From assembly GCA_947625345.1 (NCBI GenBank), contig CANQNX010000007.1, forward strand, positions 1-43,255: a stretch of DNA of 43,255 nucleotides, read 5' to 3'. The notes under the pieces were generated by a model that saw nothing but the letters and a program-made list of their open reading frames with translations, searched no databases and was not told where the DNA came from. Positions within the stretch are counted from its first letter, which is position 1. Each line of letters opens with the position of its first letter. The DNA is from Candidatus Gastranaerophilales bacterium. GTDB lineage: Bacteria; Cyanobacteriota; Vampirovibrionia; Gastranaerophilales; Gastranaerophilaceae. Shown one piece after another: positions 1 to 43,255 of the stretch. Both the position numbers and the translations under genes were made by a program.

Positions 1-2839
1 CAAATTTAAGTTTTGAATTGGTGCCTATTTCAATTTTTCCGCTATAGTCATTGATTTTACCGTCTCTCGAATCAAGAACACCGCCATCGACATTAATTTT
101 AGTGCCATCTCCTAAAGAGCTTCCTTCTGCTAAATGCAAAGTACCGTTTGTAACAGACATATTCGCATTTTGAATTTCACCCATAAAGGTAACAGTACCT
201 TCACCATTTAAATTTACATTATACTCTTTTGCACCTGCAATTCCGTCAGCAATTGTAATGTTTTTGTCTTGTGCCGCTTCAAGTTTTAAATCTCCTATAG
301 TGCCGCTTCCTGATATTTCATCCATGTAAATATCGCCGCCTTCTTTTGCGCTATTACCAAGAAAAACTATATCGCTATTTTCGGCTTTAACCGTAATATC
401 ACCGTTAGCCCAAATAGCACCGCCTTTATCTCCTGCGTTATTATCAACAAAGCTTGTATCGGTAATTGTAGTATCTGTATATGTAGCAATAGCACCACCA
501 TTATATTTAGCACTGTTGCCGTTAAAAGAACTGCCTTTAATAGTCAAATTATTTGTCGTAGCATTAGATTGTGTAGCTATGGCACCACCTACCGTAGCAG
601 ATACATTACTTATAAAGGCAGAGCCTTCAACGGTTGTTGTTGAATCACCGTGAACAAATATAGCTCCTCCGCCTCCATTATCATTTCCCGCACTACGACT
701 TCCATTTGTATAGTTTTGACCGTTTGAGCTGTTTTTTATGAATGTGGAATTTTTAATATTGGTTGTATCGCCTGCATAGATAGCGCCACCTTCATTTCCT
801 GCAATATTACCTTCAAATAGCGAATCCTCGACATCCAAAGTAATGTTACTATAGTAATCATCAGTATAAATAGCACCGCCTTGTCCGCCCGAACCACTTT
901 CATTTGTTACAGCCCGATTATCTTTAAAAGTTGTTTTTGTAACCTTTGTAGTTGTGGTACTTTCTGAAGCAGCAATTGCACCGCCATAGACAGAGCTGTT
1001 TTTTGTAAATTCAGAATTTTCAACCGTCAAACCGTTTCCATCAAGCCCCGTGCTATTAGCATTATAAATTGCACCGCCCATAAAGCTTGCGGTATTATTT
1101 TCAAATAATGAATTTGTAACATTTACGATTGATTGATTATAGATAGCACCTCCATTATTATTGGAAGTATCAGTCTTTGTTTTATTGCCGGTGAATACGG
1201 AATCTGTAATATTCAATGTACTGGTATAACTGGAACCATCATATGTATTATATAAATAATTATAAATAGCACCGCCCATATTTGCTTGATTATTTCTAAA
1301 TGTCGCTTTTTGTATTGAATTTTCTGATGCACTTGAATTATATACAGCACCGCCCATTGTTGCAGTGTTGCCGTCAAATAAAGCATTTTCACCCAATGTA
1401 AAAGTGTAGCAATTATACAAAGCACCGCCGTATGATGCATTATTATTTTTAAATGTTGCATTTTGATTAATTCCTAAAGTGCCTTGATTATAAACGGCAC
1501 CTCCAAAATTTGAAGAGTTACCTTCAAATAATGCACCATTGCCTACCGTTGTTTTATAAGCGGCATTATATAAAGCACCGCCATAACCGAATACGGAAGA
1601 ATTATCATATATTGCTTTATTGTTTCTGAATACCGCATTCTCACCTATTGTAAAAGAACTGTTTTTGTCATCATTATATGTCTCTTCACTGACTGCAATA
1701 GCTCCGCCAAAAACAAAATCCGGAGTATATCCTTCTTCATCAACAAAACCGGCTTGGTTACCTTCAAATAATGCATTATTACCTATTGTAAAGCTTGATA
1801 TGCCGGCATCATTAATCAAAGTATAAACATCTATAGCACCACCTTCTCGCCTTGCCTGATTGTTTTTAAACGTAACATTATCTCCTATTGTTACATCGTT
1901 ATGTTTATAAAGACCAATTCCTCCGCCCGAAACAGCTTTATTACCTTCAAAAGTTACTCCATTGCCAATTGAAACTTTGCTGTTCCCTTCACCTTCGGAA
2001 GAAATAGCTCCGCCTTTCTGCAAGCCGGTATCTTCTAACGGATTAAAAACATTATTATTTTTAAAAGTTACATTGTCTTCAATATTTATAGTACCGTCAT
2101 AATTAGTAATTGCACCGCCTTCATAACTTGTAGTAGAATTGTTTTCAAATACAGAACCTTGTCCAACGGTTACTGTCCCTTGATGGTTATTAATTGCAGC
2201 ACCTGTTTTAGCCGTATTATTTTTAAATGTACCTTGTACAGTCAAATCAGCACCTACATCATTATATATAGCACCGCCATATCTTGCGTGATTTCCCGTG
2301 AATGTTGAATCTGTAATTGTTGCTTTGCTTTTATTATATATAGCACCCCCATGACCCTCTTCTTGCCAAACCTGTTGACTTTTACCTGCATTATTGTTTT
2401 CAAATGAAGAACCTTCAACTGTCAAAGTTCCTTCATTATATATGGCACCACCTGAACCATTTTTGCTGTATCCACCTTCAGCATTATTGTCATTAAATGC
2501 AGAGTCTTTTACATTCAGGGTACCTGAATTATATGCTGCACCGCCTGAAGTATTTGCGGTATTATTATTAAATTTAGTTTCCGTTACATTGGTTGTATGA
2601 CTGCTTTCTGTGTATAAAGCACCACCATTGTTATCAGTCATATCATGATAATTTTGCCCCGTTGCATTTTCTAAATTAACATAATGTGTATCACTTGCAT
2701 ATGCAGAAATAGAAGCATCACTTATCTTTGTTATATTACATTCATATGACTCATATTTAATTTTTTCATTAGCATTTGCTTGTAACTGACAATTGCAGCA
2801 AATTAATAATGCAGCAAGCAAAAAACCTGTCTTTTTCAT
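1..2839 (-). CDS. Pmp-like repeat adhesin / autotransporter passenger, 3' end beyond window
   Basis: The frame is open from the ATG at 2839 to the window edge (946 codons seen, no stop), so the C-terminus is missing. AGGAG lies 8 nt before the ATG. The first 24 residues form a signal peptide (MKKTGFLLAALLI, then Cys-rich, ending ANA). After that come more than 20 imperfect repeats, each with a GGA[IVL]YN-type motif and an FxxN motif (for example FENN, FKNN). This GGAI/FxxN pairing is the signature of chlamydial polymorphic outer membrane proteins and related right-handed beta-helix adhesins. The last ~100 visible residues (to about position 300 of the window) lose the repeat and resemble the end of an autotransporter passenger. 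A C-terminal beta-barrel is expected but cannot be seen. It probably acts on the cell surface; a host or matrix ligand is unknown. Confidence 0.85.
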   Translation of the reverse strand, partial: MKKTGFLLAALLICCNCQLQANANEKIKYESYECNITKISDASISAYASDTHYVNLENATGQNYHDMTDNNGGALYTESSHTTNVTETKFNNNTANTSGGAAYNSGTLNVKDSAFNDNNAEGGYSKNGSGGAIYNEGTLTVEGSSFENNNAGKSQQVWQEEGHGGAIYNKSKATITDSTFTGNHARYGGAIYNDVGADLTVQGTFKNNTAKTGAAINNHQGTVTVGQGSVFENNSTTSYEGGAITNYDGTINIEDNVTFKNNNVFNPLEDTGLQKGGAISSEGEGNSKVSIGNGVTFEGNKAVSGGGIGLYKHNDVTIGDNVTFKNNQARREGGAIDVYTLINDAGISSFTIGNNALFEGNQAGFVDEEGYTPDFVFGGAIAVSEETYNDDKNSSFTIGENAVFRNNKAIYDNSSVFGYGGALYNAAYKTTVGNGALFEGNSSNFGGAVYNQGTLGINQNATFKNNNASYGGALYNCYTFTLGENALFDGNTATMGGAVYNSSASENSIQKATFRNNQANMGGAIYNYLYNTYDGSSYTSTLNITDSVFTGNKTKTDTSNNNGGAIYNQSIVNVTNSLFENNTASFMGGAIYNANSTGLDGNGLTVENSEFTKNSSVYGGAIAASESTTTTKVTKTTFKDNRAVTNESGSGGQGGAIYTDDYYSNITLDVEDSLFEGNIAGNEGGAIYAGDTTNIKNSTFIKNSSNGQNYTNGSRSAGNDNGGGGAIFVHGDSTTTVEGSAFISNVSATVGGAIATQSNATTNNLTIKGSSFNGNSAKYNGGAIATYTDTTITDTSFVDNNAGDKGGAIWANGDITVKAENSDIVFLGNSAKEGGDIYMDEISGSGTIGDLKLEAAQDKNITIADGIAGAKEYNVNLNGEGTVTFMGEIQNANMSVTNGTLHLAEGSSLGDGTKINVDGGVLDSRDGKINDYSGKIEIGTNSKLKF

Positions 2840-3015
2840 TCACATTTCTCCTATAATACAATCCAGAACGGTTTAGTCAAATTTTATTATTAAAGAGTTT
2901 AGAAGTCAATGCCCTATTGTCATTAAACATTTTTTACTATTCTGTGGCAAAATTAGCAAAAAGCTCAAAAGAGATATTATTCAAAATACCTCAAAATTTT
3001 TTAACTAAAAAACAT

Positions 3016-3042
3016 AAAAAAGCCCTATTTATAGGGCTTTTT
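3016..3042 (-). terminator. Intrinsic terminator after tRNA-Arg(ACG), bidirectional
   Basis: The 8-bp stem AGCCCTAT/ATAGGGCT (3021-3028 and 3031-3038) with a 2-nt nominal loop is flanked by A5 on the left and T5 on the right. It therefore has a U-tract in both directions. It lies 8 nt past the tRNA 3' end on the minus strand and separates the tRNA from the adhesin. Confidence 0.7.
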
Positions 3043-3050
3043 GCTTAATT

Positions 3051-3124
<74 letters not shown>

Positions 3125-3448
3125 ATATATTTTAAGTTCTCTTATTCTTACTCTCTATTCAGTGTATTTCCATTGATTCAATCAAAAAAAGATAACCATA
3201 TATTACAACATAAATTTATATTATCAAGAAAAATTTTTCAAAAAAAAAGCTGCACAGCAGCTAATACTTAATAATCTTGGGAGGAGATTTGGGGATTTGT
3301 TACAATTATAATAATTTAAAATTGTTAAAAAGTTTATATTTTTTGTTATAATTTTAATAAAAATTTACATAATATTGATTTTAAAATTATATTCTGCATA
3401 CTGGAAAAAAATTTTAGTTTTTCATAAAATCATGTTAAGAGGTGGAAC
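3125..3448. other. 324-bp gap between tRNA-Arg and the GT2-like gene
   Basis: No convincing protein gene on either strand. It holds a minus-strand small-RNA candidate (3239-3299). A weak plus-strand promoter for the next gene is possible: TTGTTA at 3322-3327 and TATAAT at 3347-3352, with a long 19-nt spacer. Confidence 0.5.
3239..3299 (-). ncRNA. Candidate small RNA with C-rich (anti-Shine-Dalgarno) loop and intrinsic terminator
   Basis: On the minus strand a TATAAT (3310 to 3305) is followed about 6 nt later by a likely start near 3299. The RNA would carry UCCCC (around 3291-3295), then a small hairpin AAUCU/AGAUU (3289-3285 with 3277-3273) presenting the loop CCUCCCA. A terminator follows: stem AGCTGC/GCAGCT (3262-3257 with 3253-3248) around a 3-nt loop, then nine Ts. 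No minus-strand gene lies upstream that this terminator could serve, so it looks like a stand-alone ~60-nt transcript. The exposed CCUCCC could pair with Shine-Dalgarno GGGAGG. A good -35 is not visible. The reading is an inference from structure. Confidence 0.4.
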
Positions 3449-5011
3449 ATGCTTAACACTATAAATTTATGTATTATAACCGTTTTATTTTTGTACTGTG
3501 CTATATTTGCAATATATTTTGCACTAATTGTTATATTCAGCAAAATTGTTCCCTCAAAGAAAAAAACAACTGATACAAACGAACATAAAAACTTGGTAGT
3601 TGTTATATATTCTCATAATAACGAAGGAACAATTGTTAATCTTTTAGAACAGCTAAAGAAACAAAACTATCCTAAAGGTAATTATCAAATACACATTATA
3701 CTTGATAATTGTACTGATGATTCTTCAAATAAATTAGAGTTTGTAGGCAGTGCTAAATTGTGGCGCTTAAATGATGATATCCCTTTCGGAAGAGATAAAG
3801 CTATTTCATGGCTCCTTGAAAATCTTTTATCCTTTAAAAAAGTGGATGCATATGTATTTTTAAATGCCAACAGAATTGTTAAAACTGATTTCTTATCCTG
3901 CATTAATGAAGCACTAAATCAACATTCCGTCATAGTAGGTTCAACGGAAATATTTTTAGAAAATGCAAAATATTATGATAAAGTTTTTTCAAATGTTAAT
4001 GAATACAATGTAAATATAATGAAGTCGGGACGTGCAAAATTAGGACTCGCTGTTCCCATTGATTCTGATATTACAATTATTAAACATGAAGTATTGGAAA
4101 AAGTAAGATGCATTGATTTTAAAGATGCAAACGCAGAATTAAAATATTCTTTTCTCTTAACAAGCGTTAATTGCCCACCGATTTTTGTTCCGGAAATCAA
4201 AACTTATGTTTCTTCTGCGGATTATGAAATTAGAAGACCTGATTTTGCTTTTAAAATGTCACTCTTTAAAAACTGCTTGAATCCTAAAATATTAACTAAT
4301 TTTAAATTTTTGGAATTTTTGTTCTCTCTGTTTAAACCAAACCCTATTGTACTTATTGCAATATTAATAATTGTCGGTACATATTCTTTTAACTACTATT
4401 TCTTATTTGATTTTCCATGGTCAATATTTATAGCTTTTGTTTTGGCATTAGCTTTCGGATTTTCAATATATACGACACATCTTTATGCTAAACCGTTATT
4501 GTATTTAGCATCATGCCCGTTCTATACTTTAGCTGATACTATTTCAAAAACAAAGATATGCAAATTTATATCAAAGTTTATAAAACCTAAGAAAAAACCC
4601 GTTATAGAAAAAGTTTCAGTTCCGGTTAATGTTACGAACGGAAGAAATGTTTTCCCCTGTTTTTTGGATTTAATATCAGAAGACGGATTTAAAAAAGCAG
4701 TATTCAGATATAAAAATAAGAAACAAGAAACAACACAAGAGTATGTCAGGATGTGTGATGCCGTTAAGGATATCACCAACACTCTTGAACAACATGGTTT
4801 CAGAATGAAAATTTGCCAATCTTGCGCATATTTTTCCCCTAAAATTGACGGAACAAATAATATGGTTAAAGGTTATTGCAATAAAAAAGCCCTTGAGCAA
4901 GAATTTGACGGCATTATACCTGAGACACTTCTTTGGTCTACTTGTGAATATTTCATTCCGCAGGAAGTTAATAACGTTATAAATATAGCAAATTATATAA
5001 AAAATAAATAA
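3449..5011 (+). CDS. Membrane protein with degenerate GT2 glycosyltransferase domain and Cys4 tail
   Basis: 520 aa; AGAGGTGG precedes the ATG. Residues 8-30 form a membrane segment. Residues 48-260 look like a GT-A fold family 2 glycosyltransferase: VVVIYSHNNEG (50-60), LDNCTDDS (85-92), FGRDKAISWLL (113-123). However, the usual metal-binding DxD is FLNANRI (137-143), with both Asp replaced by Asn. The acidic base region reads DANAELKYSF (226-235), and no clear QxxRW is present. Two more membrane segments lie near 298-345. The C-terminal part (400-520) holds four spaced cysteines (456, 459, 477, 499), in the pattern CxxC then GYC then a final C, which could bind Zn or an Fe-S cluster. It may be a non-catalytic or altered glycosyltransferase of envelope polysaccharide synthesis. 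The substrate is unknown. Confidence 0.75.
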   Translation: MLNTINLCIITVLFLYCAIFAIYFALIVIFSKIVPSKKKTTDTNEHKNLVVVIYSHNNEGTIVNLLEQLKKQNYPKGNYQIHIILDNCTDDSSNKLEFVGSAKLWRLNDDIPFGRDKAISWLLENLLSFKKVDAYVFLNANRIVKTDFLSCINEALNQHSVIVGSTEIFLENAKYYDKVFSNVNEYNVNIMKSGRAKLGLAVPIDSDITIIKHEVLEKVRCIDFKDANAELKYSFLLTSVNCPPIFVPEIKTYVSSADYEIRRPDFAFKMSLFKNCLNPKILTNFKFLEFLFSLFKPNPIVLIAILIIVGTYSFNYYFLFDFPWSIFIAFVLALAFGFSIYTTHLYAKPLLYLASCPFYTLADTISKTKICKFISKFIKPKKKPVIEKVSVPVNVTNGRNVFPCFLDLISEDGFKKAVFRYKNKKQETTQEYVRMCDAVKDITNTLEQHGFRMKICQSCAYFSPKIDGTNNMVKGYCNKKALEQEFDGIIPETLLWSTCEYFIPQEVNNVINIANYIKNK

Positions 5012-5113
5012 TTTATATATGTAGAAATGTTAAGCTAATTTAAGTAAAAATTTAAGTTTTTAAAAAAAATTCCGATATATATAAATAAGTAACAAATTAT
5101 ATTGGAGAACTTA

Positions 5114-5860
5114 ATGGGTTTAACATCATCGCAAGGCAGATTATTAATGTTGACATCACGACTCAGTGATATTGAGTACAGTGAAATATTGTTGTCACAA
5201 AGACAAAATACTCTTGCAATGCGTTCAGAGAAAGTTGCAAAAGAATATAATGAAGCTATGAATAATTACAAGCTGACAGTTAAAGTTACAGATACTTCCA
5301 AAGATTCGGGATATTCAATAAAAGATATTAATTATACAGATTTAACTTCCATGGGATACCTTATTACGGATGTTAACAATACGATTTATCTGACAAAAGA
5401 CGGCGATAACTATAATATTCCGAAAGATATTGAAGGCAATGACCTATTTACAATTGAAGGTGACGATTCCGAACACAAGGGCGAAGCTAAAATAAATGAC
5501 AAGTACTATAAAATAGCTGACGGAAGCGAATATTTAACTAACAGCAAACTTCTCCAAAATGCGATTGCAAACGGTACTTTATTTATATTTAACACTCTGA
5601 ATGACACACCCGGAATTACCATAAATACTTTACCAAGCTCATCCGATATAGAATATGTTTTGGATACTTCAGATGATTCTCAAGCTGAAAGCAAATATAA
5701 TTATGAAACTACAAGAATTGCAAGACAGGACAATATGCTTGAAATGGAAATCCAACAACTTGAAACTCAACATGAAGCCGTACTTAAAGAGCTTGAATCC
5801 GTAAGAAAAGTTATAGACAATAACATTGAAAGAACATTTAAATTATTCTCAAACAGTTAG
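5114..5860 (+). CDS. Coiled-coil flanked protein of unknown function (lineage type)
   Basis: 248 aa. The start is set by GGAG (5104-5107) 6 nt before the ATG at 5114; an in-frame TTG 12 bases upstream lies before and overlaps that ribosome binding site. Residues 1-60 are helical and charged (begins MGLTSSQGRLLMLTSRLSD). The middle part (about 75-195) is Asp/Asn-rich and likely beta. The last ~55 residues are a strong coiled coil (LEMEIQQLETQHEAVLKELE). There is no signal peptide. The helix-beta-helix layout, with ends that could pair, recalls flagellin- or hook-type export substrates, but no sequence motif proves that. I recall similar proteins in gut Melainabacteria, where they are hypothetical. 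It has its own terminator and is monocistronic. Confidence 0.8.
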   Translation: MGLTSSQGRLLMLTSRLSDIEYSEILLSQRQNTLAMRSEKVAKEYNEAMNNYKLTVKVTDTSKDSGYSIKDINYTDLTSMGYLITDVNNTIYLTKDGDNYNIPKDIEGNDLFTIEGDDSEHKGEAKINDKYYKIADGSEYLTNSKLLQNAIANGTLFIFNTLNDTPGITINTLPSSSDIEYVLDTSDDSQAESKYNYETTRIARQDNMLEMEIQQLETQHEAVLKELESVRKVIDNNIERTFKLFSNS

Positions 5861-5880
5861 AAAAATATTTTTAAATAATA

Positions 5881-5914
5881 AAAAAAGAGCAGGATTTTTC
5901 CCGCTCTTTTTTTT
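5881..5914 (+). terminator. Intrinsic terminator
   Basis: Stem AAAAAAGAGC (5881-5890) with GCTCTTTTTT (5903-5912), extended inside by GG/CC across one mismatch, followed by more Ts. It lies 20 nt after the stop of the 5114-5860 gene. Confidence 0.8.
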
Positions 5915-6005
5915 ATTACAATTTGTTACTTTATTTAATTAATACCTTTTTTTGGAGCAATTATTATATTTATTTGTTTTAATAATAATATAGAGGTAGG
6001 TAATA

Positions 6006-7817
6006 ATGTCAAATATTATAAGTTCCATGAATTCTACATCATCATATCCGGTTACAAATACAGGTTTAAACAAAGATAATTATAACCTTCAAAAAAACCT
6101 TGAAAAATCCAAGCAGGTTGTTAGTGATAATGTAGAAAATAATTCAATCGGAAAAATGTTTATGGGAGATTCAAAGCCTAATGAAGTTGCTCTCGTTATG
6201 GTACCATTAATCATTTTTGATAATATTTTTGACAAATTAATGAGCAGCAAATTACTTGATAAAGCAGCAAAGATTGGGGATAAAATATCAAATAGTTTAA
6301 ATCTTGAAAAAATCTTTTCAAAAGATAAAATGGACAAATTTTCAAAATTTATAAAAACTAATTCATTTACAAAGTATTTTACAAATGATTATAAAGCTAT
6401 TCCAAAAAGTGCATTTGCTAAACATTCCGCATTTTCGGAACAATTTAAAAGTCAAATAATATCAGGTTTAACTGATATAAATAATAGTCCTGAGGTTACA
6501 AATATCCTCAATAAATCCTCAGATATTACGAAAAAAGTATTTGAGTCAATATCAAACGGAAATACTTCTAAGATTTCATCTGAAGAATTAATACATACTA
6601 TTGAAGATTTAGCAAAAAATAATAATATAACAAAACTAAATAAGAAAAGCTTGTTTGGCGGAAATATTAATTTAAGCCATCTTTCAAAAAAATTACAAGC
6701 TGCCGAATCAAAAATAGGTAAAACTACTTTAGGACAAAAAAGTGCAAAAGGTCTTCTTAAAACAAAAGATGTTTTAACCTATGGCGGAGGAATGTTAAGT
6801 ATGTTGTTTGTTGCAACAGGACTTATAAACTCATATAAAGAAGCAAAAAAAGCACCTAAAGGTGAAAAATTCTCTACATTTATGCACGTTCTCTCAGAAC
6901 AATATTTAGGACTTATTTTAATCGGCCCGAGCACAAACTTGTTGTACAAGGTCGCAGGAAATAAATACAGAGGCATGTCAGTAGAAGGCAGAGAAGCTTT
7001 GAAACAACTTATTTCAAAAGCTAACTCGAATCCGAATTTGACAAAAGAAGGTTTAAAAATTGCAAATATTCAAAAGAAATTATTATTAAAAGGCGTTGAT
7101 AAAACTAAAGTCGAAGAATTGGCAAATAAAGGTTTAAAAGAAGTTAAAGAAGCAGCTAAAAGCCTTTCCAAAGAAGGTACTAAACTCAAATTTTGGGAAA
7201 AACCTTTAAAATGGGCAGGAAATGTTTTAGCTACAGGACTTGATACAATCAAAAAGAAAAAGGTTATTAAACTTCCGAATAATCATAATATAAAGTTCTC
7301 TCTCCCTACATTAAAAGGATTTGCAGGCGGATTTGCCAGATTTATGCTCGTATTAATGGTTTTACAGCCGCTGCTTCAAAAACCGATTACTAAACTTTTC
7401 CATAAAATTTTTGGCAAACCCAAAACATATTTAGAAAATCAGAAGAAAAAAGAAGAAGAAACAAAATCAGAACCGGCAATTAGCCAGTCCATTCAAAACG
7501 AAAATCAAAATACACCAATAGATCAAACGAATAATAAAAATACTAATTTATTGAATCAACATTTAAATCAACCTAATAATAATCAATCAAACCCGTTTAA
7601 CAATGATAATAATACGGCGGCACAAACACCCTTAAATCAAGAAAACAGCAATGAACCTATTGCATCAAAAAAAATTAAATCCGCTGATGGTTTATATGTT
7701 CCTTCCATTGACCCTGTTGTAGTGCCCGATAATTCCGCAGAAATTGAAAAAATGGCAGAAGAACTTTTAAAAAGAACTGATTCTATCATTGAATCTTCAA
7801 AAAAATTCCTTAATTAA
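6006..7817 (+). CDS. Large membrane-associated protein of unknown function with Q/N-rich tail
   Basis: 603 aa; AGAGGTAGG precedes the ATG at 6006. I do not recognise a family with known function. Hydrophobic stretches occur near residues 61-76 (VALVMVPLIIF), 256-275 (GGGMLSMLFVATGL), 295-312 and 435-455 (FARFMLVLMVLQPLL), separated by long Lys/Ser-rich helical regions. Residues about 480-550 are low complexity, rich in Asn and Gln. The last ~50 residues (from SADGLYVPSIDPVVVP) form a compact conserved-looking end with a short helix. There is no N-terminal signal peptide. The layout (soluble start, buried hydrophobic helices, disordered linker, short end motif) fits a membrane scaffold or an exported membrane-inserting protein, but this is speculation. 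The tyrosine recombinase gene starts 31 nt later. Confidence 0.75.
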   Translation: MSNIISSMNSTSSYPVTNTGLNKDNYNLQKNLEKSKQVVSDNVENNSIGKMFMGDSKPNEVALVMVPLIIFDNIFDKLMSSKLLDKAAKIGDKISNSLNLEKIFSKDKMDKFSKFIKTNSFTKYFTNDYKAIPKSAFAKHSAFSEQFKSQIISGLTDINNSPEVTNILNKSSDITKKVFESISNGNTSKISSEELIHTIEDLAKNNNITKLNKKSLFGGNINLSHLSKKLQAAESKIGKTTLGQKSAKGLLKTKDVLTYGGGMLSMLFVATGLINSYKEAKKAPKGEKFSTFMHVLSEQYLGLILIGPSTNLLYKVAGNKYRGMSVEGREALKQLISKANSNPNLTKEGLKIANIQKKLLLKGVDKTKVEELANKGLKEVKEAAKSLSKEGTKLKFWEKPLKWAGNVLATGLDTIKKKKVIKLPNNHNIKFSLPTLKGFAGGFARFMLVLMVLQPLLQKPITKLFHKIFGKPKTYLENQKKKEEETKSEPAISQSIQNENQNTPIDQTNNKNTNLLNQHLNQPNNNQSNPFNNDNNTAAQTPLNQENSNEPIASKKIKSADGLYVPSIDPVVVPDNSAEIEKMAEELLKRTDSIIESSKKFLN

Positions 7818-7836
7818 CAAAAAAATAAAAAAGTGC

Positions 7837-7842
7837 TAAAAT
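7837..7842 (+). promoter_or_regulatory. -10-like TAAAAT 6 nt before recombinase ATG (leaderless candidate)
   Basis: TGC-TAAAAT is followed by exactly 6 nt and then the ATG at 7849. No Shine-Dalgarno is present between the preceding stop and this start. Confidence 0.4.
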
Positions 7843-7848
7843 CAACTT

Positions 7849-8715
7849 ATGTTGATACATTATATAGTACCATATACAGAGTATCTTGAAGCTGAACGAG
7901 GGCTTAGCCAAAATACTATTCTCGCCTATCAAAGTGATTTATATTCGCTTTCTGATTTCTTAACGGAGCTAAATATTGAAGATATATCTAAAATCCAAAG
8001 GTTTCATCTGAATTTATACATTAAAAATTTATATGATAAAAAATATACCCCTAAAAGTATAGTCAGAGAAATTGCCTCAATAAAAGGATTTTTTAAGTGG
8101 CTTGAAATCAAGGAATATATTAAACACAATCCCGCATTGGAAATTGAACAACCAAAATTACCCAAGAAGCTGCCAAAAGTACTTTCAATGTCAGAAATAA
8201 CCCAGCTTCTAAATTTAAATATGTCCTTACTTGATAAAGCGGTATTTGAACTTCTTTATGCGGCAGGACTCAGAGTGTCTGAACTTACTGATATTCAAAT
8301 AAATAATATTGACCTTAAGACAAAATACGTAAGATGTATCGGAAAAGGTTCAAAAGAACGTATTGTACCCATTGGCAATAAAGCTGTTAATGCCATATTA
8401 AAATACATTAAAGAACGTGATTACATAATAAAAAAATATAATTTAAAAACAAAATACCTTTTTATAAAAGATTCAGGTAAGAAACTTACAAGACAAGATG
8501 TCTATACATTTATTAACACGATAGGGAAAAATATTAATAAGGACATATCACCTCATACAATAAGGCATTCATTTGCAACACATTTATTGGAAAACGGTGC
8601 CGATTTAAGAATTGTTCAAGAATTATTAGGACATAGTGACGTTTCTACAACTCAACTGTATACTCATATCAGTAAAAAACGGTTAAAAGATATTTATTTT
8701 GCAATTAATAAATAA
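7849..8715 (+). CDS. xerD: Site-specific tyrosine recombinase, XerC/XerD type
   Basis: 288 aa, within the usual XerC/D range (about 290-310). The N-terminal SAM-like DNA-binding domain spans about 5-95 (EAERGLSQNTILAYQSDL). The catalytic domain has Arg142 (AAGLRVSEL), the Lys of GKGSKER (165-171), HTIRH (His236, Arg239), GH (261-262) and the nucleophile Tyr271 in TQLYTHIS. All active-site residues are present, so it should be active. The role expected from the family is resolution of chromosome dimers at dif with its partner and FtsK; XerC versus XerD cannot be decided from sequence alone. The start has a -10-like box 6 nt upstream and no ribosome binding site. There are no integrase-type neighbours, att-like repeats or phage genes, so a chromosomal housekeeping role is favoured. 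Confidence 0.92.
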   Translation: MLIHYIVPYTEYLEAERGLSQNTILAYQSDLYSLSDFLTELNIEDISKIQRFHLNLYIKNLYDKKYTPKSIVREIASIKGFFKWLEIKEYIKHNPALEIEQPKLPKKLPKVLSMSEITQLLNLNMSLLDKAVFELLYAAGLRVSELTDIQINNIDLKTKYVRCIGKGSKERIVPIGNKAVNAILKYIKERDYIIKKYNLKTKYLFIKDSGKKLTRQDVYTFINTIGKNINKDISPHTIRHSFATHLLENGADLRIVQELLGHSDVSTTQLYTHISKKRLKDIYFAINK

Positions 8716-8799
8716 TTAAAAAAAATTATCAAAAAACTAGCAAAAAATTTTTATTACATTATTTTATACTCGTGAATCAAAAATAATCAGAGGAAAAAG

Positions 8800-9243
8800 A
8801 TGCAAATTCAACAAATATGTAATAATTCAAATGTATCTAAATACCAAAATTTTAGAGGTTTTTGGGGAAAAACAACAAAAACAACAGATATAGACAGAGG
8901 AATGAATATTCCGAACATTAAAGAAACCTGTTACTATTTCCCTTATCCCGAAGAATCAGATTCAAAGATAAAAGAAGTTCAAAAAGAAATAAATAAAGCT
9001 TATATCGACACAAAAGACGGTATACCGAAATATGTAACAACGGAATGCAAAAGATGTTCCGCTCTTCCCTTTAGTGAAGAAAAATTTATTGAATACTGGA
9101 GTTTTAACGAAAATAACAGATTAAGCAAAAAAATTAAGAATATTCACAGAGTTGCAAAAGCATTATATGTTGATAATACATATGACAAACAACACAGCGC
9201 AATCAATCCGTTAGTAGATAAAAGAATTGAATATAATGCCTAA
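8800..9243 (+). CDS. Small protein of unknown function, no signal peptide
   Basis: 147 aa; AGAGGAAA lies just before the ATG at 8800. The protein starts MQIQQICNNSN, followed by NFRGFWGK (about 17-24), which resembles short N-terminal motifs I recall in many hypothetical proteins of gut Melainabacteria. It has four or five cysteines, including TECKRCSALPF (about 81-91), a single CxxC that could bind metal or form a disulfide. The C-terminal half is helical and basic. It stands alone between the recombinase (84-nt gap) and the convergent transporter gene, whose stop is 3 nt away. No function can be assigned. Confidence 0.75.
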   Translation: MQIQQICNNSNVSKYQNFRGFWGKTTKTTDIDRGMNIPNIKETCYYFPYPEESDSKIKEVQKEINKAYIDTKDGIPKYVTTECKRCSALPFSEEKFIEYWSFNENNRLSKKIKNIHRVAKALYVDNTYDKQHSAINPLVDKRIEYNA

Positions 9244-9246
9244 AAA

Positions 9247-10524
9247 TTAAATAAGCATTGCAGCCATACACGCAGAGATATAAGAGGTTAAAGTTCCTGC
9301 AATAAGTGCTCTAATTCCCATCCTCGCAAGATTTTTTCTCTGATTCGGAGCTATTTCTCCTATACCTGAAATTTGTATTGCAACAGATGTAAAATTAGCA
9401 AATCCTGAAAGCGCAAACGTTGCTATTATAAAACTTCTTTCCGATATTATTTCTTTTATTGAAGCTAAATCTGTAAATGCTATAGCTTCATTTAAAACAA
9501 ATTTAGTACCTAATAATGAGCCGACCGTTGTAACCTCTTTCAAAGGTATACCGATTAAAAGTGCAAATATCGAAAATATTTTACCGAATATCATTTTTAT
9601 TGATAAATGTTCAATATCCATTCCGATAAAAGATAAATTGATATGAAGTACATTGTGAGCAAACATACCAAATTTACCCAAGAAATAATCAATTAGAGCG
9701 ATTAGAGCTATTAAAGCAATAAGCATTGCTATTACATTTAAGCCGACTTTCATACCTTCAGTCGCTCCTTTGGATATAGCATCCAAAACATTTACATCAG
9801 TACGTCTTCTTCTTATTTTAAAATCTTTTTTTGTTTGAGGTTCTAATGTCTCAGGATAAATAATTTTTGAAACTACCAAAGCTCCGGGGGCAGCCATAAT
9901 ACATGCAGCAAGCATATATTGTGCGGGAATTCCAAGCCCTGCATATACAGCGATTAATCCTCCGGACAGACATGCCATACTTCCTGTCATTGAGGCTAAT
10001 ACCTCAGAACGTGTTAAATTCGGAAGATAGGGTTTTATTGTAATTTGAGCTGCCACTTGACCGACAAATGAACTTGCCACATTTGATAATGCTTCCGCTC
10101 CCGATACATCCATTAATTTATTTACTATTTTACCGAAAAATGCCACTACTCTTTGCATAATTCCGTAATAATAAAGGATATTTACCAATATCATCATAAA
10201 TATCAATGCAGGTATCAGGTTTAATGCAAACATAAAAGCTTTATCACCAAAAATTTCTTTTAAAATTTCGGGACTGTTTGATAAAGGTCCAAACACGAAA
10301 TTAGCACCTTCAGTCGCAAAATCAAGAATTTTTTCAATAAATCTGCCTATATATTCAAACATTATTTTTCCGGGCTCAAATTTTAATATAAATATAGCCA
10401 ACAAAAACTGCAAAATTAAGCCGACTATAACTGTTTTATAATTTATTGCTTTTTTATTATTTGACATAAAAAATGCAATTAACAGTATTAAAACTATTCC
10501 GATTATTCCAAATAATATATTCAT
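9247..10524 (-). CDS. Concentrative nucleoside transporter (CNT/NupC family)
   Basis: 425 aa, typical CNT length, very hydrophobic with about ten membrane segments. It imports nucleosides with H+ or Na+ in this family. Conserved landmarks are the NVASSFVGQ region (148-156), TRSEVLASMTGSMA (171-184), LNEAIAFTDL, and the C-terminal core LSGFANFTS with SGIGEIAP and ARMGIRALIAGTL. The HP1 loop that normally reads GQTE or GQSE, where Thr/Ser and Glu contact the nucleoside, here reads GQVAAQ (155-160). The Glu of the NEA motif and the Asn/Ser of NFTS are kept. Substrate range may therefore differ from classical nucleoside carriers. A promoter candidate lies at 10556-10583. It ends 3 bp from the convergent gene before it. 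Confidence 0.9.
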   Translation of the reverse strand: MNILFGIIGIVLILLIAFFMSNNKKAINYKTVIVGLILQFLLAIFILKFEPGKIMFEYIGRFIEKILDFATEGANFVFGPLSNSPEILKEIFGDKAFMFALNLIPALIFMMILVNILYYYGIMQRVVAFFGKIVNKLMDVSGAEALSNVASSFVGQVAAQITIKPYLPNLTRSEVLASMTGSMACLSGGLIAVYAGLGIPAQYMLAACIMAAPGALVVSKIIYPETLEPQTKKDFKIRRRRTDVNVLDAISKGATEGMKVGLNVIAMLIALIALIALIDYFLGKFGMFAHNVLHINLSFIGMDIEHLSIKMIFGKIFSIFALLIGIPLKEVTTVGSLLGTKFVLNEAIAFTDLASIKEIISERSFIIATFALSGFANFTSVAIQISGIGEIAPNQRKNLARMGIRALIAGTLTSYISACMAAMLI

Positions 10525-10555
10525 ATTGATAATTCCTAAACTCTACTTAATTTAT

Positions 10556-10583
10556 ACTATAACAAAAAATAATTTTGTAACAA
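10556..10583 (-). promoter_or_regulatory. Possible promoter of the CNT transporter gene
   Basis: Minus strand TTGTTA (10583 to 10578), a 16-nt spacer, then TATAGT (10561 to 10556), about 30 nt before the ATG. It is plausible but unremarkable in such A+T-rich DNA. Confidence 0.35.
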
Positions 10584-10620
10584 AGTCTAAAATAATTGTG
10601 AAAAAATAAAAACATCATTG

Positions 10621-10626
10621 TAAAAT
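10621..10626 (+). promoter_or_regulatory. -10-like TAAAAT 6 nt before hydrolase ATG (leaderless candidate)
   Basis: TTG-TAAAAT followed by 6 nt (TTATTT), then the ATG at 10633. There is no purine-rich ribosome binding site. Confidence 0.4.
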
Positions 10627-10632
10627 TTATTT

Positions 10633-11784
10633 ATGAAGAAAATTATTTTTTTATTAGCTTTATTATTATTTTTTCCTCAGATTTCTTTTTCTAATGAAAA
10701 TCCGAAGGAAATTCAATTTATATACATAAACGGTTCCAACAACAACGACAAAAAAATGAAAAAATGGTTTTTCTCAGGGGTTGAAAAACTGCATCCGTAT
10801 ATGTATGAAGCGTTTAATGAATCAGCACTTATTAAAAGCAGACTCTTGAATGAGAATAAATATAAAATTTCTCAAAGTTATGAAACATTTTTTTGGGGAG
10901 ACAGAAGCAGTGAAGAAATACAAAATTTAAATTCAGACCTGAAAATCACAAAAATGTTCAGCCCAAAAATTGCACAAACAGTAAGAACACTGCTCGCTCA
11001 TTATCTTCATGATGCAATATGGGTATCTCATTACAGAAATATGCATCCGGTAATAGACGATCTTCACAACCAAGTTATGTCCAATTATAAAAGAAATAAA
11101 GAGGTTATACTTTTCGGATACAGCGCAGGTTCTTTTATTACTTATGAATATATGTATAATAAACTTCCCGACATTAATATCTATGACTACTTCAGTAAAA
11201 CAAACATACCCGAGGATTTTAAAGAATTCATAAAAAATAATAAAAGAAACAATACTTGTATAGATGCACTCGTTGAATCAGGTTTAGCCGTCTACAGTGC
11301 GGATTTAAAACTTATTCCTAATATTAATAACGATAAATCAAAAATCGAATATATTAAAATGGATGATTATACTTGTAAATATTGTATTCCAAAGGGAGCA
11401 CTTAAAGGTATTGTTAATTTCGGAAGTCCTTTAATCCTTTTTTATTCCGATATTTCAAATCCAAAGTTCAATTTTACCTATTACAATAAGTTATTGTATA
11501 AGTATATATTAGAAAATGACATGTTTTGGATTACCGTTAATTATGCGGATGACCCCTTAGGCTATACCGTTATTGAAAACGTATCATATAAAGATTTAAA
11601 AGACAAAATAGAAATGCCTATTTCTCCAAATAATGGTTTTATATATACGAAATCAAATATAAAAAGTAAACGTACCTTTATGGGAGCTCACACTTCTTAT
11701 TGGGATACTGGCAAGAAATTTGCCAAAGCAGTAAGAAGTGCTTATGAAGACGGATATAAACTATATAACGATAATGAGCTGTAA
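10633..11784 (+). CDS. Exported serine hydrolase of alpha/beta-hydrolase type
   Basis: 383 aa. Residues 1-20 form a signal peptide (MKKIIFLLALLLFFPQISFS). The nucleophile elbow GYSAG lies at 162-166 (Ser164), preceded by a beta strand (EVILF), as in lipases and esterases. A likely acid is in YADDPLG and a likely His in GAHTSYW near the C-terminus, giving Ser-Asp-His order. An early strand FIYINGS could carry the oxyanion-hole region. The protein has three Cys (NNTC, YTCKYC) that may form a disulfide in the periplasm. The substrate is unknown; cell-envelope lipid or peptide ester is the broad guess. It is monocistronic with a probable leaderless start, and its stop directly abuts the stop of the convergent gene with no base between. 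Confidence 0.75.
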   Translation: MKKIIFLLALLLFFPQISFSNENPKEIQFIYINGSNNNDKKMKKWFFSGVEKLHPYMYEAFNESALIKSRLLNENKYKISQSYETFFWGDRSSEEIQNLNSDLKITKMFSPKIAQTVRTLLAHYLHDAIWVSHYRNMHPVIDDLHNQVMSNYKRNKEVILFGYSAGSFITYEYMYNKLPDINIYDYFSKTNIPEDFKEFIKNNKRNNTCIDALVESGLAVYSADLKLIPNINNDKSKIEYIKMDDYTCKYCIPKGALKGIVNFGSPLILFYSDISNPKFNFTYYNKLLYKYILENDMFWITVNYADDPLGYTVIENVSYKDLKDKIEMPISPNNGFIYTKSNIKSKRTFMGAHTSYWDTGKKFAKAVRSAYEDGYKLYNDNEL

Positions 11785-12525
11785 TTATTTTTGTGATGTT
11801 TCTCTTAGTTTTTTTATTTGAGAATTATATTTTTCAATTGCAGACTCACGGGCATTAATTATTTCCTGTTTTTCTTTATTTAAATTGTAAATTCTGTTTT
11901 GTCTTTGTGCTTGAGTCATATCGGTTGAAATTTCAGTTAATTTTATTTTTGCATCTATATCTTTTATTCTTGAATTATATGCAGCTTTTAACTCATTTCT
12001 CTCATTTTTAAGGGTTTTTATAGCCGACTTTTTTTCAAGCCCTTCAACAGTAACAGGCTTGTTAGGATTTATATTATCAATAAAGTCTTTTGTTTCATCT
12101 ATTGTTTTTTCTGTAAATTCTTTGGTTGATTCGGTAGCTTTTTTTGTAGCTTTTACTGTTTTATCAGTTGCTTTCTTTGTTACGTCAACGGTTTTATCGG
12201 TAAATTTCTTTGTCGATTTTACGGTTTTATCTGTGGCTTTTTTTGTTGCATTAACAGTTTTACCCGTTGCTTTTTTTGTTGCATCAACTGTTTTTTCCGT
12301 TAAATCTTTTGTTGAATCAACTGTTTTCTTTGTTGCCTTTTTTGTTGCTTTAACAAATTTTGAAGCTGCTGACTCTTCTTGTTTTTGATACTTTATATCT
12401 ATATTATTTATTTCATCGGCAGGGATTTTTATTGTTACCATTTCCTGATTATCAGCACAGGCTTTTAAATTTATAATTCCGATTAACGCAAATAATAACG
12501 ACATGATTATAACTGACTTTTTCAT
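11785..12525 (-). CDS. Exported protein with six 11-residue LEA-like repeats
   Basis: 246 aa; AGAGGAG precedes the ATG. A signal peptide occupies about 1-24 (MKKSVIIMSLLFALIGI, ending ACA). Residues 63-128 are six gapless 11-residue repeats of consensus KATxKTVxxTK, followed by a degenerate seventh. Such 11-mers (as in group 3 LEA proteins, apolipoproteins and synucleins) form amphipathic helices that lie on membranes or wrap as right-handed coils. Residues 165-246 form a separate charged coiled coil (LKNERNELKAAYNSRIKDID). It probably sits in the periplasm or outside, as a membrane-stabilising or structural element; this is inference from repeat geometry. The next two genes upstream encode other small exported charged proteins. 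Confidence 0.8.
   Translation of the reverse strand: MKKSVIIMSLLFALIGIINLKACADNQEMVTIKIPADEINNIDIKYQKQEESAASKFVKATKKATKKTVDSTKDLTEKTVDATKKATGKTVNATKKATDKTVKSTKKFTDKTVDVTKKATDKTVKATKKATESTKEFTEKTIDETKDFIDNINPNKPVTVEGLEKKSAIKTLKNERNELKAAYNSRIKDIDAKIKLTEISTDMTQAQRQNRIYNLNKEKQEIINARESAIEKYNSQIKKLRETSQK
12142..12339 (-). repeat. Six tandem 33-bp coding repeats
   Basis: Six adjoining 33-base units encode the 11-residue repeat of the exported LEA-like protein. Codon use varies between units (Ala and Thr codons differ), so the peptide is better conserved than the DNA. This points to selection on protein, not recent slippage. Confidence 0.85.
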
Positions 12526-12585
12526 AATAAACTCCTCTAATTAACATTAATTATACTTTAACCCCTATACTTAAAGCATGTCAAT

Positions 12586-12619
12586 AAAAAAAGAACCTTT
12601 TATAAAAAAGGTTCTTTTT
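12586..12619 (-). terminator. Intrinsic terminator of the 13420-12641 operon
   Basis: AAAAAGAACCTTTT pairs with AAAAGGTTCTTTTT around a short ATA-rich loop. On the minus strand the right arm comes first and the run of Ts follows. It sits 22 nt past the stop of the 12641-13081 gene. Confidence 0.75.
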
Positions 12620-12640
12620 GAATGGATAAAATTAAAAAAC

Positions 12641-13081
12641 TTATTTGAATGAATCTTTAAAATTCTTAATAGCATCTTGTCTTTGTTGTTTTTTTGCTTG
12701 ACTTTCAGCTGCTTTTTGCTGACTTTTTGCTTTATAATCCTGTTTTGTTTTTTCAATATCATTTTTTAATTTATCTTGTTGATTTTTTATATTTTGTTTA
12801 ACTTCATTTCCTTTGTTTTGTAAATCTTGTTTTGATTTTTCATAATCTTTTTTTGCCTGTTCTTTTTTTGCCTGAGATTCTTTAGCTTTTTGTTCTTGTT
12901 TTTGATTCCATTCTTTTTTAGCTTGTTCTATATCATGTTTTTGTTTATCTAAGAATGATTCACCGTTATTATTATATTTAATTGACGGTTTTGTAAAAGT
13001 TACAGTTCCTGCATTTGCAATATTTGAGGAAACAAGCATAATTGCAGTTGTAAGTGCAATTGTAAATAAAGTTTTTTTCAT
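12641..13081 (-). CDS. Small exported charged coiled-coil protein
   Basis: 146 aa; AAAGGAG lies 6-7 nt before the ATG. The signal peptide is residues 1-24 (MKKTLFTIALTTAIMLVSS, then NIANA). The mature part is almost wholly Lys, Gln, Glu, Asp and Ala (for example QKAKESQAKKEQAKK), predicted to be one long charged helix or coiled coil, ending KNFKDSFK. No cysteines and no enzymatic motif. It is the second gene of a two-gene operon with the 105-aa exported protein (21-nt gap) and ends at a terminator. By composition it resembles the exported repeat protein next door, so the three may be envelope structural proteins. The function is unknown. Confidence 0.75.
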   Translation of the reverse strand: MKKTLFTIALTTAIMLVSSNIANAGTVTFTKPSIKYNNNGESFLDKQKHDIEQAKKEWNQKQEQKAKESQAKKEQAKKDYEKSKQDLQNKGNEVKQNIKNQQDKLKNDIEKTKQDYKAKSQQKAAESQAKKQQRQDAIKNFKDSFK

Positions 13082-13102
13082 TTCTTCACTCCTTTTTGTG
13101 TA

Positions 13103-13420
13103 TTAATACCATCTGAATTTACTGGTGTCACGCCTTTTAACAGGTTTTTGTTCGGTTTTTCCATACCCGTTAAACGGTCTTACTGTAGTATCTCTTTTTG
13201 GTTGACCTTTATGAGTAGCATTGTATGTAGCATTTTCCATTGCCTGAGCAAGCGGAGACGTTTTTATCTTCAATCCCGTACTCGGTTGAAATTTATCTAT
13301 TTTAATATCCGAATCATCGGAGCTTATTTCATATGAATATGCACTGATGGCATTCATAAACAAAAGTGCTGCAGTCAATACAAATATGGAAACAAATGAA
13401 GATGGTTTTAACTTTTTCAT
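13103..13420 (-). CDS. Small exported protein of unknown function
   Basis: 105 aa; TAGGAGGAT precedes the ATG. A hydrophobic signal spans about 8-28 (FVSIFVLTAALLFMNAISA). The mature chain is short and polar, with KIDKFQPSTGLKIKTSPLAQAM in the middle and a basic Arg/Lys-rich end (KPVKRRDTSKFRWY). I do not recognise a family. It is the first gene of the operon with the 12641-13081 gene. The strong ribosome binding site and the signal sequence make it a real gene. An unusual GC-richer stretch lies upstream. Confidence 0.7.
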   Translation of the reverse strand: MKKLKPSSFVSIFVLTAALLFMNAISAYSYEISSDDSDIKIDKFQPSTGLKIKTSPLAQAMENATYNATHKGQPKRDTTVRPFNGYGKTEQKPVKRRDTSKFRWY

Positions 13421-13699
13421 TATTTATCCTCCTAAATATATGAATATAATACCATATTGTTTGTAAAAAGTAACTTAAAATTTAATATAGTGTCGCAATA
13501 TTACGTTTGCTCCTCGCAACCGTAAAGTTGCTCAGACTCCACTTCGTTATGCATACAAGCTCGCAAAGCTCATTCTTCGCTTGCTCGTTTTGTAACCTTT
13601 TCAATACGCCACTCGCAAATTTTTACTCTCACCTTCTGATTATCGTAAAAATTTACTCGGGCACTTTACATGTGTTAAAAAATAAGTATTATATAGAAT
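13421..13699. other. 279-bp gap with a GC-richer island, possible dispersed repeat
   Basis: No gene is supported. Bases about 13495-13675 are visibly richer in G and C than all surrounding intergenic DNA. They contain repeated GCTCG/CTCGC/TCGC words and the partly self-complementary core CAAGCTCGCAAAG followed by CTTCGCTTGCTCG. A 68-codon frame on the plus strand is not convincing: Leu/Ser/His-rich, no ribosome binding site, different codon use. This composition is typical of a multi-copy intergenic element or a remnant of foreign DNA. Confidence 0.4.
13687..13692 (+). promoter_or_regulatory. -10-like TATTAT 7 nt before ATG (leaderless candidate)
   Basis: TATTAT is followed by 7 nt and the ATG at 13700. 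No Shine-Dalgarno is seen. Confidence 0.3.
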
Positions 13700-14287
13700 A
13701 TGAAATTTACTAAGTTTTTTTTGATATTTGTAATTATATTATTCTCAACTGATATAACCCAAGCTCTTGATGATGAGAACGGTTGGGGTGAAAATTCATC
13801 TGTATTTAACAAAGGATTTGACAATCAAAAACCGATTACGGATAAAAAATTAAAAGATACCATAAAACAAATAAAAGAACGAAGAACTTCAAAAAAATTA
13901 AAAAAAATACAACAAGAAGTTCAGCCTTTGTCACCATCTTCAGATTTTGAGCATCTTAAAAATTTTGCGGATTCACAAAACATTGATGACCAATTAAGTC
14001 AAACCCTTACAGTTATGATTCCTGTTGAAGCGTACAGTTATGACGGCAAAAAAATTCCGCCCGGTTATTATAAATTATCATGCAAAAGGCTTGAAAAAGA
14101 CACTTATGTGCTTGAGCTTTCGCAAGGAACTCAAGTTATTCTTTCAGTTCCCGCAGAACAAACACAACAAGATTTGGAGCAAGATTCAATCGCTTTTTGT
14201 AATGCGGTTATTATTAGCGATAACAGAATAAGGCTTATGTATGGAAGTATAGATTTAAATCTTGTCGGGTACTTATATTTTAAATAA
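13700..14287 (+). CDS. Exported protein of unknown function with C-terminal beta domain
   Basis: 195 aa. The signal peptide is about 1-22 (MKFTKFFLIFVIILFSTDITQA). Residues 25-90 are polar and Lys-rich, likely disordered. Residues about 98-195 form a compact hydrophobic-patterned beta domain (LTVMIPVEAYSYDGKKIPPG, then alternating strands ending LVGYLYFK), and the PPGYYKLS and LSVPAEQT segments look well conserved. I recall this type only as hypothetical in gut Melainabacteria. The periplasm is the likely site. There is no ribosome binding site; a -10-like box lies 7 nt upstream. Its last 8 bases overlap the end of the convergent nifS. Confidence 0.75.
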   Translation: MKFTKFFLIFVIILFSTDITQALDDENGWGENSSVFNKGFDNQKPITDKKLKDTIKQIKERRTSKKLKKIQQEVQPLSPSSDFEHLKNFADSQNIDDQLSQTLTVMIPVEAYSYDGKKIPPGYYKLSCKRLEKDTYVLELSQGTQVILSVPAEQTQQDLEQDSIAFCNAVIISDNRIRLMYGSIDLNLVGYLYFK

Positions 14288-15488
14288 GACCTTTTCTTCT
14301 TTTTAATTCTTTTAATTCATTTTGAAACGGAGATATATTATTTAACTTTTCAATAATCGGAGGTATATTTTCAAGCGCATAATCTATTTCATCTTCGGTA
14401 GTATATCTGCTTAAGCTGAATCTAATACTGCCATGCAAAGCAGTAAAAGGTATACCCATTGCCTTTAAAACATGGCTCGGATCCAAGCTTCCCGAAGTGC
14501 AAGCGCTTCCGGAACTTGCGCATATACCGATATCGTTCATATTTAAAAGAATTAATTCCCCTTCAATGTACTCAAATCCGATATTTGTAGTATTGGGGAC
14601 TCTTATACTTGCACTTGAGTTTAATCTTGCATTATATATTTTTGAAAGAAGTCCTGTTTCAAGCTTATCCCTTAAATATTTAACTTTAGTATCTTCAACA
14701 TTTTGGTATTCTTGCGCGAGTAATGCTGCTTTTGCCATACCCACAATAAAAGGTACGTTTTCGGTTCCGGCTCTTCTGCCGTTTTCCTGATGTCCTCCGA
14801 TTATAAGCGGAGTTAATAATACCGATGATTTAACATAAAGTGCACCTATACCTTTCGGGGCATGAAATTTATGTCCCGATATCCCCAACATATCAATCTG
14901 TGTATCTTTTACATTAATATTTATTTTTCCTGCAGCCTGAACCGCATCAACATATACCTTTGTATTAGGGTTTATTGATTTTACTTTTTCGACTATCTTT
15001 TCTACGGGGAATATAGCACCCGTTTCATTATTTGCATACATAACAGAAACAAGAGCGGTTTTTTCGTTGACAGCATCATATATTTCTTCAACATTTAATT
15101 CCCCTGAAGAATTAACGGAAGCATAAGTCACATTATAACCTTCTTTTTCAAGCTGTTTATATACATTTAATACACATGGATGTTCCACTTTAGTTGTTAT
15201 TATATGATTTTTAGACCTATCTCCTGATAAAACACCTCTTATTGCAGTATTTGCACTTTCACTGCCTGAGGCGGTAAATAAAATTTCTTTTTGATTTTTT
15301 GCACCTATAAAATCTTTGATTATTTCCCTTGAATCTTTTATGGCATTGGCATTTTTGCCCCCAAATTCATAAATACTTGAGGGATTGCCGTAATATTGCG
15401 AAAAATACGGCATCATAACTTCTACGACTCTGTCATCTACTTTTGTCGTTGCATTATTATCCAAATATATAAGTTTTGAATTAGTCAT
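14280..15488 (-). CDS. nifS: Cysteine desulfurase, NifS/IscS type
   Basis: 402 aa, the usual length. A PLP enzyme that takes sulfur from L-cysteine for Fe-S cluster assembly. Seen: YLDNNATTKVDD at the start, SGSESANTAIRG, VEHPC (102-105), SGHKFHAPKG with PLP-binding Lys207, GRRAGTENVP, and the persulfide-forming Cys330 in SSGSACTSGSLDPSHVL. The length of this loop and SACTSG fit class I (NifS/IscS). It overlaps the end of nifU by 8 bases, so the two are translationally coupled, and NifU is the likely sulfur acceptor. No nitrogenase genes are near, so it is probably the general Fe-S assembly system. Confidence 0.95.
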   Translation of the reverse strand: MTNSKLIYLDNNATTKVDDRVVEVMMPYFSQYYGNPSSIYEFGGKNANAIKDSREIIKDFIGAKNQKEILFTASGSESANTAIRGVLSGDRSKNHIITTKVEHPCVLNVYKQLEKEGYNVTYASVNSSGELNVEEIYDAVNEKTALVSVMYANNETGAIFPVEKIVEKVKSINPNTKVYVDAVQAAGKININVKDTQIDMLGISGHKFHAPKGIGALYVKSSVLLTPLIIGGHQENGRRAGTENVPFIVGMAKAALLAQEYQNVEDTKVKYLRDKLETGLLSKIYNARLNSSASIRVPNTTNIGFEYIEGELILLNMNDIGICASSGSACTSGSLDPSHVLKAMGIPFTALHGSIRFSLSRYTTEDEIDYALENIPPIIEKLNNISPFQNELKELKRRKGLI

Positions 15489-16302
15489 TTTTCACCTGAA
15501 TAATTTCTATGTTTTCATCAATATGTTGTCTTAAAGTTGCTTCTACAAAATGGGTCAAAGTTAACTGTGAACGGTTACAGACCTGACATCTTCCCGATAA
15601 TTTTACTTTTATTTTATTTTCATCGACATCTATTAATTCAATATCACCGCCGTCTTTTCTTAACTCGGGAGATATATATTTTTCAATAATATTATTTATT
15701 TTTATAATCATTTGAGTTTTAGTTAATTTTTCAACCTTTTTAACTGCATTAACAGAGTCTAAAATTTCAGAAATTTTACCTCTGCACCTGCCGCAGCCGC
15801 CGCCGGCTTTTGTATAATTTATAACATCCTCTACGGTTTTTAAATTATTATTTTTTATTTCATTTTCAAGAAACGATTTTGAAACATCAAAGCAATAACA
15901 AACTGTTTCATCTTCTTCATGAGGTTTTATTTCCTCATGATAATAGTTAGCTATAGCTGCTTCCAAAGCTTCATGCCCCATAACCGAACAGTGCATTTTT
16001 TCAGGCGGCAACCCGCCCAATTCTTCTGCGATTTGTTTATTTGTTATTTTTCTTGCTTCATCTATATGTTTTCCTATAATCATTTCGGTTAAAATGCTTG
16101 AGCTTGCCACCGCACTTCCGCAGCCGAATGTTTGGAATTTTGCATCGGTTATTATCCCTTTATCATCCACTTTTAAATACAATTTAAGCATATCACCGCA
16201 CGATAAAGAGCCTGCTTCTCCTATAGCATCAGCATCCTCTATCGAACCTACATTTCGAGGATTTCTATAGTGTTCCATTACCTTTTCCGAATAATTCCAC
16301 AT
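15481..16302 (-). CDS. nifU: NifU, three-domain Fe-S cluster scaffold
   Basis: 273 aa with the full NifU order. The IscU-like domain (1-125) has its three cluster cysteines Cys35, Cys61 and Cys105. The central BFD-like [2Fe-2S] domain (about 133-180) has Cys135, Cys137, Cys170 and Cys173 (VCYCFD and GGGCGRC). The C-terminal Nfu domain (about 195-273) has CxxC at 239-242 (GRCQVC). It assembles clusters from NifS-delivered sulfur and passes them to target proteins. Start ATG at 16302 with AAGGA 7 nt before. It is first of the nifU-nifS operon. The intact three-domain form is typical of anaerobes that use NIF-type assembly as their only system. Confidence 0.95.
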   Translation of the reverse strand: MWNYSEKVMEHYRNPRNVGSIEDADAIGEAGSLSCGDMLKLYLKVDDKGIITDAKFQTFGCGSAVASSSILTEMIIGKHIDEARKITNKQIAEELGGLPPEKMHCSVMGHEALEAAIANYYHEEIKPHEEDETVCYCFDVSKSFLENEIKNNNLKTVEDVINYTKAGGGCGRCRGKISEILDSVNAVKKVEKLTKTQMIIKINNIIEKYISPELRKDGGDIELIDVDENKIKVKLSGRCQVCNRSQLTLTHFVEATLRQHIDENIEIIQVKND

Positions 16303-16400
16303 AATTTTTTCCTTTTTATACCTTTTTTATTATACGTCAAATAAAAAAAACGATATAAAATATTAGATTTATCCTTCTTTATAAAAGTTCCGGCTACTTT

Positions 16401-17726
16401 TTATTTTTCACAAAATTTTTGCTTGTACGCACTTAGAATATCAATAGCTCTTTTTGCGAGCAATTCATTTTTCAATTTTTTATTCTTTCTTACTTTTTTA
16501 TCTAAGTTCATTTCCGATACAATACCCCAATTAGAATTAACCGGTTGAAAAGAATTATGTCCTTCAAAAGAAATATAATTAGTCAATGCTCCAAGCATTG
16601 TTTCCTGAGGAAGTATTAAAGGCGCTTGATTTTTTATAAATCTTGCCATATTTATTCCCGCTATTAATCCTGAAGCTATAGATTCACTATAGCCTTCCGT
16701 ACCCGTTATTTGCCCCGCAAAAAATATATTGTCATTTTTTCTCAATTGCAATGTTGGTTTCAAACATTTAGGACTGTTTATAAAAGTATTTCTGTGCATA
16801 ACTCCGTATCTGACTATACTTGCATTTTCAAGTCCCGGAACAGAGTGAATCAATTCTTTTTGACTGTTCCATTTTAAATTGGTTTGAAACCCGACAAGAT
16901 TATATAAACTCGCAGATTTATTATCCTGCCTGAGTTGAACTACCGCATAATTCTCAATCCCCGTTCTTTCATCAATCAAGCCGACAGGTTTTAAAGGACC
17001 GAATCTTAATGTATCCGTTCCTCTTGACGCAATTACTTCTATAGGCAGACAAGATTCAAAAAACTTTGCTCCCTTCTCAAAAGATTTTAATTCTATTTTC
17101 GGGGCATTTATCAATATATTATAAAATTTCTCATACTCTTCTTTATTCATCGGACAATTTATATAATCCGCACCGCCTTTATTATATCTGTTCATATAAA
17201 AGGCTTTATCAAAATCAATTGATTCTTTTTCAACTATGGGACTCACGGCATCAAAAAAAGAAAGGTATTCTTCTCCGATGTAATCTTTAATTTTTTTTGA
17301 TAGTTTATCAGAGGTTAAAGGTCCTGAGGAAATTATAACAGGCTTATCAAGAGGAAAATCATTTTTTTCTTCACGAATAATATTTATCAGAGGATTATTC
17401 TCAATCTTTTCCGTAACAGTCTTTGAAAACAATTCTCTGTCAACAGCTAAAGCACCGCCTGCAGGAATTTTGGATTCTAAGATTATCGGCATTAACTCGG
17501 AACCTAATATTTCCATTTCATGTTTTAAAAGTCCCGATGCATTTGTAATATCATAGCTGCCAAGGCTGTTTGAACATACCAATTCCGCAAATTTTTCGGT
17601 TTTATGAGCACCTGTCTCAACTATGGGTCTCATTTCATACAAGTCCGAACTTATTCCTCTTTTGGCAAGCTGTAATGCAGCTTCACTTCCTGCCAATCCT
17701 GCTCCGATTATTATTACATCCGACAT
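16401..17726 (-). CDS. trmFO: tRNA (uracil-54-C5)-methyltransferase, folate/FAD dependent (TrmFO)
   Basis: 441 aa, typical length. It makes the T54 base of the tRNA T loop using methylenetetrahydrofolate and FADH2. Seen: the N-terminal FAD-binding VIIIGAGLAGSEAALQLAKRG (4-24), YEMRP, the family motif HKTEKFAELVCSNSLGS (about 41-57), CPMNKEEYEKFY, RDTxRFGPLKPVGL-like RGTDTLRFGPLKPVGL, QLRQDN, and FFAGQITGTEGYSESIASG. AGAGGGAT lies before the ATG. Both tRNAs in this window have the TTCGAAT T loop on which it would act. A 98-nt gap separates it from nifU. Confidence 0.96.
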   Translation of the reverse strand: MSDVIIIGAGLAGSEAALQLAKRGISSDLYEMRPIVETGAHKTEKFAELVCSNSLGSYDITNASGLLKHEMEILGSELMPIILESKIPAGGALAVDRELFSKTVTEKIENNPLINIIREEKNDFPLDKPVIISSGPLTSDKLSKKIKDYIGEEYLSFFDAVSPIVEKESIDFDKAFYMNRYNKGGADYINCPMNKEEYEKFYNILINAPKIELKSFEKGAKFFESCLPIEVIASRGTDTLRFGPLKPVGLIDERTGIENYAVVQLRQDNKSASLYNLVGFQTNLKWNSQKELIHSVPGLENASIVRYGVMHRNTFINSPKCLKPTLQLRKNDNIFFAGQITGTEGYSESIASGLIAGINMARFIKNQAPLILPQETMLGALTNYISFEGHNSFQPVNSNWGIVSEMNLDKKVRKNKKLKNELLAKRAIDILSAYKQKFCEK

Positions 17727-17780
17727 TTTTATCCCTCTGTTTTATATTATTAAAAACTCTCTATATTTGCAAATTTGTTG

Positions 17781-17786
17781 TAAAAT
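17781..17786 (+). promoter_or_regulatory. -10-like TAAAAT 7 nt before ATG (leaderless candidate)
   Basis: TTG-TAAAAT then 7 nt and the ATG at 17794. It supports this ATG over longer in-frame starts that run into the divergent trmFO. Confidence 0.4.
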
Positions 17787-17793
17787 GTTTTAT

Positions 17794-18903
17794 ATGGAAA
17801 ATTCTGTCAATATAATTCTCTTTGATGATGAAAAAATTACTAAAACCGTTATTGAAAGTTATCTTTCAGATGTAACTTTTTCCTGTAATATAATTCAGTA
17901 TGATTTCTTTGATGAAAATCTCTTAAAACAAACCGATTCTGATAATATTATTATTTTAAACATCGGCATTTCCAATTCGGATTTTCTTAATAAAGTTTCA
18001 TTACTATCAGAGAATAAAAAAAATCATTTTATTATAATTTCTAATTATAATTCCACTGATATCAACGTAAAATCTTTAAGATGCGGAGCCGAATATTTTT
18101 TACTAAAACCGATTGTTAAAGATGATTTTATATTTGCTCTAAATCAAATTCATCAAAAATTTATAAGAAAATCATTAACTCACGCTTCTAACATTAATGC
18201 GGTTATTTCTGCAGAAACAGACTGCGGCAAATCTATTTTCACTGTAAATACTGCAGAACAAATTTCCCGATTAATAAAAGGGAAAGTACTTATTTTAGAT
18301 TTTAATAACACATTAAACAATATAACTACACTTTTAAATACGGATATTCCGCTAAATTTTTCAGATGCTCTTAAATTAGAAAATAAAACAGCTGATGTAT
18401 TATTTGAAAAAACAGTAAAATACAACGGTTCAAACCTATATTTAATCTCAAATAATACTGATTTAAACAAAATTGATATTCAACAAAATAAATTAAACAT
18501 TATTTTTGAAAAAGCAAAAGAATACTTCAAGTATATTCTTATTGATTTAAATCCAAATTATAAAGAATTGAATGAATATTTATTTAAATCATTTATTAAC
18601 ATGACATATGTAATTTTATCACCTCAACACACATCAATTTTAAAAGCTCAAAAATTAATACAAGACAATTTAAATTTAAAACCTTACAGAATTATTTTAA
18701 ATAATTGTATTAATAAGCCATTATGTGATAAAAAAGAAATAGAGCAAAAACTTGAAAAAATAATTTTCGGAGAAATTCCATACAGTACTTTTGCAATAAA
18801 TGAATCAATTAAATATAAAAAGACACTCACTGATATTAATCCCGAAACGGAAATATCCCAAACCTTTAAAAAATTAGCACAAAATATAATAAACAGAGAA
18901 TAA
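17794..18903 (+). CDS. CpaE/TadZ-like protein: pseudo-receiver plus degenerate MinD/ParA-type ATPase
   Basis: 369 aa from the ATG at 17794. An open frame extends upstream into trmFO, but that part is its antisense shadow. Residues 5-120 look like a response-regulator receiver (IILFDDE at the start, GAEYFLLKPI near the end), but the phosphoacceptor position reads ILNIG, Asn for Asp. Residues 130-369 follow the ParA/MinD/CpaE fold: the deviant Walker A reads SAETDCGKSIF, where the signature Lys of KGGxGKS is replaced. Next come KVLILDFNNTLNNITTLL (A' region), YILIDLNPNY (Walker B) and the RIILNN strand. CpaE/TadZ proteins place Flp/Tad or type IV pilus machinery at a pole. Here a polar scaffolding role with weak or no ATPase is inferred. 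It is followed after 3 nt by a CpaF-like gene. Confidence 0.7.
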   Translation: MENSVNIILFDDEKITKTVIESYLSDVTFSCNIIQYDFFDENLLKQTDSDNIIILNIGISNSDFLNKVSLLSENKKNHFIIISNYNSTDINVKSLRCGAEYFLLKPIVKDDFIFALNQIHQKFIRKSLTHASNINAVISAETDCGKSIFTVNTAEQISRLIKGKVLILDFNNTLNNITTLLNTDIPLNFSDALKLENKTADVLFEKTVKYNGSNLYLISNNTDLNKIDIQQNKLNIIFEKAKEYFKYILIDLNPNYKELNEYLFKSFINMTYVILSPQHTSILKAQKLIQDNLNLKPYRIILNNCINKPLCDKKEIEQKLEKIIFGEIPYSTFAINESIKYKKTLTDINPETEISQTFKKLAQNIINRE

Positions 18904-18906
18904 ATT

Positions 18907-19749
18907 ATGAACTTTAAAGAAAGACTTGAACTTACAAACAGCAAATATAATTCTCAACCTACACATAAGGCGGAGGATTTAATAATCAAAGATAATTTTG
19001 ATTTAATTAACATATTTGAGCGAAATGAGCAGTCTGAAAATATACTTTCTGAAATTTTAAAAACGAACAAAAATATAATTCTTATATGTTCAAAAGAATA
19101 CGATAATGAATTATTCTGTAATTATATAAGAAATTTTATTGATAAATCAAAGAGTGTAGAAGTTTTGAGTAATGTTTCGGATAATCTTCACTACATATCC
19201 GCATCTAAAGTTATTGCAATTGACCCCGATATTAAAGAAACGATAAAAATATTAGAGCTGATTTTAACAGGATTAAAAAGCTTTATTTTTACGATAAATA
19301 TAAAAAACTATAATAACGTTTTGGAAAGTATAAGAACTTTAATTTCTTTAAATGCAACATATTTATCTCAAAATGCTATAAACCATTTAATTGCGGAATC
19401 TGATTCGGTTATGGTATTTTTTGAAAGAAATTCTGACGGACTTTTTTATGTAAAAAATATTGAAGAAGTACAATCATCTGAAAATAATATAGTTTTAAAT
19501 TCTCTGTTTGAATACGAAATCAAAGAAAACGATAAAGTAACTAAAGAAACGCAAAAGAAAAAAACGATTAAGAAAAAAGAGAAAATTCAAAAAGAAGAAG
19601 AGAATAAATCAACCCTCAAATCAGAAATAAACGATACTGAGGAAAACAAACAAGTCAACAATCAAAAACATATAATTACAAATAAAGTAAATAAATATAA
19701 ATTACTTAAAATTAAATACAATAAAAAAAATAATTCAAACAGTTTATAA
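18907..19749 (+). CDS. CpaF-like protein lacking Walker A (probable pseudo-ATPase)
   Basis: 280 aa, starting 3 nt after the CpaE-like gene. I see a faint match to the core of CpaF/secretion ATPases. The strand NIILICSKEYDNE (about 55-67) stands where GSTGSGKTT would be. AIDPDIKETIKILELILTG (near 98-116) is where a DEIR-type segment lies. KSFIFTINIKNYNNVLESIRTLI resembles the GSxxTxHA-xxxxxRL region. DSVMVFFERNSDGLFYVKNIEEV resembles the C-terminal strand pair of CpaF (D-VV-x-R-x-DGxR-x-I-E). The nucleotide-binding residues are missing. The last ~90 residues are Lys/Glu/Asn-rich and likely disordered, ending in a basic tail. Alternative: an unrelated RecA-like fold. The pairing with a CpaE-like gene is the main support. 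Confidence 0.5.
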   Translation: MNFKERLELTNSKYNSQPTHKAEDLIIKDNFDLINIFERNEQSENILSEILKTNKNIILICSKEYDNELFCNYIRNFIDKSKSVEVLSNVSDNLHYISASKVIAIDPDIKETIKILELILTGLKSFIFTINIKNYNNVLESIRTLISLNATYLSQNAINHLIAESDSVMVFFERNSDGLFYVKNIEEVQSSENNIVLNSLFEYEIKENDKVTKETQKKKTIKKKEKIQKEEENKSTLKSEINDTEENKQVNNQKHIITNKVNKYKLLKIKYNKKNNSNSL

Positions 19750-19926
19750 ATAAGAACCGTAATCAACAATTTGAGTGGCTTATAGATTAAATATCAATCT
19801 TAAGGTTTAGACAAAAATATTAATTTGTCCGAAAAGAAAATGAATCTTTATATGGATGAGCAGACCATGCCCATAGCTGTAATATGAAAATATGAGTTAG
19901 GTATTACAGGGAGCTAAGGTGTGTAT
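19750..19926 (+). promoter_or_regulatory. Structured leader before the response regulator gene
   Basis: About 175 nt with four inverted repeats in order: AGATT/AATCT (19784-19788, 19796-19800), GACAAA/TTTGTC (19810-19815, 19824-19829), ATGG/CCAT (19852-19855, 19865-19868), and CTGTAATA/TATTACAG (19877-19884, 19902-19909), the last extended by TAGCT/AGCTA across a bulge. The last hairpin ends against the ribosome binding site (GGGAG 19909-19913, AAGG 19916-19919). It does not match a riboswitch class that I can recognise. Confidence 0.4.
19840..19887 (+). CDS. Possible 15-codon leader peptide
   Basis: ATG at 19840, stop TGA at 19885-19887, product MNLYMDEQTMPIAVI. It precedes the regulator gene and its stop lies in the loop side of the last leader hairpin, so translation could affect folding. 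AAAAGAAA is a poor ribosome binding site. It may be chance. Confidence 0.2.
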   Translation: MNLYMDEQTMPIAVI

Positions 19927-20637
19927 ATGAGAAGAACAATGGATTATGGCAAAAAGGTTAAAATTATTTTAGTTGATGACAACTATGAACATCTATTAGG
20001 GATTAAAGAGCTGATAAACATCGAAACAAATTTTGATGTTATAGCAACTGCGGCAAATGCCAACATAGCAATTAATCTTGTAAAGAAATATCAGCCCGAC
20101 ATCGTTTTAATGGACATCAATATGCCGGAAAAAGACGGATTAACCGCAATAAGTGAAATGGAACGTCTGAATTTAGACACAAAAATTATAGCTTTAACAG
20201 GATATGATGATCCGGATTTAATTTTCAGAGCTATGAAAATAGGTGCTAAAGGATACATTTTAAAGACAATGGCATCAGCTCAATTAATATATGCTATTGA
20301 AGAAATAATGCAAGGTAAAATATATCTTCCCTCCGGTTTATCTTCAAGATTTTTTGAATATTTTCAAAAAACATTTAAAGAAGAAACAAACAACACTACC
20401 TCACAAGAAAATCTTCTCCAATTCCTCACACAAAGAGAAGAAGAAGTACTTGAACTGTTAACACAAGGTGTTACATATAAAGGAGTAGCTCAAAAATTAT
20501 TTATAAGCGAAACAACCGTTAAAACGCACGTAAATAATATATTCCAAAAACTGCAGGTTAACGACAGAACTCAAGCTGTTTTATATGCAATAAACAACGG
20601 ATTTATGAATAGAAAAAAATTAAAGATTGCTATATAA
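19927..20637 (+). CDS. NarL/FixJ-family response regulator
   Basis: 236 aa from the ATG at 19927; a GTG two codons earlier is an alternative because GGGAG and AAGG fit either. The receiver domain (about 10-130) has the acidic pair VDDN (16-19), phosphoacceptor Asp63 in LMDINMPEKDG, Thr91 in ALTGYDD, and Lys113 in YILKTM: all functional residues are present. The LuxR-type helix-turn-helix domain (168-228) has LTQREEEVLELL, YKGVAQKLFISETTVKTHVNNIF and RTQAVLYAI. It should bind DNA when phosphorylated. The neighbouring soluble histidine kinase is the likely partner. The long structured leader suggests post-transcriptional control. Confidence 0.93.
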   Translation: MRRTMDYGKKVKIILVDDNYEHLLGIKELINIETNFDVIATAANANIAINLVKKYQPDIVLMDINMPEKDGLTAISEMERLNLDTKIIALTGYDDPDLIFRAMKIGAKGYILKTMASAQLIYAIEEIMQGKIYLPSGLSSRFFEYFQKTFKEETNNTTSQENLLQFLTQREEEVLELLTQGVTYKGVAQKLFISETTVKTHVNNIFQKLQVNDRTQAVLYAINNGFMNRKKLKIAI

Positions 20638-20638
20638 T
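20633..20638 (+). promoter_or_regulatory. -10-like TATAAT 6 nt before kinase ATG, overlapping regulator stop
   Basis: TATAAT overlaps the stop codon of the response regulator and is followed by 6 nt and the ATG at 20645. It could give the kinase its own leaderless transcript. Confidence 0.35.
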
Positions 20639-20644
20639 CAGTTT

Positions 20645-21910
20645 ATGAAAAATAAATTTAACACACTTAAACCATATATCTATGAATATTCTCAAAAAGA
20701 GTTACGAAAAAAGACCATTAATGGTCTTTTTCGTGCAATTTTAGAACCCGTTATTTCAAATCAAAAATTTGAATGCTGTATACTGTTCAGAATTCTTGAA
20801 ATACAAGGAAAAGAGTCATTATTAAAAAGACTCGGATTCGCAGGCGCTAAATTATTCAGCTTTTCTGAGAATTTAAACTCTTTTAATATTAAAGATTCTC
20901 AAAAAGATACAAATATTTGGGGGAAAACGGAATTTTTAATAGTTCTCGGACAAAGATACTCCGCTTGCTTAATATGGGATTATTCTTCCTCTAATAATCA
21001 AGATTCCTCAGAAGTTTGTCTTTTATATAACTCAAAAATTATTTCAAATATAGCCAAACAAGTTTTAGAAAATTCCAAAGATGATTTTGAAAATTTAATC
21101 GAAAAATATTCACCCGACAGACGTGAAAATAAGATTTTAAACGGCTCTATAAATAATATAGCGTTGTTATACAATGATACAAATGAAGAAATAATGTACA
21201 CAACTGCGGAAAAGGATAATTATTTATCAGATGATGAAACAAAAAAAACGGCTCAAATAGTTTCCGACAAAGCTAAGTTTATTTCACATGAAATCAAAAA
21301 CAACCTTTCAGTTATAAATTTATACTCAAAGATTTTAGAAAAAAGATTTCAATCAATTCAAATGAAAAGTGAAATATTGTCCTCTGTAAATAATGCAATC
21401 AGCAGTATAAATAATGCCTCGGAACATATATCATCACTTATAGGCGAATTAAGATGCATATCAGCACCATACTATACAAAAGAAAGCATAAAAAAGATAA
21501 TATTAAATACACTGATGCAATGTGCAGTTAAGACCGAAAGTCTTGGGATTGAAACCGTATTGGAAGAATTTGACGACGTAATTATTAACACGGATAAAGT
21601 CAAAATAGAATGCGCTCTTATGAACATAATCTTTAATGCTGCAGAAGCAAGTTCAAAAGGCAGTAAAATCACAATATTTTGTAATCGGGAAAATGATAAA
21701 TTTACCATAACAATTAAAAACAACGGAAAAGAAATACCAAAAGATATTCAAACTCAAATATTTGAACCCGAGTTTACCACAAAAGAAAAAGGTAACGGTT
21801 TAGGACTCGCAATATGTAAAAATCAACTGCAATTAATCGGTGGTGATATTGAATTGGTTAAGTCGGACAAAGATGAAACCGTTTTTAAAATTGTTTTAAA
21901 TATAAAATAG
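20645..21910 (+). CDS. Soluble sensor histidine kinase
   Basis: 421 aa from the ATG at 20645; an in-frame TTG 18 bases upstream lies inside the regulator's end and has no better signal. No membrane segments, so it is cytoplasmic. The N-terminal 1-190 is an unrecognised sensing region. DHp motif FISHEIKNNLSVI with His215, and the catalytic domain has the N box NIIFNAAEAS (Asn331), G1 as IKNNGKEIP (359-361, Asn replaces the usual Asp of DxG), F box FEPEFTTKEKG and G2 GNGLGLAI (383-390). The G1 change may alter ATP binding. It lies 7 nt after the response regulator, so the two form a two-component pair. A terminator-like hairpin sits within its first 30 codons. Confidence 0.9.
   Translation: MKNKFNTLKPYIYEYSQKELRKKTINGLFRAILEPVISNQKFECCILFRILEIQGKESLLKRLGFAGAKLFSFSENLNSFNIKDSQKDTNIWGKTEFLIVLGQRYSACLIWDYSSSNNQDSSEVCLLYNSKIISNIAKQVLENSKDDFENLIEKYSPDRRENKILNGSINNIALLYNDTNEEIMYTTAEKDNYLSDDETKKTAQIVSDKAKFISHEIKNNLSVINLYSKILEKRFQSIQMKSEILSSVNNAISSINNASEHISSLIGELRCISAPYYTKESIKKIILNTLMQCAVKTESLGIETVLEEFDDVIINTDKVKIECALMNIIFNAAEASSKGSKITIFCNRENDKFTITIKNNGKEIPKDIQTQIFEPEFTTKEKGNGLGLAICKNQLQLIGGDIELVKSDKDETVFKIVLNIK
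20704..20734 (+). terminator. Terminator-like inverted repeat inside the histidine kinase gene
   Basis: ACGAAAAAAGACCATT is followed at once by AATGGTCTTTTTCGT, a near-perfect palindrome with one unpaired A. The RNA would form GACCA-UUAA-UGGUC closed by A/U pairs, with five Us after it. It lies 60 bases into the coding sequence and encodes RKKTINGLFR. It could end part of the transcription coming from the regulator gene. Confidence 0.4.
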
Positions 21911-21941
21911 CTGTAAGTATTTATAAAAACATAAATAACTG

Positions 21942-21947
21942 TATAAT
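21942..21947 (+). promoter_or_regulatory. -10-like TATAAT 6 nt before helicase ATG (leaderless candidate)
   Basis: CTG-TATAAT followed by 6 nt and the ATG at 21954, with no Shine-Dalgarno. Confidence 0.4.
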
Positions 21948-21953
21948 ATTATT

Positions 21954-23921
21954 ATGGAAAATTTAACCGAAAAAAAATATACATTAAAAAAAGTAAATAC
22001 CGAAAGTATTTACAAAATAGATTATGAAAAGGAATTAAATCCGCAGCAATATGAAGCCGTAAAACAAAAAGAAGGTTCAATTCTCGTAATAGCAGGAGCG
22101 GGAAGCGGAAAAACCAAAACTCTTACATACAGAGTCGCACGTTTAATTGAAGACGGAATTAATCCTAAGAATATATTGCTTCTGACATTTACCAAAAAAG
22201 CTGCACAAGAAATGCTCTCAAGAGCTGCAACCGTTCTTGATTCAAGATGTGAACAAGTTGCAGGAGGCACATTTCACTCATTTGCAAATATTATATTAAG
22301 AAAATATTCTTCTTTTTTAGAACTTCAGAATAACTTTACAATTACTGACAGAACAGATTCCGAGGACATTGTTAATCACATAAGAGCTAAAATTATTGAT
22401 AAAAAAGAAAAACGGTTTCCAAAAAAACATACAATACTTGATATCTATTCAAAAGCCGTAAATAAAAACATTCCTTCCGATGAAGTAATCTCATCCGAAT
22501 ATAAACAGTTTGAAAATTCAACGGATAAAATCAATGAAATAATTAGACACTACAATGATTACAAGAGAAAAAATTCAATCTTGGATTATGATGATTTACT
22601 GTTATATTTAAGAACACTTTTGGAAACTAATCCCGAAATAAGGAAAAAACTTTCCAACCAATATAAATATATAATGGTAGACGAATATCAGGATACAAAC
22701 ACAATTCAGGCACAAATAATAAAATTGCTCGCCTCGGAGCATCAAAATGTTATGGCTGTCGGAGATGATTCTCAAAGTATATACTCTTTCAGAGGTGCAA
22801 ATTTTAAAAATATACTGAATTTTCCGAAAATTTTTGAAAATACAAAAATAATAAAATTAGAGCAAAATTACAGAAGTTCTCAAAATATACTCGCCTTATC
22901 CAATGAAATATTGCTAAAAGCAAAAGAAAAATATACTAAAACACTGTTTTCAACAATAGAAAATCCTATAAAGCCATCATTAATATGCGCCTCAGATATG
23001 AAAACAGAAGCAGAATTTATCACTCAAAGGGTATTAGAATTATCAGAGGAAGAAAACATAGATTTAAATGACATTTGCGTACTCGCAAGAAGTGCAAGAA
23101 TGACATATAATCTTGAAATAGAATTGTCGAAGAGAAATATTCCTTTTAAGAAATTTGGCGGAATGAAGTTTATTGAAGCAGCCCATATTAAAGATATTAT
23201 TGCGCATTTGAGAGTTATTTTAAATCCGTCGGATATTATAAGCTATAACAGAATACTTCTCTTACTTGACGGAATAGGAACGCAAAGTGCAAACAGATTA
23301 CTGCCTGTCTTAATTTCAAATAATGAAATTGACTATAAAAACCTACAAGTTAAAAATATCGGGGCAATACAAAAATTAACGGAATTAATAAAAACGAGTC
23401 AAAAAGATGTATTTGAGCCGTCAAAAATCGTTCAAAATGTAATTAACTACTATCATCCTATATTAGCTGACAGATATGATGATTATACAAAAAGAGAAAA
23501 AGACTTGGAGCATTTTTATGCTTTAAGTGAAAAATATTCAAACCTTGAAGATTTCCTGAGTGATTTAGCACTTGAACCGCCTGATACTTCAGTAACTGAT
23601 GTTGAAGAAGGTGCTATAAAAGACGAATTTTTAACGCTTTCAACAATTCATAGTGCAAAAGGTCTTGAATTTAAAGCCGTTTTTATAATAGGTGCCGTTG
23701 ACGGAAGATTCCCTTCAACTTATTCATTTAATTCCGATGAAGAATTGGATGAAGAATTAAGACTTATGTATGTTGCCGTTACAAGAGCGAAAACGCATTT
23801 ATATATTACCTATCCGATTGATATGTTTGATTACGCAACCAATATGGTTTTATCAAAACCCTCAAGATTCTTGGATAACATAAATCAGGATATTTTAGAA
23901 AAATGGATTATAGAATCATAA
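21954..23921 (+). CDS. ATP-dependent DNA helicase, UvrD/PcrA/Rep family
   Basis: 655 aa, slightly shorter than PcrA/UvrD (about 720). Superfamily 1A motifs are in order: LNPQQYEAV (Q motif), AGAGSGKTKTL (I), LLTFTKKAAQEM (Ia), TFHSFANII, LDYDDLL, MVDEYQDTN (II), VGDDSQSIYSFRGA (III), LEQNYRSS (IV), TIHSAKGLEFKAVFI (V) and EELRLMYVAVTRAK (VI). It unwinds DNA 3' to 5' in repair and replication restart. The C-terminal RNA-polymerase-binding tail of PcrA/UvrD is absent; this and the length are nearer to Rep, so the exact orthology is left open. Its stop is 2 bp from the convergent ilvA stop. Confidence 0.95.
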   Translation: MENLTEKKYTLKKVNTESIYKIDYEKELNPQQYEAVKQKEGSILVIAGAGSGKTKTLTYRVARLIEDGINPKNILLLTFTKKAAQEMLSRAATVLDSRCEQVAGGTFHSFANIILRKYSSFLELQNNFTITDRTDSEDIVNHIRAKIIDKKEKRFPKKHTILDIYSKAVNKNIPSDEVISSEYKQFENSTDKINEIIRHYNDYKRKNSILDYDDLLLYLRTLLETNPEIRKKLSNQYKYIMVDEYQDTNTIQAQIIKLLASEHQNVMAVGDDSQSIYSFRGANFKNILNFPKIFENTKIIKLEQNYRSSQNILALSNEILLKAKEKYTKTLFSTIENPIKPSLICASDMKTEAEFITQRVLELSEEENIDLNDICVLARSARMTYNLEIELSKRNIPFKKFGGMKFIEAAHIKDIIAHLRVILNPSDIISYNRILLLLDGIGTQSANRLLPVLISNNEIDYKNLQVKNIGAIQKLTELIKTSQKDVFEPSKIVQNVINYYHPILADRYDDYTKREKDLEHFYALSEKYSNLEDFLSDLALEPPDTSVTDVEEGAIKDEFLTLSTIHSAKGLEFKAVFIIGAVDGRFPSTYSFNSDEELDEELRLMYVAVTRAKTHLYITYPIDMFDYATNMVLSKPSRFLDNINQDILEKWIIES

Positions 23922-23923
23922 AT

Positions 23924-25129
23924 TTATTGAACGTTTGATGCTATTCTGTAACCTTTTTTAATCAAGGCTTGCTGAATTTGTTCAAAGTGTTCGGCATTTT
24001 TTGTTTCCATGGATATTTTTAAGAAACAATCATTTATATCAGTATTTTCTCCGCCCTGATTATGTCTTACTCTTATTACATTAGCACCTAAATCTGCGAT
24101 TATAGCCGACACATCTTTTAACTGCCCCGGTTTATCCAATAATTCAATTGTCAGGTGAGATAATCGTCCTGTTTTTAAAAGACCTCTGTTAATAACTCTT
24201 GACAATATATTTACATCTATATTACCGCCCGAAACTATGCAAGCAGTCTTTTTATTATGAATAGGCAGTTTATCAAACATAACAGCAGCGACACTGAGAG
24301 CTCCTGCGCCTTCTGCTACGAGTTTTTGTCTTTCCATCAAAATTAAAATAGCTGAAGCTATTTCATCATCCGTCACGGTAACAATATCGTCAACATATTT
24401 TTCGCATAAATCGAATGTTAAATCTCCGGGTCTTTTAACGGCAGTACCGTCTGCAAATGTATGAACAACAGGGAGTTCCAATATTTTTTTATTTACAAAA
24501 GACTGATACATACTGCCTGCACCTTGAGCCTGTACCCCATAGACTTTACAATCAGGTTTTAATTGTTTTATTGCGAATGCCACACCGGAAATGAGTCCTC
24601 CGCCGCCAATCGGTACAACGACAGCCTCAACATCAGGCAACTGTTCAAGTATTTCAAGTCCAATTGTTCCTTGTCCGGCTATTACATCCTCATCATCAAA
24701 AGGATGTATAAATTCGGCATTTGTTTCTTTTTGATACAGACAAGCCGCTTTATAAGCATCATCATAGACACCGTCAATTAATTTTATGTCGGCACCATAC
24801 TTCCTTGTCGCTTCCACTTTTGAAATCGGTGCAGTAGCAGGTATAAATATTGAGGCCTTTATCCCGTTCTTTTGAGCGGCAAGTGCAACCCCCTGAGCAT
24901 GATTCCCGGCAGAACATGCTATTATTCCTTTTTTCTTTTGTTCTTCACTTAATTTGGATATTTTATAATATGCGCCTCTAAGCTTAAAAGATCCCGTCAT
25001 TTGCAAATTTTCGGATTTAAGATAAATTTCGCTTCCCTCTGACAGAGTCTTAGATAATATTAAGTCTGTTTTCCTTGCCACTTCACTCAATACTTTTTGA
25101 GCATCATAAACTTTATCTATATTTAACAC
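23924..25129 (-). CDS. ilvA: Threonine ammonia-lyase (threonine dehydratase) with ACT domain
   Basis: 401 aa, the short form with one C-terminal ACT domain. It converts L-threonine to 2-oxobutanoate and ammonia. PLP Lys49 is in TGSFKLRGAYYKI; the glycine-rich phosphate loop GGGGLISG lies near 173; SAGNHAQGVALAA is the typical follow-on motif. ACT residues are about 327-401 (LTIELLDKPGQLKDVSAIIADLGANV). The start is GTG at 25129 with AGAGG 6 nt before. It is the second gene after the nitroreductase (22-nt gap). ilvE lies close by on the other strand, consistent with isoleucine supply, although the short form can also be catabolic (TdcB-like). Confidence 0.9.
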   Translation of the reverse strand: MLNIDKVYDAQKVLSEVARKTDLILSKTLSEGSEIYLKSENLQMTGSFKLRGAYYKISKLSEEQKKKGIIACSAGNHAQGVALAAQKNGIKASIFIPATAPISKVEATRKYGADIKLIDGVYDDAYKAACLYQKETNAEFIHPFDDEDVIAGQGTIGLEILEQLPDVEAVVVPIGGGGLISGVAFAIKQLKPDCKVYGVQAQGAGSMYQSFVNKKILELPVVHTFADGTAVKRPGDLTFDLCEKYVDDIVTVTDDEIASAILILMERQKLVAEGAGALSVAAVMFDKLPIHNKKTACIVSGGNIDVNILSRVINRGLLKTGRLSHLTIELLDKPGQLKDVSAIIADLGANVIRVRHNQGGENTDINDCFLKISMETKNAEHFEQIQQALIKKGYRIASNVQ

Positions 25130-25151
25130 CGTTTTCCTCTTTTCTATCAGA

Positions 25152-25667
25152 CTATAAATATTTTACAGTTTCATCCAAAGGCTTTCTCTGACTGTGTCTT
25201 GGTGAAGGAAGTCCTAATTTTTCATCACTGTAGCCCATGGGCATTAATAAATACGGCTCTTCATTTTCTGCCAAATTAAATTCTTTTTTAACTTGTTCCG
25301 TATTAAAATAGCAAACCCAACAAGAATCTATACCCAATTCTTTTGCTTGAAGCATCATATGTGTTGCAACAATAGAAGCATCCATTTCCGCACTGTTTCT
25401 TGAATTATGAGGATTTGTCCAAGCCTCCTTAACATTTCCGCATACTAACATAACTAAAGGAGCCTGAAATGCATATGGGGTAATTTCATTAATTTTTTTT
25501 AAAGCTTCCTCGCTTTTTAAAACATAAATCCTTTGAGGTTGAAAATTAACTGCCGTGGGGGCCAATCTGCCTGCTTCAAGAATTTTTGTAATCTTTTCAT
25601 CTTCAATTTTTTTATTCTGATATTTCCTTGCGGAATATCTGTTTTGAGCCAATTCATAAAAATTCAT
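25152..25667 (-). CDS. Nitroreductase-family FMN oxidoreductase
   Basis: 171 aa, a small member of the family. The N-terminal RYSARKYQNKKIEDEKI (9-25) holds the phosphate-binding Arg/Ser positions. RLAPTAVNFQPQRIYVLK follows (34-51, flavin site). DASIVATHMMLQAKELGIDSCWV (about 95-117) is the conserved dimer helix and GIDSCWV motif. MPMGYSDEK lies near the end. GGAG is 6 nt before the ATG. It reduces nitro compounds, quinones or flavins with NAD(P)H; the true substrate is not known. It is first in an operon with ilvA. Confidence 0.9.
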   Translation of the reverse strand: MNFYELAQNRYSARKYQNKKIEDEKITKILEAGRLAPTAVNFQPQRIYVLKSEEALKKINEITPYAFQAPLVMLVCGNVKEAWTNPHNSRNSAEMDASIVATHMMLQAKELGIDSCWVCYFNTEQVKKEFNLAENEEPYLLMPMGYSDEKLGLPSPRHSQRKPLDETVKYL

Positions 25668-25760
25668 TTAATGCTCCTTCATTTGACATTTAATTAACAT
25701 GTAACTATTATTTTATAAATAATAAGTTTTGACAAGATATTTTATCATACGGAGTTAAAA

Positions 25761-26777
25761 ATGAACATAGATTGGAATAATTTAGGATTCGGATATATTA
25801 AAACACCATATCGTTTTATTTCTCATTTTAAAGACGGTAAATGGGATGAGGGTGTTTTATCAGAGGATGAGATTGTAAAAATAAATGAATGTGCAGGAGT
25901 ATTACAATATGCACAAACATGTTTTGAAGGTTTAAAAGCATACAGAACAACAGATAACAGAGTTGTATGTTTCAGACCCGATTTAAATGCGAAAAGAATG
26001 CATGATTCCTGTCAAAGACTTGAAATGCCAGTATATCCTGATGATAAGTTTATTGAAGCAGTTATAAAAACGGTAAAAAGTAATATTGATTACGTACCCC
26101 CATACGGATACGGAGCAACACTTTACATAAGACCATATATGTTTGGCGAAAACCCCGTAATAGGAGTAAAACCTGCTGACGAATATCAATTCAGAATATT
26201 TACTACCCCCGTAGGCCCTTACTTTAAAGGAGGGGTAAAACCCATTACTATAAGAGTTCCGGATTTTGACCGTGCAGCACCGAGAGGAACCGGACATATT
26301 AAAGCAGGACTCAATTACGCAATGAGTCTTCATCCTATAGTGGATGCTCATAAAAACGGTTTCGACGAAAATATGTATTTAGATCCCGCTACAAGAACAA
26401 AAGTTGAAGAAACGGGCGGCGCTAATTTTATTTTCATTACAAAAGACAATACCGTCGTAACTCCGAAATCAAACAGTATTTTACCTTCAATTACAAGGCG
26501 TTCTTTATTGTATGTAGCTGAAAAATATTTAGGTTTGAAAACAATTGAACGTGAAATCCCGTTTGAAGAGGTTAAAACATTTAAAGAATGTGCCCTTTGC
26601 GGAACAGCTGCAGTATTATCACCGGTTGGTAAGATTGTAAATAAAGATACGGAAATACTTTTACCCTCAGGCATGGAAAATATGGGAGAAGTAACGAAAC
26701 AACTTTATGATACCCTCTTAGGCATACAATTAGGGAAAATAGACCCGCCCGAGGGTTGGCTAAAAGAAATTATTTAA
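25761..26777 (+). CDS. ilvE: Branched-chain amino acid aminotransferase (class IV, group II)
   Basis: 338 aa, within the usual range of group II BCATs. It moves amino groups between 2-oxoglutarate/glutamate and Leu, Ile or Val. Seen: LQYAQTCFEGLKAYRT (near 49-64), LYIRPYMFGENPVIGV, GTGHIKAGLNYAMSLHP with the PLP Lys, VEETGGANFIFI, TRRSLLYVAE, and CGTAAVLSPVGKI. ACGGAG lies before the ATG. The divergent nitroreductase-ilvA operon starts about 90 bp away. Its last 18 bases overlap the end of the convergent ugd gene. Confidence 0.93.
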   Translation: MNIDWNNLGFGYIKTPYRFISHFKDGKWDEGVLSEDEIVKINECAGVLQYAQTCFEGLKAYRTTDNRVVCFRPDLNAKRMHDSCQRLEMPVYPDDKFIEAVIKTVKSNIDYVPPYGYGATLYIRPYMFGENPVIGVKPADEYQFRIFTTPVGPYFKGGVKPITIRVPDFDRAAPRGTGHIKAGLNYAMSLHPIVDAHKNGFDENMYLDPATRTKVEETGGANFIFITKDNTVVTPKSNSILPSITRRSLLYVAEKYLGLKTIEREIPFEEVKTFKECALCGTAAVLSPVGKIVNKDTEILLPSGMENMGEVTKQLYDTLLGIQLGKIDPPEGWLKEII

Positions 26778-28076
26778 GCTTTTACCAATACAAATATGTT
26801 CAAATCCGAGCTTTGATAGTTCTTCGGAATTGTATTGATTTCTGCCGTCAAATATCAATGGAGTTTTCATTATTTTCTTTATTTTTTCAAAATCAGGTTT
26901 TAAAAACTCATTCCATTCGGTTATCAATAAAAGACAATCGGCATTTTTAAGTGCATTATATGCACAATCTGAATATATAACCGACTCTGAAAATATTTTT
27001 TTTGCATTATCAATAGCTTTTGGGTCATAAACCTGAATTTTAGCCCCTTCATCAAGCAGCTGCTTAATAATTTTCACGGAAGGAGCTTCTCTCATGTCAT
27101 TTGTCTTTGGTTTAAAAGATAATCCCCAAACAGCAATCGTCTTATCTTTAATATTATTATCAAATCTTTGTAAGATTTTTTGAACAAACAAATAACTTTG
27201 TTTTTTATTTGTATCATCCGCTGCTTGAAGAATATTATAGTCACAACCTTTATCTTTTGCCATTTTAATAAGCGCTTTAACATCTTTAGGAAAACAGCTC
27301 CCACCGTATCCTATGCCCGAGGCTAAGAACTCGCCGCCGATTCTTTTATCATACGACATTCCCATCCTTACTTTTTCAATATCAGCCCCGACTTTTTCGC
27401 ATATATTGGCTATTTGATTCGCATAAGAAATCTTAAGCGCAAGAAAAGAATTTGAAGCATATTTAGTCATTTCGGCAGACCTCGTATCCATTAATATAAC
27501 GGGAATATTACTTTTAATGTAGGGAGAATACAACTCTTTTAATAAATTTATTGCTCTCTCTGAGTCTGTTCCGATAATAACTCTTTCGGGTTTAAGACAA
27601 TCATTAATGGCATCACCCTGCTTTAAAAATTCGGGAACGGCTGCAACATCAAACTCTTCTTTCGTATGTTGTTTTATTATATCTGAAATTTGATTACAGC
27701 TGCCGACGGGTACTGTTGATTTGACAACAATTAGTTTATAACCGTTCATTGACATTGAAATATCTTTTGCAGTTTCATAAACATATTCAAGATTAGCACC
27801 GCCATCGTCATTTTGCGGTGTTCCCACAGTTATAATACAGACTAATGAGGTTTCAACTGCTTTTTTTAAATCTGACGAAAATTCAAGCCTTTTATCTTTG
27901 ACATTTCTTAAGATAATATCCTCTAACCCCGGCTCATAAATAGGTATTATACCCTTTTGCAATTTTTCTGATTTATCAATATCATTATCCACACATATAA
28001 CATTGTTACCGAATTCGGCAAGACAAGCACCTGCCACTAATCCTACATAACCTGAACCTATAACGCATACTTTCAT
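26760..28076 (-). CDS. ugd: UDP-glucose 6-dehydrogenase
   Basis: 438 aa. It oxidises UDP-glucose to UDP-glucuronate with 2 NAD+ for envelope or capsule polysaccharides. The NAD-binding GSGYVGLVAGACLAEFG (7-23), VGTPQNDDG, KSTVPVGS (119-126), ALKISYANQIANICE, and the catalytic Cys261 in GIGYGGSCFPKD are present; GLSFKPKTNDMREAPS marks the C-terminal domain. AAGGG lies 7 nt before the ATG. The tRNA-Arg(CCT) ends 30 nt upstream on the same strand, so both may share a transcript. The 3' end overlaps ilvE by 18 bases. Confidence 0.95.
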   Translation of the reverse strand: MKVCVIGSGYVGLVAGACLAEFGNNVICVDNDIDKSEKLQKGIIPIYEPGLEDIILRNVKDKRLEFSSDLKKAVETSLVCIITVGTPQNDDGGANLEYVYETAKDISMSMNGYKLIVVKSTVPVGSCNQISDIIKQHTKEEFDVAAVPEFLKQGDAINDCLKPERVIIGTDSERAINLLKELYSPYIKSNIPVILMDTRSAEMTKYASNSFLALKISYANQIANICEKVGADIEKVRMGMSYDKRIGGEFLASGIGYGGSCFPKDVKALIKMAKDKGCDYNILQAADDTNKKQSYLFVQKILQRFDNNIKDKTIAVWGLSFKPKTNDMREAPSVKIIKQLLDEGAKIQVYDPKAIDNAKKIFSESVIYSDCAYNALKNADCLLLITEWNEFLKPDFEKIKKIMKTPLIFDGRNQYNSEELSKLGFEHICIGKSLNNFF

Positions 28077-28106
28077 TTTTTACCCTTTATGTTTGAATAT
28101 TAAAAA

Positions 28107-28180
28107 TACCCCTGACACGATTCGAACGTGCGACGCCTTCCTTAGGACGGAAGCGCTCTATCCAGCTGAGCTACAGAGGC
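28107..28180 (-). tRNA. tRNA-Arg(CCT)
   Basis: 74 nt. Acceptor GCCTCTG/CAGGGGT, with wobble pairs at 1-72 (G-U) and 4-69 (U-G). D stem GCTC/GAGC. Anticodon stem CTTCC/GGAAG with loop GTCCTAA (anticodon CCT, reads AGG). T stem GCACG/CGTGT and loop TTCGAAT. Discriminator A. CCA is not encoded. The terminal G-U pair is unusual. A TATAAT box lies 21 nt upstream (28207 to 28202, minus). Confidence 0.93.
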
Positions 28181-28350
28181 ATTTTATATTCATCTTTAAC
28201 TATTATATAATAAACATTGTAATTGAAAAATCATTTTTTCCGTTTTATCATACATTATAGAATTTAATTACAGCAACATACACTCTGATATCACAGCCGT
28301 TTTAATTAATACTTTTATGGCATATTTCAATAAAAATAAGGAAATATATT

Positions 28351-29502
28351 GTGTTTATATTAAATCCTCCATACATTTCAAATCTTTTAACCGATACAAT
28401 CAAAAAAAACAATTATACGGTTTTAAATAACGAAGCAGCAAAGGCATTGGGAACATATAATTTCTTATTGTCAGACGAGCAGGCTATAAATGAAGCTTTT
28501 AACAATAAAGGTTTTAAACTCTACACAAATTCTGAAAACTCTTTAGAATGGATAATAAAAAACTTAGATAAAACTGAAATACCCGAAAAAATTAATCTTT
28601 TTAAAGATAAATCAAAATTCAGAAATCTATTAAAACCGATATATCCGAATTTTTACTTTAAAGAATTAACCTATGAAGAGCTTAAAAATTCTGATGGTGC
28701 GAATTTTAAATATCCGTTTATAATTAAGCCCGCAGTCGGCTTTTTAAGTTTTGGAGTTTATCCCGTACACAATACAGATGAATTTAAAACAATTATTAAT
28801 AATTTAGATAATGATATTGAAAAATTTAAAGATATATTCCCTAAGGAAGTTGTTAATGCTTCAAATTTTCTGATTGAAGAAATGATTGAAGGAGACGAAT
28901 ATGCAATAGATGCATACTATAATAAAAACGGAGAAGGTGTAATACTAAATATATTTCATCATCCGTTTTTTGATGCAAATGATGTTTCCGACCGAGTTTA
29001 TTACACTTCAAAAGATATAATTATTAAGTATTTGAATAAATTTGAAAATTTAATAAATAAAGTAGGTAAATTGGCTGATTTAAAAAACTTTCCGATGCAC
29101 TTAGAACTCAGGGTAAAGGATGACAATATTATTCCTATAGAAATAAACCCGATGAGATTTGCAGGATGGTGCGATGTCGATGTTGCATATTATGCCTACG
29201 GAATAAATATTTACGAATACTATATGTCAGATAAAAAGCCCAATTGGGAAGAGATATTAAAAAACAAAGGGTCTGAAATGTACTATTTTACAGGTGCAGA
29301 CATACCTTCTTCCATAAACAGACAAGATATAAAGTCCGTAAACTATGAAAAATATTTATCTCAAATTAATGAACCTTTAGATATAAGAAAAATTGATTAC
29401 AAAACAAAACCGCTTTTTGCCATCGTAATAGGATGTGCAAGAGATAAAAGCGAAATTAAGACGCTTCTTGATATGGATTTATCACAATTTATAGAGATAT
29501 AG
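28351..29502 (+). CDS. ATP-grasp family ligase of unknown substrate
   Basis: 383 aa; GTG start with AAGGA about 9 nt before, no nearby ATG. The ATP-grasp fold: ATP-binding Lys126 in YPFIIKPAVGFLSFGV (121-136), acidic hinge FLIEEMIEGDEYAID (173-187), and metal ligands Glu252 (HLELRV) and Glu264/Asn266 (IPIEINPMRFAGW). The enzyme class joins a carboxylate to an amine or thiol through an acyl-phosphate. The N-terminal 80 residues are unlike carbamoyl-phosphate or D-Ala ligases. The stop is 2 nt before a MATE exporter, so the ligase product may be exported. A dipeptide or amino-acid conjugate is a reasonable guess, not shown. Confidence 0.85.
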   Translation: MFILNPPYISNLLTDTIKKNNYTVLNNEAAKALGTYNFLLSDEQAINEAFNNKGFKLYTNSENSLEWIIKNLDKTEIPEKINLFKDKSKFRNLLKPIYPNFYFKELTYEELKNSDGANFKYPFIIKPAVGFLSFGVYPVHNTDEFKTIINNLDNDIEKFKDIFPKEVVNASNFLIEEMIEGDEYAIDAYYNKNGEGVILNIFHHPFFDANDVSDRVYYTSKDIIIKYLNKFENLINKVGKLADLKNFPMHLELRVKDDNIIPIEINPMRFAGWCDVDVAYYAYGINIYEYYMSDKKPNWEEILKNKGSEMYYFTGADIPSSINRQDIKSVNYEKYLSQINEPLDIRKIDYKTKPLFAIVIGCARDKSEIKTLLDMDLSQFIEI

Positions 29503-29504
29503 AA

Positions 29505-30854
29505 ATGGCATCACAAACCGACTTAACACAAGGGAATTTAATAAAAACACTACTCTTATTTGCACTTCCGTATGTAGCTGCAAATTTTCTTCAAGCGCTA
29601 TACGGTGCTGCGGATTTAATTATAGTCGGAAAATTTTGTGACAGCAGTGTAGTTTCCGCAGTCGCAACCGGTTCTCAACTTTTGCAGACTCTTACATTTT
29701 TTATTACCGGTTTGACGGTAAGTGCTACCGTATTGATTGGTAAAGCTTTCGGCGCAAAACAGTATGATAATATCTTAAAAATTATAAATACGATGAGCAT
29801 TTGTTTTATAGCCGCATCAATTCTTTTAAGTGTACTTATAATAATATTTGATAAAGAATTATTATGGCTTTTACAGACACCTAAAGAAGCTTATAAATCC
29901 ACTCTTGATTATATATTTGTATGTTCAATCGGTTTGGTATTTATATTTGGCTATAATGCAATCAGTGCAATATTGAGAGGACTTGGCAATTCAACCGCTC
30001 CAATGTATTTTGTCGCAATTTCCTGCTTTATTAACATAATAGCAGACCTGATATTAGTGGGGAAATACAATTTAGGTGCGCAAGGTGCAGCTATAGCTAC
30101 GGTTGTTTCTCAATTAGTCAGTGTTGTTATAGGCTTTATTTATTTAAGAAAAGGTGATTTTGTTTTTAAATTTAAGTTTAAGAATATTAAATTTGATATG
30201 GAAACAGCAAAAGAAATTTTTAAAATCGGACTTCCGCTGTCACTTCAAGATACATTAATTCCGCTATCATTTTTATTTGTATTTTCAATTGCCAATTCAA
30301 TGGGAGTTGCCTCTTCCGCCGCATACGGTTCGGTTGTAAGGCTAAATGCATTTATGATGCTGCCCGCAGGTTCGTTTGCAATGGCATTAACTGCCTTAAC
30401 AGCACAAAATATGGGCGCAGGAAATATGGAAAGAGCATTTAAAGCACTGAAATTATCCATTCTTTTCGCATTTTCATTCGGAGTCATATTCTTTATATGG
30501 CAGCAATTATTCCCTCAAAGTGCAATTGCAATATTTACAACAGATAAAGATGTATTAATTGCCGGTTCAAGATACTTAAGAACATTCAGTTTTGACTATT
30601 TAATCGTTCCTTTTGTTTTTTGTATAAACGGTTTCTTTTTCGGATGCGGCAGAACAATATTTGCGGCAATAAATGCCATATTCTCGGCATTCGCATTCAG
30701 AGTTCCTTTAGCGTTTATCTTAGGGACTATGTCAGGTGCAACATTATTTCACTTGGGAATAGCACCTCCTATAGCTTCCATTATCACGACTTTAACAGCC
30801 ATAACTTATCTTACTTATTTATCTAAAAATAATAAATTATTATCAGATAATTAA
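29505..30854 (+). CDS. MATE family efflux transporter
   Basis: 449 aa with about 12 membrane helices, the usual MATE size. Seen: FALPYVAANFLQALYGAADLIIVGKF (helix 1-2), the repeat of this pattern in the second half (FKIGLPLSLQDTLIPLSFLF), GAQGAAIATVVSQ, and AMALTALTAQNMGAGNMERA. MATE proteins expel drugs or metabolites using Na+ or H+ gradients. Start ATG at 29505, 2 nt after the ATP-grasp gene, so translation is probably coupled. Its context suggests export of the ligase product or a related compound. No terminator is seen after it. Confidence 0.93.
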   Translation: MASQTDLTQGNLIKTLLLFALPYVAANFLQALYGAADLIIVGKFCDSSVVSAVATGSQLLQTLTFFITGLTVSATVLIGKAFGAKQYDNILKIINTMSICFIAASILLSVLIIIFDKELLWLLQTPKEAYKSTLDYIFVCSIGLVFIFGYNAISAILRGLGNSTAPMYFVAISCFINIIADLILVGKYNLGAQGAAIATVVSQLVSVVIGFIYLRKGDFVFKFKFKNIKFDMETAKEIFKIGLPLSLQDTLIPLSFLFVFSIANSMGVASSAAYGSVVRLNAFMMLPAGSFAMALTALTAQNMGAGNMERAFKALKLSILFAFSFGVIFFIWQQLFPQSAIAIFTTDKDVLIAGSRYLRTFSFDYLIVPFVFCINGFFFGCGRTIFAAINAIFSAFAFRVPLAFILGTMSGATLFHLGIAPPIASIITTLTAITYLTYLSKNNKLLSDN

Positions 30855-30951
30855 TCAATTAACAATACTTTACAATAATTTTGACTATAGCAATTCTTAT
30901 TCAATCTAAAACTTTATTAATATAAGTGTTATAGTATGGGGAAATAGAATT

Positions 30952-31827
30952 ATGACAAATAATGTCAGTTTTTTACAAAGTCAAAATCATCCGATTAATA
31001 GCGGTTATGGATATAAAAATATAAAGGCAAATAAAGTAAAAGAAACAGGTTCCTTCAGAGCTGCCGCAGTATCTCAGGTAATGCCTTTAGCTACAGCTCC
31101 TGTCGGAATGTTAGCTATAAAGGGTTTAACAATTCCAAATTCGAAATTAACTCCTGAACAAGCAAAAACTATTAGTGATGCAGCCGAAAATATATTAAAA
31201 AACAAAGGATTAAAAGACAAAGGTGTTGAAATTATACATACCGCAGGTACGGTAAATAAATCTAAAACTCCCAATTTTATACGTTGCTTAATTGATCCGA
31301 TGTTTGCAGCATCAGAAGGTAAAAATGCATTCTTTGTACCCCAGTCAAATAAAATTTTTATAAATAAAGAAAAATTACCGACCGCAATATATCATGAAAT
31401 GGGACATTCCTTTAATGCTAACAAGACTAAAGTATTTAAAATTCTTCAAAAAAACAGAAACATAGGACTTATTTTAGCAAGCACTTTAGGACTATTCTGT
31501 GCCTTTACAAAAAACGAAAAAGCGCAAGACGGTAAAGAACTTACAAAAGGACAAAAAGCTAAAAATACGGTAAGAAATAACGCAGGCAAATTAGCACTTT
31601 TAGCAATGATGCCAATGTTATTAGAAGAAGGTATGGCTTCAATAAGAGGCTGCAAATGGGCAAAATCGGCATTAAGTAAAGATTTATACAAAAAAGTTCT
31701 TCATACAAACATTGCCGGATATTTTTCATACCTCGGGGTTGCGGCAGGTGCATGTTTAGCGGCAGTTACGGCAAGAAAAATTAAAGATAATATTATGAAT
31801 AAACAGACACAAACCTCTAATAAGTAA
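30952..31827 (+). CDS. Membrane protein with HEMGH zincin-like motif
   Basis: 291 aa; GGGGAAA precedes the ATG. The motif YHEMGHSF (His148, Glu149, His152) is an HExxH zinc-protease signature, and a second conserved acid in LLEEGMASIRG (Glu225/226) would be a third ligand as in gluzincins. Hydrophobic helices lie at about 41-58, 170-185, 211-225 and 250-270, so the site is near membranes. The N-terminal 35 residues are polar, with no signal peptide, and contain ETGSFRAAAV. I recall similar proteins only from gut Melainabacteria, unnamed. It is a likely membrane-bound metallopeptidase; activity is not shown. It is monocistronic with a strong terminator. Confidence 0.7.
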   Translation: MTNNVSFLQSQNHPINSGYGYKNIKANKVKETGSFRAAAVSQVMPLATAPVGMLAIKGLTIPNSKLTPEQAKTISDAAENILKNKGLKDKGVEIIHTAGTVNKSKTPNFIRCLIDPMFAASEGKNAFFVPQSNKIFINKEKLPTAIYHEMGHSFNANKTKVFKILQKNRNIGLILASTLGLFCAFTKNEKAQDGKELTKGQKAKNTVRNNAGKLALLAMMPMLLEEGMASIRGCKWAKSALSKDLYKKVLHTNIAGYFSYLGVAAGACLAAVTARKIKDNIMNKQTQTSNK

Positions 31828-31831
31828 ATAA

Positions 31832-31862
31832 AAAAAAGAACTCGCATTGAGTTCTTTTTTTT
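31832..31862 (+). terminator. Intrinsic terminator
   Basis: AAAAAAGAACTC pairs with GAGTTCTTTTTT around a 5-nt loop, followed by more Ts. It lies 5 nt past the stop of the HEMGH gene. Confidence 0.85.
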
Positions 31863-31946
31863 ATTTAAAACTTTATATTAATTTAATATCTTTTATTTTT
31901 TTATAATGTATTATATTAATATATAAGTTTATAAAGGGACTGATTT

Positions 31947-33794
31947 ATGTGCGGAATTGTAGGTTATGTAGGAAAAAGAGATGTTGTAAGTGTTTTATTT
32001 AAAGGACTTACCAATTTAGAGTACAGAGGATATGATTCTGCCGGTATGGCATTAAGAGATGACGGTGAAATTAAGATTTATAAGACCTTAGGGAAATTAA
32101 TAAATTTAAAAAATGAACTTGAAGCAAGGAAATCAGAACTGAAACATCCAACCTCCGGTATCGGTCACATAAGATGGGCAACACACGGAAGTCCTTCTTT
32201 AGTTAATGCTCATCCCCATACATGCAGCTGTGGTAAATTAGTTATAGTTCATAACGGAATTATTGAAAATTATAAAGAATTAAGAGAAGAATTATTAAAA
32301 AAAGGCTGTACATTCAGGTCGCAAACAGATACAGAAACAATTGCCCACCTTGTTGCGGATGAATATGCATCAGCAAAAAATCTTGAGACTGCAGTCAGAA
32401 ACTCGGTTAAAAAGCTTCAAGGTGCATATGCTGTTTGTGTTATGCACAAAGATGTTCCGGATGTTATTGTTGGAGCAAGAAAACATGCACCGATGCTTGT
32501 GGCACTTGGCGAAGATGAAAATTTTATAGCAAGTGATACTCCGGCTATAATTGAATACACTAAGAAAACAATTTATTTGGAGGATAACGAAATAGCTGTT
32601 GTCACAAAAGACAGAGTTAGAATTACCGATATTGAAGGTAATGAAATTATAAAAAAAGTTGAAATTTTACCTTGGGAACCTGCAGCATTAAGCAAACAAG
32701 GTTATAAACACTTTATGCTTAAAGAAATCCATGAACAACCCGATGTAATAAGAAATGTTTTAAACGGTAAACTCTATGATATTGATTCTCCGATTATTTT
32801 AAATGAAGTAAAAATAGATAAAGAAATACTTAAAAAATTAAATAAAATTCAAATAATTGCCTGCGGGACTTCTCTGCATGCTGCTCTCTCAGGTAAATAC
32901 CTGATTGAAGATTTTGCAGGTATATCAGTTGATGTTGAAGCTTCAAGCGAATACATATACAGAAAAACCACAACCGATGAATCAACTCTTGTAATAGGTG
33001 TTTCTCAATCAGGCGAAACTGCAGACACAATTACCGCAATAAAACAAGCCAAAGCAAAAAATTCTCACGTATTAATTATTACAAACAGACCTGATTCAAA
33101 TATGGCAAGGTTAGCAGACAGTCTTATCCCCGTTAATGCCGGAATTGAAGTCAGCGTTGCGGCAACAAAATCATACAGCGCACAATTAATATCCTTCTAT
33201 TTATTAGCTATTCATCTCGCAGAAATAAAGGGGACATTAAATAAAGAATATTTAAAATCAATTAAACACGAATTAATAAAGCTTCCCTCCAAAATTGAAG
33301 AAGTTTTATCAAATGTTGAACCTATAAAAACATGCGCTAAAAAGTTTTCCTCATATAAAAACTTTATTTTTATATCAAGAGGAATTAACCTCTCAACCGC
33401 ATATGAAGGTGCGTTAAAGCTGAAAGAAATCAGCTATATAAACGCAACAGGTTATGCGGCAGGCGAACTTAAACACGGTCCCATAGCAATGTTGGATGAA
33501 ACAATGCCTGTTCTTGCCATTTTAATTCCGGGTGGTATTACATATGAAAAAATTCTTTCAAATTGTGAAGAAGCTAAGGCAAGAAATGCTAAACTTATTG
33601 CCCTCACTTCCTCGAACGATAAAAATTTAGAATCAATTTTTGATGTGGTTATAAGAATTCCGGAAATAAATGAGATAATATCACCTGCAATTACTTGTGT
33701 GCCATTACAGCTTTTAGCATACTATATTGCGGAATACCTTGGCAAAGATGTTGACCAGCCCCGCAATTTGGCTAAATCGGTTACGGTAGAATAA
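31947..33794 (+). CDS. glmS: Glutamine-fructose-6-phosphate aminotransferase
   Basis: 615 aa, typical. It makes glucosamine-6-phosphate, the first step to UDP-GlcNAc for peptidoglycan and lipopolysaccharide. The N-terminal glutaminase begins MCGIVGYVG with catalytic Cys2. It continues with LEYRGYDSAG, GHIRWATHG and HNGIIENY. Two SIS sugar-isomerase domains follow (ACGTSLHAAL, SQSGETADT, AATKSYSAQL and GELKHGPIAM), and the end is PRNLAKSVTVE. AAGGGA lies before the ATG. The leader is only 85 nt after the upstream terminator and lacks a glmS ribozyme. Its stop overlaps the next small gene (TAATG). Confidence 0.97.
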   Translation: MCGIVGYVGKRDVVSVLFKGLTNLEYRGYDSAGMALRDDGEIKIYKTLGKLINLKNELEARKSELKHPTSGIGHIRWATHGSPSLVNAHPHTCSCGKLVIVHNGIIENYKELREELLKKGCTFRSQTDTETIAHLVADEYASAKNLETAVRNSVKKLQGAYAVCVMHKDVPDVIVGARKHAPMLVALGEDENFIASDTPAIIEYTKKTIYLEDNEIAVVTKDRVRITDIEGNEIIKKVEILPWEPAALSKQGYKHFMLKEIHEQPDVIRNVLNGKLYDIDSPIILNEVKIDKEILKKLNKIQIIACGTSLHAALSGKYLIEDFAGISVDVEASSEYIYRKTTTDESTLVIGVSQSGETADTITAIKQAKAKNSHVLIITNRPDSNMARLADSLIPVNAGIEVSVAATKSYSAQLISFYLLAIHLAEIKGTLNKEYLKSIKHELIKLPSKIEEVLSNVEPIKTCAKKFSSYKNFIFISRGINLSTAYEGALKLKEISYINATGYAAGELKHGPIAMLDETMPVLAILIPGGITYEKILSNCEEAKARNAKLIALTSSNDKNLESIFDVVIRIPEINEIISPAITCVPLQLLAYYIAEYLGKDVDQPRNLAKSVTVE

Positions 33795-33958
33795 TGATTA
33801 CGTCTAAAGAAATAAAAATCAAAGCTGCGGACACTTTTTGTGCAAAATATATTGATTCCGAACTGAAAAAAACAGGTCTTGATATTATAAGTTGGGCTAT
33901 AATCAGCTATGATAACGGTTTTTATACATTAAACATATCTTTTGTCTGTAAGGAATAA
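33794..33958 (+). CDS. 54-codon gene coupled to glmS, unknown function
   Basis: ATG at 33794 shares its first base with the glmS stop (TAATG) and stops TAA at 33956-33958. The product begins MITSKEIKIKAADTFCAKY and ends LNISFVCKE. Codon use (AAA, ATA, TTT, GAT) matches the neighbours. Pattern: a helix (about 5-28) then GLDIISWAIISYDNGFYTLNIS, which reads as two beta strands with a turn. There are two cysteines. No signal or membrane segment. The tight stop-start overlap suggests that it is translated together with glmS and may modulate or accompany it; no function is known. Confidence 0.6.
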   Translation: MITSKEIKIKAADTFCAKYIDSELKKTGLDIISWAIISYDNGFYTLNISFVCKE

Positions 33959-34000
33959 AAATACATTATTTAAATCTGTTAAAAAATATAATAAATATTG

Positions 34001-34006
34001 TAGAAT
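34001..34006 (+). promoter_or_regulatory. -10-like TAGAAT 6 nt before STAND gene ATG (leaderless candidate)
   Basis: TTG-TAGAAT then 6 nt and the ATG at 34013. TGTTAA about 18 nt upstream could serve as a -35. No ribosome binding site. Confidence 0.4.
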
Positions 34007-34012
34007 ATATAT

Positions 34013-36517
34013 ATGATTTATAATTTTGTGAAAAACTCCATTGCTCAAAATTTATCAAGTTATTCTCAAACTATTGAAGAACTTGAAAATTTTGTTACAT
34101 TTTCGGAAAATAGCTTTATTCTTAAACACAATATTGACGGAATAATAAAAATCCTCAAATTTTTAGATTCAAATCAAAATATATTTATTTTGAACGGTTT
34201 TATGGGTTCGGGTAAAACTAATGTTGCGGATAATATTCTAAATTATATAAATGACGATGTACTAATATTTAAAAACTCTTATAAAGAAGCCATTAATTTA
34301 GATGATATCCTTCTATCTTTGTTCAAAGATTTTTCAAATTATCATAATGAAAAAAAAGTTATACTCCCAAAAACAGATACTACAATTTTCTCTGAAAAAA
34401 TTAATACTTATATTAAATATTGTAATGTTCCGATGTTATTTATCTTTGATTCTTTTGAAATTAATATGAGAAGTAAAGATTCTCAAAAGGATATCATTGA
34501 CTACATTGACTATTTAAGTCATTTTGACAAAGTCAAAATTTTAATATGTTCAAGAAGTTTTAGACAAGATGATTTAATTTCTGAAAAATCCGCTTTAAGC
34601 CATTCTTTAAAAACACTTACAAAAGAAGAAATGCTTGAATATTTAAAACAAAATAATATTGAATGTAAAAATTATGAAACGGAGGATATATATAAAATTT
34701 CAAGAGGGCACTACCTTTTACTTGAATTATCCGTTTTAATTATTAATCTTCTTGATATTAAGATTGATATTTTTATAAATGAATATAAAAAATCAGCTAA
34801 AAACTTTTTAGAATTCCTTGTATCAAAAATATTATCTCTGTCCTCTGATAAATTTACAAAATTGTTGATATTTTTATATGCCATAAGACATGGTGTTTCT
34901 CTTAATTTTCTTATTGAAAATAATATCGCAACAGAGGAAGATATAAACTTTTTAATCCAAAAAAGAATTCTCGCTGAGAGATTTAACCAATTCTATATTA
35001 AAGATTATGTAAAAAAAGAAATTGATAAAATTGTAAATATAGAAACAAGATTAAACATTCATAAATATCTTATTAATATATATGAAAAAGAACTACCGTT
35101 AAAACCTTTTGACAGGAAATTATTTTTATCAAGAATCACTATGCGGCAAGAAATTGCATATCACACGCAAAAAATATCCTCTCTTCAGGAGGAATTTAAA
35201 AAGAATAGTAAAAATAAGCTTTCCGACACTCTTGAATTTAATTATATTAACTATAAGGGAACTTCTCACGTATACGGTCAAAATTCTTTGCCAAACAAAC
35301 GTTATATAAATAAAATTAATAAAAACAGTGAAAATAAAAATGAAGAAATCAAAGAAAACACTGCAAAATTATCCTATGTAGACGAAGATAAATTTAATGA
35401 GGAAATTAAAAATCCAAATTCTGACAGTGAAGAAGATATAATGATAAATCCTGTTAATACAGTTCCGGATAGTTTATCGGATTATCTTAAAATAGCTCAG
35501 GACAGTGAAGCTTCTTTTAATTATTCAAATGCGATTTTATATTATAAAAAAGCACTAACGTTTAAAAATGATGCTTCTTTTAAAGATAAAGAACCTTTGA
35601 TATATTCTAAACTTGCTGTTTGCTATAAAAAGATTCAAGATATTGATGAAGCGGTCAATTATTATGAAAAAGTTTATAACATATATAAAGACACTTCCTT
35701 AGAAAATGCGGTTAATACTCTTTTTAATATTGCAAAAACATATTCAGAATCATATAAATTTCTCAAAGCAAAAGAAGTGTATAAAAAAATTCTGAGTTTA
35801 GGAAACAAATTACAATATCAAACTAAATTAAGAGCATATATTGATCTTTCGGATATTGAAGAAAATTCTTCAAATATTAATGAAGCAATTAAATATATTC
35901 AAACGGCTATGCAAATAGCGGAAAATAACAATATCAAAGATATTTTATCGCAATGTTATTTTAAATACGCTCTTTTAATGGACGATTCCGTACATAAAGA
36001 TATAGCACTTAAATACTATTTAAGATGTGCTCAATTATCGGATGATCCTACACAAAATCCTTATCTGTCTTCAGCTTACATTAATTTAGCGGAGCTATCA
36101 AAAGAAAATAATAATTTAAACTCCGCAAAAATGTATTACGAGTTGGCAATTAATGCAGATCAAAAAATAAATAACCATGAAGGACTTTGTTATTCACTTT
36201 ATAAGCTTTCGGAGATTTATAAAGGAGAATCTTCCCAGAAAGCATATGAGCTTCTTACAAAAGCTTTATCGTCAGCAAAAAGACTCACCGATACCACATA
36301 CATTATAAAAATTTACTATGAATTGGGAGATTTATATCTTAATAGCGGAGATTATAAACGTGCACTTAAATCCTATATACTGTCAAAAACGTTTTCACCC
36401 GATAAATTATCTCAAGAATTTAATGATAAAATTAATTCCAAAATTAACAAAATAAAAATAATTTCAGGGGAAGAAAAATTTAATACAATGCTCTTAGAAA
36501 TAAAGAAAAAGAAATAA
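34013..36517 (+). CDS. STAND-like NTPase with C-terminal TPR repeats
   Basis: 834 aa. The NTPase domain (about 40-260) has Walker A GFMGSGKT (62-69), Walker B MLFIFDSFE (141-149) and a sensor-like strand KILICSRSF (175-183). These are followed by a helical and winged-helix-like part (about 265-345). Residues 385-480 form a polar, charged linker. Residues 485-805 are a run of TPR-like helix pairs (for example YSNAILYYKKALTF, DIDEAVNYYEKVYNIY, NEAIKYIQTAMQIAE, NSAKMYYELAINAD, YKRALKSYILSKTF). The NTPase-WH-repeat order is that of STAND switches (AP-ATPase/MalT/NACHT class), in which the repeats sense a ligand and the NTPase drives assembly. There is no obvious effector domain. It overlaps rsmG by the TAATG arrangement and sits among core genes, so it may be a housekeeping regulator as well as a defence protein. 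Confidence 0.75.
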   Translation: MIYNFVKNSIAQNLSSYSQTIEELENFVTFSENSFILKHNIDGIIKILKFLDSNQNIFILNGFMGSGKTNVADNILNYINDDVLIFKNSYKEAINLDDILLSLFKDFSNYHNEKKVILPKTDTTIFSEKINTYIKYCNVPMLFIFDSFEINMRSKDSQKDIIDYIDYLSHFDKVKILICSRSFRQDDLISEKSALSHSLKTLTKEEMLEYLKQNNIECKNYETEDIYKISRGHYLLLELSVLIINLLDIKIDIFINEYKKSAKNFLEFLVSKILSLSSDKFTKLLIFLYAIRHGVSLNFLIENNIATEEDINFLIQKRILAERFNQFYIKDYVKKEIDKIVNIETRLNIHKYLINIYEKELPLKPFDRKLFLSRITMRQEIAYHTQKISSLQEEFKKNSKNKLSDTLEFNYINYKGTSHVYGQNSLPNKRYINKINKNSENKNEEIKENTAKLSYVDEDKFNEEIKNPNSDSEEDIMINPVNTVPDSLSDYLKIAQDSEASFNYSNAILYYKKALTFKNDASFKDKEPLIYSKLAVCYKKIQDIDEAVNYYEKVYNIYKDTSLENAVNTLFNIAKTYSESYKFLKAKEVYKKILSLGNKLQYQTKLRAYIDLSDIEENSSNINEAIKYIQTAMQIAENNNIKDILSQCYFKYALLMDDSVHKDIALKYYLRCAQLSDDPTQNPYLSSAYINLAELSKENNNLNSAKMYYELAINADQKINNHEGLCYSLYKLSEIYKGESSQKAYELLTKALSSAKRLTDTTYIIKIYYELGDLYLNSGDYKRALKSYILSKTFSPDKLSQEFNDKINSKINKIKIISGEEKFNTMLLEIKKKK

Positions 36518-37218
36518 TGTATAATTTACTAAAAAATATAGATATATCTTTATCTGAAGAACAAAAAATAATTTTTAATAAATTTACCGATTTATTCATA
36601 CAATATAATCAAAATGTAAATTTAATCAGCCGCAACGAAGTAAATTTTCTTTTTGAAAAACATATTTATGACAGTCTTTCCATAAACTTATTCCTTAAAA
36701 ATTATAAAAACAATAATATGAAAATGCTTGATATAGGTACCGGAGGAGGATTTCCCGCAATACCATGTTCCATTTTATACGATAATTTAAATATTTTTGC
36801 AGTTGATTCAATAAATAAAAAAATTAACTTTATTAAATATATATCTAATACTCTTAAGTTGAATAATATCCATCCGATTTGTTCAAGAATGGAAGATTTA
36901 AACATAAAATACAAAAATTCATTTGATTATGCAGCCTCAAGAGCCATGGCAGAATTAAGAATTATTTTGGAATATTCAATACCCTATATAAAAAAAGACG
37001 GATTCTTTATTGCTTATAAATCAATAAAAGCTGATGAAGAATTACATAATGCACAAAATGCACTAAAAATTTTAAATACAAAATTAATAGAAAAGATTGA
37101 TTATAAACTTCCCATAAAAGAAAATAATAAAAGAGTTCTTTTAATTTTTCAGAAACAAAGTGATTGTCCCGTTGATTTTCCGAGAAAAAACGGAATTATA
37201 AAAAAGAATCCCCTGTAA
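36517..37218 (+). CDS. rsmG: 16S rRNA (guanine-527-N7)-methyltransferase (GidB/RsmG)
   Basis: 233 aa. It methylates G527 of 16S rRNA with S-adenosylmethionine. Seen: FNKFTDLFIQYNQNVNLISR (family N-terminus), EKHIYDSLS, the SAM-binding LDIGTGGGFPAIPCSI (near 69-84), FAVDSINKKINFIKYI, and the conserved YAASRAMAELRIILEY. The ATG at 36517 overlaps the preceding stop (TAATG), so translation is coupled to the STAND-TPR gene. The tail (KNGIIKKNPL) is basic. Confidence 0.95.
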   Translation: MYNLLKNIDISLSEEQKIIFNKFTDLFIQYNQNVNLISRNEVNFLFEKHIYDSLSINLFLKNYKNNNMKMLDIGTGGGFPAIPCSILYDNLNIFAVDSINKKINFIKYISNTLKLNNIHPICSRMEDLNIKYKNSFDYAASRAMAELRIILEYSIPYIKKDGFFIAYKSIKADEELHNAQNALKILNTKLIEKIDYKLPIKENNKRVLLIFQKQSDCPVDFPRKNGIIKKNPL

Positions 37219-37232
37219 TTTTATTGTTGTAT

Positions 37233-37238
37233 TATAAT
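37233..37238 (+). promoter_or_regulatory. -10-like TATAAT 7 nt before ATG (leaderless candidate)
   Basis: TATAAT followed by 7 nt and the ATG at 37246, only 28 nt after the rsmG stop and without a Shine-Dalgarno. Confidence 0.35.
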
Positions 37239-37245
37239 CTATAAT

Positions 37246-37587
37246 ATGTTAAGACAATTTTTACCGATTATATTATTAACAATTTCGAACGTATTTATGA
37301 CATTTGCATGGTACGGACATTTAAAATTCAAAAATACCGCTCTTTGGATTGTTATTTTGGTAAGTTGGTCAATAGCACTTTTTGAATACTGTTTTCAAGT
37401 GCCTGCTAACAGAATCGGGCATGAATACTTTTCGGCAGCGCAGCTTAAAACAATGCAGGAAGTTATAACTTTAATTGTTTTTAGTATATTTTCCGTTCTT
37501 TATCTAAAAGAAGAATTCAAATGGAATTATCTGATAGGTTTTCTGTTTATTATTCTCGCAGTATTCTTTATATTTAAAAAATGGTAG
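37246..37587 (+). CDS. DMT-superfamily small membrane protein, DUF486 type
   Basis: 113 aa with four membrane helices (about 4-20, 30-48, 63-83, 92-110). The family pattern is clear: MTFAWYGHLK, SWSIALFEYCFQVPANRIGH, and AAQLKTMQEVITL. These one-domain proteins resemble half-size drug/metabolite transporters and may work as dimers; substrates are not known. It lacks a ribosome binding site. The stop lies 2 bp from that of the convergent metal ATPase gene, so no terminator fits between them. Confidence 0.9.
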   Translation: MLRQFLPIILLTISNVFMTFAWYGHLKFKNTALWIVILVSWSIALFEYCFQVPANRIGHEYFSAAQLKTMQEVITLIVFSIFSVLYLKEEFKWNYLIGFLFIILAVFFIFKKW

Positions 37588-37589
37588 TT

Positions 37590-39440
37590 TTATTTTTTTA
37601 AAAGTCTTAAAGCATTCAATACAGCTAAAAAAGTAACACCGACATCAGCAAAGACTGCGCCCCACATCGTCATTAAACCCATTGCGGACAATATAAGAAA
37701 TATAACTTTTACACCGATTGCAAAAACTATATTTTGCATTACTATATTGAGTGTCTCTTTTGATATCATAATTGCTCTATATATGTTGTAAGGATTATCA
37801 TTTGCTATTACAACATCAGCAGCTTCTATAGCAGCATCTGAGCCCATATTGCCCATTGCAATTCCGACATCCGAACGCATTAATACAGGAGCATCATTTA
37901 TTCCGTCACCTGCATATATACAATTACCTTTAGTCGTTTGTATAATTTCTTCCAATTTTTCCACTTTATCTGACGGCAATAATTCATAATATACTTCATC
38001 AATCCCTGCTTCTTTTGCTGTATTTTTAGCATTAATTTCCGAATCTCCCGTCAACATAACAACTTTTTTAACTAATCCTTTTAAAAGTCTTACTGAATCT
38101 GTAACAGATTCCTTAAGTTTATCTGAAATTATTATGTAACCTAAATATTCTGAGTTTTTTGTGATGTAAACGGCAGATGCATTTTCCGCTTTTTCTTTAA
38201 TGTTTATATTTTTTTCTGACATTAAACGCAGATTCCCTGCAATTATTTCCCCTTCAACACTATGAGAAATTACTCCCATACCGGCTATTTCATCGTAAGA
38301 TTTTATATCGTCAGCATTAACTTTACCGTAATATTCTTTTATAGCTAAGGCTACGGGATGATTTGAATAATATTCAGCAATTGCCGCATATTTTATTAAA
38401 TCTGATTCACTGACTCCCTCTAAAGGATATATACCGTTAACTTTATATACACCCTCGGTTATAGTCCCTGTTTTATCTAAAACAACACACATTGCTTTTG
38501 CTAACTTTTCTATATAAGTACTGCCCTTAATCAATATGGATTCCTTAGAAGCCCTTCCGACTCCCGCAAAAAATGTTAAAGGTACGGATAATACAAGTGC
38601 ACAAGGACATGATATTACTAAAAATGTTAATGCTCTCTGTACAAAATCTCTTTCAGAACCGATATTAAATACGAAGGGAATTAATATTATAATTAAAGCA
38701 AATAAAACAACTATAGGTGTATATACTTTAGCAAATTTTGTTATAAATTTTTCACTATCTGATTTCTTTTCCTGAGCATTTTCAATTAGCTCCATAATCT
38801 TTGAAACGGCAGAATCAACATACAACTTTTCAGCTCTGATTTTTATTACTGCTTTTGAATTAATACATCCTGATAATACGCTATCACCGACTTTGACGGG
38901 TTTTAAAACGCTCTCACCCGTAAGAGAAGATGTATCCAAACTGCTTTCACCTTCTATAATAACCCCGTCAACAGGTATTTTTTCACCGACTTTGACTATT
39001 ATAACAGAACCTACTTTCACCTCTTGAGGCTCAACTTCCGTAACTTCACCATTAGAATACAAATTTACGTGTTCTGTCTTTAAATTCATCAATTCTTCAA
39101 TCGACTTGTGTGATTTATCAACCGCTTTGTCTTGTAAATATTCGCCAATCGTATAAAAAATCATTACACAAACAGCTTCAACCCACTCACCGATAAACAT
39201 TGCACCAACTGTAGCAATACTCATAAGAAAATTTTCATCGAAAATTTTACCTCTTATAATATTTTTTAATGATTGAATTATTACACCGTATCCTGCAAGT
39301 AAATATGAAAAAACGAATAACACCGTTTTATAAATTTCATTACTTTCAAATAAGCCCAAAATCAATATAACTACGGAAATTATAATCCTGTTTATACTGC
39401 TTTTGTCACTATCGATTTCTTCTTCACAATGTTCGCACAT
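37590..39440 (-). CDS. cadA: P1B-type heavy-metal-exporting ATPase (CadA/ZntA type)
   Basis: 616 aa from ATG 39440, chosen because GAGG lies 5 nt before it; an in-frame TTG 27 bases upstream sits inside an operator. It exports Zn2+, Cd2+ or Co2+ from the cytoplasm with ATP. Seen: TGES (174-177), membrane CPC motif SCPCALVLS (near 277-285), phosphorylated Asp322 in DKTGT, NHPVA, and GDGINDAP. The usual N-terminal HMA domain is absent: only MCEHCEEEIDS with CxxC-like CEHC remains before helix 1 (about 18-34), so the protein is short for the family. It is divergent from an ArsR-type repressor and shares its operators. Zn/Cd specificity is inferred from the repressor's alpha5 site. Confidence 0.93.
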   Translation of the reverse strand: MCEHCEEEIDSDKSSINRIIISVVILILGLFESNEIYKTVLFVFSYLLAGYGVIIQSLKNIIRGKIFDENFLMSIATVGAMFIGEWVEAVCVMIFYTIGEYLQDKAVDKSHKSIEELMNLKTEHVNLYSNGEVTEVEPQEVKVGSVIIVKVGEKIPVDGVIIEGESSLDTSSLTGESVLKPVKVGDSVLSGCINSKAVIKIRAEKLYVDSAVSKIMELIENAQEKKSDSEKFITKFAKVYTPIVVLFALIIILIPFVFNIGSERDFVQRALTFLVISCPCALVLSVPLTFFAGVGRASKESILIKGSTYIEKLAKAMCVVLDKTGTITEGVYKVNGIYPLEGVSESDLIKYAAIAEYYSNHPVALAIKEYYGKVNADDIKSYDEIAGMGVISHSVEGEIIAGNLRLMSEKNINIKEKAENASAVYITKNSEYLGYIIISDKLKESVTDSVRLLKGLVKKVVMLTGDSEINAKNTAKEAGIDEVYYELLPSDKVEKLEEIIQTTKGNCIYAGDGINDAPVLMRSDVGIAMGNMGSDAAIEAADVVIANDNPYNIYRAIMISKETLNIVMQNIVFAIGVKVIFLILSAMGLMTMWGAVFADVGVTFLAVLNALRLLKK

Positions 39441-39451
39441 ATTAACCTCAA

Positions 39452-39467
39452 TTGAATAACTGTTCAA
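39452..39467. promoter_or_regulatory. ArsR/SmtB operator 1, in the cadA leader
   Basis: TTGAA-N6-TTCAA inverted repeat, just upstream of the cadA ribosome binding site and downstream of its -10 box. It would block elongation or early transcription. Confidence 0.65.
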
Positions 39468-39477
39468 CTATATATTT

Positions 39478-39507
39478 AGTATAATTGAATGATTGTTCAA
39501 CTGTCAA
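39478..39507 (-). promoter_or_regulatory. cadA promoter with operator in the spacer
   Basis: Minus strand TTGACA (39507 to 39502), an 18-nt spacer, TATACT (39483 to 39478). Operator 2 fills the spacer. Confidence 0.7.
39485..39500. promoter_or_regulatory. ArsR/SmtB operator 2, in the cadA spacer
   Basis: TTGAA-N6-TTCAA, lying exactly between the -35 and -10 boxes of cadA. Confidence 0.75.
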
Positions 39508-39534
39508 TTGTATAATTATATAATTTAACAAATC

Positions 39535-39564
39535 TTGACAATTGAACAACTATTCATATATAAT
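39535..39564 (+). promoter_or_regulatory. arsR-type repressor promoter with operator in the spacer
   Basis: TTGACA (39535-39540), 18-nt spacer, TATAAT (39559-39564). Operator 3 fills the spacer, a mirror of the cadA promoter. Confidence 0.75.
39542..39557. promoter_or_regulatory. ArsR/SmtB operator 3, in the repressor spacer
   Basis: TTGAA-N6-TTCAT, one base from a perfect repeat. It agrees with the TGAA-N6-TTCA core of the other two and would give autoregulation. Confidence 0.7.
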
Positions 39565-39582
39565 TAATAAAAAGAGGCGGAT

Positions 39583-39933
39583 ATGAATAATAAAAAAACT
39601 GACTGTGAAGCTATTGATGCAGAAGCTATTAAAAAAGTAAAAAAGAAGATGCCCGAGGTGGAAAAATTATATGAATTATCCGATTTTTTCAAAGTAATGG
39701 GGGACGGAACAAGAATACAGTTATTATGGGCATTAGAAGAGGGTGAGATGTGTGTGGGAGATTTAGCGGTTCTGCTTGAAATGACTAAATCGGCCATATC
39801 TCATCAATTAAAGGTTTTAAGGCTGTCAAAATTAGTTAAAACAAAAAAAATAGGGAAAAATGTATATTATTCGTTAGATGATGAGCATGTTAAGTTAATA
39901 CTTGAAAAGGGTTTAGAACATATAAGAGAATAA
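39583..39933 (+). CDS. ArsR/SmtB-family metal-responsive repressor (CadC/CzrA-like)
   Basis: 116 aa. A dimeric winged-helix repressor that leaves DNA when it binds metal. Seen: LSDFFKVMGDGTRIQLLWAL (helix 1-2), GEMCVGDLAVLLEMTKSAISHQLKVLRLSKLVKTKKIGKNVYYSL (helix 3 to the wing), and the C-terminal alpha5 site D-x-H-x10-H-x-x-E (DDEHVKLIL, then LEHIRE), matching the Zn site of SmtB and CzrA exactly. The helix-3 site of CadC (CVC) is only partly kept as MCVGD. An N-terminal Cys (TDC) may add a ligand. AGAGGCGG precedes the ATG at 39583. It represses cadA and itself through three operators. Confidence 0.93.
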   Translation: MNNKKTDCEAIDAEAIKKVKKKMPEVEKLYELSDFFKVMGDGTRIQLLWALEEGEMCVGDLAVLLEMTKSAISHQLKVLRLSKLVKTKKIGKNVYYSLDDEHVKLILEKGLEHIRE

Positions 39934-39966
39934 AAGAAGAGAAACAGAAAACAGTTTCTCTTCTTT
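39933..39966 (+). terminator. Intrinsic terminator of the ArsR-type gene
   Basis: 13-bp stem AAAGAAGAGAAAC (39933-39945) with GTTTCTCTTCTTT (39954-39966) and an 8-nt loop. The T-run is short, so it may be moderate. It may also act against transcription from groEL. Confidence 0.65.
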
Positions 39967-40029
39967 ATATTTAGCCTTATTAATTTGTCTGTTCGGCTTT
40001 TTTGATTTACACAGCCACACGACGGAAGA

Positions 40030-41989
<1,960 letters not shown>

Positions 41990-42049
41990 GTCTTTTCCTC
42001 CTTTTTCTCTCTTTTATTCTTTTATACAATCATTTTCTTATTTTTCTAA

Positions 42050-42074
42050 AAATATTAATGAAAAATTAATATTT
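42050..42074. promoter_or_regulatory. A/T-only palindrome upstream of groES
   Basis: AAATATTAAT, 5-nt loop GAAAA, ATTAATATTT: a perfect 10-bp repeat between groES and the upstream hydrolase gene. It lies just before a possible minus-strand promoter (TTAGAA, 17 nt, TATAAA). It could be an operator or a weak hairpin end of the hydrolase transcript. Confidence 0.35.
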
Positions 42075-42092
42075 ATCGGAAATTATTTATTG

Positions 42093-42812
42093 TCAATTAA
42101 ATAACCATTCACAGCAGATATTAACAAATTTTTCCCTGTTTTGGATAAATAAATCCTCGGCATGACAACAATTTTCAAATAACTCATATTTCTTTTCACA
42201 TACCGCTTTTTTAAATAAAGCCTCAGTATGCCACGAACAGACAGTAGGATCTTTTTCTCCGGCAAGAAATAATGTGGGACATTCTATTGAATCAACTATT
42301 TCTATAGGTTTTACTTTTTTCCCCGATATTAATGAAGGTCTTACCGATAACCACCTGTTTAACTCGCATTTCTTTAATGTGGGAAGCCATGCCTCCTTTT
42401 TCCATACTTTATTCTCTATCTTCTCAAAACACGAGGGTGCACTTACCGCTATTATCTTTTTTATGTCCTTTTTATACTTTACTCCGGCTGTTAATACGAT
42501 TGCAGCCCCTAAGGAAAATCCCGCTAAATATATATTCTCATATTTTCCTTTTGCATATTCTATTACCGCTGATATATCTTTTATTTCTTTACTTGTAAAT
42601 GTATAAAAACCTTTACTCCTGCCATGTCCTCTAAAATCCATTGTTATTACATCAATTTTTGATGAAAAAACTTCACTCATTTCCTTAAAAGATTTACTGT
42701 CTTTTGTCATAAACCATCCGGGAGCAAGTATTATTACGCTCTTGTGTGAATTATCATAAAGATTAAATGCTATTTCAACATTATCATCTGTTTTTATTTT
42801 TATTTCTTTCAT
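42093..42812 (-). CDS. Alpha/beta hydrolase family protein
   Basis: 239 aa from ATG 42812, preferred because AGAGAG lies 7 nt before it; an ATG 21 bases upstream has its Shine-Dalgarno touching the start codon. The fold markers are strand and oxyanion part VIILAPGWF, VITMDFRGHGRSKG, nucleophile GFSLGAA (Ser about 100), acid in LAGEKDPTVCS, and His in CCHAEDLF. This is the usual Ser-Asp-His order for monoacylglycerol lipase and dienelactone-type hydrolases. No signal peptide. The substrate is unknown. Several cysteines cluster near the C-terminus (NCCHAED and NICCEWLF). It reads toward groES, with about 100 bp between. Confidence 0.88.
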   Translation of the reverse strand: MKEIKIKTDDNVEIAFNLYDNSHKSVIILAPGWFMTKDSKSFKEMSEVFSSKIDVITMDFRGHGRSKGFYTFTSKEIKDISAVIEYAKGKYENIYLAGFSLGAAIVLTAGVKYKKDIKKIIAVSAPSCFEKIENKVWKKEAWLPTLKKCELNRWLSVRPSLISGKKVKPIEIVDSIECPTLFLAGEKDPTVCSWHTEALFKKAVCEKKYELFENCCHAEDLFIQNREKFVNICCEWLFN

Positions 42813-42956
42813 TGATTTCTCTCTTTTAATCATTCCTTTTTAACATAAACACACAAAAAAAACATTACAATTTGTTAACATTTAAGATTAATAACTAAAG
42901 TTTTATTGCTCTTATTCCGTATATAAGAATATCAGATAAAAGGGAAACAAATAATA

Positions 42957-43112
42957 ATGAAAAACAAAATAATCATTCCGACAAGCAATATTTCGGAAGG
43001 AGTAGAATTCTTCTTAAGAGGGGCAAAAAAAAGAAGATCTATGGCAGTTGCGAGCATAAGACAAGTAAACACGGATATTTGCGTAAACTTAAAACTCGTT
43101 TCAAGTAAATAG
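42957..43112 (+). CDS. 51-codon basic protein of unknown function
   Basis: ATG at 42957, stop TAG at 43110-43112; AGGGA lies 11 nt before the ATG. The product is MKNKIIIPTSNISEGVEF in its first part, then FLRGAKKRRSMAVASIRQVN, with a strongly basic centre (KKRR) and a strand-like end (DICVNLKLVSSK). It is probably real because a strong terminator follows and codon use matches. It could bind nucleic acid or act as a small regulator, but no family is recognised. Confidence 0.5.
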   Translation: MKNKIIIPTSNISEGVEFFLRGAKKRRSMAVASIRQVNTDICVNLKLVSSK

Positions 43113-43128
43113 ATATTTTGAGAGATTA

Positions 43129-43164
43129 AAAAATAAAACCGGACTTTTGTGCGGTTTTATTTTT
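43129..43164 (+). terminator. Bidirectional intrinsic terminator
   Basis: 13-bp stem AAAAATAAAACCG (43129-43141) with CGGTTTTATTTTT (43152-43164), 10-nt loop. A and T runs on both flanks let it serve the plus-strand 51-codon gene and a minus-strand gene arriving from the right. Confidence 0.75.
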
Positions 43165-43196
43165 ATTTAATCCTGTATTATAAAATCGAAAATTAT

Positions 43197-43255
43197 TTAC
43201 TCGCTTTTTCGGTTTAACGGAAAAATTTTATCGGGTATATTAAACAATTTATTAC
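43197..43255 (-). CDS. 3' end of a gene leaving the right edge
   Basis: Only the last 18 codons are visible (ending NIPDKIFPLNRKSE, stop TAA at 43199-43197). The other two minus-strand frames are closed by stops, and the shared terminator lies 33 nt downstream, which supports a real gene end. The function cannot be told. Confidence 0.3.
   Translation of the reverse strand, partial: NKLFNIPDKIFPLNRKSE

Follow-up and report, generated by a model that had tools for sequence, protein, structure and literature searches.

Comparative sequence evidence for a previously undescribed small RNA gene with an anti-Shine–Dalgarno-like core in Candidatus Gastranaerophilales

A candidate small RNA gene upstream of tRNA-Arg

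The window analysed here is a 43,255-nucleotide (nt) stretch of contig CANQNX010000007.1 from a Candidatus Gastranaerophilales bacterium. On its minus strand lies a conserved block of approximately 62 nt, termed here the type I small RNA gene. Its closest gene neighbours are a tRNA-Arg gene approximately 115 nt downstream and a divergent gene at 3449 on the plus strand, which the initial annotation labelled GT2-like and which has no Pfam match. The tRNA, tRNA-Arg(ACG), occupies 3051–3124 on the same strand and has its own strong terminator at 3042–3017 (minus). Elsewhere, the window encodes a large open-ended protein (2–2839, minus) with many GGAIYN-type repeats, which resemble polymorphic outer-membrane or autotransporter passenger repeats, and a XerC/D-like tyrosine recombinase (7849–8712, plus; Phage_integrase, E = 5e-47, plus a SAM-like N-terminal domain). 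Read along the minus strand from 3336 to 3240, the type I locus consists of TAAACT, 17 nt, TATTAT, 6 nt and then ACAAATCCCCAAATCTCCTCCCAAGATTATTAAGTATTAGCTGCTGTGCAGCTTTTTTTTT, with the following features:

3331–3336, minus strand: −35-like TAAACT, kept in the genus alignment (TAAACA or TAAACT); putative promoter element
3308–3313, minus strand: −10-like TATTAT, aligning with TATCAT- or TATTAT-like hexamers of other genera; putative promoter element
3305–3310, minus strand: TATAAT, overlapping the TATTAT at 3313–3308
3298–3303, minus strand: putative 5′ end of type I
3240–3304, minus strand: match to covariance model R1, 87 bits, the window sequence being a member of the R1 training set
3240–3301, minus strand: type I small RNA gene, approximately 62 nt; identity drops sharply past the T run
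3291–3295, minus strand: 5′ UCCCC motif, kept in nearly all homologues
3277–3294, minus strand: order-wide 18-nt core CCCCAAAUCUCCUCCCAA, retained in seven families; query of the contig scan
3279–3286, minus strand: anti-Shine–Dalgarno-like seed CUCCUCCC, mean unpaired probability 0.82 in 51 homologues
3273–3289, minus strand: predicted hairpin, AAUCU and AGAUU around the loop CCUCCCA
3240–3262, minus strand: intrinsic terminator AGCUGC-UGU-GCAGCU plus U run, found by pattern scan; 5 of 6 pairs compensatory

The initial annotation had proposed a stand-alone small RNA here, pointing to a minus-strand terminator (3262–3239) that ends no gene, an upstream TATAAT, a UCCCC sequence and a 5-bp hairpin with loop CCUCCCA. 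All of these were recovered: AGCTGC-TGT-GCAGCT and its T run occupy 3262–3240 with no minus-strand gene at the locus to end, TATAAT is present although relatives conserve the overlapping TATTAT instead, UCCCC is in the sequence and folding predicts the hairpin. No useful reading frame starting with ATG, GTG or TTG was found inside the RNA. The bare pattern is weak: the fold that includes the hairpin has z = −2.3, with 5 of 200 shuffles folding equally well, and the region contains five terminator-like sites against 4.6 expected from shuffles, a single site being no better than chance. The locus rises above chance because it is conserved among relatives. Comparison of relatives, which also sets its strand and ends, strongly supports type I as a genuine, previously undescribed stand-alone small RNA gene with an exposed anti-Shine–Dalgarno-like core.

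Type I is distributed throughout the order

Type I is present in 36 of the 41 genomes of the window's genus as a 70–75-nt stretch of 92–100% identity (in one genome over 52 nt). Across the family, blastn revealed it in 221 of 288 genomes, which represent 33 of 41 genera, and a 27-nt core, AUCCCCAAAUCUCCUCCCAAGAUUAUU, is identical in many distant genera; several others are without type I. Near matches to the core in these genera were rejected, as they lie in coding or unrelated DNA and have no terminators. A covariance search of related genomes, suggested with the initial annotation, was carried out with R1. Within the order Candidatus Gastranaerophilales it found type I in 108 of 117 genomes; this includes 21 of the 22 genomes sampled from six families other than the window's. 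The R1 search of the class yielded no verified type I outside the order; one weak match (L106) was rejected for lack of the core.

We also scanned the GTDB r220 contigs with CCCCAAATCTCCTCCCAARAT. Among the matches listed, almost all those with names were Candidatus Gastranaerophilales, Melainabacteria or 'Cyanobacteria bacterium' metagenome-assembled genomes (MAGs), and the sources were gut plus GWF2_37_15, which is presumably from groundwater. A few oddly named matches among those listed (Fusobacterium sp. CAG:439, Brachyspira RUG745 and Eubacterium RUI358) are probably mislabelled MAGs.

Selection keeps the core and the terminator

Within the genus, column identity (per 10 columns) is 0.95–1.0 from −20 to +40, spanning the −10 region and the core, 0.87–0.9 in the terminator and approximately 0.5 beyond it. 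Variation across genera affects the promoter-like region, the stem and loop of the terminator and the flanks; CCCCAAAUCUCCUCCCAA is nearly invariant and every homologue has AUCUCCUCCCAAG or a close variant as its core. The terminator covaries: in five of its six pairs both partners have changed (17 cells), a result equalled by none of 500 shuffles, with slid controls giving 1–3 cells. The comparison shows purifying selection on the core.

The initial annotation expected both the hairpin and its C-rich loop to be conserved in relatives, and here its two parts separate. The C-rich core persists in seven families. The hairpin stem has no variation in the 30-sequence alignment and is broken in f3, g25, g30 and G317 by a G-to-A change (CCCAAAAUAUUU) that creates a C–A mismatch, while CCCCAAAUCUCCUCCCAA or a one-letter variant stays. 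We accordingly rejected the 5-bp hairpin as the conserved element. Because the core outlasts the broken stem in several lineages, it is the C-rich sequence that is under selection. Folding predictions leave this sequence largely unpaired in every lineage (51 sequences; mean 0.82, minimum 0.60).

Neighbouring genes change between genera

The genes adjoining type I (INDEPENDENCE) change from genus to genus, contrary to the proposal that homologues would be sited upstream of GT2-like genes. In its own genus type I is divergent from a gene homologous to the plus-strand one in the window; in g7-like genera it is divergent from a gene that reads from sequence as 3-dehydroquinate-dehydratase-like; in g6, g20 and g34 it is co-directional with a gene that reads as RelA/SpoT-like; and the remaining genera have unrelated genes beside it. 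Among the genera scanned, just two related ones share the downstream tRNA-Arg with the window. With neighbours so variable and tRNA-Arg in so few genera, a leader or tRNA-associated element was rejected, and comparison indicates that the type I RNA is its own transcription unit.

Most outer genera carry repeated CATG (TATCATGCATGTACAACT) around the type I promoter (81 occurrences versus 4.6 expected at 39 loci), located 62 nt upstream of the gene in, for example, L050, L057, L058 and L063. The presence of these repeats at the promoter of many genera suggests that transcription is regulated; the window's own locus has none.

A sister RNA, type II

Weak second R1 matches led to another RNA, type II, in which a variable 5′ stem-loop is followed by ACCUCCUCCCCAAGUCURGUAGCCG running into a terminator, so that its core, ACCUCCUCCCC, sits between two stem-loops. 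Examples matched by models R2/R3 are:

L258, 1501–1573: type II
L262, 1501–1574: type II
L288, 1501–1573: type II
L400 (f9): type II
G323:C16, 5962–6760; G320:C1, 78382–78612; G309:C191, 9923–10191: tandem type II arrays, copies 150–360 bp apart

Type II was found in 32 of the 33 order genomes tested, including genera without type I, with up to six copies per genome, some in tandem. The window's genus has it in 33 of 41 genomes, among them all five that lack type I; the window's own genome, which is incomplete, yielded no copy. Type II further extends to class families f9 and f15 (E = 1e-13 to 9e-11). Type II retains CUCCUCCC and differs around it. Because models R1 and R3 recognize each other's families (E = 1.6e-4 for the window's type I), the two RNAs are probably paralogues. 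Rfam returned no significant match for type II, the best being RF00519 (E = 0.22).

The two differ in their upstream sequences. The sigma28/FliA consensus is TAAAGTTT-N11-GCCGATAA, and 28 of 48 type II copies, against 0.5 in shuffles, are preceded by TAAAG-N15/16-CCGA, which fits a sigma28/FliA-type TAAAGTTT-N11-GCCGATA; this putative promoter lies, for example, at about 1460–1490 in L261 and also in L262 and L288. The motif was found upstream of none of 47 type I copies. Similar sites precede large uncharacterized proteins in genomes G030 and G112, which suggests a sigma28-like regulon.

Type I matches no Rfam family

The type I region had no credible match in Rfam 15 at gathering cut-offs or at relaxed E-values; the best weak hit, to RsaB (E = 0.09), was far below that family's cut-off, and the Yfr1 model gave no hit there even at E ≤ 10. 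The closest resemblance in the phylum is to Yfr1 (RF01116), in which a conserved motif blocks ribosome-binding regions (PMC6974561). Like type I, Yfr1 is small (54–69 nt), stand-alone and ended by an intrinsic terminator, and it has an ultraconserved unpaired core containing CUCCUC. The cores differ, however (ACUCCUCACAC in Yfr1, CCCCAAAUCUCCUCCCAA in type I), and Yfr1 places its unpaired core between two stem-loops, a layout shared by type II, whereas type I lacks the 5′ stem-loop. The RF01116 model found Yfr1 in 87 of 194 phylum genomes, while no listed genome from the window's family had a match; it did not match G000 although it matched the S. elongatus control, and R2/R3 did not recognize Yfr1 loci. 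Homology to Yfr1 was thus not found by covariance models in either direction. The caution of the initial annotation about homology to RsaE or Yfr1 was well placed. Common descent with Yfr1 is conceivable, given how type II is laid out and that CUCCUC is shared.

Yfr10 uses a C/U motif in a hairpin loop beside the between-stems form, as type I and type II do, but its loop carries the exact Yfr1 motif, in contrast to the CCUCCCA of type I. In RsaE/RoxS and FsrA of Firmicutes, UCCC or C-rich regions that are conserved in RoxS/FsrA pair with mRNAs (PMC8216469); their RNA layout and phylum are different and their Rfam models do not match type I. The alphaproteobacterial cuckoo/alpha-r14 (NfeR1) and AbcR/MmgR (RF00519) RNAs carry anti-Shine–Dalgarno motifs, placed in loops or otherwise unpaired, that target translation initiation regions, but cuckoo/alpha-r14 has three hairpins with the motif in every loop, whereas type I has one weak hairpin and a terminator. 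By the tests used here, type I is a new RNA family that would work like Yfr1/Yfr10, RsaE/RoxS and the alphaproteobacterial anti-Shine–Dalgarno RNAs and is a member of none of them.

Proposed action at ribosome-binding sites

We propose, as the probable reading, that type I is an approximately 62-nt trans-acting small RNA whose C-rich stretches mimic the 16S anti-Shine–Dalgarno sequence and block the ribosome-binding sites of selected mRNAs. Transcription would begin approximately 7 nt after TATTAT, from a sigma70-like promoter, and stop at the intrinsic terminator. UCCCC and CUCCUCCC, both C-rich and single-stranded, would then be exposed in imitation of the 16S rRNA anti-Shine–Dalgarno tail and could pair with G-rich ribosome-binding sites (GGGGA and GGAG/GGAGG) of selected mRNAs, which would block translation initiation. 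We infer transcription of type I, its pairing with mRNAs, the repression and the identity of the targets; the analogy with Yfr1 and RoxS/FsrA makes repression of translation its likeliest mode of action.

Both stretches are complements of Shine–Dalgarno variants. In 1081 start regions from 1.19 Mb of G030, a genus member, three hexamers complementary to the core are enriched before start codons: AGGAGA (57 versus 12.6 expected), GGAGGA (27 versus 4.5) and GGGGAT (20 versus 3.7). Across 292 G030/G112 orthologue pairs, core complementarity is correlated more strongly than for full shuffles (rho 0.32 versus 0.15 ± 0.05) and barely more than for cores shuffled only in the flanks of CUCCUCCC (rho 0.324 versus 0.272 ± 0.035; 26 versus 20.3 ± 5.7 pairs). 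The longest perfect core matches are no longer than those of shuffled cores. Target prediction, anticipated in the initial annotation, thus delivered complementarity to ribosome-binding sites, but of a generic Shine–Dalgarno kind: neither duplex energy, longest perfect complementarity nor the G030/G112 orthologues made a specific target stand out. Type I is thus suited to pairing with ribosome-binding sites as a class. These results weigh neither for nor against the initial annotation's suggestion that it could repress AGGAG-led genes while leaving leaderless ones free.

Against this reading count the comparisons with shuffled cores, the absence of type I from several genera of the family and the near-invariant 18-nt core, whose length exceeds what a Shine–Dalgarno match alone requires. 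That length and the rigidity of the core, together with the lack of apparent specific mRNA targets, favour a real small RNA whose core binds a protein, such as a C-rich-binding S1/KH or cold-shock domain protein that it would titrate or guide. We judge this clearly unlikely: type II keeps CUCCUCCC but varies around it, consistent with a pairing seed, and comparable cores in other systems act through pairing. Slightly less likely again is a real small RNA with one conserved main partner, an mRNA or a G-rich sponge, in place of many ribosome-binding sites. Conservation of the core as one 18-nt unit would suit such a partner, and Yfr1/Yfr2 (Yfr2 being a G-rich sponge for Yfr1) and RoxS/RosA provide precedents, but a search for such a sponge found no complement longer than 12 nt, besides the gene itself, in 1.19 Mb of G030 or 0.7 Mb of G112. 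A locus that is not transcribed, whether a conserved DNA element or a relic without function, is very improbable, given that the terminator changes are compensatory despite varied loop and stem sequences and that the promoter-like spacing is conserved. Least probable of all is an active plus strand, with UUGGGAGGAG as a leader, possibly with a CsrA-like hairpin, whose loop would show GGGAGG beside the adjacent GT2-like gene, as that gene is not kept across genera, the U run and compensating stem make sense on the minus strand only and the conserved promoter-like elements lie there.

Implications

Type I is single-copy and kept throughout an order, and its relative, type II, is also present in two more families of the class. 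This points to a central post-transcriptional regulator in a widespread gut lineage; among the open-licence PMC papers searched, we found none on small RNAs of Melainabacteria. Type I and type II raise the question of how old Yfr1-type control is in the cyanobacterial phylum. One answer, which we consider unlikely, is that they are the non-photosynthetic cyanobacterial counterparts by descent of Yfr10 and Yfr1. The anti-Shine–Dalgarno small RNA system would then be older than oxygenic photosynthesis, and in gut Melainabacteria type II would later have come under a sigma28-type regulon and type I under a regulator that reads CATG. The rigid core also offers a direct handle for target pull-down in bacteria that have so far been genetically intractable.
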